Shown one piece after another: positions 1 through 64,000 of a stretch of DNA of 64,000 bases (position 1 is the stretch's first letter; the number at the start of each line of letters is the position of its first letter). A program made the position numbers and the translations under genes. The stretch comes from Geothrix edaphica (GTDB lineage: Bacteria > Acidobacteriota > Holophagae > Holophagales > Holophagaceae): assembly GCF_030268045.1 (NCBI RefSeq), contig NZ_BSDC01000004.1, forward strand, positions 62,001 to 126,000, in the 5' to 3' direction. Below the pieces are notes generated by a model. The model saw only the letters and a list, made by a program, of their open reading frames with translations, did no database searches and was not told the origin of the DNA.

Positions 1-74
1 GGAGCGTGGATGGCAATCGCGCGCCGGAGCTGGTGTTTGAATCGCTGCGTCACGTCTTCGGAGAACGCGCTTGA
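1..74 (+). CDS. adk: C-terminal end of adenylate kinase (partial)
   Basis: Only the last 23 codons are present, in the frame ending at the TGA at 72-74; they end in ...VFGERA. In many spc operons adk (sometimes followed by map) precedes infA. The 'VDG...PELVFESLR' tail resembles the C-terminal helix of adenylate kinases and not methionine aminopeptidase, so map appears to be absent between adk and infA. The stop overlaps the infA TTG start in a TTGA junction, which supports translational coupling. The call rests on position and a short tail. Confidence 0.55.
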
Positions 75-289
75 GCAAAGAAGAAGCCATTGAGCTCGAA
101 GCCACAGTGGTCGAGGCCTTGCCCAACGCGGTGTTCCGGGTCGAACTGGAGAACAAGCACCAGGTGCTGGCGCACATCAGCGGGAAGATGCGCAAGAACT
201 TCATCCGAATCCTTCCCGGTGACCGGGTGCTCGTCGAGGTAACGCCCTACGACCTCACCCGCGGCCGCATCATCTACCGATTCAAGTAA
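71..289 (+). CDS. infA: Translation initiation factor IF-1
   Basis: IF-1 binds the ribosomal A site during initiation. The 72-residue product has the full family length and is a single S1-type OB fold, with typical blocks such as [23 protein letters not shown] and the RGRIIYRFK end. The start is a TTG that overlaps the stop of the upstream gene by four bases; homology fixes this start because the protein begins MSKEEAIE. It is followed 13 bp later by rpmJ. The order infA-rpmJ-rpsM-rpsK-rpsD-rpoA-rplQ is the classic end of the spc/alpha operon. Confidence 0.97.
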
Positions 290-302
290 ACGAGAGGACA
301 CC

Positions 303-419
303 ATGAAAGTACGGCCCTCCATCAAGAAGCTGTGCGAGCACTGCAAAGTGGTCCGGCGCGAAGGCATCAACCGGATCATCTGCAAGAAGAACCCCAAGCA
401 CAAGCAGCGTCAGGGTTAA
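303..419 (+). CDS. rpmJ: Ribosomal protein L36 (bL36), zinc-ribbon form
   Basis: This 38-residue protein starts [17 protein letters not shown] and ends PKHKQRQG. It is the smallest large-subunit protein. The zinc ligands of the C+ form are visible: Cys11, Cys14, Cys27 and His33. The length matches the family (37-38 residues). An AGAGGA Shine-Dalgarno sequence lies just upstream of the ATG. It sits between infA and rpsM in the conserved operon order. Confidence 0.97.
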
Positions 420-428
420 GGAGAAACG

Positions 429-797
429 ATGGCACGCATCTCAGGCATTGATCTGCCCATCGGAAAGCGCATCGAAATCGCGCTCACCTACATTTTCGGC
501 ATCGGGCGCGCCAAGGCGCACAGCATCCTGACCCGCGCGAAGGTCGACTTCGGCACGAAGGTCCGGGATCTGACCGAGGACGAGGTCGGTCGCATCCGCC
601 GCGTCATCACCGCCGAGGAGACCGTGGAGGGTGACCTCCGCAAGAACATCTCCCTCGACATCAAGCGGCTCATGGACATCGGCTGTTACCGCGGCCTGCG
701 CCACCGGAAGGGCCTCCCCGTCCGTGGTCAGCGCACGCACACCAACGCCCGCACCCGCAAGGGCAAGCGACGCACCGTGGCCGGCAAGAAGAAGTAG
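429..797 (+). CDS. rpsM: Ribosomal protein S13 (uS13)
   Basis: The 122-residue small-subunit head protein contacts 16S rRNA and the P-site tRNA. It begins [10 protein letters not shown] and has the helix-two-turn-helix core ([10 protein letters not shown]), the [25 protein letters not shown] signature region around residues 85-108, and a basic tail. AAGGAG lies immediately upstream of the ATG. The next gene, rpsK, starts 12 bp after its stop. Confidence 0.98.
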
Positions 798-809
798 GAC
801 GAGGAACCC

Positions 810-1217
810 ATGGCAAAGACCCAGACCCGGACCGCCGGCAAGAAGGTGGTCAAGAAGAAGGAAAAGAAGAACGTCCCCCACGGCGTGGCTCACGTCCAGG
901 CGTCCTTCAACAACACCATCATCTCCATCTCTGACCCGATGGGGAACATGCTCTGCTGGGCTTCCAGCGGCAACCAGAACTTCCGCGGCACCCGCAAGGG
1001 CACGCCCTTCGCAGCCCAGGTGGCCGCCGGCATCGCTGCCGAGGCCGCCAAGGAGCAGGGCGTGCGCTCGGTGGACGTCCGCGTCAAGGGCCCCGGTGCC
1101 GGTCGTGAGAGCGCCATCCGCGCCCTCAACGCCGCCGGCATCCAGGTGACCAGCATCCGCGACGTCACCCCCATCCCCCACAACGGCTGCCGGCCGCCCA
1201 AGCGGCGCCGGGTTTAA
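810..1217 (+). CDS. rpsK: Ribosomal protein S11 (uS11)
   Basis: The 135-residue platform protein of the 30S subunit has the usual lysine-rich N-terminus (residues 10-24). The conserved blocks include [34 protein letters not shown] and the C-terminal [18 protein letters not shown]. Full length. It lies between rpsM and rpsD with short spacers, as in other alpha operons. Confidence 0.98.
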
Positions 1218-1232
1218 GAGAGGAGGAGAGAC

Positions 1233-1865
1233 ATGGCACGTTACACAGACGCCGTTTGCCGCCTCTGCCGCCGCGAGGGCATGAAGCTTTATCTCAAGGG
1301 CGAGCGCTGCTTCAAGGAGAAGTGCTCGTTCGAGACCCGCAAGGGCAAGATCCCCGGCCAGCACGGCGCGGGGAAGATCAAGAAGCCCACCGGCTACGCC
1401 CTGCAGCTTCGCGAGAAGCAGAAGGTGAAGCGCATCTACGGTGTGCTCGAGAAGCAGTTCCGCCACTACTTCGAGAAGGCCGACGCCAAGAAGGGCGTCA
1501 CCGGCCACAACCTGCTCGGCTTCCTCGAGAGTCGCCTCGACAACGTGATCTACCGTCTGGGCTTCGCGCCCAGCCGCTCGTCCGCCCGCCAGATGGTCAT
1601 GCACGGTCACGTGCTGGTCAACGGCAAGCGGGTCGACATCCCCTCCTTCCAGGTGAAGCCTGGGCAGGCGGTGGAGCTGGGTAGCCGCGCCCGCGAGAAC
1701 GACGGGGTCAAGTCCTCCGTCGAGACCTCCGCCGGCCGTGGGATTCCCAAGTGGCTTTCCCTGGACGCCACCGCCTTCAAGGGTCAGGTGCTTGCCGCGC
1801 CGACCCGTGAGGACATCACCCTGGACATCAACGAGCAGCTGATCGTTGAACTGTATTCCAAGTAA
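1233..1865 (+). CDS. rpsD: Ribosomal protein S4 (uS4), cysteine-containing form
   Basis: S4 is a primary 16S rRNA-binding assembly protein of 210 residues. The N-terminal domain has a C+ zinc motif (Cys9, Cys12, Cys26, Cys31). The S4 RNA-binding domain is clear around residues 97-160 (LESRLDNVIYRLGFA, ARQMVMHGHVLVNGKRVDIPS). In other bacteria S4 represses this operon translationally; no such site was identified here. AGGAGGAG precedes the ATG. Confidence 0.98.
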   Translation: MARYTDAVCRLCRREGMKLYLKGERCFKEKCSFETRKGKIPGQHGAGKIKKPTGYALQLREKQKVKRIYGVLEKQFRHYFEKADAKKGVTGHNLLGFLESRLDNVIYRLGFAPSRSSARQMVMHGHVLVNGKRVDIPSFQVKPGQAVELGSRARENDGVKSSVETSAGRGIPKWLSLDATAFKGQVLAAPTREDITLDINEQLIVELYSK

Positions 1866-1874
1866 GGGGGCAGG

Positions 1875-2846
1875 ATGCTGAACCTCAGCGATTTCCAGAG
1901 GCCGCGATTCGCGGAGGTGACCCCCGGGTCCCTCACGGACTCCTACGGAGAATTCGTGGCCTACCCCTTCGAGCGTGGCTTCGCCACGACCGTGGGGCAC
2001 AGCCTGCGCCGGGTGCTGCTCAGCAGCATCCAGGGCGCGGCTGTCACCAACGTCCGCATCAAGGGCGTCATGCACGAGTTCACCACCCTTCCCGGCGTCT
2101 GGGAGGACATCACCCACGTCCTCCTGAACCTCAAGGAAGTGCCGTTCAAGCTGCACAGCACCGAACCCCAGACGGTCACCATTTCCGCCAAGGGCGAGGG
2201 CACGGTGACCTCGGCCGCCATCCGCTGCAACCAGAACGTGGAGGTCGTGGATCCCAACATCCACATCGCCACCCTGGGCGAGGAAGGTGAGCTGGAGATC
2301 GAGATGGTGGTGCGTCTGGGCCGCGGCTTCGTGACCGCCGACCACAACCATGACGAGAGCCTGGGCCTGGGTTTCATCCCCATGGATGCGAACCACAGCC
2401 CCATCATCCGCGTGAACTACATCGTCGAACCCGCCCGCGTGGGCCAGAGCACGGACTACGAGAAGCTCACGCTCCAGGTGTGGACCAACGGCGCCGTCAA
2501 CCCCAAGGAAGCCGTCTCCGACGCGGCCCTCATCCTGCGCGACCACTTCCTCGTGTTCGCCCGTCAGGACGAGGACTTCACCGAGATGGAGATGGGTTCC
2601 GCGACCCTGGGTGCCGAAGCCGCCAATACCTGGCTGGGCAAGTCCGTCGAGGAACTCGAACTTTCCGTGCGGGCCAACAACTGCCTCCGCAACGCCAACA
2701 TCACCACCATCGGCGAGCTGGTCCAGCGGACCGAGGCTGAGCTGATGAAAACCAAGAACTTCGGCAAGAAGTCGCTCCAGGAGATCAAGGACGAGCTCGC
2801 TCGTATCGGCCTCTCCCTCGGCATGCGGCTCGAGCAGGAAGTGTAA
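1875..2846 (+). CDS. rpoA: DNA-directed RNA polymerase subunit alpha
   Basis: The 323-residue alpha subunit nucleates RNA polymerase assembly. The N-terminal dimerisation domain (about 1-230) contains the diagnostic block [19 protein letters not shown] and the [12 protein letters not shown] region. After a linker, the C-terminal domain (about 255-318) carries the helix-hairpin-helix DNA/UP-element-binding region ([27 protein letters not shown]). The length matches the family. It ends 9 bp before rplQ, the usual neighbour. Confidence 0.98.
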
Positions 2847-2855
2847 GGAGCCCCC

Positions 2856-3248
2856 ATGCGTCACAACGTTGCCGGCAAGCGCCTGGGCCGCACCACCAAC
2901 CAGCGCAAGGCCCTCATGAAGAACCTCGCGACCGCCCTGATCCAGAGCGAGCGCATCGAGACCACCCTCGTGAAGGCCAAGGAACTCCGCACCTATGTGG
3001 AGCCCTTCATCACCCTCGCGAAGACCGATTCCGTGGCCAACCGCCGTCTGGCGATGGCCCGCCTCGGAAGCAAGGACGCCGTGCAGAAGCTCTTCGGCGC
3101 CGACTTCCGCAAGCGCTTCGAGAGCCGCCCCGGCGGCTACACCCGCATCCTCAAGATGGCCCATCGCCTCGGCGACGCGGCTGACATGGCCCTCATCGAG
3201 TTCGTGGACTACACCCTCCCCGAGCCCAAGGCCGAGGACGCGGAGTAG
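2856..3248 (+). CDS. rplQ: Ribosomal protein L17 (bL17)
   Basis: The 130-residue large-subunit protein begins [20 protein letters not shown] and contains the conserved [23 protein letters not shown] block, the RRLAMARL segment and [25 protein letters not shown]. It is the last gene of the operon. It is followed within 15 bp by a long GC-rich hairpin that separates it from the convergent kinase gene. Confidence 0.98.
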
Positions 3249-3261
3249 AATCCGTCACGAT

Positions 3262-3298
3262 CATGGAAGCGCCCCGGTTCGCCCGGGGCGCTTCCATG
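3262..3298. terminator. Hairpin between convergent rplQ and the kinase-Usp gene
   Basis: A perfect 16-bp inverted repeat (3262-3277 with 3283-3298) encloses the 5-base loop TTCGC. It lies between the rplQ stop and the stop of the minus-strand gene ending at 3306, so it can serve both strands. No T-tract follows on either side, so it is not a classical intrinsic terminator. Confidence 0.7.
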
Positions 3299-3305
3299 TA
3301 CGGAA

Positions 3306-4763
3306 TCAGCCCACCGTCCAGGTGCTCTCGGTCTTGTCCTCGGGCTCGTCCTTGAAATCGGACTGCCGCAGGCGGCGGGACCGCACCACGGTCACCGTGC
3401 AGGGGGCCTGGGCGGCCACCTGGCTGGACACGCTGCCCAGCAGGGAGCGGCGCAGGGAGCTGGCGCGGGCCCCGATCACCACGTGATCCACATGGTTGGC
3501 ATTCACGTACTGGAGGATGGCCGAGGCGGGATCCGGCGACTGCAGCACGTGGAAGCTGATCCGCCCCTCCTCCAGGCCCAGGGGCTCCGCCCAGTGGCGG
3601 AGCTCTACCAGGCGCTGGAGGTGGATGTTCCGTCCCTGCTCGTCCACCGTCTGGTCCAGGGTGATGCGCCCCTGCTTGAAGACATTCAGGCAGGCCACCC
3701 GGGCGCCGGGCAGGGCCGGTAGCATGTGGGCCACCATGCTGCGCAGCGTGCCGGCGATGGGGGCCGCTTCGTGCGAGAGGTCCACGGCCACGGCGAGGAT
3801 CGGGGCGTCTCCGTCGTGCCGCGTGGGGACCTTGCCCTTGGGCACCGTGAGCTGGGGATCCGCGAAGCGGCGCCGCAGGACGGTGGTGAAAGGATCCTGC
3901 TGCAGCTTCTCGGAGCGGGCGGTCAGCTTCACCTGGTCCGGGTGACGCAGGGCCATGGCCAGGTGGGCGGCGGTGGGATAGCGCCAGGCCGGATGCACCT
4001 CGAGGCAGCGCAGGATGACCTCCTGGAACCAGGGCGGGCAGTCCGGGCGGAGCCGGCGGGGCGGCACCGGGTCCCGCCAGATGCGGCGCTTCAGGCCGGA
4101 GAGGCGCTGGGGATCGCCGAAGGGGCGCACGCCGGTGGTGAAGAAGTACATCAGCACGCCCAGGGCGAACTGGTCGCTGCGGGGGTCCTTCCGGAGGCCG
4201 AGGACCTGTTCCGGAGCCATGTAGGGCGCGGTTCCGTAGGGCAGCCGGAACTCCTCGCCCATCAGGTCGGGCAGCTCGTCATGGTGGGACAGGCCGAAGT
4301 CCACGAGCACGATCTCGCCCGTGGGGCGGGTGAGGAGGTTGGAGGGTTTCACGTCCAGGTGGACCACATGCTGGCGGTGGAGGTCGTCCAGGGCCGTGGC
4401 GATGCGGGCGCCCAGGGCCGCCACCTCCGCCCAGGGGAGGGGCAGCTCGGCCAGCCTCGGCAGCAGGGTGGGGCCGAGGATGCGCTCCATGATCACGTAG
4501 GGCTGGAAGCCGGTGGAACCCTGGGCGACGAACTTGGGCACATGGGGACCGGTCAGGCGCGGGAGGATCATCTGCTCCATCTCGAACCCGACGATGGCTG
4601 CGGGATCGGTGCCCTCCGAGAGGGTCGGCGCCTTCACCAGCAGGGGGAGCGGGGAATCCGGGTGCGAGATGGCCCAGAGCGAGGCCATGCCGCCCCGGTG
4701 GATCCGCTCTCCGACGAGGAAGCCGTCGAGGGAGGTCCCGGGCATGATCGTGGTCTGCGGCAT
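3306..4763 (-). CDS. Serine/threonine protein kinase fused to a universal stress (Usp) domain
   Basis: 485 residues. The N-terminal eukaryote-like kinase domain (about 12-270) has the nucleotide lysine at Lys44, HLD in place of HRD at 135-137 with the catalytic Asp kept, DFG at 155-157 and APE at 183-185. The C-terminal domain (about 340-475) is UspA-like and ends with the ATP-binding pattern GARASSLRRSLLGSVSSQV, then VTVV. No membrane segment is seen, so it is probably cytoplasmic. The ATG at 4763 was chosen because the protein then begins just before the glycine-rich loop (GERIHRGGMA). A metallophosphoesterase gene ends 2 bp upstream, so the two are probably co-transcribed, perhaps as kinase and phosphatase. 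Targets are unknown. Confidence 0.88.
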   Translation of the reverse strand: MPQTTIMPGTSLDGFLVGERIHRGGMASLWAISHPDSPLPLLVKAPTLSEGTDPAAIVGFEMEQMILPRLTGPHVPKFVAQGSTGFQPYVIMERILGPTLLPRLAELPLPWAEVAALGARIATALDDLHRQHVVHLDVKPSNLLTRPTGEIVLVDFGLSHHDELPDLMGEEFRLPYGTAPYMAPEQVLGLRKDPRSDQFALGVLMYFFTTGVRPFGDPQRLSGLKRRIWRDPVPPRRLRPDCPPWFQEVILRCLEVHPAWRYPTAAHLAMALRHPDQVKLTARSEKLQQDPFTTVLRRRFADPQLTVPKGKVPTRHDGDAPILAVAVDLSHEAAPIAGTLRSMVAHMLPALPGARVACLNVFKQGRITLDQTVDEQGRNIHLQRLVELRHWAEPLGLEEGRISFHVLQSPDPASAILQYVNANHVDHVVIGARASSLRRSLLGSVSSQVAAQAPCTVTVVRSRRLRQSDFKDEPEDKTESTWTVG

Positions 4764-4765
4764 GG

Positions 4766-5506
4766 TCAGAGTCCCTTCCTGAGCCGCGCCGCCAGGGCCG
4801 GGGGAAGGCCGGCCTCCAGGAGGGCGGTGGCCGCAGCCTGGACATCGTAGGGCACCCGGAAGTGGGTGATCTCGGAGGTGGCGGTGTCCAGCAGAGCATA
4901 CGCCGCGGCCGGATTGCCGTCGCGGGATTGGCCGACGGCACCCACCACGGTCAGCCAGCGGCGGTGCGGCGGCAGGGGCACGGGAGCGCCGGGGACGGGC
5001 TGGAAGGACACCAGCTGCCCGGTGGCGGTGATCCCATGCAGGGCGGGCAGGTGGGTGTGCCCGCAGAAGACCATCTGGGCACGGCTGGCTTCCAGCGCGC
5101 GGAGGGCGTCGCGGCTCTCGCGGATATAGATCCATGGCGGATAGGTCTGCGGGCTGGCATGCACGTACAGGCGGGTCCCATCCTCGAAGCGCAGGGGCAG
5201 GCTGGCCAGGAAGTCCCGGGCCTCGGGGCCCAGCTGGCCGCGGGTCCAGGCCATGGCGGTCTCCGCATCGGGCGTCATGGCCTCCCGGTCGTTGGCCACG
5301 GCCTGGTCGTGGTTGCCCGCGACGGCGATGGCGCCCCGGGCGGCCTCGGCCATGATCCGCTCCACCACTTCGTTGGGCTGGGCACCGTAGCCCACATAGT
5401 CGCCCAGGAACACGAGCCGGTCCGCGCGCTGGGTCCGGGCGTGCTCCAGGCAGGCCTCCAACGCGAGCCGGTTGGCATGGATGTCTGCCAGGAGGGCGAT
5501 GCGCAT
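4766..5506 (-). CDS. Calcineurin-like metallophosphoesterase (YfcE/Ser-Thr phosphatase-like)
   Basis: 246 residues starting MRIALLADIHAN. All metal-binding motifs of the superfamily are present: DxH at residues 8-10, GDYVGYG near 35-41, GNHD near 64-67 and the GHTH motif in the second half. It is predicted to be a soluble two-metal phosphoesterase or protein phosphatase. A longer in-frame start at 5539 would add 11 residues ahead of the first beta strand and is less likely. It lies 2 bp upstream of the kinase-Usp gene in the same orientation. Substrate unknown. Confidence 0.85.
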   Translation of the reverse strand: MRIALLADIHANRLALEACLEHARTQRADRLVFLGDYVGYGAQPNEVVERIMAEAARGAIAVAGNHDQAVANDREAMTPDAETAMAWTRGQLGPEARDFLASLPLRFEDGTRLYVHASPQTYPPWIYIRESRDALRALEASRAQMVFCGHTHLPALHGITATGQLVSFQPVPGAPVPLPPHRRWLTVVGAVGQSRDGNPAAAYALLDTATSEITHFRVPYDVQAAATALLEAGLPPALAARLRKGL

Positions 5507-6033
5507 GGGGGTCCCGGAAGGTGGAGGGTCAGGGACCATGATAGGGGCAGGGGGCTCCCCGGGACGCGGGCGCCTGCTCGGGAGGGTGCCGGGAAGGTCG
5601 CGGGGGACCGGAATCTGCCAAACCTGTTTCAGCGGAGTCCTCGATCTCCCATTCCGGACGGAGCCGCTGGGCAGGAAGGCGATCGCATGGTCGTTTTAGA
5701 TCTGGACTTAGGCCATTTTTTCCCTCTTCAAAAAAAATGCCTCTCCGGACATCGACTTGCTTGACCCGGAGGAAAGGAGTGCGTTAGCTAGTGGTCAGCC
5801 AACCCATTCCAACCTGTTCCGCTGGGCATGCCCGCCGTGAACCCCATAACGATTCGTCGCATTCGGGCCTGGAGTCATCCAGGCGTGACTTCTACAACCG
5901 CCCCGGCCCTGGCCGGTATCCAGAGGGGGGATTTCGAAAGGTTCCACATCTGATGTGCCATCCGGCCCGATCACTGAAGAAGCACTGAGCGCCCGGCTTC
6001 AACCTGAAGGAACATCCAAGGAGGCAACACGAC
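5507..6033. other. 527-bp divergent intergenic region / long 5' leader
   Basis: This separates the metallophosphoesterase (minus) from the MFS transporter (plus). It contains an AT-rich patch at about 5695-5740, including runs of T and A. A weak promoter-like pair lies at TTGACC 5761-5766 and TTAGCT 5784-5789 with a 17-bp spacer. A good ribosome-binding site, AAGGAGG, lies at 6019-6025, 8 bp before the transporter ATG. Two small inverted repeats occur between (CCTGGAGTCATCCAGG; GGCCCTGGCC). No convincing coding sequence or recognised riboswitch was found. Confidence 0.45.
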
Positions 6034-7695
6034 ATGGCCATTGCAACCGAACAAGTCGCAGCAAGAACGCCACTCACCAAGGAAGAACGCATGGTGATCG
6101 TGGCATCGTCCGTCGGGACGGTGTTCGAGTGGTACGACTTCTACCTCTACGCCACGCTGGCGCCCTTCTTCGCGACCCTCTTCTTCCCCAAGGGGAACGA
6201 CACGGCCGCCCTGCTCTCCGCCTTCGCGGCCTACGCGGCCGGCTTCCTGGTGCGTCCCTTCGGCGCGCTGGTGTTCGGGCGCATCGGGGATCTGATCGGT
6301 CGCAAGTACACCTTCCTGGTGACCATCGTCGTGATGGGCCTGTCCACCTTCGGCGTCGGCCTCCTGCCCACCTTCGCCTCCATCGGCTGGTGGGCCCCGA
6401 TCATCATGGTCACCCTGCGCCTGCTGCAGGGCCTGGCCCTGGGCGGCGAGTACGGCGGCGCGGCCACCTACGTGGCGGAGCACTCCGCCCATGACCGCCG
6501 CGGCTACAACACCAGTTGGATCCAGACCACGGCCACCGTCGGCTTCTTCCTGTGCCTCGGGATCATCCTGTCCTGCCGCGCGGCCCTCACCAAGGAAGCC
6601 TTCGCCTCCTGGGGCTGGCGCATTCCCTTCTGGATGTCCATCTTCCTGCTCGCCGTGTCCGTCTGGATCCGCCTGAAGCTGCACGAATCCCCCGTTTTCA
6701 CCAAGATGAAGGCCGAGGGCAAGACCTCCAAGGCGCCCCTCAGCGACAGCTTCCTGAAGTACCCCAACAACAAGTACGCGCTGCTCGCCCTCCTCGGCGC
6801 CACCGCAGGCCAGGGCGTGGTGTGGTACACCGGCCAGTTCTACGCGCTCTTCTTCATGCAGATCACGCTGAAGCTGGACTACCAGACCACCTACATGATG
6901 ATCGGCGCCTCGCTGCTGCTGGGCACGCCCTTCTTCATCTTCTTCGGCTGGCTGTCGGACAAGATCGGCCGCCTGAAGATCATCCTGGCGGGCTGCCTCA
7001 TCGCCGCCCTCACGTTCTTCCCCCTGTTCAAGGCCCTGACGCACTACGTGAACCCCGCCCTGGAGACCTTCCAGAACACCACGGTGATCACGGTGGCCGG
7101 GAACCCCAAGGATGAGACGTTCAACCTCTTCGTCGGCCCCTGGAGCAAGTTCTCCCAACTGGACCGCGTGAACGACTTCTTCGGGAAGCAGGGCCTCAAC
7201 TTCAACAAGGTCGCGCCCGAGGCCGGCAAGATGGTGGTCGCCACCATCGAGGGCAAGAACCCCACGACGGGCCAGTTCACCACGACCCGCGTCGAGGGCT
7301 GGAGCGCGGCTTCGGAAGCCGCCCTGAAGAAGGCCCTGACCGACCTCGGCTATCCCAAGGAGGCCGACAAGTCCAAGGTCAACTACCCCATGACCCTGCT
7401 GATCCTGTTCGTCATGCTCATCTACGTGACGATGGTGTACGGGCCCATCGCGGCCTTCCTGGTGGAGCTCTTCCCCACCAACATCCGCTACACCTCCATG
7501 TCGCTGCCGTACCACATCGGCAACGGCTGGTTCGGCGGGATGCTGCCCCTGATCGCCACGGCCATCGTGGCCCTGAAGGGCAACATCTACTATGGGCTCT
7601 GGTATCCCATCATCGTGGCCCTCGTCACCGTGGTGATCGGCGCCCTCTTCCTGAAGGAAACCAAGGACCGGGACATCAGCACCTACCAGCACTGA
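6034..7695 (+). CDS. MFS transporter, metabolite:H+ symporter (MHS) family
   Basis: 553 residues, about 12 membrane helices. MHS-family hallmarks are FEWYDFYLYA in helix 1, the GRIGDLIGRKYTF loop after helix 2, LRLLQGLALGGEYGGA in helix 4 and GWLSDKIGRLK in the second half. This family (ProP, ShiA, KgtP and relatives) imports carboxylates or osmolytes with protons. About 115 extra residues (about 335-450) lie between late helices, rich in polar residues and without membrane segments; ordinary members have a short loop there. The acetyl-CoA synthetase gene follows on the same strand, so a short-chain acid substrate such as acetate is plausible but inferred. Confidence 0.85.
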   Translation: MAIATEQVAARTPLTKEERMVIVASSVGTVFEWYDFYLYATLAPFFATLFFPKGNDTAALLSAFAAYAAGFLVRPFGALVFGRIGDLIGRKYTFLVTIVVMGLSTFGVGLLPTFASIGWWAPIIMVTLRLLQGLALGGEYGGAATYVAEHSAHDRRGYNTSWIQTTATVGFFLCLGIILSCRAALTKEAFASWGWRIPFWMSIFLLAVSVWIRLKLHESPVFTKMKAEGKTSKAPLSDSFLKYPNNKYALLALLGATAGQGVVWYTGQFYALFFMQITLKLDYQTTYMMIGASLLLGTPFFIFFGWLSDKIGRLKIILAGCLIAALTFFPLFKALTHYVNPALETFQNTTVITVAGNPKDETFNLFVGPWSKFSQLDRVNDFFGKQGLNFNKVAPEAGKMVVATIEGKNPTTGQFTTTRVEGWSAASEAALKKALTDLGYPKEADKSKVNYPMTLLILFVMLIYVTMVYGPIAAFLVELFPTNIRYTSMSLPYHIGNGWFGGMLPLIATAIVALKGNIYYGLWYPIIVALVTVVIGALFLKETKDRDISTYQH

Positions 7696-7732
7696 TCCGA
7701 CTTCCCGGCGGTCCTGCCGCCGGAAGGCTGAA

Positions 7733-7764
7733 GGGGTCGGGCGGAGGGAACTCCGCCCGACCCC
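7733..7764 (+). terminator. Hairpin after the MFS transporter
   Basis: A perfect 14-bp GC-rich stem (7733-7746 with 7751-7764) has a GGAA tetraloop and is followed by GCCCCTTTGG. A second imperfect hairpin lies just upstream (7701-7725). Together they probably terminate or attenuate transcription between the transporter and acs. The T-tract is weak. Confidence 0.6.
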
Positions 7765-7978
7765 GCCCCTTTGGATTCCGGCCATGGGCCTGGAGCCTCT
7801 ACCTGGGGTAACGAGTACTGGACAAGGGTTGGGTGGGGCCGGAGAATGATCGCCACCCCCACCCCCCAACCGCCTTTCCCAGCCTGACGGACCTGCGTGG
7901 AGATCCAGGCCTCCACCGCCATCCACACGCTCCTCCGCCGCTTCCATATCCACTTCACCCCTGGCACGGAGACGACCC

Positions 7979-9931
7979 ATGTCCGAAGACCTCTTCCCAG
8001 TGAAGCCCCACATCCGGGAGCGGGCCCACATCAAGACCATGGAGGAGTACCAGCGCCTGTACCGGCTGTCCCTGGACAACCCGGAGTGGTTCTGGGGGGA
8101 GCAGGCCAAGTCCCTCACGTGGTTCCACCCTTGGCAGTCCGTCTTCGACGCGGACTACAAGGAGGTGGACTTCTCCTGGTTCTCCGGCGGGCGCCTCAAC
8201 GCGTGCTTCAACTGCGTGGATCGCCACCTGCCGCACCTGGGGGACAAGACCGCCCTCATCTGGGCGCAGGATGAGCCGGGCGTCTACACCCACATCACCT
8301 ATCGGGACCTCAAGCACCACGTGGCGCGGGTGGCCAATGTCCTGCTGCACAACGGCGTGCAGAAGGGCGATCGGGTCTGCATCTACATGACGATGATCCC
8401 CGAGTTGGTCTACACCATGCTGGCCTGCGCCCGCATCGGGGCGGTGCATTCCGTGGTCTTCGGCGGCTTCTCCGCGGAGTCGCTGCGGGACCGCATCGTG
8501 GACGCCCACTGCAAGGTGGTGGTCACGGCCAACGAGGGCCTGCGGGGCGGCAAGCGGGTGCCCCTCAAGCGCACCGTGGACCGCGCCATCGAGGGCATGT
8601 CCCTGGTGGAGACCGTGCTGGTGGCCCGGCGCACGGACGGCGACGTGCCCATGCAGCCCGGACGCGACCTCTGGCTGGACGAGGAGACCGCCAAGCAGCG
8701 CTCCACCTGCACCAACGAGTGGATGGGCGCGGAGGACCCGCTCTTCATCCTCTACACTTCCGGCAGCACGGGCAAACCCAAGGGTCTGCTCCACACCACC
8801 GGCGGCTACCTCACCTACGCGGCCTTCACGCACAAGCTGGTCTTCGACTACCACCCGGACGACATCTACTTCTGCGCCGCCGATGTCGGCTGGGTCACGG
8901 GCCACAGCTACATCGTCTACGGGCCCCTGGCCAACGGCGCCACCTCGGTGATCTTCGAGTCCACGCCGCTCTATCCCGATGCCGGCCGCTACTGGCAGAT
9001 CGTGGACGACCTGGGCGTGACCATCCTCTACACGGCCCCCACGGCCCTGCGCGCCCTGGCCCAGGCCGGCGACAGCTGGATCAAGAAATACAGCCGCAAG
9101 TCGCTGCGCATCCTCGGCACCGTGGGCGAGCCCATCAACCCCGAAGTCTGGCGCTGGTACCACGACGTGGTGGGCGAAGGCCGCTGCACGGTGGTGGACA
9201 CCTGGTGGCAGACGGAGACGGGCGGCATCCTCATCACGCCCCTGCCGGGCGTGACGCCCACCAAGCCGGGCTCGGCCACCCTGCCCTTCTTCGGGGTGAA
9301 GCCCGTCATCGTGGACCCCGCCACCGGCGTGCCCCTGGAGGGCAACGATGTGTCCGGCGCCCTCTGCCTGGGCGCCCCCTGGCCGGGGCAGGCCCGCACG
9401 GTGCATGGCGACCACAAGCGGTTCCGGGACACCTACTTCACCCAGTACCCGGGCTACTACTTCACGGGGGATGGCGCCCGACGCGACGAGGACGGCTACT
9501 ACTGGATCACCGGCCGCATCGACGATGTCATCAACGTGTCCGGCCATCGCCTGGGCACGGCCGAGGTGGAGAGCGCCCTGGTGGCCCACGAGGCCGTGGC
9601 CGAGGCCGCCGTGGTGGGCTACCCCCATCCCATCAAGGGCCAGGGCATCTACTGCTACGTCCTGCTCAACCACGGCTATACGGAGCAGGGTAGCCAGCAG
9701 CTCATCGGCGCCCTCAAGGAGCAGGTGCGGCAGGTCATCGGCGCCTTCGCGGCCCCCGATGTCATCCACATCTCCTCGGGCCTGCCCAAGACCCGCAGCG
9801 GCAAGATCATGCGGCGCATCCTGCGGAAGATCGCCTCCTCCGAGTACGACGGCATGGGCGACATCTCCACCCTCGCCGAGCCGGATGTGGTCAGCCGGCT
9901 CATCGAAGAACATCAAAAGAGCCAGCACTAA
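7979..9931 (+). CDS. acs: Acetyl-CoA synthetase (AMP-forming)
   Basis: 650 residues, the normal size for Acs. It activates acetate to acetyl-CoA through acetyl-AMP. It carries the phosphate-binding loop [11 protein letters not shown] (about 258-268), [10 protein letters not shown] with the acetate-pocket Trp, [10 protein letters not shown], the hinge region [21 protein letters not shown], and the C-terminal [11 protein letters not shown] with the catalytic Lys that is acetylated in studied Acs enzymes. The ATG at 7979 is preceded by GGAG about 7 bp upstream. It follows the symporter gene, suggesting an acetate uptake and activation module, and ends at a strong bidirectional terminator. Confidence 0.96.
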
Positions 9932-9944
9932 GCTTTTCACCCCT

Positions 9945-9981
9945 GCGCAGAAAAGCCCGGCAACGCCGGGCTTTTCTGCGC
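9945..9981. terminator. Bidirectional intrinsic terminator between acs and punA
   Basis: A perfect 17-bp stem (9945-9961 with 9965-9981) has the loop AAC. The stem includes AAAA on one arm and TTTT on the other. It lies between the 3' ends of two convergent genes and can end transcription on both strands. Confidence 0.85.
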
Positions 9982-9997
9982 CGGGGTAAGGATGGGA

Positions 9998-10813
9998 CTA
10001 CAGCGGAAGGTCTCTCACGAACGCCCGTACCAGCGCCTCAAAGCGGCCTGCCGCGGCGGCGCCGGCCTCGAGCACTTCCTGGTGGGTGAGGGCCTGGGGC
10101 AGGATGCCGGCGGCCATGTTGCAGAGACAGGAGATGCCGGCCACGCGCATGCCTTCGTGCCGCGCCACGATGGCCTCGGGCACGGTGCTCATGCCCACGG
10201 CATCGGCGCCCATCACGCGGAAGGCGCGGATCTCGGCGGGCGTTTCGTAGCTGGGCCCCGTGAGCCCCAGGTAGACCCCCTGGCGGAGGGTCTGGCCGAG
10301 GGTCGCGGCGCAGCTGGCCAGGTGGGTCCGGAAGGCCGGGTCATAGACGGCGGTCATGTCCGGGAACCGCGGGCCCGGCTCCACGTTGGGGCCGATGAGG
10401 GGGTTGGTGCCGAAGAGGTTGATGTGGTCCGTGAGGGCCATGAGCTCGCCCACGCCGAAGGCCGGGTTGAGGGCGCCGGCGGCGTTGGTGAGCAGCACGG
10501 CCTTCACGCCGAGGCGCCCGTAGAGCCGCATGGGGGTGACCACGAGGGGCATGGGATGGCCCTCGTAGAAGTGGAAGCGTCCCGCCTGGAGCACCACCTT
10601 CCGGCCTTCGAACTCGCAGAAGACCAGCTGGCCCCCGTGGCCGGCCACGGTCGGGGCGGGGAAGCCGGGGAGGTCCGTGAAGGGGATGGCCACGCCCGCT
10701 TTCGCCTCGGGGCTTTCAGCCAGGGCGCCCAGGCCGGAACCCAGGACGATGGCGAGGTCGGGCACAAAGGGCGCCCGGGCCTGCAGGGCCTGGAGGGCGG
10801 CGGAGGCGGTCAT
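9998..10813 (-). CDS. punA: Purine-nucleoside phosphorylase (trimeric PNP type)
   Basis: 271 residues. It cleaves purine nucleosides with phosphate to base plus (deoxy)ribose-1-phosphate in purine salvage. Family motifs are VLGSGLGALAE (phosphate site), VAGHGGQLVF, GRFHFYEG, TNAAGALNP, GLTGPSYETPAEIR and MGADAVGMSTVPEAIVARHEGM. The length suits the low-molecular-mass trimeric, inosine/guanosine-preferring class. Methylthioadenosine phosphorylases are related but have a different purine-site signature. It stands alone, 21 bp downstream of a lipoprotein gene on the same strand. Confidence 0.93.
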   Translation of the reverse strand: MTASAALQALQARAPFVPDLAIVLGSGLGALAESPEAKAGVAIPFTDLPGFPAPTVAGHGGQLVFCEFEGRKVVLQAGRFHFYEGHPMPLVVTPMRLYGRLGVKAVLLTNAAGALNPAFGVGELMALTDHINLFGTNPLIGPNVEPGPRFPDMTAVYDPAFRTHLASCAATLGQTLRQGVYLGLTGPSYETPAEIRAFRVMGADAVGMSTVPEAIVARHEGMRVAGISCLCNMAAGILPQALTHQEVLEAGAAAAGRFEALVRAFVRDLPL

Positions 10814-10834
10814 GGCGGCTCCAGGATCGGTGGA

Positions 10835-12775
10835 CTAGAGACTGGGCGTGAAGCTCACGGTCACGGCGACATCCGGCTGCAGGACGGCCGGGCTCTTCAG
10901 CCGCACCCGGACCGGGTGGTAGACCGGGGCGGTGGTGCTCACCGTAAGGATCGTGGCAGGTGTAGTTCCGCCGGAGCCTGAGAAGGTGAAGGTCCGGCCG
11001 AGCAGAGGCAGGTCCAGGTCGAGCTCGCCTCCGGCCGCGAGCGCGGGGGAGATGGTCACGCCGATCACGTAGCGCTTGTCCGCGCTCAGGCTGAAGCCGC
11101 TGTAGAACACCTCGCCCTCGGACTGGTTGGGATAGAAACCCCGCACCTGGACGGCCTTGCCCATGCTGAGGGTAAAGGGGGCCAGCGGGGTGGTGAGCGC
11201 ATTGGGATCCGTGCCCCAGTTCGCCGCGAAGGAAGCGTAGGTTCCGGTGGTGGGCCGGGGCCACACAATGCCGTAGGGGGCGGTCAGAGGCGTCAGTACT
11301 GCATCCGTGAAGATAGGGGCAAGATCGACAGGTTCCGAACTCGATCGGGCCTCTTTGAGGCGGGCGAGCTGCGAGTAGATGTTGAGTGGTTCGATATCAC
11401 GGGCGGTGGAGTCCGTGGCCCCGTTCGTCAAGGAGGGGGAACTGAAGAAACGCCCCGCAGCAAGGGGATTGAGGGTGGACCAGGTCGCTGGACCTCCAGG
11501 AGCGGCCACGCTGTTCGCCTTAAGGATGACTTCCCAACTGAGTGCACGAATGGCCGGTGCGGAATAAGGCGTGAGCTCCGTGGTGGCTAGGCTGCTGACA
11601 TCCCTGATGTCCAGCACCGGCGTCGCCAGAGTCGTCCCCTGCGTGTCCGCCAGATAGGGGGATTTGAGGATGTTGGCGGCCATGGCATCGGCGAAGCCCT
11701 CGACCCGTGCAGAATCCGGGCTCAGATCCGGGAGAGGCATCGCGACAGGGAAGAGTGGGGCTAAGGGAAAGCCGAAGGTGCGTCCGAGATTCCGAGAGAA
11801 GAGTACGCCCCGGGAAAGGAGGGGAAGGATGACGCCTTCATCCCAGGCATCGTCGTTGGTCGGGCCACCCTGGAGGGATCCAAAATAGTGGAGGCTTCCG
11901 AAGGAAGCGTCGTAGGCGAGAGGGTAGGTGGTGCGGTCATATTCCACGAAGGATCCCCGGGCCTCGGATACCCCCGGGGCGTAGTGAAGATCCAAGGCGG
12001 CCCCAGGTGTCGCGGTGCCGTAAACAGCCAGGAAGCTGGCGGCGGTATCGCCGATGGCGAGGATCCGGCTGCCAGTGCCGATGGTCCGGCCAGGGAGGGT
12101 GGTCTCGAGGATGGCATCGTCGGCTTCGGGGGCCAGCCGATTGCCGGGGAGGTAATTGGCATTGACCAGCCACCAGGGATCCGTAAGCCCGACGGCGAAA
12201 TCGACGACGCTGTCCCCTGCGGGGATGGTGGCCGGAGCCGGATTTCCAGATGGAGCCGTGCCATCAATGGCTTTGCGCATGGCATAGCGGTAGCGATTGG
12301 CCTGGATGACTGTGCTGTTGATGCCGGCGGGGTCACCGATGAGATTGAGCGGGCTTCCGGTTCCGCCGTTGAAGCTGCTCAACAGCTCAACCATCAGTGG
12401 CTTATCCTTGTCCACGATTGTAGAGTAGTGGCCGGTGGAGTCCGTGTACACCTCGCTGGCGACCAACCAGACAGGGGTTTTGGTGGATCCGTCCGGGTTG
12501 AGCTGGTCGAGACGCTGATAGGTGCGAACCAGCACACCCCGGGCGGGCAGCGTCTTCAGGTTCGTGGCGACGGTGCTGTCCGCCAGCCCCGTGGGCACGC
12601 CGTTGGCGTCCGTGGCGAGGGGCACCCGGACGTAGGTGACGGATCCGGAGAGGGAGATGGTCGTGGAGGGGGCAGACGTGGTCCCGCCCTTCTTGCCCCC
12701 ACAGGCCAACGCCGCAGCCAGAAGCGCAACGGCCCCCAGGGCCCGGAGGGAAGCTCGGTACAGCGGCATGACCAC
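10835..12775 (-). CDS. Putative lipoprotein, function unknown
   Basis: 646 residues. The N-terminus is a lipoprotein signal peptide (two Arg residues, then a hydrophobic stretch ending LLAAALAC, Cys about residue 25) followed by the linker GGKKGG. The rest is Ser/Thr/Gly/Pro-rich and probably all-beta, with no recognised catalytic motif. An early segment (about 40-145) resembles a surface carboxypeptidase-regulatory-like fold, and the C-terminal 120 residues look like a separate beta domain. Probably exported and membrane-anchored. A start two codons downstream (MPLYRAS) is equally possible. The function cannot be named from sequence. Confidence 0.65.
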   Translation of the reverse strand: MVMPLYRASLRALGAVALLAAALACGGKKGGTTSAPSTTISLSGSVTYVRVPLATDANGVPTGLADSTVATNLKTLPARGVLVRTYQRLDQLNPDGSTKTPVWLVASEVYTDSTGHYSTIVDKDKPLMVELLSSFNGGTGSPLNLIGDPAGINSTVIQANRYRYAMRKAIDGTAPSGNPAPATIPAGDSVVDFAVGLTDPWWLVNANYLPGNRLAPEADDAILETTLPGRTIGTGSRILAIGDTAASFLAVYGTATPGAALDLHYAPGVSEARGSFVEYDRTTYPLAYDASFGSLHYFGSLQGGPTNDDAWDEGVILPLLSRGVLFSRNLGRTFGFPLAPLFPVAMPLPDLSPDSARVEGFADAMAANILKSPYLADTQGTTLATPVLDIRDVSSLATTELTPYSAPAIRALSWEVILKANSVAAPGGPATWSTLNPLAAGRFFSSPSLTNGATDSTARDIEPLNIYSQLARLKEARSSSEPVDLAPIFTDAVLTPLTAPYGIVWPRPTTGTYASFAANWGTDPNALTTPLAPFTLSMGKAVQVRGFYPNQSEGEVFYSGFSLSADKRYVIGVTISPALAAGGELDLDLPLLGRTFTFSGSGGTTPATILTVSTTAPVYHPVRVRLKSPAVLQPDVAVTVSFTPSL

Positions 12776-12911
12776 CTCAGAACGGCGAAAGGATCAAGTC
12801 TAGCATGGCGTCCGCGGCCGGTCCCGCGCCGGGACACGGTGGGGCGCTTCCTTCCAGTGCCGCGGGTGGCGCGGAGGTTCAGCACGCCAGATGAGGTCCG
12901 GGGACTGCGCG

Positions 12912-13973
12912 TCAGCGTCGGGCGCCGACTCCCAGCAGGGCGTTCTGGGCGGCGAGCTCGGCGGAGACCTCTTCCTCGTCGTTGAGGACCGGCAGGGGAT
13001 TCCGCTGCACGCCATCCACCTTGAGCTCGAAGTGGAGGTGCGGGCCCGTGGCGTTGCCCGTGCGGCCGACCTCGGCGATCTTCTGGCCCCGGCGCACGAT
13101 GTCGCCCTCATGGACCAGGTTCAGCTTGTGGTGGGCGTAGAGCGTGGCGACGCCGTTGCCGTGGTCGACCACCACGAAGTTGCCGTACTGCTTGTGCTTC
13201 CCGGCCATCACCACCTGTCCGTCCAGGGCCGCGAACACGGCGGTGCCGGTGGGGGCGGTGAGGTCGATGCCGCGGTGGCGGCCCTTGTAGCGGACCCGCT
13301 TCTTGCGCTGGTTCTTCACCCGGACGGTCTTGGTGCGCATCCGGGGGCCCCAGGCGGAGCTGATGGTCCGCGTCTCCACGGGCCAGAGCAGGTCGAGGCG
13401 GTCCGGGTCGGCCGGGGTGAAGGTGGGCAGCAGGGCGTTCAGCTCGGCTTCGCTCACCGGCGGCATGACCGGCTGCATCCGGGCCAGGAGCTGGGACGGG
13501 GTGCCGGGAGCCAGGTGGGCTTCCAGGTGGCCGGAGGCCGCCGTGCCGCTGGGGGCGGGAACCACAGCCCGGACCTGGTAGGGCAGCAGGCGCTCCAGGT
13601 GCGGCATGGGGGCCGGGGGCACGACCGCGGGCGTGGGCAGGGCCGCCAGCGCGGGCCGGGGCGTGGCCGGGAGGGCCTGGATGGGAGCGTCCTCCGTTTC
13701 GGAGGCCGCGGCCACAGCCTTGGAGGGACGCACCTTCAGGCGGATGCCAACGGAGAGCTTGGACAGCTTCCGGCCGGGATTCAGGGCGGCCAGGTCGGCC
13801 AGGCTCATCCCGTGGACCCGGGCCACCGCCGCGGCGGTCTCACCCTTGCGCACGATGTGGACGGCACCATCATCGGCGGGCCTGGAGGCGATCTTCTTGG
13901 AGGTCCGTTTCGGAGCGGCCTGGAGGCCGACACTGAGGGACGCGAGAACGAGGGTCAAGACGGCAAAACGCAT
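12912..13973 (-). CDS. LysM and M23 (LytM) domain peptidoglycan endopeptidase
   Basis: 353 residues. A signal peptide (about 1-20) precedes one LysM domain (about 38-82, HIVRKGETAAAVARVHGMSLADLAALNPG), then a Pro/Ala-rich linker, then a C-terminal M23 metallopeptidase domain (about 200-330). The zinc-site motifs are intact: HRGIDL (HxxxD) and PHLHFEL (HxH), with an additional TLYAHH. It should therefore be a catalytically active cell-wall hydrolase in the periplasm. This contrasts with the EnvC-like protein at 39284-40423, which lacks these residues. Confidence 0.9.
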   Translation of the reverse strand: MRFAVLTLVLASLSVGLQAAPKRTSKKIASRPADDGAVHIVRKGETAAAVARVHGMSLADLAALNPGRKLSKLSVGIRLKVRPSKAVAAASETEDAPIQALPATPRPALAALPTPAVVPPAPMPHLERLLPYQVRAVVPAPSGTAASGHLEAHLAPGTPSQLLARMQPVMPPVSEAELNALLPTFTPADPDRLDLLWPVETRTISSAWGPRMRTKTVRVKNQRKKRVRYKGRHRGIDLTAPTGTAVFAALDGQVVMAGKHKQYGNFVVVDHGNGVATLYAHHKLNLVHEGDIVRRGQKIAEVGRTGNATGPHLHFELKVDGVQRNPLPVLNDEEEVSAELAAQNALLGVGARR

Positions 13974-14131
13974 GGGTAAACTCCCGGCTGGAACGGAAAA
14001 GCCTGCTTCGCTAGGCCTCCTTGAGGGGGTCGTGACCCCGGTTCGCGATGAATGAGGAACAGTCCAAACCCCATCCTACCGGGGTCCTGGAACCTTGCAT
14101 ATGCAAATGTTTTCCAACTAGGGCCCCGCCC

Positions 14132-14632
14132 TCAGGGCTCCCAGGGGCATCCGGCCCAGGGCAGGGTCACCGTGCCCCGCCGGCCGCCCTCCTTCCGAAG
14201 GAGACGGGCCGGGCCGAGGGCCATGCCGTGGCTCACGGCCTTGAGCATGTCGTAGAGCACCAGCAGGCCCACGGTCACGCCCGCCAGCGCTTCCATCTCG
14301 ATGCCCGTGCGGCCTTCGCAGCTCACCTGCACGCGCAGCCAGGCCCGGCGGGTGGCGGGGTCCCAGTGGTGGACCACATCCACGGCCTCGATGGCCAGGG
14401 GGTGGGCCAGGGGGATCAGGTCGGAGGTCCGCTTGACCCCGCCCACCGCCCCGAGCCGGGCCACGGACCAGGGATCCCCCTTGGGGCCGCCCCCCTTGGA
14501 CAGGGCCTCCGCGGCGGGGGCATCCAGCTCCAGGTAGCCCGCGGCCACGGCGACTCGCCGGGTTACGGCCTTGGCGGAGACGTCCACCATCTTGGGCCGG
14601 CCTTCGGGATCGAGGTGCGTCAGCTCAGCCAT
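14132..14632 (-). CDS. moaC: Cyclic pyranopterin monophosphate synthase MoaC
   Basis: 166 residues. It catalyses the second half of step 1 of molybdenum cofactor synthesis. It has MVDVSAKAVTRR, KGGGPKGDP, TSDLIPLAHPL and GRTGIEMEALAGVTVGLLVLYDMLKAV; the YDM..KA motif carries catalytic Asp and Lys. The usual Cys before the HPL motif is Ala here. The ATG at 14632 matches the family N-terminus. The HAD phosphatase gene ends 2 bp upstream, so the two are co-transcribed. No other mo-genes are in the window. Confidence 0.93.
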   Translation of the reverse strand: MAELTHLDPEGRPKMVDVSAKAVTRRVAVAAGYLELDAPAAEALSKGGGPKGDPWSVARLGAVGGVKRTSDLIPLAHPLAIEAVDVVHHWDPATRRAWLRVQVSCEGRTGIEMEALAGVTVGLLVLYDMLKAVSHGMALGPARLLRKEGGRRGTVTLPWAGCPWEP

Positions 14633-14634
14633 CG

Positions 14635-15288
14635 TCAGTCCTCCACCCAGGCGAGCAGGATGTCGCGCAGCGCGGCCGTGTCCGGCGCGTAGGCCCGGGG
14701 GCCGCAGGCGGCCAGGGCCTCCTGGGGATAGAAGCCATGGCCCACGGCCAGGCTGGGCACCCCGGCGGCCCGGGCCATGTCCAGGTCGAAGGGGGTGTCG
14801 CCCACCATGAGGATCTCCTCCGGGGCCAGGCCGGTGCGGGCCTGCATCAGCTCCAGCGTTTCGGGGTGCGGCTTGCCATGGGTGACGTCGTCGGGCGTGA
14901 TGATGGGGTCGAAGAAGGCCTCCCAGCCGAACCGGGCCATCTGGCGCAGGAGCGGGACGGTCCGCTTGGAGGTGGCCACGCCCATGCGCTGGCCCCGGGC
15001 CCGCAGCTCCCCCAGCAGCTCGGGGATGCCGTCGAAGGGCCGCATCAGGTGCTCGTGTTCCGCGTGGCCGAAGCTGCGGTAGGCCTTCAGGACCGTGTCG
15101 TGGTCCAGGCCCAGGGGGCCGAAGGTGTTCCGGATGCCCGCCTCCACAGGCAGGCCCACGTACTTGAGCCATTCCTGCATGACCGACCGGGGCTGGCCCA
15201 GGGTGTCCAGGGCGTGGGCCATGCCCGCCTCGATGAGGGGGCGGCTGTCCACCAGCGTGCCGTCGAAGTCCCAGGCGATGAGTTTCAA
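14635..15288 (-). CDS. HAD-superfamily hydrolase, phosphoglycolate phosphatase-like
   Basis: 217 residues. Motif I is DFDGTLVDS (nucleophile Asp8, acid Asp10), motif II is ATSKR, motif III Lys lies in HGKPHPE, and motif IV is GDTPFD. The cap between motifs I and II is the small helical type of Gph/PGP enzymes. It dephosphorylates a small phosphometabolite; phosphoglycolate is the usual guess. It lies 2 bp from moaC and about 30 bp downstream of serA on the same strand. Confidence 0.85.
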   Translation of the reverse strand: MKLIAWDFDGTLVDSRPLIEAGMAHALDTLGQPRSVMQEWLKYVGLPVEAGIRNTFGPLGLDHDTVLKAYRSFGHAEHEHLMRPFDGIPELLGELRARGQRMGVATSKRTVPLLRQMARFGWEAFFDPIITPDDVTHGKPHPETLELMQARTGLAPEEILMVGDTPFDLDMARAAGVPSLAVGHGFYPQEALAACGPRAYAPDTAALRDILLAWVED

Positions 15289-15318
15289 GGAGGCCTCCAG
15301 CCCCCATCATCGCATTCT

Positions 15319-16923
15319 CTATACGGAAGCGGCCGAGGGCAGGTGCAGGGCCCGGACGAAGGTGGCGTCCGTGGCCCGTTGGAGCTCGGCGATCACCGGG
15401 GCCGGGACCGGCGTATCCACGGAGAGGACCACCATGGCCTCGCCCTTCCGTTCCCGGCGGCCCAGGTTCATGCAGGCGATGTTGATGTCGTGCTGCCCGA
15501 GCACGGTGCCGATCTTCCCGATCATGCCGGGGCGGTCCAGGTAGCTCAGCAGGAGCATGTGCTCCTCGGGCATGAAGTCCATGGCGTAGTCGCGGAGCCG
15601 GACGATGCGGGGGGTGCCTTCGAAGAGGGTGCCGGACAGGACGCGGGTCTTGCCGCTGCCCTCCAGCGTGAGGGTCACCAGGTTGGAGAAGGCGCCACCG
15701 TCCGTGGACTTGTGCTCCTCCACCACCAGCCCGATGCGCTCGGCCACCAGGTTGGCGTTGACCATGTTCACGGGCTGGTCCGTGGCTCGGCCCAGCATGG
15801 CGGCCAGGCCGCTCACGGTGAGGGGCGAGCAGTCCTGGTGGGCGATGGCTCCGGCGAAGCCGAAGGTGACGCGGTCCAGGCTGCCCTTCAGGAGCTGGAG
15901 GCCGAATTCGCTGAGGACGGCCATGAGCTTGAAGTAGGGGCGCATCTGGTCCATGACCGCGGGATCGAAGTGCGGCAGGTTCACGGCGTTCTCCAGGGGG
16001 GTGCCGTCCAGGTAGCTGAGGATCTCCCGGGACACGTCGATGGCGACGTTGACCTGGGCCTCCTGGGTGTTGGCCCCCAGGTGCGGCGTGACCACCATCC
16101 GCTCATGCTCGATGAGCTGCCTGAGCGTCTCGGACTTGGGGGGCTCCTCGGACCACACGTCCACCGCCGCCAGGCCCACCTTGCCGGACTGGAGGGCCGC
16201 CAGCAGGGCCGCCTCGTCCAGGATGCCGCCCCGGGCCACGTTCAGGAGGATGATGCCGTCCTTCATCAGGGCCAGCTGCGCCGCGCCGATCATGCCGCGG
16301 GTCTCGTCGTTGAGGGGGGTGTGCACGGTGAGGATGTCGCAGGACCGGCAGAGCTCGGCCAGGTCCACCAGGCGCACGCCCAGGTCCTGGGCCCGCTTGG
16401 CGCTGATGTAGGGATCGCAGCCCAGCACCTCGCACTCGAAGGCCTTGAGCCGCGTGGCCACGCGACCGCCCACCTTCCCGAGTCCGATGACGCCGGCCAC
16501 CTTGCCCTTCAGCTCCACGCCCGTGAACTTGGCCCGCTTCCAGTCGCCGGACTTCAGGCTCTGGTTGGCGGCGGGGATGTGGCGGCAGGCGGAGAGCAGC
16601 AGGGCCAGCGTGTGCTCCGCGGCGCTGTTGGTGTTGCCGAAGGGCGCGTTCACGACGATGACGCCCTTGGAGCTGGCGTAGTCCACGTCCACGTTGTCGA
16701 TGCCCACGCCCGCCCGGGCCACGATCTTCAGGCTGGTGGCCGCGTCCAGCAGGGCCTTGTCCACCGTGGTGCCACTGCGGGTGATGATGGCCTCGTACTC
16801 GCCGATGCAGGCGTACAGGGCCTCCTTCGACAGGCCGAGGCGCACGTCGAGGGTGATGCGCGGGTCGCGCTGGAGCAGGGCTAGACCTTCGCCGGTCACC
16901 TCGTCGGTCACGATGATCTTCAT
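15319..16923 (-). CDS. serA: D-3-phosphoglycerate dehydrogenase
   Basis: 534 residues, the long (type I) form. It oxidises 3-phosphoglycerate, the first step of serine synthesis. Domains in order: catalytic/NAD domain (about 1-315) with GLGKVGGRVA (NAD loop), NVARGGILDE (Arg) and the PHLGANTQEAQ His; an intervening ASB domain (about 320-450); and a C-terminal ACT domain (about 455-530, LLSYLDRPGMIGKIG) for likely serine feedback. The ATG at 16923 gives the normal MKIIVTDEV start. It precedes the HAD and moaC genes. Confidence 0.96.
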   Translation of the reverse strand: MKIIVTDEVTGEGLALLQRDPRITLDVRLGLSKEALYACIGEYEAIITRSGTTVDKALLDAATSLKIVARAGVGIDNVDVDYASSKGVIVVNAPFGNTNSAAEHTLALLLSACRHIPAANQSLKSGDWKRAKFTGVELKGKVAGVIGLGKVGGRVATRLKAFECEVLGCDPYISAKRAQDLGVRLVDLAELCRSCDILTVHTPLNDETRGMIGAAQLALMKDGIILLNVARGGILDEAALLAALQSGKVGLAAVDVWSEEPPKSETLRQLIEHERMVVTPHLGANTQEAQVNVAIDVSREILSYLDGTPLENAVNLPHFDPAVMDQMRPYFKLMAVLSEFGLQLLKGSLDRVTFGFAGAIAHQDCSPLTVSGLAAMLGRATDQPVNMVNANLVAERIGLVVEEHKSTDGGAFSNLVTLTLEGSGKTRVLSGTLFEGTPRIVRLRDYAMDFMPEEHMLLLSYLDRPGMIGKIGTVLGQHDINIACMNLGRRERKGEAMVVLSVDTPVPAPVIAELQRATDATFVRALHLPSAASV

Positions 16924-17043
16924 GGAGCCCCCGGTCGGATCCTGATGCAGCGCCGCATTGGGAATCCACCACGATACCGGCCGAAGGCTTTCAAGACAAG
17001 GATTTGGGCCCCGGAGCCGCGCGCTACTTCAGGTAGCGATCGC

Positions 17044-18348
17044 TCAGGTTTCCTGGTCGGGCAGGGGCTCGGGATCCGTCCCGAAGACGCCCTCCCAGCG
17101 GGCCACCACCACGCTGGCCAGCCCGTTGCCGATGACGTTCACGGTGGTGCGGGCCATGTCCATGATCTCGTCCACCGCCAGCAGCATGGCGATGCCCGCC
17201 TCGCCGGGCAGGCCGAAGCTGCCGCAGGTGGCGGCGATGATGACCAGGGTGGCCCGGGGCACGCCCGCCACGCCCTTGCTGGTGAGCATGAAGGTGAAGA
17301 CCATGAGCAGCTGCTGGCCCAGGCTCATGTGGATGCCCGCCGCCTGGGCGATGGTGAGGCTGGCCAGCACCAGGTAGAGCGTGGAGCCGTCCAGGTTGAA
17401 GCTGTAGCCCGTGGGGATGACGAAGCTGGCCACCTGGCGGGGCACGCCGAAGCGGACCACTTCTTCGAGCAGCTTGGGCAGGGCCGCCTCGCTGCTGGCG
17501 GTGCTGAAGGCCGTGAGCGCCGGATCCTTGATGGCCTTCACGAAGCCCAGGATGCGCACGCCCGCCAGCCAGGCCACGGGCACGAACACCAGGATGAACA
17601 GCAGGGCCAGGGCCAGGTAGAGGCTGCCCACCAGCAGGCTGTACTGCTTGAGCAGGTGGAACACCGCGGGCCAGCCCTTGATGACCGCGCCGTTCACCGA
17701 GTGCCCCGCGGCCATGTGGCTCACGTTGTAGGCCATGGCGCCGAAGACGCCCAGGGGCGTCAGCCGCATGACGAAGTCGGTGTACTTGAACATGGTCTGG
17801 GCCACGCCATCGAAGAAGGCCAGCACGGGCTTGCCGCGCTCGCCCACCTTCGTGAGCGCGATGCCGAAGAGCGTCGCGAAGATCACCACGGGCAGGATGT
17901 CCGCCTCCGCCGCGTGCTGGATGAGGTTGGACGGGAACATGTGGAGGGCGATCTCCCAGCCGGTCTTGGCCTTGGCCGCGGCCACGCCCGCATGGGCGCC
18001 CATGTCCATGGGCAGGTGCGCGCCGGGCTGGATCCAGTTGGCCACCGCCAGGCCGATGAAGAGGGCCAGGGTGGTGACGACCTCGAAGTAGATCAGGGCC
18101 TTGGCCCCCATGCGGCCCACGGCCCGGATGTCCCCGGTCTGGGCGATGCCCACGATGATGGTGGACAGCAGCAGGGGGACGATGAGGCCCTTGATGAGGC
18201 TGATGAAGGCCTTGGAGAGGAAGCGGAAGGTGTCGTAGGCCCAGGGGTACTGGTCCTGGGGCAGGAAGCCGCCCAGCACCACGCCCAGGATCAGGCCCAC
18301 GAAGATCCAGAAGGTACTGGAGCGGTACCAGGGTCGCTTGACGGTCAC
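17044..18348 (-). CDS. Dicarboxylate/glutamate:cation symporter (DAACS family)
   Basis: 434 residues, inner-membrane carrier of the GltP/DctA family. Signatures: TASSEAALP (re-entrant hairpin 1 serine motif), PTGYSFNLDGS (the NMDGT-type cation site), LTSKGVAGVPRA (hairpin 2), and DEIMDMARTTVNVIGN with the substrate-binding Asp/Arg/Asn. The start is GTG at 18348 with GAGG about 6 bp upstream. Glutamate, aspartate or C4-dicarboxylates are likely substrates and cannot be separated by eye. Monocistronic and divergent from the desaturase. Confidence 0.92.
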   Translation of the reverse strand: MTVKRPWYRSSTFWIFVGLILGVVLGGFLPQDQYPWAYDTFRFLSKAFISLIKGLIVPLLLSTIIVGIAQTGDIRAVGRMGAKALIYFEVVTTLALFIGLAVANWIQPGAHLPMDMGAHAGVAAAKAKTGWEIALHMFPSNLIQHAAEADILPVVIFATLFGIALTKVGERGKPVLAFFDGVAQTMFKYTDFVMRLTPLGVFGAMAYNVSHMAAGHSVNGAVIKGWPAVFHLLKQYSLLVGSLYLALALLFILVFVPVAWLAGVRILGFVKAIKDPALTAFSTASSEAALPKLLEEVVRFGVPRQVASFVIPTGYSFNLDGSTLYLVLASLTIAQAAGIHMSLGQQLLMVFTFMLTSKGVAGVPRATLVIIAATCGSFGLPGEAGIAMLLAVDEIMDMARTTVNVIGNGLASVVVARWEGVFGTDPEPLPDQET

Positions 18349-18440
18349 AGAAACCTCACGCCAGGGGAAAGGGCAAGTTTGGCATGGGACGCCGCTTGCC
18401 TGCGTCCGGTAGAATTAATCTCTGTTTTGGAGTCAATGGC

Positions 18441-19604
18441 ATGGTCCATGGCAAGCGCTGGAATCTTCTCAACACGCTCTTCCTGACGGGGACCCTGGCC
18501 CTCGCGCTGGTGCTGGTGCCCTGGCGCCTGGCCACCTCCGGCCTGCGGTGGAGCGAGGCGCTGGTCTTCCTCGCCATGATCTTCGCCGTGGGCACCGCCA
18601 TCAGCGGCGGCTACCACCGGCTCTTCAGCCACCGGGCCTACAAGGCCTCCTGGCCCGTGCGCTTCCTCTTCCTCTGCTTCGGGGCCGCCGCCTTCGAGAA
18701 CTCGGTCCTCAAGTGGGCCAGCGACCACCGGGTGCACCACCAGCACGTGGATACCGACAAGGATCCCTACACCATCGGCAAGGGCTTCTGGTACGCCCAC
18801 TGGACCTGGGTCATGGAGGCGAAGGAGCTGCCCCTGGCCGGCGTCGCGGACCTGGAGAAGGATCCCCTCGTGCGCTGGCAGCACCGGCACCACTTCCTCA
18901 TCGGGGCCGTGGTGGCCACCATCCCCCTGTGGATCGGGCTCGCCACCGGCAACGTCCTGGGCCACCTGGTCTTCGGCGTGGCCCTGCGCATCGTGATGAC
19001 GCACCACACCACCTTCTTCATCAACAGCGCCGCCCACATGTTCGGCAGCCGGCCCTACACGGACACCAACACGGCCCGCGACAACTGGCTGCTGGCGCCC
19101 CTGACCTACGGCGAGGGCTACCACAACTTCCACCACCTCTGGCAGTGGGACTACCGCAACGGCGCCCTCTGGTACCAGTGGGACACCACCAAGTGGCTGC
19201 TGAACGTCCTGGCCTGGATGGGCCTCGTGGGCCAGTTCCGGCGCGTGCCCGCCGCGGTCATGACCCGGGCCCGGCTCCACATGGAGGAGAAGCGCCTGCG
19301 CGAGCGCCTGGCCCTGGCCAGCCCCGGCAGCGCCCACCCCATGCGGGACCGCCTGGAGGCCGCCCGCCTGAAGCTGGACGCGGCCCTGGCCGCCCTGCAC
19401 GACCGGCACGAGGCCTGGCAGGCGAAGCAGGCCGAGTGGCGGGCGAAGGGCCTGGCCAAGGGTCGGGCCACGGCGGAAGCCTGGCGGGAAGCCAAGGCCG
19501 AGCGGAAGGCCGCCCTGGCCCTGCACCGTGCCGAGCTCCGCAGCGCCTGGGCCGAGTGGAAGGCCGCCCGCCTGGAAGTGCGGTCTGCGCTGGTGTACGC
19601 CTAG
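18441..19604 (+). CDS. Acyl-CoA/fatty acid delta-9-type desaturase with C-terminal helical extension
   Basis: 387 residues from the ATG at 18441, which has GGAG 8 bp upstream; an earlier in-frame ATG at 18384 adds 19 residues without a ribosome-binding site. It has four hydrophobic helices and the three di-iron histidine boxes of membrane desaturases: HRLFSH, HRVHH and HNFHH. It introduces a double bond into acyl chains, controlling membrane fluidity. About 100 residues after the core (about 285-387) are Ala/Arg/Glu/Lys-rich with no Pro in the distal half, predicted as a long charged helix or coiled coil. This tail is not part of the usual bacterial enzyme. Confidence 0.9.
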   Translation: MVHGKRWNLLNTLFLTGTLALALVLVPWRLATSGLRWSEALVFLAMIFAVGTAISGGYHRLFSHRAYKASWPVRFLFLCFGAAAFENSVLKWASDHRVHHQHVDTDKDPYTIGKGFWYAHWTWVMEAKELPLAGVADLEKDPLVRWQHRHHFLIGAVVATIPLWIGLATGNVLGHLVFGVALRIVMTHHTTFFINSAAHMFGSRPYTDTNTARDNWLLAPLTYGEGYHNFHHLWQWDYRNGALWYQWDTTKWLLNVLAWMGLVGQFRRVPAAVMTRARLHMEEKRLRERLALASPGSAHPMRDRLEAARLKLDAALAALHDRHEAWQAKQAEWRAKGLAKGRATAEAWREAKAERKAALALHRAELRSAWAEWKAARLEVRSALVYA

Positions 19605-19661
19605 CCCCTTCCCGGCCCCGGGCCCTGTGGGATCATGGACTCCCGTTCTTTGGAGCGCAGC

Positions 19662-21065
19662 ATGGCTTCCTTCGACCTCCTCGTCATCGGCTCCGGCCCC
19701 GGCGGCTACATCGCCGCCATCCGCGCCGCCCAGCTGGGCCTGGCCACGGCCCTGGTGGAGAAGGATCCGGGGCTCGGCGGCACCTGCCTCCACCGCGGCT
19801 GCATCCCCGCCAAGACCTGGCTGGAGAGCGCCCACCGCTTCGAGCAGATGCAGGTGGCCGACGACTACGGCATCGACGGCGTGGATGCCAAGAGCCTGAA
19901 GGCCAACCTCGCCACCATCGTGAAGCGCAAGGGCCGCATCGTCCTCAAGAACGCCAAGGGCATCGAGTTCCTCATGAAGAAGAACAAGGTGACCGTGCTG
20001 AAGGGCTTCGGCAAGCTGCTGGGCGGCGGCAAGGTGGATGTGGCGGGCGAAGTCCACGAGGCCAAGCGCATCATCCTGGCCACCGGCTCGGCCCCCAAGC
20101 CCATCCCCGGCCTGGAGACGGATGGCGTCCGGGTGCTCAACAGCGACCACATCCTGGACCTCACCGAGCTGCCGAGCCACCTGGTGATCCTGGGTGCCGG
20201 CGCCATCGGCGTGGAGTTCGCCTCCGTGTTCAGCCGCCTGGGCTCCAAGGTCACGCTCGTCGAGTTCATGGACACGATCCTGCCCCTGGAAGACGAGGAG
20301 ATCGGCGTCGAGCTGGCCAAGATCTTCAAGAAGACCTACAAGATGGACGTGCGCACCAAGACCAAGATCACCCGCATCGAGAAGCGCGATGACGGCGTGG
20401 TGTGCTTCCTCGAAGGCGAGACCCCTGGCGAGGTGGTGGGCAGCCACCTGCTGGTGGCCGTGGGCCGCGCGCCCATGGTGGAGGGCATCGGCCTGGAGAA
20501 GACCAAGGCCCAGGTGGACCGCGGCTGCGTCGTCATCGACAAGTTCATGCAGACCGGCGAGCCCGGCCTCTACGCCATCGGCGACATCGTGCGCACGCCC
20601 TGGCTGGCCCACGTGGCCAGCGACGAGGGCATCGTGGCCGCCGAGCACGCCGCCCAGAGCCTGGGCAAGGATGTGCATCCCCACCCCGTGCGCTACGACC
20701 GCTTCCCCGCCTGCACCTACTGCGATCCCGAGGTGGGCACCATCGGCCTCAACGAGAAGGCCGCGAAGGCCAAGGGCTACGACGTGCAGGTGGGCACCTT
20801 CCCCTTCGCCCCCATGGCCAAGGCCAACATCGTGGGCGAGCCCCACGGCTTCATCAAGATCGTGGCCGACAAGAAGTACGGCGAGATCCTCGGCATCCAC
20901 ATCCTCGGCCCCAAGGCCACCGAGCTGGTGGCCTCCAGCGTGGCCCTCATGGGCGGCGAGTTCACGGTGAATGAGCTGATCAACACCATGTATCCCCACC
21001 CCAGCCTCAACGAAGTGTTCCCCGAGGCGGCGCGGGCGGTGTACGGGCGGGCGTTGAATATGTGA
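19662..21065 (+). CDS. lpdA: Dihydrolipoyl dehydrogenase (E3)
   Basis: 467 residues. This FAD enzyme reoxidises lipoamide of 2-oxoacid dehydrogenase or glycine cleavage complexes with NAD. It has the FAD loop GSGPGGYIAA, the redox disulfide in GGTCLHRGCIPAK, the NAD loop GAGAIGVEFAS, the second FAD segment YAIGDIV, and the C-terminal active-site HPSLNEVFPEA with the catalytic His-Glu pair. The ATG at 19662 has GGAG 6 bp upstream; the ATG at 19635 gives nine extra residues and is less likely. It stands alone without E1/E2 genes and ends at a strong terminator. Confidence 0.94.
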   Translation: MASFDLLVIGSGPGGYIAAIRAAQLGLATALVEKDPGLGGTCLHRGCIPAKTWLESAHRFEQMQVADDYGIDGVDAKSLKANLATIVKRKGRIVLKNAKGIEFLMKKNKVTVLKGFGKLLGGGKVDVAGEVHEAKRIILATGSAPKPIPGLETDGVRVLNSDHILDLTELPSHLVILGAGAIGVEFASVFSRLGSKVTLVEFMDTILPLEDEEIGVELAKIFKKTYKMDVRTKTKITRIEKRDDGVVCFLEGETPGEVVGSHLLVAVGRAPMVEGIGLEKTKAQVDRGCVVIDKFMQTGEPGLYAIGDIVRTPWLAHVASDEGIVAAEHAAQSLGKDVHPHPVRYDRFPACTYCDPEVGTIGLNEKAAKAKGYDVQVGTFPFAPMAKANIVGEPHGFIKIVADKKYGEILGIHILGPKATELVASSVALMGGEFTVNELINTMYPHPSLNEVFPEAARAVYGRALNM

Positions 21066-21097
21066 TGGGTTCAAGCCTGTTCGAAGGCGCCGAGATG

Positions 21098-21127
21098 CCA
21101 AAAACCGCCCGGATGGGCGGTTTTTGG
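21098..21127 (+). terminator. Intrinsic terminator after lpdA
   Basis: A perfect 13-bp stem (21098-21110 with 21115-21127) has a GGAT loop. The 3' arm ends in TTTTTGG and is followed by TTT. It ends lpdA on the plus strand and, with A/T runs on both arms, also closes the minus-strand cassette array. Confidence 0.85.
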
Positions 21128-21143
21128 TTTGCGGGAGGGTGAA

Positions 21144-21265
21144 CGGTAACGAATGAAGTTAAGCGGCCGCGCTTGCACCGAGGCGATGAGCGGAGCCCCG
21201 AGATAGAGAAATGATGAGAGCGGAACGCAATGCAGGCAGGGTCCGAATTGAGCGTAGGGTTAGGA
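21144..21265 (-). other. attC-like recombination site 1 (end of cassette 1)
   Basis: This 122-bp site follows the 3' end of the cassette-1 gene on the minus strand. Read on the minus strand, it opens with TCCTAAC (21265-21259, RYYYAAC-like) and an L-type box TCAATTCGG. It ends with CCGCTTAAC and then GTTACCG (21150-21144). The L boxes pair with one unpaired extra base, a hallmark of attC sites. The ends share AACGAATGAAG and a GGGTCCGA.TTGAGCG block with site 2. The terminal box deviates from GTTRRRY, as expected where a cassette joins non-cassette DNA. Confidence 0.7.
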
Positions 21266-21271
21266 CACAGA

Positions 21272-22312
21272 TCAGTTAATCCAGATGGAAAGGTCAGTTA
21301 ATTCACCAATATCTTTTTTGACATTGGCGTGGCCGATCGCGATGCCAACACTAGTAAGTGTTATGTTTTTCATTGCCGAGTTGGACCAAATTTCAAAAAC
21401 ATTGGACATATATGGAGCCCCATTAATCGTGAGATCCCTGATTTCTTCATGATTCATCATTGATTCATTGTGCATAGCAATGAGTTTTGGGATTTCTGAC
21501 TCGGGGATATTGTGATTATCTGCCTCGGTTTTGATTGCTTCTTCATTAATTGTATTAACCTGAATATTATTTTCATTGTTAATACATCTTGAAAAAATTG
21601 GACTATGTCGAGGAATGGTGAATTGTTTGCTTGCAAATTGAGTTTCATCCAAACCCTTCGAAAATAGGCCACCGTACTGATTGCGTATTAATTGTGGGAG
21701 TTCGAGGGAACTGATGCTGATCGCACCGCAGCCAGAATATTCAAGGTGCTGGTAACTTACCTGCCTATTGCTAATAGAACTCGCGAATGGCTTAATATGA
21801 AGATCCAGATATTTATAATATGTTGAAAGACTGTTTATTCCATTATTAATAGTGTATCTAAACAAAAATATAATGCTTAATGCAGCAAGCTGATCGGTTG
21901 TTAATTTGGGGGCAACAGTAAGTGATTCATTTAACACTATTTGCAAAATATCTCTAGTCGGGTGCTTGGACCTATCGATAAGTATATCAATTAGAAGTTC
22001 ACCAATTTCTCTGTCACCGCAACGCGCATACTCTTTCTGAACGCCGAAGAGGGCATGTTGAAAATCTGGGTCCTTGGCTTGTTCTAAACCAATTGGGTTC
22101 TGTTGCTGAAGTTTGTTGATGAATTCCTCTGTGATTTCTTCAGCACGAGACCTGGCGATATCTTTCGCAATCCCAGCAAGACTCATGAAATTTGAATTAT
22201 AAACATCTAGAGCAATTTGACGTGCCTCAATTGCAGATATCCCATGGATGTTTACGGTGCCGGCTTGAATATTTGTGGAGTTATCGCCGCTATTCTGATT
22301 TTGATCTTTCAT
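21272..22312 (-). CDS. Cassette-encoded protein resembling the LPO_1073/Vpar_1526 family, function unknown
   Basis: 346 residues from the ATG at 22312, preceded by GGTGGAG 9 bp upstream; a longer reading from 22414 lacks such a site. It starts with a short polar motif (residues 4-16, QNQNSGDNSTNIQ) followed by TVNIHGIS. A helical segment follows (about 25-60, EARQIALDVYNSNF...). The remainder is mixed and has no recognised catalytic motif or membrane helix. From memory the N-terminus looks like proteins labelled LPO_1073/Vpar_1526, a family of unknown role; this needs a search. It overlaps the upstream small gene by 23 bp. The TGA stop lies 6 bp from the attC box. AT-rich codons mark it as foreign. 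Confidence 0.7.
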   Translation of the reverse strand: MKDQNQNSGDNSTNIQAGTVNIHGISAIEARQIALDVYNSNFMSLAGIAKDIARSRAEEITEEFINKLQQQNPIGLEQAKDPDFQHALFGVQKEYARCGDREIGELLIDILIDRSKHPTRDILQIVLNESLTVAPKLTTDQLAALSIIFLFRYTINNGINSLSTYYKYLDLHIKPFASSISNRQVSYQHLEYSGCGAISISSLELPQLIRNQYGGLFSKGLDETQFASKQFTIPRHSPIFSRCINNENNIQVNTINEEAIKTEADNHNIPESEIPKLIAMHNESMMNHEEIRDLTINGAPYMSNVFEIWSNSAMKNITLTSVGIAIGHANVKKDIGELTDLSIWIN

Positions 22313-22496
22313 TTTTGACATCTCCACCGATATTGATTTGGCCTCGCGATTGAAGATTAACTGAATTTTTTCCGCTTCTTTGGTTTTGTGACCCACTGCC
22401 TGACTTCCTGGCAAGCCACCAACCGATCAATGTAAGAGGAATGGCAATCAAAGCGCCACTGAATAGCCATTCTTTGTTTTTGAGTAACCAAGTCAT
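22290..22496 (-). CDS. Small single-pass membrane protein in cassette 1
   Basis: 68 residues starting MTWLLKNKEWLFSG. One membrane helix lies at about residues 11-28, followed by basic residues (ARKSG), suggesting a cytoplasmic C-terminal part. Residues 36-56 carry QNQRSGKNSVNLQ and then GQINIGGDV, closely matching in pattern the N-terminus of the downstream overlapping gene product. The start lies about 30 bp inside the cassette boundary. The 23-bp overlap with the next gene suggests translational coupling and a joint function. No homologue was recognised. Confidence 0.6.
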   Translation of the reverse strand: MTWLLKNKEWLFSGALIAIPLTLIGWWLARKSGSGSQNQRSGKNSVNLQSRGQINIGGDVKNERSKSE

Positions 22497-22519
22497 ATAC
22501 TGCCTCTTGGGGGAGTAAG

Positions 22520-22643
22520 GCCTAACGAATGAAGCCAACCGGCTCCTCCTGCGCCGAGGCGGCGAACGAAGCCGAGGAAGCGGGAAGAAGAGAAAGAGCG
22601 GAAGGCAATGCTGGCGGGGTCCGAGTTGAGCGAGAGGTTAGCC
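22520..22643 (-). other. attC-like recombination site 2 (junction of cassettes 2 and 1)
   Basis: This 124-bp site follows the cassette-2 gene. On the minus strand it opens with GGCTAAC (22643-22637), which contains the TAA stop of the gene. L boxes CAACTCGG and CCGGTTGG follow, and it ends with GTTAGGC (22526-22520), an exact GTTRRRY core. The inner part is imperfectly palindromic and differs from site 1, while the ends are conserved. A stop codon inside the first attC box is typical of compact cassettes. Confidence 0.75.
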
Positions 22644-23221
22644 AGCGTTGATGATTGCGTTGATAAACCGACTCGCTTTGATTGCTGATTCGACATAGGA
22701 TTCTGCGTCGGCGATGGAGGGTGAAAATTCGGAGGCATGAGCAGCATAATTTCTAACTTTTCGCATGTCACTGATTACGTCAAATAGTTCAGAATAAATC
22801 TCTTTCCGTGTGACATCACTCGTAGAGTGCCAGTGAGCAGCCGCATTTGGAGGAGAACCACTTTGGCCAATACCATTTTTCCTCAGCGATTCTTCAACAG
22901 ACAACCATGCTTCGAGGATGGCTGCCCTTGGCGAAACGATCGCGATTCTGTGGAGTGAATCTTCCAAAGAGGATGGTGTGTTCGGTTCTTGAGGAACTGC
23001 CTTGAGTGATTCGACCCTTCGAATTTCCCTCTCAATCTTGGAAACATCCTCATTGAAATTTGCTTCTAGCTCGTGAAATTTGAGATGAGACATTCTCGAG
23101 AATAGGCCGCGTATCTCTGCCCTGAACAGGTAACTAATCCATACTGCCGCGAAGGGCCATGCTAGGGCTTTTACGAGTTCTACGACGTTCTGAAACATGG
23201 CCAGGCCTCGGAAACGGCTAA
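22526..23221 (-). mobile_element. Integron-type gene cassette 2
   Basis: The predicted cassette runs from TTAGCC at 23221 to the G of the GTTAGGC core at 22526. It holds one gene that fills almost the whole unit and ends inside its own attC. The 5' boundary box on the minus strand is GTTAGCC (23222-23216). AT-rich relative to the flanks. The orientation matches cassette 1 and the ABC operon upstream, so read-through from that operon could express both cassettes. Confidence 0.65.
22638..23198 (-). CDS. Membrane-anchored HEPN-like protein (DUF4145-like), function unknown
   Basis: 186 residues. An N-terminal membrane helix (about 8-26) is followed by a charged helical or coiled-coil segment (about 40-70). 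The C-terminal all-helical region contains DMRKVRNYAAHASEF. Arg149 and His154 form an RX4H motif, the signature of HEPN ribonucleases and of HEPN-like DUF4145 proteins. If active it would be a membrane-tethered RNase or nucleotidyltransferase partner; this is inference. The ATG at 23198 has GAGG 7 bp upstream. The TAA stop is part of the attC box. Strand and composition differ from the chromosomal genes nearby. Confidence 0.65.
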   Translation of the reverse strand: MFQNVVELVKALAWPFAAVWISYLFRAEIRGLFSRMSHLKFHELEANFNEDVSKIEREIRRVESLKAVPQEPNTPSSLEDSLHRIAIVSPRAAILEAWLSVEESLRKNGIGQSGSPPNAAAHWHSTSDVTRKEIYSELFDVISDMRKVRNYAAHASEFSPSIADAESYVESAIKASRFINAIINAG

Positions 23222-23492
23222 CTAGGATTTAGACGATCAGAGTGGAGAGGGATGAAGATCGCCCGACTTGGAAATACTGAGGTGTAACTGCTGATCAGAT
23301 ATCAAGATCATGAGATGAATCGGCAAGCTTAGTCCGTCGAAAAGAGGGATGACCTGAGTCTTCGGCGAATACAAGGACCTTTTGGTTCTTCCCATGAAGA
23401 CACGCTTATCTCGTCTCCCCAAGGGAATCATTTGAACGGGCGAATTCAAGCCCCGAACGGGCGGCCGAGCCCCCAAAGGGCTCACGCCAGCC
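23222..23492. other. Non-coding remnant beside the cassette array
   Basis: This lies between the outer cassette boundary (GGCTAAC at 23216-23222 on the plus strand) and the stop of the ABC-operon gene. It is intermediate in composition. It could be an attI remnant, a decayed attC or ordinary spacer; no integrase or other convincing gene is seen. A small hairpin, GAGCCC/GGGCTC (23467-23483), directly follows the ABC operon on the minus strand and may be a weak terminator. Confidence 0.4.
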
Positions 23493-24296
23493 TCAGCACC
23501 GCGCGCAGAAGTGGGGCGGCGCGGGCAGCCGGGAGAGGCCTTCGAAGGCCAGCTCCCAGGCCCGGACGGGCCCGCGGAAGGCGGTGGCCTTAAGGGTGAG
23601 GGTGCGCAGCGCGTGGAGGGGCGCGGGGTCGCCGGGCAGGGGCAGGAAGGGGATGGGCTGGCCCGTGGCGGCGCGCAGGGCCGTGCGGAGGGCGTCCGTG
23701 AGGGCCGTGGCTTCCGGCAGCACCAGGGGCGGCACCCGCAGCTCGGCGCCCTCGGGCAGGGGCACGCCGGGCCAGAGGTCCGCCTCGAAGCCGCCGTGCT
23801 GCTCGTGATCCGGGGCCTCCCGCCACTCGGGCCGGCGGAAGGTCATCTTGCGGCGGGCCTTGTCCCAATCCGGCAGGAACAGTTTCAGGTCCGCCTTCTC
23901 CAGGGGGCCCATGGGGGCCTTCTCCAGGGCCACGGGCACGGCTCGGGCGATGCGGCCCGGCAGGCGCCGGACCAGCATGGGCTTCCCGTCCAGCCAGGGT
24001 AGGCCGGCGTCCAGGGCGCAGACCAGGGCCCCCAGGCGGCGGCGGTGGAGCTGCAGGGCCTGGGCCAGGTCGCAGCCCGGCAGGGGCAGGAGCCCCACCA
24101 CATTCAGCGCCACGCCCCGGGCCTGGATGGCGGTCACGGCCGCCAGGGGCTCCCGCAGGTCCTCCGCCGTGCGGCCCAGCACCGCGACCTGGGGCAGGCC
24201 ATGGCCCTGGATCCGCTCCACGAGGACGAAGCCGCCAGGGGCCGACAGCACGGACCCGCCCAGCTCCGCCGCCAGCCGCAGCGCCTCCGGGTTCAT
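23493..24296 (-). CDS. Protein of unknown function in an ABC exporter operon
   Basis: 267 residues starting MNPEALRLAAELGG. It is soluble-looking and rich in Pro, Leu and Arg, with no recognised motif. The C-terminus is PPHFCARC. The ATG overlaps the permease stop in an ATGA junction, so it belongs to the three-gene ATPase-permease-this operon. It may be an accessory or substrate-handling protein. No family was recognised. It is the last chromosomal gene before the cassette island. Confidence 0.6.
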   Translation of the reverse strand: MNPEALRLAAELGGSVLSAPGGFVLVERIQGHGLPQVAVLGRTAEDLREPLAAVTAIQARGVALNVVGLLPLPGCDLAQALQLHRRRLGALVCALDAGLPWLDGKPMLVRRLPGRIARAVPVALEKAPMGPLEKADLKLFLPDWDKARRKMTFRRPEWREAPDHEQHGGFEADLWPGVPLPEGAELRVPPLVLPEATALTDALRTALRAATGQPIPFLPLPGDPAPLHALRTLTLKATAFRGPVRAWELAFEGLSRLPAPPHFCARC

Positions 24297-25894
24297 CCCA
24301 GGGCCTCCACCAGCTTCTCCCGGCGCCGGTCCAGAGCCGCGGCGGCCGCGGGCAGCAGGAGCAGGTGCGCCGTGAGGATCAGGCCGAAGAGGAGCGCCAT
24401 GCCGGGCACCAGCAGCAGGGGCGAGCTCCAGGCCAGCAGGGCGTAGGCGCCGCCGAAGAGGCCGGCCCAGAAGGCCGAGGTCCCCATGCTCAGCAGGCCC
24501 AGGGCGAAGGGCATGTTGTTGTTCTTGAGGCTGTCCATGGCCATGGGCCGCGGCGCCCAGGTGGAGGTCCACTGCCCCACGGACGTCTGGGCCAGGAAGA
24601 TGCAGGCCATGAGCAGCATCCCGCCCAGGAGGGGGACGGGCCCCGCGTGGTCGACGGCCAGCAGCAGGCCGGCGAGGGCCAGGGCCTGGAGCCCCTGGTG
24701 GGCGGCCATGCCCAGCAGCTTCCCCTTGAGCAGATCCTCCGAGCCCACGGGCAGGAGGAGCAGGCTCTTCACCCCGTGCCGGTCCAGGCCGAACTGGTTG
24801 AACACGAAGTTGTTCGCCACCAGGGACAGGTAGGCGAAGGCCGCGGGCACGGTCCAGAGGGGGTTGGCCTTGAACTGGGCGAAGGGGCCCTTCAGCAGCA
24901 CCACGGTCATGAGGGGCATGAGGAAGGCGAAGCGGCCCAGGTGGCTGCGCATGAGGGTCTGGAAATGCAGCCGCCCCAGGCCCTCCGCGGGATGGCGGAA
25001 GCTCCACAGGCGGTCGGGCTTGCGGGTCGTCGGTGCGGCCGCGGTGCCGTTCGTCTCCCGGGCCATGATCCGGGCGCCCAGGACCATCACCAGCGCCAGC
25101 AGGCCCAGCGGGTAGAGGTGCAGGGCCAGGGCCGCGCCCCACTGCCCTTCCTGCGCCTTGACCAGGCTCCGGGCGGCGGCGTGGGTGGGCAGGGCCTCCA
25201 GCACGCGGCCAGCCCCCCGGCCCAGGGCCTGCACCCTCTCGATCTGGGCGGCCTGGAGGAGGCGGGTGGACGGCCCTGCGCCGCGCTTCGGCAGGCCGGC
25301 GGACATCAGGGTGGAGCCCAGCCAGGCCAGGATCCCCAGGCCCACCAGGGCGAGGCGGAGGCGCTTCACCAGGGCCGCGGCCAGGCCCCCCACCAGCAGC
25401 TGGAGGGCCAGCAGCATCAGCAGCGTCTCGAGCAGCAGGAAGGGGATCAGGGGCAGGGTCGAGGGGGCTGCCAGGCCGAGGCCGATCAGCATCCCGGTGA
25501 GGGCGAGGCCCATGGTCAGCGGCAGCATGTCCGCCAGGCCGGCCGTCAGCTCCGCCAGATAGAGGGTCCGCAGCCGCAGGGGGAAGCCCCGGTAGGCCTC
25601 CCAGGCCAGCTCGCGGGCGCCGCCCAGGACGCCGCCGATGAGGCCGCCCCCGATGCCCAGGAAGGCCAGCAGGGTGCCGAGGATCGTGATGACGACCGGC
25701 CGTTCGAGGCGGCCCCCGAGGAGCCAGCCCAGCGCCCCGCCGCCCAGGAGCAGGCCGAAGGCGCCGAACAGGGCGAGGAGCCCCACCACCAGCGCCAGAG
25801 CCCAGGCGCCCTGCCGCCCCAGCTCCCGGGCCGAGCGGTTCCAGGTGGCCTGCCCATGGGCCGCCAGCAGGGCGCGGAAGGGGCTCACAACCAT
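24293..25894 (-). CDS. ABC-2-type transporter permease
   Basis: 533 residues with about 12 hydrophobic segments in two halves separated by a polar central region (about 200-320) containing RPDRLWSFRHPAEG-like sequence. This is typical of long ABC-2 exporter permeases that pair with a single ATPase. It overlaps the ATPase gene by 10 bp upstream and the unknown gene by 4 bp downstream. Substrate unknown; such exporters move drugs, polymers or peptides outward. Confidence 0.78.
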   Translation of the reverse strand: MVVSPFRALLAAHGQATWNRSARELGRQGAWALALVVGLLALFGAFGLLLGGGALGWLLGGRLERPVVITILGTLLAFLGIGGGLIGGVLGGARELAWEAYRGFPLRLRTLYLAELTAGLADMLPLTMGLALTGMLIGLGLAAPSTLPLIPFLLLETLLMLLALQLLVGGLAAALVKRLRLALVGLGILAWLGSTLMSAGLPKRGAGPSTRLLQAAQIERVQALGRGAGRVLEALPTHAAARSLVKAQEGQWGAALALHLYPLGLLALVMVLGARIMARETNGTAAAPTTRKPDRLWSFRHPAEGLGRLHFQTLMRSHLGRFAFLMPLMTVVLLKGPFAQFKANPLWTVPAAFAYLSLVANNFVFNQFGLDRHGVKSLLLLPVGSEDLLKGKLLGMAAHQGLQALALAGLLLAVDHAGPVPLLGGMLLMACIFLAQTSVGQWTSTWAPRPMAMDSLKNNNMPFALGLLSMGTSAFWAGLFGGAYALLAWSSPLLLVPGMALLFGLILTAHLLLLPAAAAALDRRREKLVEALG

Positions 25895-26631
25895 GACAGG
25901 GCCCCCTTCTGCGCGCCGCCCACGAGCCCGACGAAGAGCTGCTCCAGGCTCTCGCCGCCGCGGCGCAGCTCGTCCAGGGGGCCGAAGCCCTTGAGCTGGC
26001 CCTCGTCCAGGATGGCGATGAGGGGACAGAGCTTCTCCACCACCTCGAGGATGTGGCTGGTGAGCACCAGGGTCACGCCGTTCCGCTGCAGGCCCTGGAG
26101 GATGTCCTTGATGGTGCGGCTGGTGACGGGGTCGATGCCCTCGAAGGGCTCATCGAGGAACACGACCTTGGGCCCGTGGATCAGGGCCGCGCAGAGGGCC
26201 ACCTTCTTCTTCATGCCGAAGCTGTAGTCCGCGATGAGGGTCTTGGGGCCCGGCGCCAGGTCCAGGGTGTCGAACAGCTCCGCCTGGCGGCCATCGATGA
26301 GGGCGTCCGGCATGCCGTACATGCGGCCCACGAAGCGCAGGTACTGGGGGCCCGTGAGCATGTCCAGCAGGGCCATGTCCTCGGGCATGGCGCCGATCTG
26401 GCGCTTCACGGCGAGAGGGTCGGCCTCCAGATCCAGCCCCAGCACGCGGATGCGGCCGGTGGTGGGCTTCAGCAGGCCCGTGACCATCTTCAGGGTGGTG
26501 GACTTCCCCGCGCCGTTCCGCCCCAGCAGGCCCAGGAAGGCGCCGGGCTCCAGCGCGAGGCTGACATCATCCACGGCCGTCTTGTCGCCGAAGCGCTTGG
26601 TGAGGTTCACGAGTTCGAGGGCAGGTTCCAT
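25885..26631 (-). CDS. ABC transporter ATP-binding protein
   Basis: 248 residues. Walker A is GRNGAGKSTT (about 37-46), the Q-loop lies in MPEDMALLD (Glu replacing the usual Gln), the signature is YSFGMKKKVAL (replacing LSGGQ with FGMKK, as in several ABC-2 exporters), Walker B is VVFLDEPFEG, and the H-loop is TSHILE. The ATG at 26631 gives MEPALELVNLTKRFG, the normal N-terminus. It heads the operon with the permease gene and energises export. Confidence 0.92.
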   Translation of the reverse strand: MEPALELVNLTKRFGDKTAVDDVSLALEPGAFLGLLGRNGAGKSTTLKMVTGLLKPTTGRIRVLGLDLEADPLAVKRQIGAMPEDMALLDMLTGPQYLRFVGRMYGMPDALIDGRQAELFDTLDLAPGPKTLIADYSFGMKKKVALCAALIHGPKVVFLDEPFEGIDPVTSRTIKDILQGLQRNGVTLVLTSHILEVVEKLCPLIAILDEGQLKGFGPLDELRRGGESLEQLFVGLVGGAQKGALSWL

Positions 26632-26686
26632 CCATCGAGCATAGCAACCGCCGGACCCTCCTATGCTTGGATCCCAGGAGGACGAC

Positions 26687-27475
26687 ATGGAGCTCGGCAT
26701 TCGCGGCAAGGTGGCCATGGTGGCGGCGGGCAGCAAGGGGCTGGGCCGGGCCGCGGCCCTGGCGCTGGCGGCGGAAGGCTGCGCCGTGTCCGTGTGCGGG
26801 CGGAGCGAAGCTTCACTCGCCGCGGTGAAGGCCGAGCTGGAGGCCCTGGGCGTGCCCGCCCTCACGGTGGCGGCGGACGTGGCGAAGGCGGAGGATCTGG
26901 CCCGCTGGCACCAGGCCACCGAGGCCGCCCTCGGCCCTGTGCAGATCCTCGTCACGAACACCGGCGGGCCCAGGGCCGCCGGGTCTGCGGACCTCTCCGA
27001 CAGCGACTGGGCCGCCGGGGTGGAATCCACCCTCATGAACGTCGTGCGCCTGTCCCGCCTCGTCCTGCCCGGCATGCGGGCGGCCCGGTGGGGGCGCATC
27101 GTCCACATCACCAGCCTGGTGGCCAAGCAACCCACGCCCCTGCTCACCATCAGCTCGACGCTCCGGGCCGGCCTGTCGGGCTTCACCCGCACCCTGGCCC
27201 TGGAGACCGCCGCGGACGGCATCACCGTCAACGCCCTGCTCCCGGGCCACGTCATGACGGACCGGCAGGTCCACCTGGCCGAGCTGCGCTCCGCCGCCGA
27301 AGGCATCTCCATGGACGAGTACTACGCCCGCACCGCCGCGGCCATTCCCGCCGGCCGCCTTGGCGACCCGCAAGAGGTCGGCGCCGTCATCGCCTTCCTG
27401 TGCGGGTCACCCGCAAGCTACCTCACCGGCCAGAGCCTGCTGGTGGATGGGGGGCTTGTCCAAGGCACGTTCTGA
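26687..27475 (+). CDS. Short-chain dehydrogenase/reductase (SDR) with atypical active site
   Basis: 262 residues from the ATG at 26687 with AGGAGG 5 bp upstream. It has a Rossmann fold with a cofactor loop AAGSKGLGRA (Ala in place of the usual Thr), TNTGGP in place of NNAG, and the catalytic-region strand IVHITS. The canonical YxxxK is missing: the aligned stretch is ISSTLRAG, with Ser at the Tyr position and Arg at the Lys position. The C-terminal LTGQSLLVDGG is typical of FabG-like SDRs. The reaction therefore cannot be assumed; a related non-YxxxK SDR subfamily exists. It ends at a bidirectional terminator. Confidence 0.8.
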   Translation: MELGIRGKVAMVAAGSKGLGRAAALALAAEGCAVSVCGRSEASLAAVKAELEALGVPALTVAADVAKAEDLARWHQATEAALGPVQILVTNTGGPRAAGSADLSDSDWAAGVESTLMNVVRLSRLVLPGMRAARWGRIVHITSLVAKQPTPLLTISSTLRAGLSGFTRTLALETAADGITVNALLPGHVMTDRQVHLAELRSAAEGISMDEYYARTAAAIPAGRLGDPQEVGAVIAFLCGSPASYLTGQSLLVDGGLVQGTF

Positions 27476-27476
27476 C

Positions 27477-27510
27477 GCAGAAACGCCGGCCATCCGGCCG
27501 GCGTTTCTGC
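27477..27510. terminator. Bidirectional terminator between the SDR and M20 genes
   Basis: A perfect 15-bp stem (27477-27491 with 27496-27510) has the loop ATCC. One arm carries AAA and the other TTT near its base. It lies between the 3' ends of convergent genes. Confidence 0.8.
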
Positions 27511-27524
27511 ACGAGGAACGGCCG

Positions 27525-28901
27525 TCAGCCCTTGATCCCGCTCACCGTCTGGAAGTAGTGCGCGAACGCGGCGATGCCGCCGCCGGCCTGCTCCCAGTCG
27601 TAGTTCTCGTTGGGGGCGTGGTAGCCATGGCTGGGGAGGCTGAGGCCCAGGAAGAACACCTCGCAGCCCAGGATGTCCTCCATGGTCTTCACGGCGCCGA
27701 TGCTGCCGCCTTCGCGGGTGAAGGAGCAGGGCGCGTCGAAGGCGAACTTGTAGGCATCCTTGATGGCCTCGGCGTAGGGGCCGGTGACATGGCCCTTGAA
27801 GGGGGCCAGGCCGTGCTCCTCGTGGAACTGGACATCGGGGAAGTGCTTGTTCACGAAGGCGCGGATGCGGTCCATGGTCTTGGCCTCGTCCATGTCCGGC
27901 ACCAGGCGGCAGCTCAGCTTCACCTCGGCGCGGGGCGGCACGGCGCTCTTGATGCCGGGGCCCGTGTAGCCGCCCACGACGCCGTGGACCTCCATGGTGG
28001 GCCGGCCCCACACGCGCTTCATGACCTTGATGGGATCCTCCGTGCGCATGCCGGTGATCATGTGGTCCTTCTTGAAGGTCTCCACGCTGAAGCCGGCATT
28101 CGCCCACTCCTCCAGCTCCTGCTTGGAGGGCTTCACCACCTCGTCGTAGAAACCGGGGATCTTCACCTTGCCGGTCTCGCCGTCCATCATGGCGGCCACC
28201 ACCTTGATGAGCTCGGCCAGGGGGTTGCGGGCCGCGCCGCCCACCACGCCGCTGTGCAGGTCGTGGTCCGCGGTCTCCAGGGTGAGGCGGAAGCCCTTGA
28301 GTCCCCGCAGACCCGCGGGCGTGCTGGGCTTGCCGCGGGTGATCCAGACCGTGTCGCTCACCACGATGGCGTCGGTCTTCAGGCGGTCCTTGTGGCGGTT
28401 CAGGCCGCCTTCGAAGCTGGGCGAGCCGATCTCCTCCTCGGTCTCCCAGAGGAAGTGGATGTTGAGGGGCACGCCCGCCTTCCGGGCGGCCAGGGCGCCG
28501 AAGAAGGCCGTCACCGCGGGGCCCTTGTCATCCGTGCTGCCACGGCCGCGGTAGGTGTCGCCGTCCACCACGAAGGTGAAGGGCTCCGCCGTCCACTCGG
28601 GCTCGTTGGCGGGCTGCACGTCCATGTGGTTGTAGACCGTGATGGTGGAGCAGCTGGGATCCTCGCCGAACCACCCGTGGATGAGCGGGTTGCCGCTGGT
28701 CTCCAGGATCTCGGCCTTGCCGCCGTGCCGCTCGAAGAGGGCCCGGGCCGCCTCGGCCACGCGCCGCACATCGCCCTGCCGGGCCGGATCGGCGCTGATG
28801 GAGGGGATCTCCACCAGAGTCCTAAGCTCCGCCTCGAAAGCCGCGCGGCTCTCGCTGGCGAACTGGCCCAGGGCCTCGCGGGTGAGCAGGGATGGATTCA
28901 T
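27525..28901 (-). CDS. M20-family dipeptidase/carboxypeptidase
   Basis: 458 residues from the ATG at 28901 (GGAG 5 bp upstream; a start seven codons earlier is less likely). This is a di-zinc peptidase of the ArgE/DapE/CNDP superfamily. Metal ligands are in YNHMDVQP (HxD), GSTDDKGP and ETEEEIGSP, with a late HGYHAPNE His. A lid domain lies at about 215-370. It probably cleaves dipeptides. It lies about 80 bp downstream of argC on the same strand but is clearly distinct from argE (33765-34826) and probably a separate unit. Confidence 0.88.
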   Translation of the reverse strand: MNPSLLTREALGQFASESRAAFEAELRTLVEIPSISADPARQGDVRRVAEAARALFERHGGKAEILETSGNPLIHGWFGEDPSCSTITVYNHMDVQPANEPEWTAEPFTFVVDGDTYRGRGSTDDKGPAVTAFFGALAARKAGVPLNIHFLWETEEEIGSPSFEGGLNRHKDRLKTDAIVVSDTVWITRGKPSTPAGLRGLKGFRLTLETADHDLHSGVVGGAARNPLAELIKVVAAMMDGETGKVKIPGFYDEVVKPSKQELEEWANAGFSVETFKKDHMITGMRTEDPIKVMKRVWGRPTMEVHGVVGGYTGPGIKSAVPPRAEVKLSCRLVPDMDEAKTMDRIRAFVNKHFPDVQFHEEHGLAPFKGHVTGPYAEAIKDAYKFAFDAPCSFTREGGSIGAVKTMEDILGCEVFFLGLSLPSHGYHAPNENYDWEQAGGGIAAFAHYFQTVSGIKG

Positions 28902-28980
28902 AGACGCTCCGGAAAGGGTCAATCATCATCCCACATCCGGAAGTCTTGTCTATTAAGGGATCTAGAGGTCGCTGATAGGG

Positions 28981-29979
28981 TCAGCCCGGATAGCCGCCGG
29001 CCACCCTCAATCCGGTCCACTCCGGCAGGCCCAGGGCCAGGTTGAGGTTCTGCACGGCCTGGGCGGCCATGCCCTTGCCGAGGTTGTCCAGGGCCACCAT
29101 CACCGCGCCGTGGCCGTGCCGGGCCGCCACGCCGATGTCCGCGAAGGCGCTCCCTGTGGTGGCCGCCACCCGCGGCGATCCGTCCACCACCCGCACAAAG
29201 AACCGGCCCTTGTAGAAGTCCTCGTAGCGGGCGCGCAGCGCCGAAGGCTCAATTCCCGCGGGAAGCGGGAATTGAGCCGTGGCGAAGATCCCCCGCACCA
29301 TGGGCGCACTCTGGGGCACGAAGCTGAGGGGCGCCTCCCAGCCTTCGAGGGCGAGGGTGCGCAGCACCTCGGCCTCGTGCTGGTGGCTGAGCATCTTGTA
29401 GGCCCGGAAGTCCGTGGCCCGTGTCGGATGGTGCGTGGTCTCGCTGGGCGCGGCACCGGAGCCGCTGGAGCCCGTGGCGGCGGTGACGGCCACGAAGGCG
29501 GGCTTCCAGGGGGCCAGCGGCAGCAGGGCCAGCTGCAGGGCCGTGGCGAAGCAGCCGGGATTGGCGATGCGGGTGGCGCCCTTCATGCGCTCGGGCTTCC
29601 AGTCCACCAGGCCGTAGACCCAAGAGGGATCCAGGCGGAAGTCCGTGGACAGGTCGATGACCGTGAGCTTGTTCGCCAGGCCCAGGCGGGTCCATTCGGC
29701 CTGGAACTCTGGCCAGAGCCTGGCCAGCTCGCCATGGGGGAGGGCCGAGAACACCACGGGGAAGGCGCTGTCGGCCAGGGAGGTCCAGTCCGGGGTGGCC
29801 TCGAAGGCGCCGTCCACCAGGCCTCGCAGGTTCGGATGCTGGGCGTGGAAGGGCTTGCCCGCATGGCTGCGGGCCGTCCCGCGCACGGACTTCACCGCGG
29901 GATGGACCGACAGCCAGCGCAGCAGCTCGCCCCCGCCGTAGCCCGAGGCGCCGAGGATGAGGACGTCGACCTTGCTCAT
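28981..29979 (-). CDS. argC: N-acyl-gamma-glutamyl-phosphate reductase
   Basis: 332 residues. It reduces N-acylglutamyl-phosphate to the semialdehyde in arginine synthesis, using NADPH. It has the Rossmann loop GASGYGGGELLRW, the catalytic Cys in NPGCFATA, the TGSSGSGAAPSETTHHPTR-like segment and MLSHQHEAEV. It is the last gene of the arginine operon and overlaps the upstream P-loop gene by 4 bp. Whether its substrate is acetyl or succinyl cannot be read from the sequence. A perfect palindrome inside the gene is listed separately. Confidence 0.94.
   Translation of the reverse strand: MSKVDVLILGASGYGGGELLRWLSVHPAVKSVRGTARSHAGKPFHAQHPNLRGLVDGAFEATPDWTSLADSAFPVVFSALPHGELARLWPEFQAEWTRLGLANKLTVIDLSTDFRLDPSWVYGLVDWKPERMKGATRIANPGCFATALQLALLPLAPWKPAFVAVTAATGSSGSGAAPSETTHHPTRATDFRAYKMLSHQHEAEVLRTLALEGWEAPLSFVPQSAPMVRGIFATAQFPLPAGIEPSALRARYEDFYKGRFFVRVVDGSPRVAATTGSAFADIGVAARHGHGAVMVALDNLGKGMAAQAVQNLNLALGLPEWTGLRVAGGYPG
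29246..29278. repeat. Perfect 14-bp inverted repeat within argC
   Basis: The arms 29246-29259 and 29265-29278 are exact reverse complements (GGCTCAATTCCCGC), with the loop GGGAA. It is in frame and encodes part of an AQFPLPAGIEPS segment. A stem this long is unusual within coding DNA and suggests an inserted palindromic element or an RNA hairpin in the operon message. Confidence 0.7.
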
Positions 29980-31028
29980 GCCTTGGCCGCGATCTTGGGG
30001 GCCACGAGCCCCAGCACGAAGGTGCCGAGGGCCTCGGCATCGGCGCGGGCGTTGCGGGCGGGGAGGCCGAGGGTGGCCACGAACCGCTCGCCCACGCGGT
30101 TGTCCGTGGCGGGGCCGGCGATGAGGTCGGCCTGGATGGCGAAGGCGTTCTTCAGGTGGTGGACGCCACCGGCCGCACCCACGGGATCATTGGCGCAGAG
30201 GACGAACGCGCCGCTCAGGGCCTTCAGGTCGGCGTCTTCGAGGATGGCCTGGACGCCGTACTCGCCCATGATGCCGTCACCGGTCTCCGCCACGATGACG
30301 TCCACGCCGTGGGCCGCCAGCTCCGAGAAGATGATGCGCGACACGCCGGCGGCGCTGCCCGCGTCGGTGCACACGATGCCCGCGTCCGTGAAGTCCAGCG
30401 CCACCTCGGCGCCGTAGTCGCGCATGGCCAGGGCATCGCGCATGAGGGACACGCCCGTGAGCTTGCAGGCGCCCACGCGGTAGCCCGCGCGGCTGAGCTG
30501 GCGGATGGCCGCGCAGGCGGCGGCGGTCTTGCCCGCGTTCATGCAGGTGCCCGCCACGTACACCACGGGGCAGTGGGTGGAGAGGCCCGTGCCCTTGAGC
30601 GCACCCATGCGGATGTGCGCGGGCTGGCCGGCGCGCGACTGGAACTCGGGGAACACCAGCACCTGGCCCAGCACCTCCAGCTCGAAGGGCTTGCCCACAT
30701 CGGGGTTGTGGGAGAGGCACTGGCCGATGACGCCGCCCATGTTGAGCAGGTTCACCGTGTCGCCGGGCTTCAGGGACTCGGGCATGACGCCCTCGTAGCC
30801 CTGGAGGGCGTTGCGGTGGCCCAGGGCCCCCACGAGGATGTCCCCGTCATGCAGGGTGCTCATGCGCCCGTGGGGATCCTCCAGCTGGTTGTAGGTGGTC
30901 TTCTCGCCCCGCACGCGGCAGGCGATGACCGAGCCCTCCTCCAGCAGGATCTCCGGGGAGAGGGTGAGCGTGCGGCCCAGCCGCAGGTTGCGGGTGACCG
31001 AGGCGAGCTTGTCGACGTGGATGCGCAT
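29976..31028 (-). CDS. P-loop NTPase-fold protein of unknown function in the arginine operon (DUF1611/BioD-like)
   Basis: 350 residues. An N-terminal beta-rich domain (about 1-150) precedes a P-loop domain starting VYVAGTCMNAGKTAA, with the loop at residues 160-168 in the GTxxxxGKT form of BioD, CobQ and DUF1611 proteins. Later conserved-looking blocks are KLTGVSL, DFTDAG, VIVAETGDGIMGEYG and CANDPVGA. It lies between argG and argC and overlaps argC by 4 bp. The window has no argA or argJ. DUF1611 includes DgcN, reported to N-acetylate D-glutamate, so an N-acylglutamate-forming role is a testable hypothesis. No assignment is made. Confidence 0.6.
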   Translation of the reverse strand: MRIHVDKLASVTRNLRLGRTLTLSPEILLEEGSVIACRVRGEKTTYNQLEDPHGRMSTLHDGDILVGALGHRNALQGYEGVMPESLKPGDTVNLLNMGGVIGQCLSHNPDVGKPFELEVLGQVLVFPEFQSRAGQPAHIRMGALKGTGLSTHCPVVYVAGTCMNAGKTAAACAAIRQLSRAGYRVGACKLTGVSLMRDALAMRDYGAEVALDFTDAGIVCTDAGSAAGVSRIIFSELAAHGVDVIVAETGDGIMGEYGVQAILEDADLKALSGAFVLCANDPVGAAGGVHHLKNAFAIQADLIAGPATDNRVGERFVATLGLPARNARADAEALGTFVLGLVAPKIAAKA

Positions 31029-31089
31029 GGGGGGCCTTTCAGAAACGTTGCCTGGCTATGACGGAGAAGAGCAAAAACCGGAAAACACA

Positions 31090-31167
31090 CGCAGAGAAAA
31101 GAAGAGACAACAGAGAGTGCGGAGGATGGCGTGCCTGTCTTTTTCTGCGTTCTCTGTTTTCTCTGCG
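31090..31167. repeat. Intercistronic inverted-repeat element between argG and the P-loop gene
   Basis: An exact 11-bp outer stem (31090-31100, CGCAGAGAAAA; 31157-31167, its complement) encloses about 56 bp of purine/pyrimidine-asymmetric DNA that is itself partly complementary (GAGA/TCTC tracts). It fills most of the 183-bp gap in an otherwise tightly packed operon. It looks like a dispersed intergenic palindromic repeat or an mRNA-stability hairpin. Confidence 0.6.
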
Positions 31168-31211
31168 GCCCTCCGCGTGAGTTGTTCTTGAAGGCCTGCC
31201 TTTGCGGTTGA

Positions 31212-32399
31212 TCAGTTGTTTTTGGCTTTCAACGTAAGAACCTGCTGGACGCCGAAGACCTTCGCGAAACCCGCGGCCTCGGCGCCGGTCCAGAGTTTGT
31301 TGGCTTCGCCGTAGGTGGCGATGCGGGGATCCATCAGGGAGTAGGGCGACTGGACGCCCTCCACGACAAAAGCGCGGGGGTGCAGCGTGAGGCGCACCTC
31401 GCCGCTCACGCGGTCCTGGCTGGATGTCAGGAAGGCCTCCAGGTCCCGGGCCAGGGGATCGAAGAAGTGGCCCTCGTGGAGCAGGCTGCCATAGAGGTTG
31501 CCGAGGCTCTCTTTCCAGAAGAGCTGCTTGCCGCTGAGCACCAGCTTCTCCAGCTCCCGGTGGGCGCCGATGAGCAGGTGCGCGGCCGGGGCCTCGAAGC
31601 CCACGCGGCCCTTGATGCCCAGGATGGTGTCGCCCAGGTGCACGCCGCGGCCGATGCCGTAGGGCCGGCCGATGGCGTTGAGCTGGGCCACGAGGGTGAC
31701 GGGGTCCATGCTGTTGCCATCGAGGGAGACGGGCACGCCCTGGTCGAAGCCGATGACGAATGACTTGGGTGCCAGGCTGCCGATGGTGCCGCCGGGGAAG
31801 GCCGCCTCGGGGAGGGTGGTCCAGGGGTCGAGCGTTTCGCGGCCGCCCACGCTGGTGCCCCACATGCCCTCGTTGATGGAGTAGTCCTGCGTCTTCGGGG
31901 GGAAGATCACGCCGCGGTCGGCGCAGTAGGCCATCTCCTCGGCCCGGGAGAGGGCCAGGTCGCGGATGGGGGTGAGGATCTGGAGGTCCGGCGCCAGGGC
32001 CCGGAAGGCCACGTCGAAGCGCACCTGGTCGTTGCCGGCCCCGGTGGAGCCGTGGGCGATGGCGGCGGCGCCCATGTCCTTGGCGAGCTCGGCCACGGCC
32101 CGGGCCTGGCAGACCCGCTCGGCGGACACGGACAGCGGGTACATCTGCCCCCGCAGCACGTTGCCGTAGACCAGGTAGCGCAGGTAGCCGTCGAAGAGCC
32201 CGGCCCGGGCGTCCACGGTGGTGTGGCTGATGGCGCCCAGCTTCGGCGAGGCGGCCTCGATGCGGGCCAGCTCCTCCGGCGAGAAGCCGCCGGTGTTCAC
32301 GGTCACCGTGGCCACGTCGTAGCCCTGCTCCTTGAGGTAGAGCACGCAGAAGGAGGTGTCGAGGCCACCCGAGAAGGCGAGGACGGCGAGCTGGCTCAT
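31212..32399 (-). CDS. argG: Argininosuccinate synthase
   Basis: 395 residues. It joins citrulline and aspartate with ATP. It has the PP-loop AFSGGLDTS near the N-terminus, the HGSTGAGNDQVRFD block and the SINEGMWGTS segment. The MSQLAVLAFSGG start at 32399 fits the family. The gap to argH upstream is 10 bp. If the carbamoyltransferase makes N-acylcitrulline, ArgE must remove the acyl group before this step. Confidence 0.95.
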   Translation of the reverse strand: MSQLAVLAFSGGLDTSFCVLYLKEQGYDVATVTVNTGGFSPEELARIEAASPKLGAISHTTVDARAGLFDGYLRYLVYGNVLRGQMYPLSVSAERVCQARAVAELAKDMGAAAIAHGSTGAGNDQVRFDVAFRALAPDLQILTPIRDLALSRAEEMAYCADRGVIFPPKTQDYSINEGMWGTSVGGRETLDPWTTLPEAAFPGGTIGSLAPKSFVIGFDQGVPVSLDGNSMDPVTLVAQLNAIGRPYGIGRGVHLGDTILGIKGRVGFEAPAAHLLIGAHRELEKLVLSGKQLFWKESLGNLYGSLLHEGHFFDPLARDLEAFLTSSQDRVSGEVRLTLHPRAFVVEGVQSPYSLMDPRIATYGEANKLWTGAEAAGFAKVFGVQQVLTLKAKNN

Positions 32400-32409
32400 G
32401 GGGTTCCTT

Positions 32410-33768
32410 TCAGGCGGTCCAGAGGGCGGTTTCGGCGTCGGCGTGCAGCTTCTGCTTGGCTTCGATCCAGCCGCGCGCTGCGGTGAGGTCGGCGGCGAGG
32501 CTGTCCAGGGCCAGGTTGCCGGCGCCGCCCAGGTGGGTGGCGGTGAGGGCGGCGCGGTCCGGGGCGAAGGTGCCCTCCTGGATCTGCTGGGCCACCTTGC
32601 GGTAGGCCTCGCGGAAGGGCAGGCCGCCCTGCACGAGGACATAGGCCTGGTGGGCGGCGTAGAGCTCGTCGCTGGAGGCCGCGGCGGCGGCCTCGGCCTT
32701 CACCTGGAGGGCGGGCAGCAGGGGCTTCAGCACGGCGAAGAGGTCGTCGGCATGCCGCAGCGCGGTGATCAGCGGCTGCTTCAACAGCTGGAAGTCCCGG
32801 TGGTAGCTGGAGGGCAGGCCCGAGGCGATCTGCTCGAGGAGCCCAGCCGCGCCGCGCAGCTCCCGGCAGCGGCCGCGGGCCAGCTCCACCACATCGGGGT
32901 TCTTCTTCTGGGGCATGATGCTCGAGCCGGTGGTGAAGGCGTCCGGCAGCTTGAGGAAGCCGAACTCCTCGGTGCTGTAGAGCGAGACGTCCCACAGGAA
33001 CTTCTCCAGCACACCGCCCACGGAGGCGGCCCACTGCAGCACGGCGGCCTCGTGCCGGCCCCGGCTGTTCTGCACGTCGATGGGGCTGCGCTGGACCTTG
33101 GAGAAGCCCAGCAGCTTCGCGGTGAGCTCCCGGTCGATGGGGAGGGGCACACCGAAACCGGCGGCCGATCCCAGCGGGCAGCGGTCCAGGCGACCGTAGA
33201 CCCCTTGCAGAGCCTCCAGTTCTTCCAGCAGGCCTTCGGCGAAGGCCGTGGCCCAGAGGCCGAAGGTGCTGGGCATGGCCCGGCGCAGGTGGGTGTAGCC
33301 CGGCAGGGGCGTGTCCTGGTGCGCCTTGGCGAACGTGAGGAAGCCCTCGGCCAGATCCGCCACCCGCAGGCCCAGGACCACCAGGGCGTTGCGGAGGTAG
33401 AGGCGCAGGGCCAGGATCACCTGGTCGTTGCGGGAGCGGCCCAGGTGGATGCGGCCGCCCACGGGTCCCAGGTGCCGCGTGAGGTCCGCCTCGATGGCGG
33501 TGTGGCCGTCCTCCATGTGGGGCGGGATGGGGAAGGCGCCCTGCCTGGCGAGGTTGGCGATGCGCCGCAGGCCGCGGACGAGCAAGACGGCGTCCGCCTC
33601 GGGGATGAGGCCCGTGGCGGCCAGCATCCGCGCGTGGGCGGCGCTGCCCAGGGCGTCCCAGGCCAGGAGGGCCAGGTCGGTCTCGGGATCCTCGCCCACG
33701 GTGAAGCGGTGGATGGCCGCGTCCAGCGGGACATCCTTGGCCCAGAGGGTGGTGGCTTCAGGCCTCAT
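32410..33768 (-). CDS. argH: Argininosuccinate lyase
   Basis: 452 residues. It releases arginine and fumarate from argininosuccinate. It belongs to the fumarase/aspartase superfamily with the signature GSSIMPQKKNPD (active-site loop), plus HLGRSRNDQV and LPGYTHLRRAMP. The ATG at 33768 overlaps the argE stop in an ATGA junction. Full length. Confidence 0.96.
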   Translation of the reverse strand: MRPEATTLWAKDVPLDAAIHRFTVGEDPETDLALLAWDALGSAAHARMLAATGLIPEADAVLLVRGLRRIANLARQGAFPIPPHMEDGHTAIEADLTRHLGPVGGRIHLGRSRNDQVILALRLYLRNALVVLGLRVADLAEGFLTFAKAHQDTPLPGYTHLRRAMPSTFGLWATAFAEGLLEELEALQGVYGRLDRCPLGSAAGFGVPLPIDRELTAKLLGFSKVQRSPIDVQNSRGRHEAAVLQWAASVGGVLEKFLWDVSLYSTEEFGFLKLPDAFTTGSSIMPQKKNPDVVELARGRCRELRGAAGLLEQIASGLPSSYHRDFQLLKQPLITALRHADDLFAVLKPLLPALQVKAEAAAAASSDELYAAHQAYVLVQGGLPFREAYRKVAQQIQEGTFAPDRAALTATHLGGAGNLALDSLAADLTAARGWIEAKQKLHADAETALWTA

Positions 33769-34826
33769 GGCTGCACCTGCATCTTGAAGAACGCGGGGAC
33801 GAGCTTGGCATAGAATTCCGCACCCGCTTCGAGTTCCTGGATGGTCAGGTACTCGTTGGGCCGGTGGCTGCGGAAGGTGTCGCCGGGACCGGCCTTCACG
33901 GCGGGGATGTCGCCCAGGAAGGCCCAGTCCGAGGTGGTGCCCGAGCCCACGGGCCCCACCTTGTTCGCGGCCTGGAGGGCGGCGCGGACGATGGCGTGGT
34001 TGGGATCCGTGCCCTTGGGCAGGTAGCGCTTGGAGTGGATGGCCACCTCGCTCTCGAGCTGCCGCTGGAAGTCGGCGCCCAGGGTGTCGTGGTCCTGGTC
34101 GGGGCCGGTGCGGAGGTCGATGAAGAACTCGCAGGCGTCCGGTACCTGGTTGCGCCGCAGGCCGCCGCTGATTTGCGTGACCTGGGCCTTCTGGGTGCCC
34201 AGGAGCGGGTGGGCGGGAAAGTCCATGGCCGCGACCCTGGAGATGTCCCGGGCCGCCTTGTGGATGGCGTTCTCGGCGCCCAGCATCTGGGCGTGGGCCA
34301 CATGGCCGCTCTGGCCCCGGGCCGTGCACTTCAGCACCAGCAGGCCCCGCTGGGCGGCGCAGACGCGCAGGCCCGTGGGCTCGCCCACCACGGCGCCGTC
34401 GAAGGCGCCGAGCTGGTCGAGGATGGTGGCAATGCCCTGGCCGCCGGTCTCCTCTTCCGCGCTGAGGGCCACGACGACTTCACCGTCGAGAGGCTGCTTC
34501 GCGAGCTCGAAGGCCGCGAGCAGGATGGCCGCCACGCAGCCCTTGGCGTCGTTGGCGCCCAGGCCCTGGAGCCGCGCCCCGTGCCAGACGGGTGTGAAGG
34601 GGTCCCCCTCCCAGCCGGCGCTGGGGGGCACGGTGTCGAGGTGCGAATTGAGCAGCAGGCGGGAGCCCCCCTGCTTCCCGAAGGAGAACCAGAGGTTGTG
34701 CCCCTGGCGCTGGGCCTCGAAGCCCTGCGCGGCGATGAGGTTCTGCACCAGATCGGCGATGGGGCCCTCCTCGCCGGACACGCTGGGCGTGCCGACGAGC
34801 AGCGTGAGCAGCTCCGCCGGACTCAT
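33765..34826 (-). CDS. argE: N-acylornithine/N-acylcitrulline deacylase, M20 family
   Basis: 353 residues. Zinc-site motifs are NSHLDTVPP, GANDAKG, SAEEETGGQG and a late RSHRPNEYL His; the lid domain is about 165-280. In pathways with an N-acylornithine carbamoyltransferase, this enzyme deacylates N-acylcitrulline rather than N-acylornithine. The ATG at 34826 overlaps the argB stop by one base (TGATG); a GTG one codon earlier is an alternative. It belongs to the ArgE/LysK type by context. Confidence 0.86.
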   Translation of the reverse strand: MSPAELLTLLVGTPSVSGEEGPIADLVQNLIAAQGFEAQRQGHNLWFSFGKQGGSRLLLNSHLDTVPPSAGWEGDPFTPVWHGARLQGLGANDAKGCVAAILLAAFELAKQPLDGEVVVALSAEEETGGQGIATILDQLGAFDGAVVGEPTGLRVCAAQRGLLVLKCTARGQSGHVAHAQMLGAENAIHKAARDISRVAAMDFPAHPLLGTQKAQVTQISGGLRRNQVPDACEFFIDLRTGPDQDHDTLGADFQRQLESEVAIHSKRYLPKGTDPNHAIVRAALQAANKVGPVGSGTTSDWAFLGDIPAVKAGPGDTFRSHRPNEYLTIQELEAGAEFYAKLVPAFFKMQVQP

Positions 34827-35746
34827 CACTTGGCTCCGCCGGTCACGGGCTGGGAGGCCACCACCATGGTGCCGCTGCCTTCGTTGGTGAAGATCTCGGC
34901 CAGCAGGGCATCCGGGGCGACGCCGCTCACCAGGTGGGCGCTGGCGACGCCGCCCTGGAGCGCCGCCTTCACCGCCGCCACCTTGGGCCGCATGCCGCCG
35001 CTGATCACGCCCTTGGCCTCGAAGGCCGCCAGCTCGTCCAGGGTGGCGTGGGGCACGAGCGAGGAGGCCTTGTGGACGTCCTTCAGCAGACCCGGCACGG
35101 AGAGCAGGAAGAACAGCTTCTCGGCGCCCAGGGCCGTGGCCAGGCTGGCGGCGATGGTGTCGGCGTTGGTGTTGTAAATGGCGCCGTCTTCCCCCCCGGA
35201 AAGCGGCGCCACCACCGGCACGAAACCTCCTTCGAGCAGGTGGCTGAGAACGTGGGGATCCACGGTGTCGATGTCACCGACCAGGCCGAAGTCCACCAGC
35301 TGAGGCTCGGTGGCACCGTCCGGCACCACGGGCACCGGCGGCCGCCTGGTGGCCTTGAGGAGGCCGGCGTCCAGCCCCGTGAGGCCCACGGCGGGCACGC
35401 CCGCGGCCTGGAGCTCCGCCAGCAGGTCCATGTGCACCTGGCCCGCGAAGACCATCTTGGCGGCGTCCAGCACCTCGGGGCTCGTCACGCGCCGCCCCGC
35501 CACCTTCTGCACGGGGATGTTCATGGCCTCGCAGACGGCGTCCAGCTCCGCGCCGCCCCCATGCACCACCACCACCTTGATGGAGAAGGACCACAGCAGG
35601 GCGATCTGCTCGCAGAGGGCCTTGCGGATCTTGGGCTCGGCGATGACCTCGCCGCCCACCTTCACCACAAAGGTCTTGCCGCGGAACAGGCGGACGTACC
35701 GGGAGGCTTCCTTGAGGGCGGCGTAGGGATTGGGGGAGAGCGGCAT
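34826..35746 (-). CDS. argB: N-acylglutamate kinase
   Basis: 306 residues, amino-acid kinase fold. It has FVVKVGGEVI, VVVHGGGAELD, a VGLTGLDAGLLKA nucleotide-linked block and IYNTNADTIAASLA. It phosphorylates N-acetyl- or N-succinylglutamate. The canonical Gly-Lys of the first loop is present. It is 24 bp downstream of the carbamoyltransferase. An acyl preference is not visible by eye. Confidence 0.92.
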   Translation of the reverse strand: MPLSPNPYAALKEASRYVRLFRGKTFVVKVGGEVIAEPKIRKALCEQIALLWSFSIKVVVVHGGGAELDAVCEAMNIPVQKVAGRRVTSPEVLDAAKMVFAGQVHMDLLAELQAAGVPAVGLTGLDAGLLKATRRPPVPVVPDGATEPQLVDFGLVGDIDTVDPHVLSHLLEGGFVPVVAPLSGGEDGAIYNTNADTIAASLATALGAEKLFFLLSVPGLLKDVHKASSLVPHATLDELAAFEAKGVISGGMRPKVAAVKAALQGGVASAHLVSGVAPDALLAEIFTNEGSGTMVVASQPVTGGAK

Positions 35747-35770
35747 GGATAACTCCGGAATCGGGCGGGG

Positions 35771-36760
35771 TCAGGCGTTCAAAAGGTGGTCGATGGTGGC
35801 GCGCTGAACGTGGAAGCGGTTCTCGGCCTCGTCCACGACGCGGCTCCAGGGGCCGTCCAGGACGCTGTCGTGGACTTCCAGGTTCCGGCGCACGGGCAGG
35901 CAGTGGGTGAAGATGGCTTCCTTCGCGGCCTTCTGCATGTGGGCGGCGGTGGGCATCCAGGCGCCCAGGTCGGCCATGGGCGCCGCCTCCAGGCCGGAGC
36001 TGGTGGAGGGGCCCCAGGCCTTGGCGTAGACGGCGGCGCTGCCCTCCAGGGCGGCGTCCTGGTCGGTGGTGTAGAGGATCTTCCCGCCGGTGGCCGCCGC
36101 ATACTTCTCGGCTTCGGCGCGGACTTCCGGCGCCAGCTCGTAGCCCTTGGGGTGGGCCACCCGGATCTCGGCGCCGCAGGCCGCGGCGGTGAGCAGGAAG
36201 GAGTTGGGCACGGCCTTGGGCAGGGGCTTCATGTGGGGCGCCCAGGTGAGGGTGACAGGCACCTTCGTGGTGCCGTGGGCCTCCTGGATGGTGAGCAGGT
36301 CCGCCAGGCCCTGGTGGGGGTGCTCGCGGGCGCTTTCCATGCTCAGCACGGGCACCGTGGAGAAGCGACGGAAGGCGTTGATGACGGGATCGAGCTCATC
36401 GATGGCGTCCCCGTCGCCGTGGGAGAAGGTGCGCACGGCCAGGGCGTCCACGTAGCGGCCCAGCACGGGCACGCCTTCGCGCACGTGCTCGGCGCGATCC
36501 GAATCCATCACGGCGCCGTCGCGATCTTCCAGCTTCCAGGTGCCGGCGCCCACCTCGAGCACGATGGCGTGGCCGCCGTGCCGCAGCATGGCCGCCTCGA
36601 AGCTGGCCCGGGTCCGCAGGCTGGGGTTGAAGAAGACCATGCCCAGGATGCGGTCCGCGAAGATGGCGCCGGGCCTGGTCTTCTTCCAGGCGGCGGCCTT
36701 GGCCAGGATCTGCTGGACACCCTCCGGGCCCAGGTCGGCGATGCGGGTGAAGTGCTTCAT
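35771..36760 (-). CDS. argF': N-acylornithine carbamoyltransferase, probably N-succinylornithine type
   Basis: 329 residues. The carbamoyl-phosphate motif is FFNPSLRTR (43-51), not the STRTR of ordinary OTCase. MKPLPKAV, FTHCLPVRRN and DEAENRFHVQ match N-acetylornithine (Xanthomonas) and N-succinylornithine (Bacteroides) carbamoyltransferases. Their key specificity residue is Glu92 in the acetyl enzyme and Pro90 in the succinyl enzyme. Here the aligned segment is MDSDRAEHV with Ala90. Published substitution of Glu92 by small residues including Ala switched the Xanthomonas enzyme to succinylornithine, so a succinyl substrate is inferred. The ATG at 36760 gives the family start MKHF. It lies between argD and argB. 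Confidence 0.9.
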   Translation of the reverse strand: MKHFTRIADLGPEGVQQILAKAAAWKKTRPGAIFADRILGMVFFNPSLRTRASFEAAMLRHGGHAIVLEVGAGTWKLEDRDGAVMDSDRAEHVREGVPVLGRYVDALAVRTFSHGDGDAIDELDPVINAFRRFSTVPVLSMESAREHPHQGLADLLTIQEAHGTTKVPVTLTWAPHMKPLPKAVPNSFLLTAAACGAEIRVAHPKGYELAPEVRAEAEKYAAATGGKILYTTDQDAALEGSAAVYAKAWGPSTSSGLEAAPMADLGAWMPTAAHMQKAAKEAIFTHCLPVRRNLEVHDSVLDGPWSRVVDEAENRFHVQRATIDHLLNA

Positions 36761-36774
36761 GTCTGCTCCCGAAT

Positions 36775-37917
36775 TCAGGGCTTGGCGAAGGCGTGGATGG
36801 CGGCGACGAGGGCGGTGAGGGCCGCGTCGCTGACGTTGAGGGGCGGCATCAGGCGCAGCACCTGGGGATCGCCGGAGCCGCCCAGGAGGATGTGCTGCGC
36901 CATGAGGTGCTTTTTCAAGGCGGCGGCGTGGGGCGTGTGGAGTCCGAGGAGCAGCCCCTCGCCCTGGACGCCTTCGACGACCGTGCCTTTCAACTCCTTC
37001 CGAAGCCACGCAGCGGCTTCGGAAGCCCGCCCCATCAACCCTTCGGACTCGATGACGTCCACCGTGGCCAGCAGGGCCGCGCAAGCCAGGGGGCCGCCGC
37101 CGAAGGTGCTGCCCAGGTCGCCGCCCTTGAGCTTCGAGGCCACGTTGGCGGTCATCAGCAGGGCGCCCATGGGCACGCCGGAGGCCAGGCCCTTGGCGGA
37201 GGTCAGGAGGTCGGGCCGCACGCCGTAGAACTGGGCGGCGAAGGGCGTGCCCATGCGGCCCATGCCCGTCTGGATCTCGTCGAAGATGAGCAGGGTGCCG
37301 GTGGCGTCGCACTTGGCGCGCAGGGCCTGGAACCATTCGCGGGTGGCAGTCTTGATGCCGGCCATGCTCTGGATGGGCTCGAGGATGATGCCGGCCACGT
37401 CCGAGAAGTCCGCCGCCGCCAGGGCGGCCAGGTCTCCGAAGGGCAGCCGCAGGCAGGGGGTGAGGCTGTCCGCGAAGGGCTGGGTGATCTTGGGGTCGTC
37501 CGTCACGGAGAGGGCGAGCGTGGTCCGGCCGTGCCAGCCGCCGTCGAAGGCGCCGAGCCGCTTCCGGCCCGTGAGCAGCAGCGCCACCTTCAGCGCGTTC
37601 TCGTTGGCCTCGGCCCCGCTGTTGCAGAAAAAGACCGAGTCCATGCCCGAGAAGGCCGTGATCTTCGCGGCGGCGGCATCCCGCACGGGCAGGGCCGCGG
37701 CGGCGGAGTAGAAGAGCAGCGAGGCGGCCTGGTCGGCCAGGGCCTTCACCACCTTGGGGTGGCTGTGGCCCGTGGCGCACACGCAGTGGCCGCCGTAGAA
37801 GTCCCACCAGGCCTGGCCCCGGTCGTCGAAGACCCGGTCGCCCTCGCCCTTCACCAGCGGAAAGGGATAGGGGGCATAGGTGGGCAGCAGGGCGGGGACG
37901 GCGGAGGTGGAAGGCAT
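36775..37917 (-). CDS. argD: N-acylornithine aminotransferase
   Basis: 380 residues from the ATG at 37917; an upstream in-frame start at 38004 would run through the operator ladder and add an unrelated N-terminus. Class III PLP aminotransferase with FCNSGAEANENALK, GGWHGRT, LIFDEIQTGMGR and the PLP lysine in SAKGLASGVPMGA. It converts N-acylglutamate semialdehyde to N-acylornithine. It is the first gene of the operon and lies directly behind the ArgR-box ladder. A palindrome inside the gene is listed separately. Confidence 0.94.
   Translation of the reverse strand: MPSTSAVPALLPTYAPYPFPLVKGEGDRVFDDRGQAWWDFYGGHCVCATGHSHPKVVKALADQAASLLFYSAAAALPVRDAAAAKITAFSGMDSVFFCNSGAEANENALKVALLLTGRKRLGAFDGGWHGRTTLALSVTDDPKITQPFADSLTPCLRLPFGDLAALAAADFSDVAGIILEPIQSMAGIKTATREWFQALRAKCDATGTLLIFDEIQTGMGRMGTPFAAQFYGVRPDLLTSAKGLASGVPMGALLMTANVASKLKGGDLGSTFGGGPLACAALLATVDVIESEGLMGRASEAAAWLRKELKGTVVEGVQGEGLLLGLHTPHAAALKKHLMAQHILLGGSGDPQVLRLMPPLNVSDAALTALVAAIHAFAKP
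36997..37025. repeat. Perfect 11-bp inverted repeat within argD
   Basis: The arms 36997-37007 (CTTCCGAAGCC) and 37015-37025 are exact reverse complements, with the loop ACGCAGC. It lies in frame in a surface-like helix (SEAAAWLRKE). It is the second intragenic palindrome in this operon, of different sequence from the one in argC. Confidence 0.65.
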
Positions 37918-37929
37918 GCGGGAATCCTG

Positions 37930-37982
37930 TGCATATGCGTGCATGGGAATGCATAACCATGCAATCGATTGCATAATATGCA
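37930..37982. promoter_or_regulatory. Ladder of ArgR-box half-sites upstream of argD
   Basis: TGCA cores begin at 37930, 37940, 37950, 37960 and 37970, exactly 10 bp apart, and at 37979. Neighbouring cores form palindromes TGCAT-N4-ATGCA (37940-37953 and 37950-37963) and TGCAA-TCGA-TTGCA (37960-37973). The geometry matches ARG boxes (TGAAT-N4-ATTCA in E. coli), with the core changed to TGCAT. All cores fall on one face of the helix, suggesting cooperative hexamer binding that represses the operon. Confidence 0.75.
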
Positions 37983-38056
37983 CACATGAAATCACCAGAA
38001 TCAAGAAGTATTTCTCTATTTCCTGCGAGTGAAGATCTCAGGGGCTTGCGATTTCA

Positions 38057-38081
38057 TGCAATTTAATGCAACATCCATGCA
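38057..38081. promoter_or_regulatory. ArgR-box sites at the argR start
   Basis: The palindrome TGCAA-TTTA-ATGCA lies at 38057-38070, and a further TGCA core at 38078-38081 touches the argR start codon. Together with the ladder on the argD side they bracket an AT-rich core promoter region (about 37983-38050). This suggests that ArgR represses its own gene as well as the arg operon. Confidence 0.6.
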
Positions 38082-38485
38082 TGGACTTGGATCAGCTCAT
38101 CCTCCAGCTGCTGGAGACCCACCCCATCGCGGATCAGACCGATCTGCTGGAGCGTCTGTCGGTCGAGGGCCACGAGCTCACCCAGTCCACCCTCTCGCGG
38201 CGCCTCAAGCGACTCGGCGTGCAGAAGGTCCAGGGCCGCTATCGCCGGGTGGAGGGCTCCGCCCAGATCCTCCCCGACATCACCATCACCGAGGCGCCGC
38301 CCAACCTGCTGGTGCTGCGCACCGCCCCCGGATTCGCCCAGGCCCTGGGCCTCAGCCTCGATGCCGATCCCATCCCGGGCCAGGTGGGCACCCTCGCGGG
38401 CGACGACACGGTGTTCGTGGCCGTCCTGCCCGAGCGCCTGGCGGACGTGAAGGCGCACCTGGCCCGGGTGGCGGCGGGACGGTAG
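38081..38485 (+). CDS. argR: Arginine repressor ArgR
   Basis: 134 residues. The N-terminal winged-helix domain (about 1-60) has the recognition segment LTQSTLSRRLKRLGVQKV. The C-terminal oligomerisation/arginine-binding domain includes PNLLVLRTAPGFAQALGLSLD and GTLAGDDTVFVAV, where the GT.AGDDT motif binds arginine. The start at 38081 (MDLDQL) fits the family; an in-frame ATG at 38066 would add five residues. Slightly shorter than E. coli ArgR. Divergent from the arginine operon and preceded by its own boxes. Confidence 0.93.
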   Translation: MDLDQLILQLLETHPIADQTDLLERLSVEGHELTQSTLSRRLKRLGVQKVQGRYRRVEGSAQILPDITITEAPPNLLVLRTAPGFAQALGLSLDADPIPGQVGTLAGDDTVFVAVLPERLADVKAHLARVAAGR

Positions 38486-38538
38486 GGGCTTCGAGGTCGC
38501 AGCCTGTAGACTGATACCTCGTATCGTCTGGAGCCCCC

Positions 38539-39279
38539 ATGGACCGTTTCGGTAGTTCGAAGCTGCGCATCGGCTGGACGCTGGTCTGCCTGTTCCTCGC
38601 GGGGCTGATGCTCATGGGCGTCCGGGGCCAGCAGGGGACGGAGGGGTCGCAGATCGTCGTCTTCGGCACCCAGGTGCCCCTGGGCGCCGATTCGCTGCGG
38701 GCCTACGTCCTGGGCAGCCTGCAGGGGGTGATGTACTGGCTGGTGTCGCTGGTGGTGCTGCTGGGTGCTTTCATCCCCGTGAGCCAGTGGACCGCCGCCG
38801 CGGCCCGGGGGGAGCGGCTCAAGGGCTTCTTCGCGGGGACCGGTCTGGGCTTCGCGCATGGCTTGTTCCTGTCCCAGGTGGCCCTGATCCCCGTGTGGGC
38901 GCTGAGCTGGCGCCTCATCGGCGAGGCCTGGCCGCCGGAGCTGCTGCGGGCGGATCTGCACGGCCTCCTGCTGGGCCTCCAGATGCTGCTGTGGGCGGTG
39001 CTGCTCGGGCGCCTGCTGAAGTCCAGCGCCGGCCTGGCCCTGCTGCTCACCCTGCTGCTCCGGGAGCTGGGCCCCCGCCTGAGCTTCTTCCTGGATTTCG
39101 GCCAGGACCTGGGCTGGAGCGCGGGCCAGGTGAAGGTGCTGGAGGTCTTCGTGCGGCTGCTGCCCATGGCCCAGCTGCCCTCGGATCCCTTCTCGCCGCT
39201 GGCGCTGCCCCTGTCCATCGGCGGACCCCTGGTGTTGGGCGCCCTGGCCATGCTGCTGCCGGCGGGGGGGCGGAAGTAA
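38539..39279 (+). CDS. Multi-pass membrane protein of unknown function
   Basis: 246 residues with about five or six hydrophobic segments (for example 13-29, 60-80, 105-125, 140-160). There is no recognised family motif. GGAG lies 5 bp before the ATG. It ends 4 bp before the EnvC-like gene, so it is probably co-transcribed with it and may act in the envelope. Confidence 0.6.
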   Translation: MDRFGSSKLRIGWTLVCLFLAGLMLMGVRGQQGTEGSQIVVFGTQVPLGADSLRAYVLGSLQGVMYWLVSLVVLLGAFIPVSQWTAAAARGERLKGFFAGTGLGFAHGLFLSQVALIPVWALSWRLIGEAWPPELLRADLHGLLLGLQMLLWAVLLGRLLKSSAGLALLLTLLLRELGPRLSFFLDFGQDLGWSAGQVKVLEVFVRLLPMAQLPSDPFSPLALPLSIGGPLVLGALAMLLPAGGRK

Positions 39280-39283
39280 TCGG

Positions 39284-40423
39284 ATGCGCCGTGGCCTGGG
39301 CCTCCTGCTCCCGGTGATCCTGCTGGGCCAATCGGCCCAGGATCCGGCGGCGCTGCGCCAGAAGCTCGCCACCATCCAGGGGCGGCTGGGCCAGGTGGAC
39401 CAGCAGCTCGCGGCGCTGAAGAAGCGACGCAAGGGCGTGCTGGTGGAGATCCAGGGCATTTCGCTCCAGCGGGACCGGGCCAGGGCCCAGGTGGATGGTG
39501 CCCGGCTGCGCCGCGACCAGGCCCAGAGCGAGGTCCAGGTCATCGGTCGCGAGCAGGCCCGCATCCAGGGCGAGGTGCTGAAGCTCCAGGGCGACCTCCG
39601 CAAGCAGGTGCGCTGGATGCAGGCCCTGGGTCCCTGGGGTGACGTGGGCCTCTACGCCTCCTTCAAGGACCTGGACGCCTGGCTGGTGCGGGGCCGCATG
39701 CTGGCCTGGGCGCGCCTGCAGGAGCGGAAGCGCCTGGAGCAGATCCACCGGCTCCAGGGGGATCTCGCCAGCAAGGAGAAGGCCCTGAAGGAGGTGCTCG
39801 CCCGTCTGGCCAACGAGGAGAAGGAGGCCGCCCAGCTGCAGGCCGCGCTGCGGCTCCAGGAGGAGAGGCTCAACGGGTTCCTGGAGGGCCTGCAGAAGGA
39901 CGAGGCCGCCCAGAAGCAGGTCCAGGCCGAGCTGGCGGAGGAGGCGGTGCAGCTGGAGCGCCTGCTGGCCGGCCTGCTGGTCAAGCCCAAGGGCGAGGTC
40001 TTCGAGGCCGCCGTGGGGTTCGCCACCCTGCATGGCAGCCTGCCCCAGCCCGTGGAGGGCACCCTGGCCCAGGGCTTCGGCGAGCACCTGCACCCGCGCT
40101 TCCACACCAAGACCGTGCAGAGCGGCCTGCTCATCGCGGCCTCCAGCGGCGCCACGGTCGCGGCCGTGGCCGACGGCAAGGTGGTCTACGCGGACTACTA
40201 CCAGAGCTACGGGCCCATGGTGATTCTCGAGCACGGCAGCGGCTGGTTCACCCTCTACACCCACCTCCTGGGGCTCCAGGTGGCCAAGGGCCAGGTGCTC
40301 AAGGCCGGCGAGACCGTGGGCGCCGTGGGCGACACCGTGGATGGCCCGCGCCTGGGCTTCGAGATCCGCCACCAGGCCCAGCCCCAGGACCCGCAGAAGT
40401 GGCTGAAGAAGAAATACCGATAG
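39284..40423 (+). CDS. EnvC/NlpD-like murein hydrolase activator with degenerate LytM domain
   Basis: 379 residues. A signal peptide (about 1-17) is followed by long coiled coils (about 20-110 and 150-235, many Gln/Glu/Arg heptads), then a C-terminal M23-like domain (about 255-375). The catalytic residues are lost: where active enzymes have HxxxD there is VQSGLLIAA, and the final HxH is replaced in GPRLGFEIRH. Such proteins activate amidases and do not cut peptidoglycan themselves, as shown for EnvC in E. coli. Predicted periplasmic, cell separation. It ends 3 bp from the convergent PilC/GspF gene. Confidence 0.85.
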   Translation: MRRGLGLLLPVILLGQSAQDPAALRQKLATIQGRLGQVDQQLAALKKRRKGVLVEIQGISLQRDRARAQVDGARLRRDQAQSEVQVIGREQARIQGEVLKLQGDLRKQVRWMQALGPWGDVGLYASFKDLDAWLVRGRMLAWARLQERKRLEQIHRLQGDLASKEKALKEVLARLANEEKEAAQLQAALRLQEERLNGFLEGLQKDEAAQKQVQAELAEEAVQLERLLAGLLVKPKGEVFEAAVGFATLHGSLPQPVEGTLAQGFGEHLHPRFHTKTVQSGLLIAASSGATVAAVADGKVVYADYYQSYGPMVILEHGSGWFTLYTHLLGLQVAKGQVLKAGETVGAVGDTVDGPRLGFEIRHQAQPQDPQKWLKKKYR

Positions 40424-40426
40424 GCC

Positions 40427-41620
40427 CTACCGCACCACGCTGCTGGCGTTGAAGAGCGGCACGTAGATGGCCAGCAGGAGGGCGAGGACGACCACGCCCA
40501 TGAAGAGGATCAGGATGGGCCCGATGAGGCTGGTGACGGCGGTGGTGGCCTTCTCCACTTCCTGATCGAAGAAGTCGGCCACGTGGTCGAGCATCTCGGG
40601 CAGGGCGCTGCTCTGCTCGCCCACGCGCACCATTTCGACCGCCAGGGGATCCAGGATCTTCGCCTGTTCCAGGGCGAGGTGCAGGCTGCTGCCGGCGCGC
40701 ACCTTCTCGGTGACCGTGGCCAGGCCTGCCTTCATGCGCTCGCTGGGGCTGGTGCGCTGCACCACCTCGAGGGCCTGCACCGCGGGCAGGCCGCCGGACA
40801 GCAGCACGCCCAGGGTGCGCGAGAAGACGCTGGAGTGGTACATGCGGTAGAGCGTCCCGACCTTGGGCAGCATCAGCAGCAGGCGCTCCGCCAGCTTGCG
40901 GCCGGCTTCGGAGGCGGCCATCCACCGGGCGAGGACGCCGAGTCCGACGAGGATGAGGCCCTGGAGCCAGAGGGTGGAGCTGATCACCTTGCCCATGCCC
41001 AGCAGGACCCTGGTGATCAGGGGCATCTCGATGTCGCCGCCCGCGTAGAATTCCGCGAAGCGGGGCAGCACCACGTTGAAGATCACGCCGAGGGCGAGGA
41101 TCAGCACCAGCACCAGGAAGGCCGGGTAGAACAGGGCCTCGATGATGCGGCGGCGGCTGTGCTGGGCGAACTTCTGGAAGGACAGCCAGCGGGCCAGCAC
41201 GTCCGGCAGGGTGCCGCTGCGCTCGCCCGCCACCACGTTGCTGCGGTAGACGGGAGGGAAGCTGCCGGCCTGCTCCAGGGCGTCCGAGAAGGACATGCCC
41301 TCACGCACCAGCGCCACCACCTGGGTGAGGCTGCGGCGCAGCTGGGGATCCTTGCCGTGCCCCACCAGCAGCTCCAGCGACTGCAGAAGGGGGATGCCGG
41401 CTTTCAGCAGGGCCAGCAGCTCCTGGTTGAAGAGCACCAGGGACTCGGTCTTCAGCTGCGCGCGGCTGCGGAACGCCGTGTCGGTGCGGGTGATCTCCAG
41501 CGGGAAGCCGCCCTCGGCCATGACGCGGGCCCGCAGCGCCTCGACGCTCTCCGCCTCGAAGTCCCGAACAAGGACCTCGCCGTTGGAATGGGTGAGCCGG
41601 ACCGTGAATCGCATGGGCAC
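40427..41620 (-). CDS. Type II secretion / type IV pilus inner-membrane platform protein (GspF/PilC)
   Basis: 397 residues with two T2SS_F domains (about 65-190 and 265-390), each followed by membrane helices. Hallmarks are FNQELLALLKAGIPLLQSLELL, VREGMSFSDAL, VVAGERSGTLPDVL in repeat 1 and RTLGVLLSGGLPAVQALEVV, VRVGEQSSALPEML in repeat 2. It forms the cytoplasmic-membrane platform that assembles pseudopili or pili. It stands alone here, with no gspE/pilB or pseudopilin genes adjacent. A start two codons later is possible. Confidence 0.88.
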   Translation of the reverse strand: MPMRFTVRLTHSNGEVLVRDFEAESVEALRARVMAEGGFPLEITRTDTAFRSRAQLKTESLVLFNQELLALLKAGIPLLQSLELLVGHGKDPQLRRSLTQVVALVREGMSFSDALEQAGSFPPVYRSNVVAGERSGTLPDVLARWLSFQKFAQHSRRRIIEALFYPAFLVLVLILALGVIFNVVLPRFAEFYAGGDIEMPLITRVLLGMGKVISSTLWLQGLILVGLGVLARWMAASEAGRKLAERLLLMLPKVGTLYRMYHSSVFSRTLGVLLSGGLPAVQALEVVQRTSPSERMKAGLATVTEKVRAGSSLHLALEQAKILDPLAVEMVRVGEQSSALPEMLDHVADFFDQEVEKATTAVTSLIGPILILFMGVVVLALLLAIYVPLFNASSVVR

Positions 41621-41718
41621 CTGGGAGCTTTGAGGATAGCGGGTTGCGGGCCCGGAGTCTGGAGGCTGGAGCCCGTCGGCGGGATCCGGGTAGCCTCAGA
41701 CGATGCCCCGGAGGCCCT

Positions 41719-44208
41719 GTGCCACGTCGCCCGCTGTTCCTGCTGCCTGTCCTGACCTTCACCCTGGCGGCCCAGGCCCCCCCCGTGGCGCCCCTGCGCA
41801 GCGGCGTGCCGGAGCCCGTGGTCCTGGACCTGCGTGCGGCGGACGGGGCCCTGCTGGTGCCGAAGGACAACCGGGATGCGGCCCAGGTGGAGGCGGCCCG
41901 GCAGCACTGGGCGCCCCTGGTGGCGGGCCTGAGGGAGGCCCCCGCCGTGCGGCTGCGCCTGCCCTCCGGCGAAGGGCGGCTCCCCCTCCTGCTGGCGGCG
42001 GCCCAGGCCCTGAAGGCCCAGTCGCCGGACCAGCGCCTCTATGTGGCCTTCGATCCCCTGGCCGCGCCGCTGCTGGATGAGACGGCCTGGGGCGCCGTGG
42101 ACGGCGGAGCCCTGGTGCCGGCGGACCTGAACCTGGACCCTGCCCAGTGGCGGGCCCAGCTCACCCGGGCCCAGGACTCCTTCCCCGGCCGGCCCTGGAC
42201 CCTCTGGCTGCCCTCGGATCCCGGCGCCCTGGTGTCGACGCTCCTGGGCGATGGTGGGCGGGTGGTGGTGCCCGCCGGCGGTCCCGGAGCCCGGCTGGCG
42301 GAGGCGTTGCCCGCGGGCTTCACCGAGGTGGAGGGCGGCCTGGGCGACCTGACCCTGCGGAACCGGGCCGGGGCCATGCGGCGCTGGACCTTTGCCGAGG
42401 GCGCCTGGTCGCCGGTGCCCCTGCCCAAGGACCGGACCGAGGTGGCCGTGAGCGCCGCGGAAGCCTATGACGTGGGCGCGCTGCTGGCCAAGGTGCGGGC
42501 CACCCAGCTGCGGAACCGGGCGGCGGTCCGCACCGTCCAGGCCAAGGCGGAGCTGGACCTGCACATCCAGGTGCCCACGGGGCGGGGCGGGGACCTGGGC
42601 TTCAGCTTCGGCTACTTCGAGCAGGCCGGCGAGTGGCCGGAGCTGCTCCAGAAATCGGTCCGCTTCAATGGCGTGACGGCGAAGCTCGACGGCGAGGTGC
42701 AGCTGCCCCTCATCGAGAGCCGCCAGTCCATGTCGCTGCCTGTGGCGCTGGGCATGACGGAACGCTACCGCTACCGCGATGGCGGGCCCGCGGGGCCGGG
42801 GCGGCGGCGCCTGCGCTTCGAGCCCGTGGATGCCGACCCGCTGCTGTACTCGGGCGACCTGGAGGTGGAGGAGGCCTCGGGGCGGATCCTGGTGGAGCAT
42901 CGGGAACGCACGAACCTGCCCGGCACCGTGAAGAGCGAACGGGAGATCCTCACCTACGGCGAGGCGGCCCCGGGCCTGTGGCGGCCCGTCGCGGTGCAGA
43001 CCTTCGAGCGCTGGGTGAGCGCGGGAGGGGTGGTGCAGGTGCAGCGGCGCTTCACCTACCGCGAGTTCCAGGTCAACGGCGAGGGCTTCGTGGCGGCCCG
43101 CGCCGCGGCCCGGGCCTCCGGCTCCACCATGCTGAAGGTGACGCCGGAGGGCGCCCGCTACTTCACGAAGCAGGGCGACGGCACCCGGAAGATCGAGGAG
43201 AAGGCCAAGAGCAGCGGCCGGGCCCTGGCCGGCGTGGTGCTGGTGGATCCGGGCCTCACGCCCCCGGTGGCGCCCCTGGGCGGCCTCCTCTACTTCGACT
43301 ACAACGCCTTCGGGAAGGGGGTGCAGCTCAACGCCCTCACGGCCATCCTCTTCAACACCGCCAGCCTGGCCATCCCCCGGGGCCTGGGCAGCTTCGACGT
43401 GAGCGCCGACGCCACCACCCTGCTGCTCAAGACCACCGAGCGGCCCGTGCTGAACGGGCGCCTGTCCGACCAGGAGGGCGTGGGCCGCCGCTTCGGGAAG
43501 GTGGGCCTGGAGCTGGGCCGCGACCTGGGCCTGGGCTTCCGCCTGGAGGGCCGGGGGGATTTCCAGTACGACGACTTCGGCGAAGGGGACAGCAAGTACC
43601 GCACGCCGGGCTACCAGCTGCCGCCCTCGGGCCTGACCCGGCTGGGCACCCTCCAGGGTTCCTGGCTGTTCCGGGGCTTCCAGGTGCGGGCCTACCACGG
43701 CTGGGGCCGCCGCCCCGAGGGCACCTACGGCCTAGCCACGGCCCCGCAGGAGGTCCCCGAAGGTGGCGACTTCCGGCGCTGGGGCGGCAGCCTGGGCCTG
43801 GACCGGGAGGTGGTGCCGGGCTTCTGGTTCCACGGCGAGGCGGGCTGGGCCTCCGGCCGGGCCTTCGACCGCTTCAAGGCCCTGGACGTGGGCGGCATGG
43901 GCGGCGTGGTGCGCATCGCCGGCATCCGGGCCAATGCCATCACGGCGGACCGGCTGACCTACGGCAAGACGGCGCTGGCCATTCCCACGGGGCCGAACCT
44001 GCGGCTGTCCCTCAGCCTCGAGTACGCCCGGGCGCGCAGCCTGGATGACCAGAAGACCTACGGCATGGGCGGGGTCGGCATCACGGGCGACCTGCCTGGC
44101 TTCTGGGTCTTCACGGCCGTGCGGGTGGACCTGGGCGTGGGCGTGCAGAGCGACATCGCCGGAGTCCGCACCGTGAACGGGTATGTGGCCCTCCTCAGGG
44201 TGTTCTAG
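41719..44208 (+). CDS. Large predicted outer-membrane/surface protein of unknown function
   Basis: 829 residues from a GTG at 41719 (GGAGG 4 bp upstream), which gives a clean signal peptide (PRRPLFLLPVLTFTLAAQA). An in-frame ATG at 41644 would place 25 odd residues before it. The N-terminal third (about 20-260) looks like a globular domain. The middle has repeated beta-rich segments. The last 250 residues alternate aromatic and small residues and end in a C-terminal Phe (LLRVF*), typical of outer-membrane beta barrels. No named family was recognised. Divergent from the GspF/PilC gene. Confidence 0.7.
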   Translation: MPRRPLFLLPVLTFTLAAQAPPVAPLRSGVPEPVVLDLRAADGALLVPKDNRDAAQVEAARQHWAPLVAGLREAPAVRLRLPSGEGRLPLLLAAAQALKAQSPDQRLYVAFDPLAAPLLDETAWGAVDGGALVPADLNLDPAQWRAQLTRAQDSFPGRPWTLWLPSDPGALVSTLLGDGGRVVVPAGGPGARLAEALPAGFTEVEGGLGDLTLRNRAGAMRRWTFAEGAWSPVPLPKDRTEVAVSAAEAYDVGALLAKVRATQLRNRAAVRTVQAKAELDLHIQVPTGRGGDLGFSFGYFEQAGEWPELLQKSVRFNGVTAKLDGEVQLPLIESRQSMSLPVALGMTERYRYRDGGPAGPGRRRLRFEPVDADPLLYSGDLEVEEASGRILVEHRERTNLPGTVKSEREILTYGEAAPGLWRPVAVQTFERWVSAGGVVQVQRRFTYREFQVNGEGFVAARAAARASGSTMLKVTPEGARYFTKQGDGTRKIEEKAKSSGRALAGVVLVDPGLTPPVAPLGGLLYFDYNAFGKGVQLNALTAILFNTASLAIPRGLGSFDVSADATTLLLKTTERPVLNGRLSDQEGVGRRFGKVGLELGRDLGLGFRLEGRGDFQYDDFGEGDSKYRTPGYQLPPSGLTRLGTLQGSWLFRGFQVRAYHGWGRRPEGTYGLATAPQEVPEGGDFRRWGGSLGLDREVVPGFWFHGEAGWASGRAFDRFKALDVGGMGGVVRIAGIRANAITADRLTYGKTALAIPTGPNLRLSLSLEYARARSLDDQKTYGMGGVGITGDLPGFWVFTAVRVDLGVGVQSDIAGVRTVNGYVALLRVF

Positions 44209-44213
44209 GAGCG

Positions 44214-44231
44214 ATAGATCGAAAGATCTAT
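44214..44231 (+). terminator. Short hairpin after the outer-membrane protein gene
   Basis: A perfect 7-bp stem ATAGATC/GATCTAT has a GAAA tetraloop and is followed by AT-rich DNA including GTATTTATTTGATT. Possible weak terminator; the AT-rich stretch to about 44275 may also hold the promoter of the lipoprotein gene downstream. Confidence 0.45.
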
Positions 44232-44341
44232 GTATTTATTTGATTGATCTTAAATATGAAATTTTGAATTGCGGAGGCGCCCTTCCGGGACCATGATGGC
44301 TGTCCTGATGCCTTTTTCCGGGCACGGTTTCGGAGGTGAAC

Positions 44342-45499
44342 ATGCTGAACTGGCGCACATCCTTCCTGTGGTTGGCCGGCCTGGGGCTGTCCCTTCTGGT
44401 GGCCTGCAGCGGCGGATCGAGTTCCGGCGGTGGCAGCGGAACCATGAACGTGCACCTGGTGGATGGCCCCATTTCCGGCTACCAGGAGATCAACGTCAAC
44501 ATCCAGTCCGTGGAGATCGCCAGCGGCAGCGGCTGGATCACCCTCGGCACCCCCAACAAGACCATCAACCTGCTGAACCTGGTGGGCGGTGTGGACGAGA
44601 CTCTCGCGGCAGGAGCCACCCTGCCGGCGGGCCACTACGGGCAGATGCGGCTGGTCCTCGGCTCCGGCAACACGGTGAAGCTGGCGGACGGCACCGTCGA
44701 GCCGCTGAAGGTGCCCTCGGGCATGCAGAGCGGCATCAAGCTGATCGTGAACTTCGATGTGGCCGCGGGCACCACGAAGGATGTGTGGATCGACTTCGAC
44801 GCAGCCCACTCCATCCAGGTGGTGCAGGCGGGGATGTCGGGCCAGTACATCCTGCGACCCACGATCTGGGCCTTCGACAAGCTCGTCACGGGCTCCATCC
44901 ACGGGACGCTGACAGATGCCGCGACCTCCGCGGGTATTGCGGGAGCCACGGTCTATGCGGAGACCCTGGATGGTTCCGGGAACGCGCGGATAGCCCGCCA
45001 CACGGTGACGGACGCCACTGGCGCCTACACCCTGGACCTGCTCCCGGTGGGTTCGACCTACTACGTGGTGAGCCAGCCCGCCACCGGCTCGGCGACGACC
45101 CTCAAGGCCTATGACGCCAAGGCCAGCGACGCCTTCGCCCTCAGCGCCACCACCCCGGTGTTCACCTACAGCGCGGCGTTCACCGCGAATGCCTCGCTCG
45201 GGGGCGTGGGCGGCGGCCTCACACCGGTGGCCACCAGCAGCCAGAGCGATCAGGTCAACCTGCTCCAGTCCCTGACCACCTCCTCTGGCAGCCACACCTT
45301 CATCGTCCAGACGAACATGGCCACTGTGGGCACCTCCACGGAGACCTACACGTTCCCGACGGTCCCGATCGGCACCTACAGTGTCCAGGCCGTGCGGACC
45401 ACCTTGAACCTGGATGGCACCACCACCACGACCACCTCCACCGTCCAGCCGGCCACCGTAACCCTGGGCGTGACCGCGACCGTGAACCTGGGGCTCTGA
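44342..45499 (+). CDS. DUF4382-type lipoprotein
   Basis: 385 residues from the ATG at 44342 (GGAGG 5 bp upstream; a GTG two codons earlier is possible). It has a lipoprotein signal with lipobox LVAC followed by a Ser/Gly linker. Residues about 35-185 resemble DUF4382 (GTMNVHLVDGPISGYQEINVNI, then W/YxLRPTIW). A carboxypeptidase-regulatory-like beta sandwich (about 190-260) and a Thr/Ser-rich tail follow. Exported and membrane-anchored; function unknown. Followed by a strong hairpin. Confidence 0.75.
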   Translation: MLNWRTSFLWLAGLGLSLLVACSGGSSSGGGSGTMNVHLVDGPISGYQEINVNIQSVEIASGSGWITLGTPNKTINLLNLVGGVDETLAAGATLPAGHYGQMRLVLGSGNTVKLADGTVEPLKVPSGMQSGIKLIVNFDVAAGTTKDVWIDFDAAHSIQVVQAGMSGQYILRPTIWAFDKLVTGSIHGTLTDAATSAGIAGATVYAETLDGSGNARIARHTVTDATGAYTLDLLPVGSTYYVVSQPATGSATTLKAYDAKASDAFALSATTPVFTYSAAFTANASLGGVGGGLTPVATSSQSDQVNLLQSLTTSSGSHTFIVQTNMATVGTSTETYTFPTVPIGTYSVQAVRTTLNLDGTTTTTTSTVQPATVTLGVTATVNLGL

Positions 45500-45515
45500 G
45501 TCCCACGCTCTGCCT

Positions 45516-45556
45516 CGAGGCCCGGAAGCCCTGGAACCAGGCGCTTCCGGGCCTCG
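45516..45556 (+). terminator. Long hairpin after the DUF4382 lipoprotein gene
   Basis: The outer stem is 14 bp (45516-45529 with 45543-45556). It continues as a 5-bp inner stem CCTGG/CCAGG around an AA turn with one bulged base. About 15 bp lie between the stop codon and the hairpin. CTCTGTC follows, with no clear T-tract. Confidence 0.7.
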
Positions 45557-45726
45557 CTCTGTCGGCGGCCGATCATCACGTGCTTTGCATCTGCTTTGAA
45601 GACACGCCCGGGTTGGGAGTAGCATGGGCCCAACCGACCTCGGCCCATCTGATGACGTGTCCTCTTTCCTGGGGGCCCCCCAATACCTGATCCGCCGGGC
45701 TCGTTTCCTGAACCCGGAGCGTGCAG

Positions 45727-47697
45727 ATGCTGGATGTGGCCTTGGTCCTCGCGTCCTCCGGATGCTGGTTCGCAGGGGCCCTGCTGTCCGCCTCCTCGCG
45801 GCCGCCGGAGCGCCTGGCCACGGGCCTCGGCCTCCTGGGCAGCCTCCTGGCCCTGGGCGCCTCGCTCCACCTCCTGCTCGGGGGAGCCCCCTCGGGCCTG
45901 TTCTTCCGGGCGTGGGGCTTCCCGGCCCGCCTGGAGCTGGATGCGCTGTCCGCGGCCTTCCTGCTCCCCCTCCACCTGGTCGGGGGGCTCGGCCTGATCT
46001 ACGGGCAGCGCTACTGGCCGGCCCAGCTGGCCTGGGGCTCGGGGCGCTCCCTCCGCTTCTTCTACGGCCTGCTCGTGGCGGCCATGACGCTGCTCTTCCT
46101 GGCCCGGCACGGGCTGGTGTTCCTGGTGGCCTGGGAGCTGATGGCCGTGTCGGCCTTCTTCCTGGTGGGCACCGAGCACGAGAAGCCGGAGGTCCGGCGC
46201 GCCAGCTGGGTCTACCTGGCCTGCACCCACACGGGCACCCTCCTCCTCACGGCCATGGTCATCCTCATGGCCCAGCGGATGGGGGGGCTCCTCTGGGTGC
46301 CCCTTCCGGCCGCCACCTCGCCCTGGTTCGAGGGCGGCATCCTCCTCCTGGCCCTGGCGGGCTTCGGCTTCAAGGCGGGCGTGCTGCCCCTGCACTTCTG
46401 GCTGCCTTCGGCCCACGCCAGCGCCCCCAGCCACGTCTCGGCCATCCTGTCGGCGGTGATGCTCAAGACGGGCATCTACGGCCTCCTCCGCGTGTCGAGC
46501 CTGCTGCCGGGAATCCCCCGGGGGGTGGGCGGCACCCTCCTGGCCCTGGGGGCGCTCACGGCCCTCTATGGCGTGGGGAACGCGCTGGCCCAGCGGGACT
46601 ACAAGCGGCTCCTGGCCTACTCGAGCATCGAGAACCTGGGGATCATCCTCATGGGCGTGGGGCTGGGCTGGACGGGTCGGGCCGCCCACGATCCCTGGCT
46701 GACGGCCCTGGGCTTCGGCGGGGCCCTCTTCCATGTCTGGAACCACTCGCTCTTCAAGAGCCTCCTGTTCTACGGGGCTGGGGCCATCCTGCACGCCACG
46801 GGCACCCGGGACATGGAGGCGCTGGGGGGGTTGGGCCGGAAGATGCCCCGCACGGCCCTGGCCCTCTTCCCGGCGGTGCTGGCGGTGACGGCCCTGCCGC
46901 CCTTCAACGCCTTCCTCAGCGAGTGGTTCCTCTACCGGGGCCTCTTCCTCTCGCTTGGCCGGGGGTACCCCTGGTCCGCGGCCCTGGGCCTGGTGGCCCT
47001 GGCCCTGGCGGGGGGCCTGGCGGCGGTGGCCTTCGCCCGGTTCTTCGGCACGCTGTTCCTGGGGTCGCCCCGGAGCAGGGCCGCGGAGCACGCCCATGAC
47101 CCCGCAAGCTCCATGCTCCTGCCCATGGCCGTCCTGGCGGGCCTCTGCCTGGTGGTGGGCCTGGGCGCCTTCCTGCTCCTGCCCCTCCTGGACCGCGCGG
47201 TCTCCGCCCTGGCGCCGGGGACCCCGGCTCTGCTCGCCGCGGGGCTTCACGGGGACCTGCGGCTGCTTGCGGGCCTGGAGCTCGCCCTCCTGCTGCTCGT
47301 CGCGGCGGGCCTCGTCTGGCTGCGCCGGCCGGCCGACGCGCCGGAGGCCGCGCCGCAGGACCTCCCCACCTGGGGCTGCGGCTACGCGGCCCCCGTGCCC
47401 CGGGCCCAGTACACCGGCAGCTCCTTCGCGGATGCCTGGGCGCCGGTCCAGCCGGGCCTGCGGGCGCGGCTGCCGCACCTCCGGGGGCTGTTCCCGGGCG
47501 GAGCCTCCTTCCGGCAGGCTTTCCGGGAGCCCTTCGGCGAAGTGCTCCTGGAGCCGCGGGTGGCCCGGGCGGCGGAACGGCTGCTCCGGTTCCGCCGCCT
47601 CCAGCCGGGCCACCTGCCGGTCTACCTCCTCTATGTGCTGCTGACCCTCCTGGGCGTCTTCCTCTGGATGCTGCTGAGGGAGAGGTTGCTGGGATGA
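45727..47697 (+). CDS. Ehr-complex proton-pump-like subunit (HyfB/NuoL family), copy 1
   Basis: 656 residues from the ATG at 45727 (GGAG 6 bp upstream), about 14-16 membrane helices. It belongs to the NuoL/M/N-MrpA antiporter superfamily, with key charged residues in LVAWELMAVSAFF, GFGFKAGVLPLHFWLPSAHASAPSHVSA and RDYKRLLAYSSIENLGII. HNSLFK-like HNHSLFKSLLF also resembles HycC/HyfB. It is predicted to translocate ions in the membrane arm. First gene of a tight seven-gene operon; the next gene overlaps by 4 bp. Confidence 0.88.
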   Translation: MLDVALVLASSGCWFAGALLSASSRPPERLATGLGLLGSLLALGASLHLLLGGAPSGLFFRAWGFPARLELDALSAAFLLPLHLVGGLGLIYGQRYWPAQLAWGSGRSLRFFYGLLVAAMTLLFLARHGLVFLVAWELMAVSAFFLVGTEHEKPEVRRASWVYLACTHTGTLLLTAMVILMAQRMGGLLWVPLPAATSPWFEGGILLLALAGFGFKAGVLPLHFWLPSAHASAPSHVSAILSAVMLKTGIYGLLRVSSLLPGIPRGVGGTLLALGALTALYGVGNALAQRDYKRLLAYSSIENLGIILMGVGLGWTGRAAHDPWLTALGFGGALFHVWNHSLFKSLLFYGAGAILHATGTRDMEALGGLGRKMPRTALALFPAVLAVTALPPFNAFLSEWFLYRGLFLSLGRGYPWSAALGLVALALAGGLAAVAFARFFGTLFLGSPRSRAAEHAHDPASSMLLPMAVLAGLCLVVGLGAFLLLPLLDRAVSALAPGTPALLAAGLHGDLRLLAGLELALLLLVAAGLVWLRRPADAPEAAPQDLPTWGCGYAAPVPRAQYTGSSFADAWAPVQPGLRARLPHLRGLFPGGASFRQAFREPFGEVLLEPRVARAAERLLRFRRLQPGHLPVYLLYVLLTLLGVFLWMLLRERLLG

Positions 47698-49631
47698 AGC
47701 TCTACCTGCTCGCCCTCCTGGCCGCGGCGGCTTCCGGTGTACCGGGGCTGTGGATGCGGCGGAGGGGCGGAGAGGTGGCGGTCGGGCTGCTGGGGCTGGC
47801 CGGCGTGCTGGGTCTGGGGGCCTCGCTGGCGGTGCTCTCGGGTGGTCCGGGCGGCTCGTTCGCCCTCCGCACGGCCTCGCTGGGAACGCCCGGCCTCCTG
47901 GTGGTCGACCCGGTCGCGGCCTTCTTCGCCATTCCCGTCCTGGTGCTGGCCTTCTGCGGGGCGCTCTACGGCCTGGGCTACTGGGAGGGGCGCCGGGGCA
48001 ACACGCCGGCCCTGCGCCTGGTCTACGGGCTGCTGGTGGCCTGCCTGGTGCTGCTGGTGGCGGCCTCGCACATCCTGGTCTTCCTGCTGGCCTGGGAGGG
48101 CATGGCCATCGCCGCCTTCCTGCTGGTGATGGCCGAGGACCGCGAAGCCGAGACCCGGCGCGCCGGCTGGATCTACCTGGTGGCCACCCACACGGGCACC
48201 CTGTTCCTGTTCGGGGCCTTCGCCCTGCTGGCCAGGACCACGGGCCAGTCCGGCTTCGCCGCGCTGCCGGTGGGCCTGGCTGCCACCGGCGCCGGGACGG
48301 CCCTCTTCGCGCTCTTCCTGCTGGGCTTCGGCTTCAAGGCGGGGGTGCTCCCGCTGCACTTCTGGCTGCCCCCGGCCCACGCCGCCGCCCCCAGCCACGT
48401 CTCGGCGCTGATGTCCGGCGTGCTGCTCAAGATGGGCATCCTGGGGCTGGTCCGCTTCCTCTCCTGGGTGCCGGATCCACCGCTCTGGTGGGGCGGCGTG
48501 CTGGTGGCGCTGGGCGCCCTGTCCGGCCTCCTCGGCGTGGCCTTCGCCCTGGGCCAGCACGACCTGAAGCGCCTGCTCGCCTACCACTCCATCGAGAACA
48601 TCGGGATCATCCTGCTGGGGCTGGGGCTCGGCACCCTGGGCAAGAGCCTGGGGAACCCGGTGATGCAGACCCTGGGCTACGCCGGGGCCCTGCTCCACGT
48701 GCTGAACCACAGCCTCTTCAAGGGCCTGCTGTTCCTGTCGGCGGGCGCCGTGCTGCACGCCACGGGCACCCGGGACCTGGAGCGCCTGGGCGGGCTGGGC
48801 CAGCGCATGCCCTGGACCTCCGGGGCCTTCCTCGTCGGTTCCTGGGCCATCTGCGGCCTGCCGCCTCTCAACGGCTTCGTGAGCGAGTGGCTGATCTACC
48901 TGGGGGCCTTCCGGGGACTGGGCCTCGGACGGCAGGCCTGGCCCGTGGTGATCCTCCTGTCCCTGGCCCTCATCGGGGCCCTGGCCCTGGCCTGCTTCGC
49001 CAAGGCGTTCGCGGCCGTCTTCCTGGGGCTGCCGAGGACGGGCGCAGGGGCCCACGCCCATGAGGCGCCCCGCGTGATGCTCCTGCCCATGGGGGTGCTG
49101 GCCCTGGCCTGCCTGGCGATCGGCGTGGCCCCCCTGCTCCTGATGCCCGCCCTGGGCCGCGTGGCGGATGCCCTCGGCCCCGCGGCCGGCGCCGGTCTGT
49201 CCTCCCTGGGCGGGCTGGGTGCGATCTCGGGCGTGGCCCTGGCCCTGGGGCTTCTGGCGCTCCTGCTCTGGCGCTGGCTTCGGCCCGTTCCCCAGGCCGG
49301 CGACCTGCCCACCTGGGACTGCGGCTATGCCGCCCCGGATGCGCGCATGGAGTACACGGCCTCGTCCTTCGCGGACGGCCTGGTGCGGGGGCTCCGCTGG
49401 GCCCTCTGGCCCGTGGTGCATCGGCCCAAGGTGTCGGGCTGGTTCCCGCGCCCTTCGAGGTACGAGAGCCAGGTGCCCGATCCGGTCCTCGACCGGGCCG
49501 CGACGCCTTCCCTGCGGCTCACCGTCAAGGGCGCCGCCCTGCTCCGCGTGGCCCAGGGCGGGGCGCTGCCCGTCTACCTGCTGTATGTCCTGCTCACCCT
49601 GCTGGTGCTCCTGGTCTGGATGGTGGCCTGA
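47694..49631 (+). CDS. Ehr-complex proton-pump-like subunit (HyfB/NuoL family), copy 2
   Basis: 645 residues. It is a paralogue of the preceding gene, with the same core blocks (VFLLAWEGMAIAAFL, FGFKAGVLPLHFWLPPAHAAAPSHVSA, HDLKRLLAYHSIENIGII, LNHSLFKGLLF) and the same C-terminal layout (LPTWDCGYAAPDARMEYTASSFADG). The two copies therefore arose by duplication. A second HyfB-like subunit distinguishes Ehr-type clusters from plain formate hydrogenlyase. The ATG overlaps the previous stop in an ATGA junction. Confidence 0.88.
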   Translation: MKLYLLALLAAAASGVPGLWMRRRGGEVAVGLLGLAGVLGLGASLAVLSGGPGGSFALRTASLGTPGLLVVDPVAAFFAIPVLVLAFCGALYGLGYWEGRRGNTPALRLVYGLLVACLVLLVAASHILVFLLAWEGMAIAAFLLVMAEDREAETRRAGWIYLVATHTGTLFLFGAFALLARTTGQSGFAALPVGLAATGAGTALFALFLLGFGFKAGVLPLHFWLPPAHAAAPSHVSALMSGVLLKMGILGLVRFLSWVPDPPLWWGGVLVALGALSGLLGVAFALGQHDLKRLLAYHSIENIGIILLGLGLGTLGKSLGNPVMQTLGYAGALLHVLNHSLFKGLLFLSAGAVLHATGTRDLERLGGLGQRMPWTSGAFLVGSWAICGLPPLNGFVSEWLIYLGAFRGLGLGRQAWPVVILLSLALIGALALACFAKAFAAVFLGLPRTGAGAHAHEAPRVMLLPMGVLALACLAIGVAPLLLMPALGRVADALGPAAGAGLSSLGGLGAISGVALALGLLALLLWRWLRPVPQAGDLPTWDCGYAAPDARMEYTASSFADGLVRGLRWALWPVVHRPKVSGWFPRPSRYESQVPDPVLDRAATPSLRLTVKGAALLRVAQGGALPVYLLYVLLTLLVLLVWMVA

Positions 49632-49632
49632 G

Positions 49633-50559
49633 ATGGTTCGATCCCTGCTCCCGACGATCCTTCAAACCCTGCTGCACGGGCTGACGGTCCTGCTGCTGCC
49701 GCCCCTGCTGCCGGGCCTCATCGCCAAGACCAAGGCCCTGATGGCGGGACGACAGGGGCCGCCGGTGCTCCAGCTCTACTACGACCTGGCCAAGCTCGCC
49801 CGCAAGCGGGCCGTCTTCAGCCGCACCACCTCGTGGGTGTTCCTCGCCGGTCCCGTGGGCGGCGTGGCCGCGGGCCTGGCGGCCTCCTGCCTGGTGCCCT
49901 TCGGCCACACCCCGGCGCCGGTCTCCTTCGAAGGCGATGTCATCCTCTTCGCCTACCTCTTCGGGCTGGCGCGCTTCCTCACGATCCTCTCGGCCCTGGA
50001 CACGGGCTCCAGCTTCGAGGGCATGGGCGCGGCGCGGGAAGCCACCTTCTCGGCCCTGGCGGAACCCGCGCTTTTCCTGGGCTTCGCGGCCCTGGCCAAG
50101 GCCACCTCCAGCCTCTCCCTGGGGACCATGCTGGTCTTCCCCGGCAGCCTCGCGACCCGGTTCACGGGGCCGCTGATCCTCATCCTGGCGGGCTGGGTCA
50201 TCGTCTACCTGGCGGAGAACTCGCGCATCCCCGTGGATGACCCGAACACCCACCTGGAGCTCACCATGATCCACGAGGTGATGGTGCTCGACCACTCGGG
50301 CCGGCCCTTCGCCCTGGTGCTCTACGGCGCCAGCCTCAAGCTCCTGGTGCTGGGGGCGCTGATCCTGACCCCGGCCCTGCCGCGGGCGGCGCAGGCCTGG
50401 CAGAACTGGCTGGTCTTCTACCTCGCCCTCGGCGGCCTCGCGGTGGGGGTGGGCCTGGTGGAGAGCTCCATGGCGCGGTTCCGCATGACGAAGGTCCCGC
50501 AGTTCCTGGTGGCCGGGGTGCTGGCCACGGGCTTCGCCTTCCTCCTGATGCTGGTGTAG
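49633..50559 (+). CDS. Ehr-complex membrane subunit (HyfC/HycD/NuoH family)
   Basis: 308 residues, about eight helices. NuoH-family features are GRQGPPVLQLYYDLAKLARK near the quinone-site-equivalent loop, the acidic SALDTGSSFEGMGAARE loop, ENSRIPVDDPNTHLELTMIHEV and the short C-terminal helix. It links the peripheral arm to the membrane arm. The start ATG is 1 bp after the preceding stop. Confidence 0.92.
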   Translation: MVRSLLPTILQTLLHGLTVLLLPPLLPGLIAKTKALMAGRQGPPVLQLYYDLAKLARKRAVFSRTTSWVFLAGPVGGVAAGLAASCLVPFGHTPAPVSFEGDVILFAYLFGLARFLTILSALDTGSSFEGMGAAREATFSALAEPALFLGFAALAKATSSLSLGTMLVFPGSLATRFTGPLILILAGWVIVYLAENSRIPVDDPNTHLELTMIHEVMVLDHSGRPFALVLYGASLKLLVLGALILTPALPRAAQAWQNWLVFYLALGGLAVGVGLVESSMARFRMTKVPQFLVAGVLATGFAFLLMLV

Positions 50560-50561
50560 CC

Positions 50562-51197
50562 ATGCTGCCTGACCTGCTCATCGCCCTCACCATGCTGTCC
50601 AACTTCAGCCTCGTGGCCACCAGCCGCGTGGCCAAGGCCATCCAGTTCGCCGTGCTCCAGGGCGTGCTGCTGGGCCTGATGCCCCTGGCCATGGGCCTGG
50701 GCCGGCACTTCCACATCGTCCTGCTGGCCATCGCCGCCGTCACCGTGAAGGGCTGGCTCATCCCCTTCCTGTTCCGCCGCGCCCTGAAGCAGGTGCACAT
50801 CCAGCGCGAGGTGGATCCCTACATCGGCTACACCGTGTCGCTCATGCTCTGCGCGTTGGGTACCGGTCTCAGCCTGGTGCTGGCCCACAACCTGCCGCTC
50901 AAGGCGGGCACGGAGTACACCCTGCTGGTGCCCGCCTCGCTGGCCACGCTGTTCACGGGCTTCCTGCTGCTGGTGTCCCGCCGCAAGGCCCTCACCCAGG
51001 TGGTGGGCTACCTGGTGCTGGAGAACGGCATCTACCTCTTCGGCCTGCTGCTGGTGGAGGACATGCCGGCCCTGGTGGAGGCGGGGATCCTGCTGGACCT
51101 CTTCGTGGGCATCTTCGTGATGGGCATCGTCATCAACCACATCCGCGTGGCCTTCGATTCCACCGATACCCGGCACCTGGCCGAGCTGAAGGACTGA
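50562..51197 (+). CDS. Ehr-complex membrane subunit (HyfE family)
   Basis: 211 residues, about six or seven helices, HyfE-like. Its C-terminal part contains a NuoK-type segment (GYLVLENGIYLFGLLL, with a membrane Glu, and DLFVGIFVMGIVINHI). It follows HyfC by 2 bp and precedes the HyfF-like gene by 3 bp. Confidence 0.88.
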   Translation: MLPDLLIALTMLSNFSLVATSRVAKAIQFAVLQGVLLGLMPLAMGLGRHFHIVLLAIAAVTVKGWLIPFLFRRALKQVHIQREVDPYIGYTVSLMLCALGTGLSLVLAHNLPLKAGTEYTLLVPASLATLFTGFLLLVSRRKALTQVVGYLVLENGIYLFGLLLVEDMPALVEAGILLDLFVGIFVMGIVINHIRVAFDSTDTRHLAELKD

Positions 51198-51200
51198 CCC

Positions 51201-52679
51201 ATGGCCTGGCTGCTCATCCTCGTCCCCCTCCTGGCCGCGGTCCTGGCCTTCGCGGTCTCCTCCCCCACCCTCCGCGCCTGGATCCTGCCCGCCGTGGGCG
51301 TCCTCCACCTCGGGATCCTGCTCGTGGCGCTCGCCGGCTGGCGGGCCCTGCCGGCCACGGCCTGGTTCGGGCTCGACGCCCTGGGCGGCTGGGTGCTGCT
51401 GGTGATCAGCGTCCTCTTCTGCATCTGCGCCTTCTACGCCCCGGCCTACCTGGCCCTGCGCCCCGAGCGCGACCACCGGGTGCTCTCCACCTGCCTCCTG
51501 GGCTTCCTGGGCCTGGCCTCGCTGCTGGCGCAGGCCCGCCACCCCGGCATCGCCTGGGTGGCCATGGAGACCACCACCCTGGTCTCGGCGCCCCTCATCT
51601 ACTTCAACCACAACCGGCGTTCGCTGGAGGCCACCTGGAAGTACCTGGTCATCGGCTCCGTGGGCATCGCCCTGGCCCTGCTGGGCACGCTCTTCATCGC
51701 CTACGCGGCCCACATGGGCGGGCTGGATGAGCCGCTGCAGTACACGCGGCTCATGGAGAACGCCTCGCGCCTGTCGCGGCCCTGGCTGCGGGCGGGCTTC
51801 GTGCTGACCCTCGTGGGCTACGGCACCAAGATGGGCCTGGCGCCCCTCCACACCTGGAAGCCCGATGCCTACGGTGAGACGCCGGGGATCGTGGGCGCCC
51901 TGCTGGCGGGCGGCGTCACCAGCTGTGCCTTCCTCGCCCTGCTGCGGATCTACGCGGTGGTGGGGGCGGCGGGCGAGGGGGCCTTCGCCCGGGAGCTGCT
52001 GGTGGCCTTCGGCATGCTCTCCATGGCCTGGGCCCTGGTGTTCATGATCCGGCAGACGGACATCAAGCGGCTGCTCGCCTACTCCAGCGTCGAGCACATG
52101 GGCATCCTCGTCTTCGGCATCGGCATCGGCGGACTGGCGGCGAAGTTCGCCCTCTTCCACCTGGCGGCCAACGCCCTGGTGAAGAGCGTGCTCTTCCTGT
52201 CGGCGGGCAACATCCACCGCAGCTACGCCAGCAAGCAGCTGCCCTTCGTCACCGGCGCCCTCCGCCGCACGCCGGTGTCCGGCTGGCTCTTCCTCCTGGC
52301 CTTCCTGGCCATCACGGGCATGCCGCCCTTCGCGCCCTTCCTCAGCGAGTTCAACATCGCCGCCGGGGCCCTCGGTACGGGCCACCTCCTGGGCGGATCG
52401 GCCTTCCTCATCCTGCTGGGCGGCATCTTCCTGGCCATGAGCGAGACCGTGGTGAAGGTGGTCTTCGGCACGCCCAGCGCCCAGCGGGTCCGCACGCCCT
52501 ACAAGGACGCGCCGGCCACCACGGCGCCCCTCATCGTGGCGCTCGGCCTGGCCCTGATCCTGGGCGTCTGGATGCCCCGGCCGCTCCAGGCCATGCTCGA
52601 GCACGCCGCCACCACCGTCGACCGGGCCCCCGCCCCGGCCGAGACCCTCCCTTCCGCCCGCCTGGGGGTGCAGCCATGA
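51201..52679 (+). CDS. Ehr-complex proton-pump-like subunit (HyfF/NuoM-N family)
   Basis: 492 residues, about 13-14 helices, third antiporter-like subunit. Core blocks are WVAMETTTLVSAPLIYFNH, GYGTKMGLAPLHTWKPDAYGETP, DIKRLLAYSSVEHMGILVFG and the late FLSEFNIAAGAL. The short form lacks the NuoL lateral helix. The stop overlaps the large-subunit start (ATGA). Confidence 0.9.
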   Translation: MAWLLILVPLLAAVLAFAVSSPTLRAWILPAVGVLHLGILLVALAGWRALPATAWFGLDALGGWVLLVISVLFCICAFYAPAYLALRPERDHRVLSTCLLGFLGLASLLAQARHPGIAWVAMETTTLVSAPLIYFNHNRRSLEATWKYLVIGSVGIALALLGTLFIAYAAHMGGLDEPLQYTRLMENASRLSRPWLRAGFVLTLVGYGTKMGLAPLHTWKPDAYGETPGIVGALLAGGVTSCAFLALLRIYAVVGAAGEGAFARELLVAFGMLSMAWALVFMIRQTDIKRLLAYSSVEHMGILVFGIGIGGLAAKFALFHLAANALVKSVLFLSAGNIHRSYASKQLPFVTGALRRTPVSGWLFLLAFLAITGMPPFAPFLSEFNIAAGALGTGHLLGGSAFLILLGGIFLAMSETVVKVVFGTPSAQRVRTPYKDAPATTAPLIVALGLALILGVWMPRPLQAMLEHAATTVDRAPAPAETLPSARLGVQP

Positions 52680-54190
52680 GCGCCGAGCTGCCGCTCCTCC
52701 GCAACGGCCAGCGCCTGCCCCTGCGGGAGGTGCCGGAGCTGCCCATCCGCGAGTTCCGCGAGGCCATCCTGCGGCGCATTCATGAAGGGGACCGCCTCGC
52801 CTGCCTGTGCGCGGACTTCGACCTGCGCCTCGTCGCGGTGCTGGCCGAGGATGCGGGGCAGGCCCTCCGTGTCCTGAGCACGAAGCTGGACGCGCCCCGC
52901 TACCCCGCCCTCACGCCGGACTGCCCCCAGGCCCACCTCTTCGAGCGCGAGATCGCCGAGCAGACCGGCATCGTCCCCGAGGGCCATCCCTGGCTCAAGC
53001 CGGTGCGGTTCCACCTCCCCTGGAACGGCGCGTCCGATCCCTGGCAGCGCGACGGAGCGCTGGTCCCCGGGGTGATGGACTTCTTCCGCGTGGAGGGCGA
53101 GGAGGTCCATGAGGTGGCCGTGGGGCCCGTCCATGCGGGCGTCATCGAGCCCGGGCACTTCCGCTTCCAGTGCCACGGCGAGCGCGTCTTCCACCTGGAG
53201 ATCGCCCTGGGCTACCAGCACCGCGGCGTGGAGAAGGCCCTGCTCGGCGGCCCGCATCCCCTCAGCCTGAAGCAGGCCGAGACGGCCTGCGGGGACAGCA
53301 GCATCGCCCACGCCTGGGCCTACTGCCGCCTGCTGGAGGGCCTGGCGGACGTCCAGGTGCCGGCCCGCGTGGACCTGGTGCGGGGCGTGGCCCTGGAGCT
53401 GGAGCGCGTCGCCAACCATGTGGGGGACCTCGGCGCGCTGTCGGGCGATGTGGGCTTCCTGCCCACAGCCTCGTTCTGCGGGCGCATCCGCGGCGACTGG
53501 CTGAACCTGAGCGCCGAAGGCTGCGGCAGCCGCCTGGGCCGAGACTGGCTGCGCCCCGGCGGCCTGCGGCAGGAGCTGGAACCTGCCCTGGCCGCCCGGA
53601 TGCGGCCGCGCCTGGAGCACGCCTGGGCGGACACGAAGGATGCGGTGGAGTTGTTGTGGGGTGCCGCCTCCGTGATGATCCGCTTCGAGGCGGCGGGGCG
53701 CGTGGATCCCGACCGGGCCCGCGAGATCGGCCTGGTGGGCGTGCCGGCGCGGGCCTCCGGCCTGGGCCGGGACGTTCGCCACGATCACCCCTTTGGGCCG
53801 TACGGAACCCGTCCCATTCCCGTGGCCCAGGCCGAGAGCGGCAACGTGCACTCCCGGGCCTGGGTGCGCTGGGTGGAGGTGGGCGAGAGCACGCGCTTCC
53901 TCTCCACGGCATTGGCCTCCCTGGCGGAGAGCGAAGCCGCGCCCAAGGCCGCGCCCCTGCCCCCCCTGGCGCCGGAACACCTGTGCGTGTCGCTCACGGA
54001 GGGCTGGCGGGGCGAGGTACTCCACTTGGCCTGGACGGACGCCCAGGGCCGCTTCGCCCGCTACAAGATCGTGGACCCCTCCTTCCACAACTGGTTCGGG
54101 CTGGCCCTGGCCCTGCGCGGGGAGCAGGTCTCCGACTTCCCCCTGTGCAACAAGAGCTTCAACCTCTCCTACTGCGGGCACGACCTATGA
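52676..54190 (+). CDS. Ehr-complex large subunit (HyfG/NuoCD-like) lacking NiFe ligands
   Basis: 504 residues. A NuoC-like domain (about 1-120) is fused to a NuoD/hydrogenase-large-subunit domain (about 145-504). In group-4 NiFe hydrogenases two CxxC motifs hold nickel. Here the first is CGDS (205-208), with the second Cys replaced by Ser. The C-terminal motif is absent: only Cys491 and Cys500 occur, eight residues apart. GYQHRGVEKAL and ELERVANHVGDLG are conserved as in NuoD and HyfG. This matches Ehr (energy-converting hydrogenase-related) complexes, which cannot be classical hydrogenases. The electron partner is unknown. Confidence 0.9.
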   Translation: MSAELPLLRNGQRLPLREVPELPIREFREAILRRIHEGDRLACLCADFDLRLVAVLAEDAGQALRVLSTKLDAPRYPALTPDCPQAHLFEREIAEQTGIVPEGHPWLKPVRFHLPWNGASDPWQRDGALVPGVMDFFRVEGEEVHEVAVGPVHAGVIEPGHFRFQCHGERVFHLEIALGYQHRGVEKALLGGPHPLSLKQAETACGDSSIAHAWAYCRLLEGLADVQVPARVDLVRGVALELERVANHVGDLGALSGDVGFLPTASFCGRIRGDWLNLSAEGCGSRLGRDWLRPGGLRQELEPALAARMRPRLEHAWADTKDAVELLWGAASVMIRFEAAGRVDPDRAREIGLVGVPARASGLGRDVRHDHPFGPYGTRPIPVAQAESGNVHSRAWVRWVEVGESTRFLSTALASLAESEAAPKAAPLPPLAPEHLCVSLTEGWRGEVLHLAWTDAQGRFARYKIVDPSFHNWFGLALALRGEQVSDFPLCNKSFNLSYCGHDL

Positions 54191-54969
54191 TCCACATCCT
54201 GCTCTCCCGCTGGCGCCAGGGCTACCGCACCTTGCCCTACCCGAAGGCGCTGCCCGCGCTGCCCGAGCGGTTCCGGGGGCGGCCGGAGATCCACCCGGAG
54301 CGCTGCCCCGAAGGCTGCCGGGTCTGCGCGGACGCCTGTGCCACGGAGGCCATCACCTTCGGAGCCGCCGGCCCGCGCATCGATCTCGGCCGCTGCCTCT
54401 TCTGCCCTGATTGCGCGGAGGCCTGCCCCGAGGGCGCCATCGAATACACGCAGGAACACCGCCTCGCCACCCGGACACGGGAGGATCTGAACCTGGATTC
54501 TGCGGATGAGTACCGCCTGGCCGCGGTCCTGGACGGCGAGATGAAGCGGCTCTTCGGCCGGTCGCTCAAGCTCCGGGTGGTGAGCGCGGGCGGCTGCAAC
54601 GGCTGCGAGGTGGACGTGAACGTGCTGGGCACCCTCGGCTGGGACCTGGGGCGCTTCGGCATCCAGTACGTGGCCTCGCCGCGCCACGCCGATGGCCTGC
54701 TCATCTGCGGTCCCGTCACGCGGAACATGGAGCTGGCGGTCCGCAAGACCTACGACGCCGTCCCCCACCCCAAGATGGTCATCGCCGTGGGCGCCTGCGC
54801 CATTGCGGGAGGCCCCTACTTCCGCCAGGAGGAGCAGCTCGGGGGCGTCGCCAGCGTGCTGCCGGTGGACCTCTTCATCCCCGGCTGCCCGCCCCACCCC
54901 CTCACCATCCTGGACGGCCTGCTGCGGCTGCTGGGACGGCTGGAGGCTGAGGGCCGGGTGGGGGCCTGA
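54187..54969 (+). CDS. Ehr-complex small subunit: ferredoxin domain fused to NuoB/HyfI-like domain
   Basis: 260 residues. The N-terminal domain binds two 4Fe-4S clusters: Cys40/44/47/51 (Cx3Cx2Cx3C, first spacing unusual) and Cys70/73/76/80 (CxxCxxCxxxCP). The C-terminal NuoB-like domain has Cys137, Cys140 (AGGCNGCEVD), Cys204 (VGACAIAGG) and Cys234 (PGCPPHP) for the N2-type proximal cluster. It thus combines HyfH/NuoI and HyfI/NuoB roles in one protein. Last gene of the operon; ATGA overlap with the large subunit. Confidence 0.92.
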   Translation: MIHILLSRWRQGYRTLPYPKALPALPERFRGRPEIHPERCPEGCRVCADACATEAITFGAAGPRIDLGRCLFCPDCAEACPEGAIEYTQEHRLATRTREDLNLDSADEYRLAAVLDGEMKRLFGRSLKLRVVSAGGCNGCEVDVNVLGTLGWDLGRFGIQYVASPRHADGLLICGPVTRNMELAVRKTYDAVPHPKMVIAVGACAIAGGPYFRQEEQLGGVASVLPVDLFIPGCPPHPLTILDGLLRLLGRLEAEGRVGA

Positions 54970-54976
54970 GCGGATC

Positions 54977-56545
54977 CTAGGGCTCTTTGGCAGGCGGAGA
55001 TTCCAGCAGAAACTGTTCGAGGGTTCGGATCACTTCTTCGTCCCCGGGTCGCTGGTCGGGGTCTTTCCGGCAGAGCCGCTCGATCAGGTCCACGAGCTCC
55101 GGGGGGACATCGGGGCGGAGGGCTGACAGATCCGGCAGGGGGGTCCGCTGGTGCTGGTCGAGGATCTCGAAGGGGGTTTCCCCATCGAAGGGTGGATGCC
55201 CCGCCAGCATCTCGAAGAGGATGATCCCGAAGGCATAACGGTCCGCTGCAGGTCCCACCTGGGCCTTGCGCTGGGCCTCGGGCGCAGCGTACCTCGGTGT
55301 GCCCAGAAAGGCGTAGGTGGTGGTCAGGGTGTTGGAATCCACGATGCGCGAGATCCCGAAATCCATCACCTTGGCCTGGTCGCCATCGAAGATCACGTTG
55401 CCGGGTTTCAGGTCGCGGTGGACGATGCCGAGGCTGTGCGCGTGGGCCATGGCCCCGGCGATCTGAAGCGCGATGCGGAGGAATGCCGGCAGGGAGGGGG
55501 GGCCACCTTCCCGGAGCACCTGATCGAGCCGCCGGCCGGAGACATATTCCATCGCCAGCCAGGGGGGGCCGGTCTCAGGTCCGGGATCCAGCATCCGCAC
55601 CAGGTTGGGATGATCCAGCATGGTGCCCAGTTTCGCCTCTTGCCGGAAGCGGCGCAGGAACTCGGGATCATCGTGGCGGTAGGGATGCAGCAGCTTGAGG
55701 GCCACGGGTGTCTTGGTGGTGATGTGGTGGGCCAGGTAGGTGCTGGCGAACCCACCCCGACCCAGGAGGCGCTCGATGCGGTAGGGTCCGAGTTGCTGGG
55801 GATCCTTGAAGGAGGATTCTTCGAGGGGGCGCCGCCGCCATCGCCGGATCAGGAGCGCCCCTGCCAGGGACAGGAGGGCCCCGATGGGCCATACCATCCT
55901 CCAGTTGCGGGTGGGTTCTCCCTGAGCCGCGAGCGGCTGGGCAGGCGCTGGCGTTGAGATGGGTGCCTCTACAGGGGCGGGGCTTGCGGCCTTTGGCCGG
56001 GCGGGAGAGGGCGGTACCGCGCTAGTGGCGGCCCGAATTCCGGGAGCGGGTTGCAGCGGGACGGGTGGAGGCGCGGGTTCCGTGGCCGGTGGTGGGGGAG
56101 GTGGATGGGAAGGAGAATGTGCCAGAGGAGCGGCCTCCGCAGGCGTGATCCGGGATGCCGGCTCATTGGGGAGAGGCGCAGCCTGGATTCGCTGGCTGAT
56201 GGCGTGGTGGAGGGCATCCCGCTCCGCTTTCGGTTCATCGAAATGGGCCGCCTTTCCGAGGGCGGCCTGGGCCCCATTCACATCGCCGGACTCCAGGAGG
56301 CACCGCGCCAGGTGGGTATGGGGTGAATAGTTGGTGAGCAGGTTGTTGCCGTAGATGACCACTCGCGCGGCCGAGGCGGGCCTGAGTTCGATGGCCCGGC
56401 GATAGGCCGTGGCGGCGGCCTTCCACTGACCCTGGTGCTCAGCGTCGAGGCCGTCCTGGTAGGCCGCGTAGAACGTCGGCTGGGCCTGGGCCATCAGCAG
56501 GGGGGCCATCCCCAGTCCCAGGGCGGCGCGAATCCGGAAAGCCAA
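54977..56545 (-). CDS. Membrane-spanning Ser/Thr kinase with exported N-terminal domain
   Basis: 522 residues from a TTG at 56545 (GGGAG 7 bp upstream, just past the stop of the upstream gene). A signal-like helix (about 1-20) precedes a TPR-like stretch (about 25-110, FYAAYQDGLDAEHQGQWKAAATAYRRAIE), a Pro/Ala-rich linker with a PPPPPP run, one membrane helix (about 208-225, VWPIGALLSLAGALLI), and then a C-terminal kinase domain (about 240-510). The kinase motifs are GRGGFASTYLA, VALKLL (Lys), HRDLKPGNV and DFGISRI. The likely topology is periplasmic sensor, cytoplasmic kinase. Co-transcribed with an outer-membrane protein gene 2 bp upstream. Confidence 0.82.
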   Translation of the reverse strand: MAFRIRAALGLGMAPLLMAQAQPTFYAAYQDGLDAEHQGQWKAAATAYRRAIELRPASAARVVIYGNNLLTNYSPHTHLARCLLESGDVNGAQAALGKAAHFDEPKAERDALHHAISQRIQAAPLPNEPASRITPAEAAPLAHSPSHPPPPPPATEPAPPPVPLQPAPGIRAATSAVPPSPARPKAASPAPVEAPISTPAPAQPLAAQGEPTRNWRMVWPIGALLSLAGALLIRRWRRRPLEESSFKDPQQLGPYRIERLLGRGGFASTYLAHHITTKTPVALKLLHPYRHDDPEFLRRFRQEAKLGTMLDHPNLVRMLDPGPETGPPWLAMEYVSGRRLDQVLREGGPPSLPAFLRIALQIAGAMAHAHSLGIVHRDLKPGNVIFDGDQAKVMDFGISRIVDSNTLTTTYAFLGTPRYAAPEAQRKAQVGPAADRYAFGIILFEMLAGHPPFDGETPFEILDQHQRTPLPDLSALRPDVPPELVDLIERLCRKDPDQRPGDEEVIRTLEQFLLESPPAKEP

Positions 56546-56547
56546 GG

Positions 56548-57966
56548 TCAATCTCCCACGAAGAGGTAGCGCAACGCCCGCTCCAGAGGCCGGCGGTCGA
56601 ACTGGAGGATGGTGGAGACGTCCAGCCGGTGCTCCCGGATGTGTTCGGCCCCCACGGATGGAGACCCCGTCCGATTCAGGATCTGGTCCACGTCCAGCGA
56701 CTGGGAGGCGCGTCGGCTGGACCATCCGTACCGGTAGGCGACATCCACCCCCACGGGCCCCCGCTTGAGACCGCTGCCCACGGAGGCGCGGTACATCACG
56801 CGTTGGATGCCTGTGACCGCATCGACCACGGGCTGCGGTTCGCGGCTCAGTCCCGCCCGGAGTGGGATCACCGATCCGCTCGGGGTGATCTTCAGATACT
56901 CGAGGCCCAGGTGGGCATCGGTGGCGTTGGGGGTCCGGTCCCCCTTGTCGAAATCGAAGAAGCTCTGGCCGTTGAGCCGCGAGGAGGAGGACATGTACCG
57001 GGTGGTGGACCAGAGCGTTTGGGACAGATCCGCCGTGATCAGCCACCGGTCCGAGGGGCGGTAGGCGAAGCCGGCCCCGGTCCCCGAGGGCCAATGGAGC
57101 CCTGTGGTCATCGGTGCGCCGGTGAACCCGCCCTGGCCGGGGTAGGTGGAGAGCTGCGTGGCGAAGGTGTAATCGGCGTGGAATCCCGTGCGGTGGACGA
57201 GTCCGAAGCTCCAGGTGGGCCAGCGCCAGATGAGGCCGAGGTTGAAGTTGCCGCCATCCATCGCATTGGCCTGGCGGAAGGCCACCGCGGTATTCGTCGT
57301 GCCCGTGGTGCTGAGGCTCGTCGAAGCCAGATCCCAGCGCCCGCGCCACTGATTGTAGGAGAGGCCCAGCAGGATCCGCTGTGAGACCTCGTAGGCCGCG
57401 GCCAGAGAGTAGAGGTCGATCTGCCCGGTCTGACTGACGTCCTGAGTGACTCGGGTGGGAAGCCCGGGGGTGCTGGCGACCGGGGATTCCGTCAGGTTGC
57501 GCTGAGTGTGGTCGGTGAGGGCGAAGGCGCGTTGGACGGATAGCTGGAGCACCAGGTTCCGGCCCCCCACCTGCAGGGGAGCGGTCGCAGAGATGAATAG
57601 GGGGTCGAAGCGAGTGGAGCTGACGAGGGCATCGCTCACGGCCAGGACGCGGCCCCGATTGGATGTTTCGAAGTCTTCATAGCCCACTGAATGTTGGGTT
57701 CCGGTGGCCACGAAACTGACTTCTGGGTGGAGGAGCTGCGCCAGTCCTGCGGGGTTGAAGGAGACGGCGGTGGCATCATCCGCCACCGCGATGAATGCCC
57801 CCCCAAGTCCCATGGCGCGGGCCCCGGCGCCCTGGACGGTGAAGTTGGTGCGGGACTGCTCGGAGATCAGGGTGCCGATGGGGCTTTGGGCAGACAGCAT
57901 GCCGCCGCCACCGGCGAGGAGCAGCCAGGGCAGGAGCAAGGGTGGGCAGCGATGGATAGGTTTCAC
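56548..57966 (-). CDS. FadL/OMPP1-like outer-membrane protein
   Basis: 472 residues. A signal peptide (about 1-26, ending LSAQS) is followed by a typical FadL/PorV-like N-terminus: GAGARAMGLGGAFIAVADDATAVSFNPAGLAQL. The rest alternates polar and hydrophobic residues as in a beta barrel (for example RWLITADLSQTLWSTTRY). It may import hydrophobic compounds or be a barrel of unknown role. It lies 2 bp upstream of the membrane kinase gene, so the pair may form an envelope sensing unit. Confidence 0.78.
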   Translation of the reverse strand: MKPIHRCPPLLLPWLLLAGGGGMLSAQSPIGTLISEQSRTNFTVQGAGARAMGLGGAFIAVADDATAVSFNPAGLAQLLHPEVSFVATGTQHSVGYEDFETSNRGRVLAVSDALVSSTRFDPLFISATAPLQVGGRNLVLQLSVQRAFALTDHTQRNLTESPVASTPGLPTRVTQDVSQTGQIDLYSLAAAYEVSQRILLGLSYNQWRGRWDLASTSLSTTGTTNTAVAFRQANAMDGGNFNLGLIWRWPTWSFGLVHRTGFHADYTFATQLSTYPGQGGFTGAPMTTGLHWPSGTGAGFAYRPSDRWLITADLSQTLWSTTRYMSSSSRLNGQSFFDFDKGDRTPNATDAHLGLEYLKITPSGSVIPLRAGLSREPQPVVDAVTGIQRVMYRASVGSGLKRGPVGVDVAYRYGWSSRRASQSLDVDQILNRTGSPSVGAEHIREHRLDVSTILQFDRRPLERALRYLFVGD

Positions 57967-58026
57967 CTATCCATCATGCCTCTGATCCGCGGCCACTGGG
58001 AATCAAGGCCCTTGGCCCCCAGCTGA

Positions 58027-58947
58027 TCACGAGGCCGTGAGCACGGTCCGAATCTGCCGCGAAAGTGCGTCCATCAAGAGGTATCGCTTGGCATACATCG
58101 ACCGCTTGTTGGGCTTGATCTCCTCGCCGGACCGCCGGGGCGACTTCAGGGGCAGTTGGTACCAACCATCCGGCTGGCGCGCGCCACCTGCCTCCAGCCA
58201 GAGCTCGTCGTAGTCGAAGAGGATCTTCTTGGCCGGCCCGAGAACCCTTCCGCGGGCCACATGGATGTCGTTTCCAATGCCCAGCAGGCTGGATACGCGC
58301 AGCGATCGGGTGATCTCCTGGGCCACGAAGACCATCAGGGCCTTGGGCCGGAGGCCATGCATGGCCTTGGTCGCCACCTTGATGGTCTCCTCATCGCCAC
58401 CCTTCCGCCCCTGGAGGGCGCCGACATAGCAGGACCAGCCGGAGGGGTGGCGCTCGAGGGAGTAGGCGAACGAACTGATGGCGCCTGGGATGTCGTCGAT
58501 CTCCAGAAAAACCCCGATCTCCCCTTCCTTGCGGAACTGGGCGTCGGCCCGCATCCGCAGGTTCATGGTTCCAATCTTGTCCAGGGGGATCCGAGCCAGC
58601 AGGAGGCCTTCTTCCCGGAGCAGGGATCCCTGGAACACCCCACCCTTCGCATTTGCGAAGATGTAGGTGTCGCGGATCACCTTGAAACGCCTGGACCAGC
58701 CCCATCGGCGGGACATGTAGGTCCCCATCGGGCGGAAGGCCAGCCTTGGGTTGGCCACCACGAAAGGCCGGAAAACAGGATCATCGAGAAAAGAGAACCA
58801 GCCGTGGACAGAGGCCTCCCGGAGGACAGCCAAGGCGGCCCAGCGGAGATGCCGTTTGACCTTCTTCCGTTCTCCAGGGTGGGACTCGTAGGCCTGGGTG
58901 CTGTAGTGCCAGGCCTTCCTGGAAACCTGGATGTAGCTCCGGATCAA
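58027..58947 (-). CDS. VirK/YbjX family protein (DUF535)
   Basis: 306 residues from a TTG at 58947 that overlaps the gdhA stop (TTGA). Family-like blocks are SFLDDPVFRPFVVANPRLAFRPMGTYMSR, a central SFAYSLERHPSG, and IRDTY in the middle. The C-terminal half (about 200-300) is the conserved DUF535 core (GIGNDIH, DYDELWLEAGG). VirK/YbjX proteins affect envelope or virulence traits in enterobacteria by an unknown mechanism. Coupled to gdhA by position only. Confidence 0.75.
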   Translation of the reverse strand: MIRSYIQVSRKAWHYSTQAYESHPGERKKVKRHLRWAALAVLREASVHGWFSFLDDPVFRPFVVANPRLAFRPMGTYMSRRWGWSRRFKVIRDTYIFANAKGGVFQGSLLREEGLLLARIPLDKIGTMNLRMRADAQFRKEGEIGVFLEIDDIPGAISSFAYSLERHPSGWSCYVGALQGRKGGDEETIKVATKAMHGLRPKALMVFVAQEITRSLRVSSLLGIGNDIHVARGRVLGPAKKILFDYDELWLEAGGARQPDGWYQLPLKSPRRSGEEIKPNKRSMYAKRYLLMDALSRQIRTVLTAS

Positions 58948-60197
58948 GCGTAGAACCCGCGGTACTTCATGGCCTGGGCCACGCGGTCCAGGGCCAGGAT
59001 GTAGGCGCCGATGCGGGGGTTGGTCTTGTACTTGTCTGTGGTGGCGAAGGTGGCCTGGAAGGCATGGGTCATGTAGTCCACCAGGCGCTCGTTGACCTCG
59101 CGCTCCCGCCAGTAGAAGCCCTGGCGGTTCTGCACCCACTCGAAGTAGCTGACGGTCACGCCGCCCACGTTGGCCAGGATGTCCGGCACCACGAGGACGC
59201 CGTGCTCCAGCAGGATGGGATCGGCCTCGGGCGTGGTGGGGCCGTTGGCGCCCTCCACGATGACCTTGGCGCGGACCTGGGCCGCGTTGGCTTCCGTGAT
59301 CTGGTTCTCCGAGGCCGCGGGCACCAGGATGTCCACCGGATGGGTGAGCAGCGCGGTGGGATCCATGGGCTCGGCGCCCCGGAAACCGACGACGGTGCGG
59401 GCCTCGGCCACGTGCTTGAGCAGGGCGTGGATGTCCAGGCCCCGGTCGTTCTTGACGGCGCCCTGGATGTCGCCGATGGCCACGATGCGGGCCCCGGCCT
59501 CATGCAGGAGCCGCGCCGCCTGGCTGCCCACATTGCCGAAGCCCTGCACGGCCACGGTGGCGCCGGCCAGGGGCTTACCCAGGCGCTGCATGGCCTCGCG
59601 GGCGGTGATGAGAATGCCGCGGCCCGTGGCCTCGGTGCGGCCCAGGCTGCCGCCCAGGCCCAGGGGCTTCCCGGTCACCACGGCGTTCTCGGTCTGGCGG
59701 ACGTGCATGGAGTAGGTGTCCAGCACCCAGGCCATGGTCTGGGCGTCCGTGCCCATGTCGGGGGCCGGCACGTCGCGGTCGGGGCCGATGATGTCCATGA
59801 TCTCGGCGATGTAGCGGCGGGTGAGCCGCTCCTTCTCGCCCAGGCTCAGCTTGGCGGGATCGCACACGATGCCGCCCTTGCCGCCGCCGAAGGGCACGTC
59901 CACCACGGCGCACTTCCAGGTCATCCAGGCCGCGAGGGCCTTCACCTCGTCCAGGGTCACGTTCATGTCGTAGCGGATGCCGCCCTTGGCGGGCCCGCGG
60001 GCGATGTTGTGCTGCACCCGGTAGCCGGTGAAGACCTCCCAGTGGCCGCTGTCCATGAGCACCGGCAGGCTCACGATCATGGAGCGGCTGGGGGCCATGA
60101 ACACCTTGAAGAGCGCGTCGTCCAGACCGTAGAGCTGGGAGGCGACCCGCAGGCGGGCCTGCATGGCTTCAAAGGCGTTGGTCTGGTCGGTCGGCAT
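58944..60197 (-). CDS. gdhA: Glu/Leu/Phe/Val-type glutamate dehydrogenase
   Basis: 417 residues from the ATG at 60197 (AGGAG 9 bp upstream; an ATG three codons earlier has no spacing to it). Hexameric glutamate dehydrogenase: GPAKGGIRYDMNVTLDEV, the catalytic Lys in AWMTWKCAVVDVPFGGGKGGI, GGSLGRTEATGRG and the NAD(P) loop VQGFGNVGSQAA. It interconverts glutamate and 2-oxoglutarate plus ammonia. Cofactor choice is not clear by eye. It follows rsfS by 12 bp and overlaps the VirK-like gene by 4 bp. Confidence 0.94.
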   Translation of the reverse strand: MPTDQTNAFEAMQARLRVASQLYGLDDALFKVFMAPSRSMIVSLPVLMDSGHWEVFTGYRVQHNIARGPAKGGIRYDMNVTLDEVKALAAWMTWKCAVVDVPFGGGKGGIVCDPAKLSLGEKERLTRRYIAEIMDIIGPDRDVPAPDMGTDAQTMAWVLDTYSMHVRQTENAVVTGKPLGLGGSLGRTEATGRGILITAREAMQRLGKPLAGATVAVQGFGNVGSQAARLLHEAGARIVAIGDIQGAVKNDRGLDIHALLKHVAEARTVVGFRGAEPMDPTALLTHPVDILVPAASENQITEANAAQVRAKVIVEGANGPTTPEADPILLEHGVLVVPDILANVGGVTVSYFEWVQNRQGFYWREREVNERLVDYMTHAFQATFATTDKYKTNPRIGAYILALDRVAQAMKYRGFYA

Positions 60198-60209
60198 GGA
60201 GGTCATCTC

Positions 60210-60584
60210 CTACGGACGGGCATCGGATGCGGGGTGGGTCTCGGCGGGCAGCTCCAGCTCGTGGCCGGCGCTCCAGAGCCCCTCAAGGTTGTAGTGCCGG
60301 CGGGTCTCCTCGTCCATGACGTGGACCACGAGGTTGCCGTAGTCGAGCAGCACCCAGTTGCCGTTGGCTTCGCCCTCGCGGGAGATGGGGCGCTCGTCGG
60401 CCAGCTTGAGTGCATCCTCGATGGCCTCCGCGATGGCGCGGTTCTGGCGATCGCTGCCCCCGCTCATGAAGGCGAACACATCGGTGAAGCTGGCGATGTC
60501 CTTCACGTCCACGAGTCGGATGCGGAAGGCTTTCTTGGACCGGGCGGCGTCGACGACGGTCGCGAGCCGGGAATCAAGGGTCAT
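60210..60584 (-). CDS. rsfS: Ribosomal silencing factor RsfS
   Basis: 124 residues. It binds L14 and blocks subunit joining. Motifs: VDVKDIASFTDVFAFMSGGSDRQNRAIAEAIED, GNWVLLDYGNLVVHVMDEETR. Length typical (about 105-130). It follows nadD in the same strand with an 18-bp spacer, the conserved obgE-nadD-rsfS order of many bacteria. Confidence 0.93.
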   Translation of the reverse strand: MTLDSRLATVVDAARSKKAFRIRLVDVKDIASFTDVFAFMSGGSDRQNRAIAEAIEDALKLADERPISREGEANGNWVLLDYGNLVVHVMDEETRRHYNLEGLWSAGHELELPAETHPASDARP

Positions 60585-60601
60585 GCGGGCTCCAGAGCAG
60601 G

Positions 60602-61216
60602 CTAACGATACAGGTTTTCGGCGCGGATGGCAGCCAGAACTTGGGCTGGAAGGCCCCCGGGATCCTGGGCAGGATCCGCCGCCAGACGCCGGCGAAGGTC
60701 CGTGGAGGCGAGGTCCGTGTCGGTCGAGGGCAGCCAGACCAGCTCGCCGGGTCCGCCGGACCAGGTGGTGGCGGGCCGCAGGCCCGGGACCGCGGGCAGT
60801 CCGGCCTCCGCGCCGGGGCGCCGGCCCACGGCCAGGGAGGCCAGCCGGACGATCCGCTCCGGGCGGCGCCAGGCGGCGAAGTCCGCCAGCTGGTCACTGC
60901 CCATGACGAGGATCCAGCCCGCGCCGGGCTCCCGGGAAGCCAGCGCCTCCAGGGTGTCCACGGTGTAGCTGGTGCCGCCCCGCTCCAGCTCCACCCGCTC
61001 CACCCGGCAGCGGGGGTCGAAGGCGCGCAGGGCCTCGGTCAGCAGGTGCAGGCGGGTCTCCGCCCCCGGGCCGCCGGGGTCGGGCTTGTGGGGACTGAGG
61101 GCTGTGGGCACGAAGCGGAGCTCGTCCAGACCCAGGTGCTCCAGCGCCAGGCGCGCCAGGCGCAGGTGCCCCTCATGCGGAGGGTTGAAAGCCCCCCCGA
61201 GCAGGCCGACGCGCAC
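60602..61216 (-). CDS. nadD: Nicotinate-nucleotide adenylyltransferase
   Basis: 204 residues from a GTG at 61216 (GAGGG 6 bp upstream) overlapping the obgE TAG by one base; a TTG two codons earlier is possible. It joins ATP and nicotinate mononucleotide in NAD synthesis. Motifs: GLLGGAFNPPHEGHL (HxGH family), SPHK, MGSDQLADF, W/FxST.LR-like DLASTDLRRRL. A typical small NadD. Confidence 0.93.
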   Translation of the reverse strand: MRVGLLGGAFNPPHEGHLRLARLALEHLGLDELRFVPTALSPHKPDPGGPGAETRLHLLTEALRAFDPRCRVERVELERGGTSYTVDTLEALASREPGAGWILVMGSDQLADFAAWRRPERIVRLASLAVGRRPGAEAGLPAVPGLRPATTWSGGPGELVWLPSTDTDLASTDLRRRLAADPAQDPGGLPAQVLAAIRAENLYR

Positions 61217-62265
61217 TACCAACCCTCGTCCTTGGGGACCGCTTCCTTCTGGCCGGCCAGGATCTTCAGGGCATCGTCCACCGCGAAGGCCAGCTCGCGG
61301 AGACCCTCGCCGGTGACGCCCGAGATGAAGACGGGCTTCTGCCCCCGGTCGGTGCAGATGGCTTCGAAGGCGGCGCGGCGATCCTCGTCCTGGAGGGCAT
61401 CGAGCTTGGTGCCCACCAGCCAGCGGGGCTTGGCCGCCAGGACGGGGCTGAAGGCCAGCACCTCGCCCTCGATGATGCGGATGGCCTCGGCGGGCTCGGT
61501 GATGGGATCGGAGAGATCCACCAGGTGCAGCAGCATGCGGGTGCGCTCCACGTGGCGGAGGAACTGGATGCCCAGGCCTGCGCCGCCGGCGGCGCCTTCG
61601 ATGAGGCCGGGGATGTCGGCGATGACCCAGCTGTCGAGCAGGTCGCCACCAAAGCGGTCCAGGCTCACCACGCCGAGCTGGGGCTCCAGGGTGGTGAAGG
61701 GGTAGTCCGCGATCTTGGGCCGGGCCGCGCTGAGGCGGCTCACCAGGGTGCTCTTGCCGGCGTTGGGGAAGCCCACCAGGCCCACGTCCGCGATGAGCTT
61801 CAGCTCCAGGTCGAGGTTGCGCTCCTCGCCATCCTCACCGGGCTGGTGGTGGCGCGGGGTGCGGTTGGTGGAGCTCTTGAAGTTCGTGTTGCCCAGGCCG
61901 CCGCGGCCGCCCCGGGCCACGCAGACGGATTCGCCATCCGCCAGCAGCTCCGCCAGCACCTCGCCGGTCTCGCCGTCCTTCACCACAGTGCCGAGGGGCA
62001 CCTCCAGGGTGATGTCGAGGCCATCCCGGCCGTGGCGCATGCAGCCCTCGCCCTGGCGGCCGCGCTCAGCGGCGAAATCACGCTTGTGGCGGTAGGGGTT
62101 GAGCGTGTTCAGGGCCCGGTTGGCCCGGATGAAGATGGAGCCGCCCTTGCCGCCGTCACCGCCGTCGGGCCCGCCCTCGGGGGCGAACTTCTCGCGGCGG
62201 AAGCTCATGGCGCCCGATCCGCCGTGGCCGGCGGCGACGCGGAGCTGGACATGGTCAAGGAACAC
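61216..62265 (-). CDS. obgE: GTPase Obg
   Basis: 349 residues from a GTG at 62265 with GAGG 7 bp upstream. The glycine-rich Obg fold (about 1-158) contains AAGHGGSGAMSFRREKFAPEGGPDGGDGGKGG in its usual position. The GTPase domain has P-loop GFPNAGKST, switch II/G3 DIPGLIEGA, G4 TKLD and G5 SGVTGEG. The C-terminal domain is short, as in many species. Roles in ribosome assembly and growth control. The next gene is nadD. Confidence 0.96.
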   Translation of the reverse strand: MFLDHVQLRVAAGHGGSGAMSFRREKFAPEGGPDGGDGGKGGSIFIRANRALNTLNPYRHKRDFAAERGRQGEGCMRHGRDGLDITLEVPLGTVVKDGETGEVLAELLADGESVCVARGGRGGLGNTNFKSSTNRTPRHHQPGEDGEERNLDLELKLIADVGLVGFPNAGKSTLVSRLSAARPKIADYPFTTLEPQLGVVSLDRFGGDLLDSWVIADIPGLIEGAAGGAGLGIQFLRHVERTRMLLHLVDLSDPITEPAEAIRIIEGEVLAFSPVLAAKPRWLVGTKLDALQDEDRRAAFEAICTDRGQKPVFISGVTGEGLRELAFAVDDALKILAGQKEAVPKDEGW

Positions 62266-62299
62266 GGTTAATCCTCAGCCCCTGGGCAGGGGAGAATAA

Positions 62300-62328
62300 G
62301 CACAGGCCGGGCTAGGCCCGGCCTGTGC
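62300..62328 (-). terminator. Terminator/attenuator between rpmA and obgE
   Basis: A perfect 13-bp stem (62300-62312 with 62316-62328) has a 3-base loop. On the minus strand it lies after rpmA and before obgE and is followed by TTATTCTCCCC, a weakly T-rich tail. It may give partial termination between ribosomal-protein genes and obgE. Confidence 0.65.
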
Positions 62329-62435
62329 GCGGGGGCTCCGGGGGGAGGCTCCATCTCCACGAGCCCTGCGGGCGAGTGGGAGCCACGCATCGCGTGGCGT
62401 CAGATGGAGGCGTGCAGCGCACACCCCGGACAACA

Positions 62436-62696
62436 TCAACCCTCGATGGGATCGATGTGGATGAAGCGGCCAGCCTGGCCCTTGTCCTGGAAGCGCACCT
62501 TGCCGTCGATCTTGGCAAAGAGGGTGTGGTCCTTGCCCATGCCGACGTTGATGCCGGCCTTGAACTTGGTGCCGCGCTGGCGGACGAGGATGGAACCGCC
62601 GGGGACGACTTCCCCGCCGAACTCCTTCACGCCGAGGCGCTGGGAGTGGGAATCACGACCGTTGCGGCTGGAACCGACGCCTTTTTTGTGAGCCAT
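62436..62696 (-). CDS. rpmA: Ribosomal protein L27 (bL27)
   Basis: 86 residues, starts [17 protein letters not shown], so no cleaved N-terminal extension is present. It has the [19 protein letters not shown] block, and GKDHTLFA near the C-terminus. It lies in the peptidyl-transferase region of the ribosome. It sits with rplU upstream and obgE downstream, the common order. Confidence 0.97.
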
Positions 62697-62730
62697 GAGA
62701 GTACCTCTTCAGATTTTTCGCGTTTCAACT

Positions 62731-62757
62731 ACGTTTTTCGCCGCAGGCGAAAAACGT
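62731..62757 (-). repeat. Perfect hairpin between rplU and rpmA
   Basis: A 12-bp perfect stem (62731-62742, ACGTTTTTCGCC; 62746-62757) has the loop GCA. On the minus strand it lies between the rplU stop and the rpmA start. Possible processing or translational-control hairpin, or partial terminator. Confidence 0.55.
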
Positions 62758-62761
62758 ATGA

Positions 62762-63073
62762 CTAGGCCTTGATCGCCTTGATGCGGACCTCGGTGTAGCC
62801 CTGGCGGTGGCCCTGGGTGCGCTGGTAGGTGGTGGTCTTCTTCTTCTTGAAGATGATCACCTTCTTGGCGCGGTCGTGAGTGATGACCTCGGCCTCGACC
62901 TTGGCGCCCTTCACGGTGGGCTGGCCCACCTTCAGGTCCCCGTTGTTGTCGATGAGGAGCACGTCCTCGAAGGTCACGGCCTGCTTGGGATCCTTCTCCA
63001 GCAGTTCCACGCGGAGGATATCGCCCTCGGCGACGCGGTACTGCTTCCCGCCGGTCTTGATGATTGCGAACAT
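62762..63073 (-). CDS. rplU: Ribosomal protein L21 (bL21)
   Basis: 103 residues from the ATG at 63073 (AGAGG 6 bp upstream), starting MFAIIKTGGKQYRV. It has VKGAKVEAEVITHDRAKKVIIFKKKK and TYQRTQGHRQGYTEVRI, the conserved C-terminal RNA-binding part. The 26 residues added by the in-frame start at 63151 are not part of the family. First gene of the rplU-rpmA unit. Confidence 0.97.
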   Translation of the reverse strand: MFAIIKTGGKQYRVAEGDILRVELLEKDPKQAVTFEDVLLIDNNGDLKVGQPTVKGAKVEAEVITHDRAKKVIIFKKKKTTTYQRTQGHRQGYTEVRIKAIKA

Positions 63074-63280
63074 GGAAACCTCTTTGATTGGGGCGCGGGG
63101 GCGGCGGTCCATCGGACGCACTTGGGAGCCCACGGCCAGGGCAAGGCCCATCAGTATGCGGGGAAAGCCCTGTCACCTCAAGGGAAATTCCTGCAGCCAA
63201 GGGCAGTTGGCCTGCGGTCACCGGGGATTGGGTTCCAGATACCCGCCCGGGGATGGGATGATCGGGGGCCGGAGATTCCC

Positions 63281-64000
63281 ATGGGCCGTGACTTCCAGAC
63301 CTTCCTGAAGCAGCTCGAGGCCGCGGGTGATCTGCACCGTGTGGCCGCTGAAGTCGATCCATTCCTGGAGATGGGCGCCATCGCCGACCGGGTGTCCAAG
63401 CAGCCCGGGGGCGGCAAGGCCCTGTATTTCGAGAAACCCGCCGGCAAGGCCATGCCCGTGGCCATGAACGCCTTCGGCAGCTTGAAGCGCATGGAGCTGG
63501 CCCTGGGCGTGGACCAGGAGCCCCGCGGCCTGGACGCCATCGCCGACCGCATCGAGAAGCTGGTGCAGGAGGCCATGCCCAAGCCCGGCACGGGCTTCTT
63601 CGAGAAGCTGGCCAAGCTGCCCGTGCTGGCCGAGGTCTCCAACTGGATGCCCAGGACCGTGCGGAAGGGGATCTGCCAGGAGGTGGTCCTGAAGGGCGAC
63701 CAGGTGAAGCTCACGGACCTGCCCGTGCTCACCACCTGGCCCGAGGATGGCGGCCCCTTCATCACGCTCGGCATGAGCCACACCCGCAACAAGCAGACGG
63801 GCCACCGCAACGTGGGCCTCTACCGGCTGCAGGTCTACGATGACCGGACCCTGGGCTTCCACACCCAGCTCCACCACGACGGCGCCCGGAACCGCCACGG
63901 CTACGGCAAGGACGAGCGCATGCCCGTGGCCGTGAGCTTCGGCGGCGATCCGGCCCTCACCTACGCTGCCACCGCGCCCCTGCCGCCCTTCCTCAGCGAG
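63281..64000 (+). CDS. UbiD-family decarboxylase (3' part beyond the window)
   Basis: The 240 codons present start at the ATG 63281 (GGAG 7 bp upstream) and run off the end. UbiD-like N-terminus: MGRDFQTFLKQLEAAGDLHRV, then NAFGSLKRMELALG and LGMSHTRNKQTGHRNVGLYRLQVYD, with GGDPALTYAAT near the edge (GGDP and Arg are prFMN/metal-region residues). UbiD enzymes remove aromatic carboxyl groups with prenylated FMN; in quinone synthesis they act on polyprenyl-hydroxybenzoate. The exact substrate is unknown. Divergent from rplU. Confidence 0.88.
   Translation, partial: MGRDFQTFLKQLEAAGDLHRVAAEVDPFLEMGAIADRVSKQPGGGKALYFEKPAGKAMPVAMNAFGSLKRMELALGVDQEPRGLDAIADRIEKLVQEAMPKPGTGFFEKLAKLPVLAEVSNWMPRTVRKGICQEVVLKGDQVKLTDLPVLTTWPEDGGPFITLGMSHTRNKQTGHRNVGLYRLQVYDDRTLGFHTQLHHDGARNRHGYGKDERMPVAVSFGGDPALTYAATAPLPPFLSE

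Follow-up and report, generated by a model that had tools for sequence, protein, structure and literature searches.

A two-cassette array with a predicted attI of its own in Geothrix edaphica, a likely satellite of a chromosomal integron

Integrons typically carry one attI beside the integrase gene, and integrase-less cassette clusters are regarded as degraded remains (PMC9024848). In sedentary chromosomal integrons of the Vibrio superintegron type, as in Geothrix, intI and attI are found with many near-identical attC sites and with cassettes of unknown function in one orientation. Unlike the Vibrio type, Geothrix has attI platforms without intI that are spread over the chromosome, each with an array of its own. 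Clusters of attC sites with no integrase nearby (CALINs), which are usually taken as degraded integrons, represent a second described class, and IntegronFinder would place the array reported here in this class even though, unlike a CALIN, it has its own attI (PMC9024848). As attI sites other than those of class 1 are not searched by IntegronFinder (PMC9024848), working docking sites among CALINs may have been missed if satellite platforms are used in trans.

Cassette clusters at several conserved loci away from intI/ilvD, similar to those in Geothrix, have been described for Xanthomonas; in the accessible parts of that report no attI is described, whereas Geothrix carries an attI module at many such loci and arrays of up to approximately 31 cassettes (PMC12444791). 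Insertions into attG sites (Loot et al. 2024, as summarized in PMC12444791) also place cassettes at chromosomal sites off the main integron; according to that summary attG sites are non-classical, whereas the Geothrix satellites have a conserved attI module. As described, neither Xanthomonas CALINs nor attG insertion accounts for a conserved attI module at arrays without intI. Finally, in Delta-attI-type cassettes (PMC12901181) the mobile unit ends in attI rather than attC, which may be compared with a 215-bp unit discussed below; these cassettes belong to clinical mobile integrons, and a role of such a unit in spreading attI around a chromosome is no more than a suggestion for Geothrix.

A literature search for integrons in Geothrix returned nothing beyond an unrelated sewage survey, and no report of several attI copies away from intI was found in the open-access literature. 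A preliminary description of the present locus had assumed that little was known about integrons in the phylum to which Geothrix belongs (Acidobacteriota, class Holophagae), which holds only in part: integrons occur genus-wide in Geothrix, and they are not new to the phylum since attC models for Acidobacteria have already been published (PMC8352920). While integrons as such are thus known, attI platforms without intI at orthologous loci look like a new observation.

The window, i.e., the whole 64-kb stretch of DNA that was analyzed (C4:62001-126000 of the G. edaphica genome, G000, 3.16 Mb in 6 contigs), contains an AT-rich block with 36-50% GC in surroundings with approximately 67-75% GC, flanked by the terminator of lpdA and by an ABC operon on the minus strand. 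The whole array consists of two cassettes in a single orientation on the minus strand, with the following features:

23216-23319, minus strand: predicted attI platform of the putative satellite array (envelope of the attI-module HMM; best-aligned part 23297-23218)
23216-23235, minus strand: predicted attI core CGTCTAA-ATCCTA-G^TTAGCC, with the cut between 23222 and 23221; top rank with the PWM
22526-23221, minus strand: cassette 1 (696 bp), bounded by the cut point of attI and the G of the attC R' box; G004 and G008 are homologous only up to 23222/23221
22638-23198, minus strand: gene of cassette 1, 186 aa; C-terminal part weakly DUF4145/HEPN-like, below curated cut-offs
22519-22643, minus strand: attC of cassette 1 (model R2, 123.2 bits, E=5.5e-30); R' is GTTAGGC at 22526-22520
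21150-22525, minus strand: cassette 2 (1376 bp), delimited by G^TT points in the sequence
22290-22496, minus strand: first gene of cassette 2, small predicted membrane protein, 68 aa when started at an inner ATG; matches PADLOC PDC-M43A weakly
21272-22321, minus strand: second gene of cassette 2, LPO_1073/Vpar_1526 family (NF045477; 320 bits against a cut-off of 45)
21143-21265, minus strand: attC of cassette 2, the last of the array and apparently decayed (model R2, 98.1 bits, E=3e-23; weak fold)
21103-21127, no strand assigned: lpdA intrinsic terminator, from sequence, immediately past the array on its downstream side; found in G004 and G008 at the same position

The conserved ends reported earlier for the two sites were recovered, with AACGAATGAAG (at 21148 and 22524) and GGGTCCGANTTGAGCG (at 21239 and 22617) each matching exactly twice in the window; the combined repeat pattern was found 14 times in the genome and not once in a reversed control. 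Read in the orientation of the genes (minus strand), the sites have the form YCCTAAC...CGTTA and each of them (22643-22519 and 21265-21143) follows a cassette gene, as previously stated. The stop codon of the 186-aa gene (22638-22640) is indeed located inside an attC box, R''. There is also, as claimed, one exact GTTRRRY core, GTTAGGC at the end of site 22643-22519; the other site has GTTACCG at its end, which would fit a chromosomal origin of this R' half.

A relaxed search and alignment of 30 attC sites of this genome yielded a consensus of approximately 125 bp with a structure of 26 pairs (7 bp of R''/R' and 19 bp of L''/L') in which three bases of the L'' arm stay unpaired. The paired L boxes of the preliminary description were therefore recovered, and its single unpaired base has to be replaced by three. 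Across the 30 sites, 94.6% of the structure cells were paired, as compared to at most 49% when the structure was slid, and 20 double-change cells were found (5.1 in shuffles), with changes on both sides in 6 pairs; this covariation took the place of minimum free energy (MFE) folding as evidence for the structure. The default RNAalifold structure (model R1) missed the R''/R' pairing, and the structure stated above, with the same 30 sites, was used instead for covariance model R2. This model found approximately 51 good attC sites genome-wide, among which both sites of the window were included with 123 and 98 bits. The AT-rich block was confirmed to hold two integron-type gene cassettes, and the interpretation given by the earlier reader was supported: neither of the refuting outcomes that this reader had named, a lack of attC matches with a covariance model or a lack of boundaries at G^TT across relatives, was obtained. 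A search of the window sites against Rfam gave no family match.

For most attC sites in arrays, the attC shape of the bottom strand represents the minimum-energy fold, with approximately -18 to -30 kcal/mol when this shape is enforced. By comparison, the bottom strands of the two window sites reach only -11.6 and -4.1 kcal/mol in the attC shape and prefer other folds, and plain MFE folding of the two sites as free single strands was no better than for shuffles. Because the fold is no better than in shuffles and the attC shape is not the minimum, both sites look like decayed copies in these fold predictions, and excision of the cassettes is therefore doubtful.

The start of the array was compared with attI sites known to be linked to an integrase gene. 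Upstream of cassette 1 the sequence reads CGTCTAAATCCTAG^TTAGCC, and intI-linked attI sites in other Geothrix read CGTCCAATTCAAAG^TTAGGC. A PWM trained solely on intI-linked attI sites of other species, with none from G000, placed 23235-23216 (minus strand) first in the window with 22.3 bits, as compared to 8.9 bits for the next match, which overlaps the same site. An HMM built from 19 attI modules of approximately 140 bp, none of them from the window locus, had its sole match in the 64 kb at the array start (E=3.7e-8, 28.6 bits), with 30 shuffled windows reaching no more than 7.8 bits; intI-linked attI sites of Holophagaceae loci were detected as positive controls and five other stretches of G000 gave no match. 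The module was also detected at the orthologous locus of G008 (5e-12), G004 (4e-7), G003 (3e-6), G001 (2e-4) and G009 (5e-4), and its upstream element is degenerate in G000 (P=0.11) and clear in G004 and G008. Judging from these sequence matches, the array in the window begins at a predicted attI of its own and is not an orphan. The label CALIN given to it previously is correct in that the 64 kb contain two attC sites, the minimum for a CALIN, but no intI; the array is more than a mere CALIN, however, because of its own attI at the start.

Comparison with relatives showed that homology breaks at G^TT. G000, G004 and G008 share 78-82% identity over 120 bp of the chromosomal flank, whereas on the cassette side the similarity of G000 to G004 and G008, the two closest genomes, is close to that of shuffled sequence. 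The block ends named earlier match the positions predicted for G^TT, 23222/23221 and 21150/21149. The platform is common to G000 and five other Geothrix species at the same place, while the cassettes differ in the two closest. At two further loci of G000, D2 (C3:161 kb) and D5 (C1:1268 kb), homology to relatives likewise ends at G^TT. A clean case of presence versus absence was seen at D8 (C1:1086 kb), where approximately 2.6 kb are absent in four relatives; because approximately 270 bp upstream of the attI-like core are also missing in these four, the ends are not exactly at G^TT. The empty site looked for in relatives was found only in part: their lpdA loci carry other arrays or unrelated DNA, and the outgroup G011, in which lpdA and the ABC gene are 26 bp apart, is too divergent for a clean empty site. 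The lpdA-ABC interval (window 21066-23492; L073-L092) was 26 bp at its shortest and 9.8 kb at its longest among 21 Geothrix genomes; some species carry attC arrays there, others unrelated genes.

No relatives of the cassette genes or proteins of the window were found in any other locus compared, the lpdA loci of relatives included. The LPO_1073-type gene of cassette 2, for which the start codon is uncertain (the ORF extends to 22414), stops just ahead of its attC, and its protein has only two weak homologues, which are located on plasmids.

The absence of an integrase, as described previously, applies to the 64-kb window, where no intI was found, and not to the genome. One intI over the family cut-off is present in G000 on a different contig (C3:557586-558482); a second, intact intI was not found in this genome. 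The encoded protein ends ...GHKDVATTIIRTYGLL where relatives read ...GHKDVATTMIYTHVLNRGG, and the missing end is located 28 kb away (C3:529294-529229), followed by normal downstream sequence; intI is therefore interrupted just before the codon for the catalytic tyrosine. The closest IntI relatives are those of G. oryzisoli (95%), followed by G. terrae, G. paludis and G. fuzhouensis. Three tyrosine-recombinase-like genes, two of which have NCBIfam support, are found at one end of the insertion, beside the junction. The 28-kb insertion spans C3:529229-558482 of G000 (L025 9575-10552, L028 1229-1294), and inspection by eye indicated genes resembling those for a DnaE-type polymerase, a RecD-like helicase and a large restriction-modification protein. 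Separately, beside intI both G000 (L025 10775-10990) and G001 (L035) carry two attI sites with a 215-bp unit in between; from its sequence, this unit resembles a cassette ending in attI and could be a vehicle for the spread of attI. Tandem pairs of attI modules upstream of intI were also observed in G. oryzisoli, G. paludis and Geothrix sp. SG200 (L172, L174, L176).

Across the genus, IntI was found in 32 of 47 congeneric genomes and R2 attC sites in 45 of 47; R2 sites thin out in other genera of the Holophagaceae. The complete genome G007 has approximately 33 attC sites beside intI (557-581 kb), an array of approximately 31 that lacks intI (1528-1547 kb), and small groups at 2005, 2640, 3180 and 3245 kb. 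In G017 (two contigs), the intI-side array is located at C2 621-637 kb and other arrays at C1 846-859, C1 1577-1596, C2 1195-1197 and C2 1005 kb. In both genomes, arrays of approximately 20-31 attC sites are thus found approximately 1 Mb from intI or on another contig with an attI at the start. Overall, an attI core heads all five G017 arrays and four of six G007 arrays (3245 kb was left out of this test), with two of these nine cores being weaker (3-4 mismatches); no attI was found upstream of the small arrays at G007 2005 kb and D9 of G000, a genome which also carries small one- or two-cassette loci. Searches with the attI core pattern gave 31 matches in 17 of 47 genomes (10 beside intI and 21 not) and none in reversed sequence. 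At 26 of the 30 attI-core loci compared an attC was found within 1.5 kb, and the other four are located either at the end of a contig or next to intI close to such an end. The dispersed attI modules are alike over approximately 140 bp and then have unrelated flanks, and some platforms are orthologous between species.

The block in the window is likely to belong, as one of the satellite arrays, to a distributed chromosomal integron, in which one integrase would act in trans on several attI platforms. According to this explanation, an integron integrase encoded at another place in the genome would bind the double-stranded attI of the chromosomal platform at 23319-23216, beside the lpdA terminator, and bring it together with the attC of circular cassettes, folded from the bottom strand; insertion at G^TT (23222/23221) would then give two cassettes in a single orientation. 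Action of the integrase in trans on satellites, as well as past activity of the attI in the window, is what we infer for this system. Taking into consideration that intI is split before the catalytic tyrosine and that both attC sites look decayed, the array is probably frozen in this strain. The presence of several attI-headed arrays without intI per genome suggests that one integrase serves many capture sites, and we lean slightly towards a general arrangement in Geothrix with one integrase, orthologous attI platforms, turning-over arrays and attI modules spread through the chromosome. Use of satellite attI sites in trans would let a bacterium take up and store cassettes at many points of its chromosome, and many of the clusters classed as CALINs may then be functional docking sites. 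The idea of a distributed integron is testable in Geothrix, for which approximately 50 species have been sequenced and both complete genomes and cultured strains exist.

It is possible, albeit rather unlikely, that the satellite arrays are degraded complete integrons, which once consisted of intI, attI and cassettes and from which intI was cleanly deleted. Such an origin has been proposed for CALINs (PMC9024848), and the homology of the attI module at loci with and without intI, as well as the presence of two intI genes in some Geothrix (G030, G018, G011) and of a broken intI in others (G015, G032), is consistent with it. However, no trace of intI was found in the compared flanks of any dispersed locus, other chromosomal genes adjoin the attI module, and satellites can be as large as the intI-linked array (approximately 31 vs 33 sites in G007).

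Off-target insertion of cassettes into a chance GTT/GAT (attG) site, with no true attI involved, is improbable and disfavored for the window locus, where the attI scores far above chance and the sequence kept in other species is a module of more than 80 bp and not just a core triplet; attG insertion has been documented (Loot et al. 2024, as cited in PMC12444791 and PMC11023631), and the small one- or two-cassette loci of G000 would be compatible with it. Breakage of one original array into pieces by chromosomal rearrangement appears very improbable: even though the G000 assembly of 6 contigs has breaks inside arrays, separate attI-headed arrays are seen in the single-contig G007 and the two-contig G017, the platforms are orthologous across species, and splitting would not provide every fragment with an attI module at its start. 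Dispersed REP- or MITE-like repeats that merely resemble attC, as the lack of significant free-energy folding and of an Rfam match at the window sites might suggest, are in practice refuted by the head-to-tail position of the sites after unrelated genes, the array adjoining an intI over the curated cut-off and the genus-wide co-occurrence, the R and L boxes with extrahelical bases and covariation, and the bottom-strand attC fold being the minimum in most array sites.

In addition to the attC type of the window, a second subclass was observed (L024, L026), in which the stem is CCCAACCG...CGGTTGGG instead of CCCCGCC...GGCGGGG, with compensatory changes. Attachment sites of approximately 60 bp that resemble attC, a type common in proteobacterial cassettes, were also seen beside Geothrix-type attC, namely at L098 (reverse strand, first cassette after an attI-like core) and at L100 near 2790, which, as far as sequence can indicate, suggests that foreign cassettes may have been captured.
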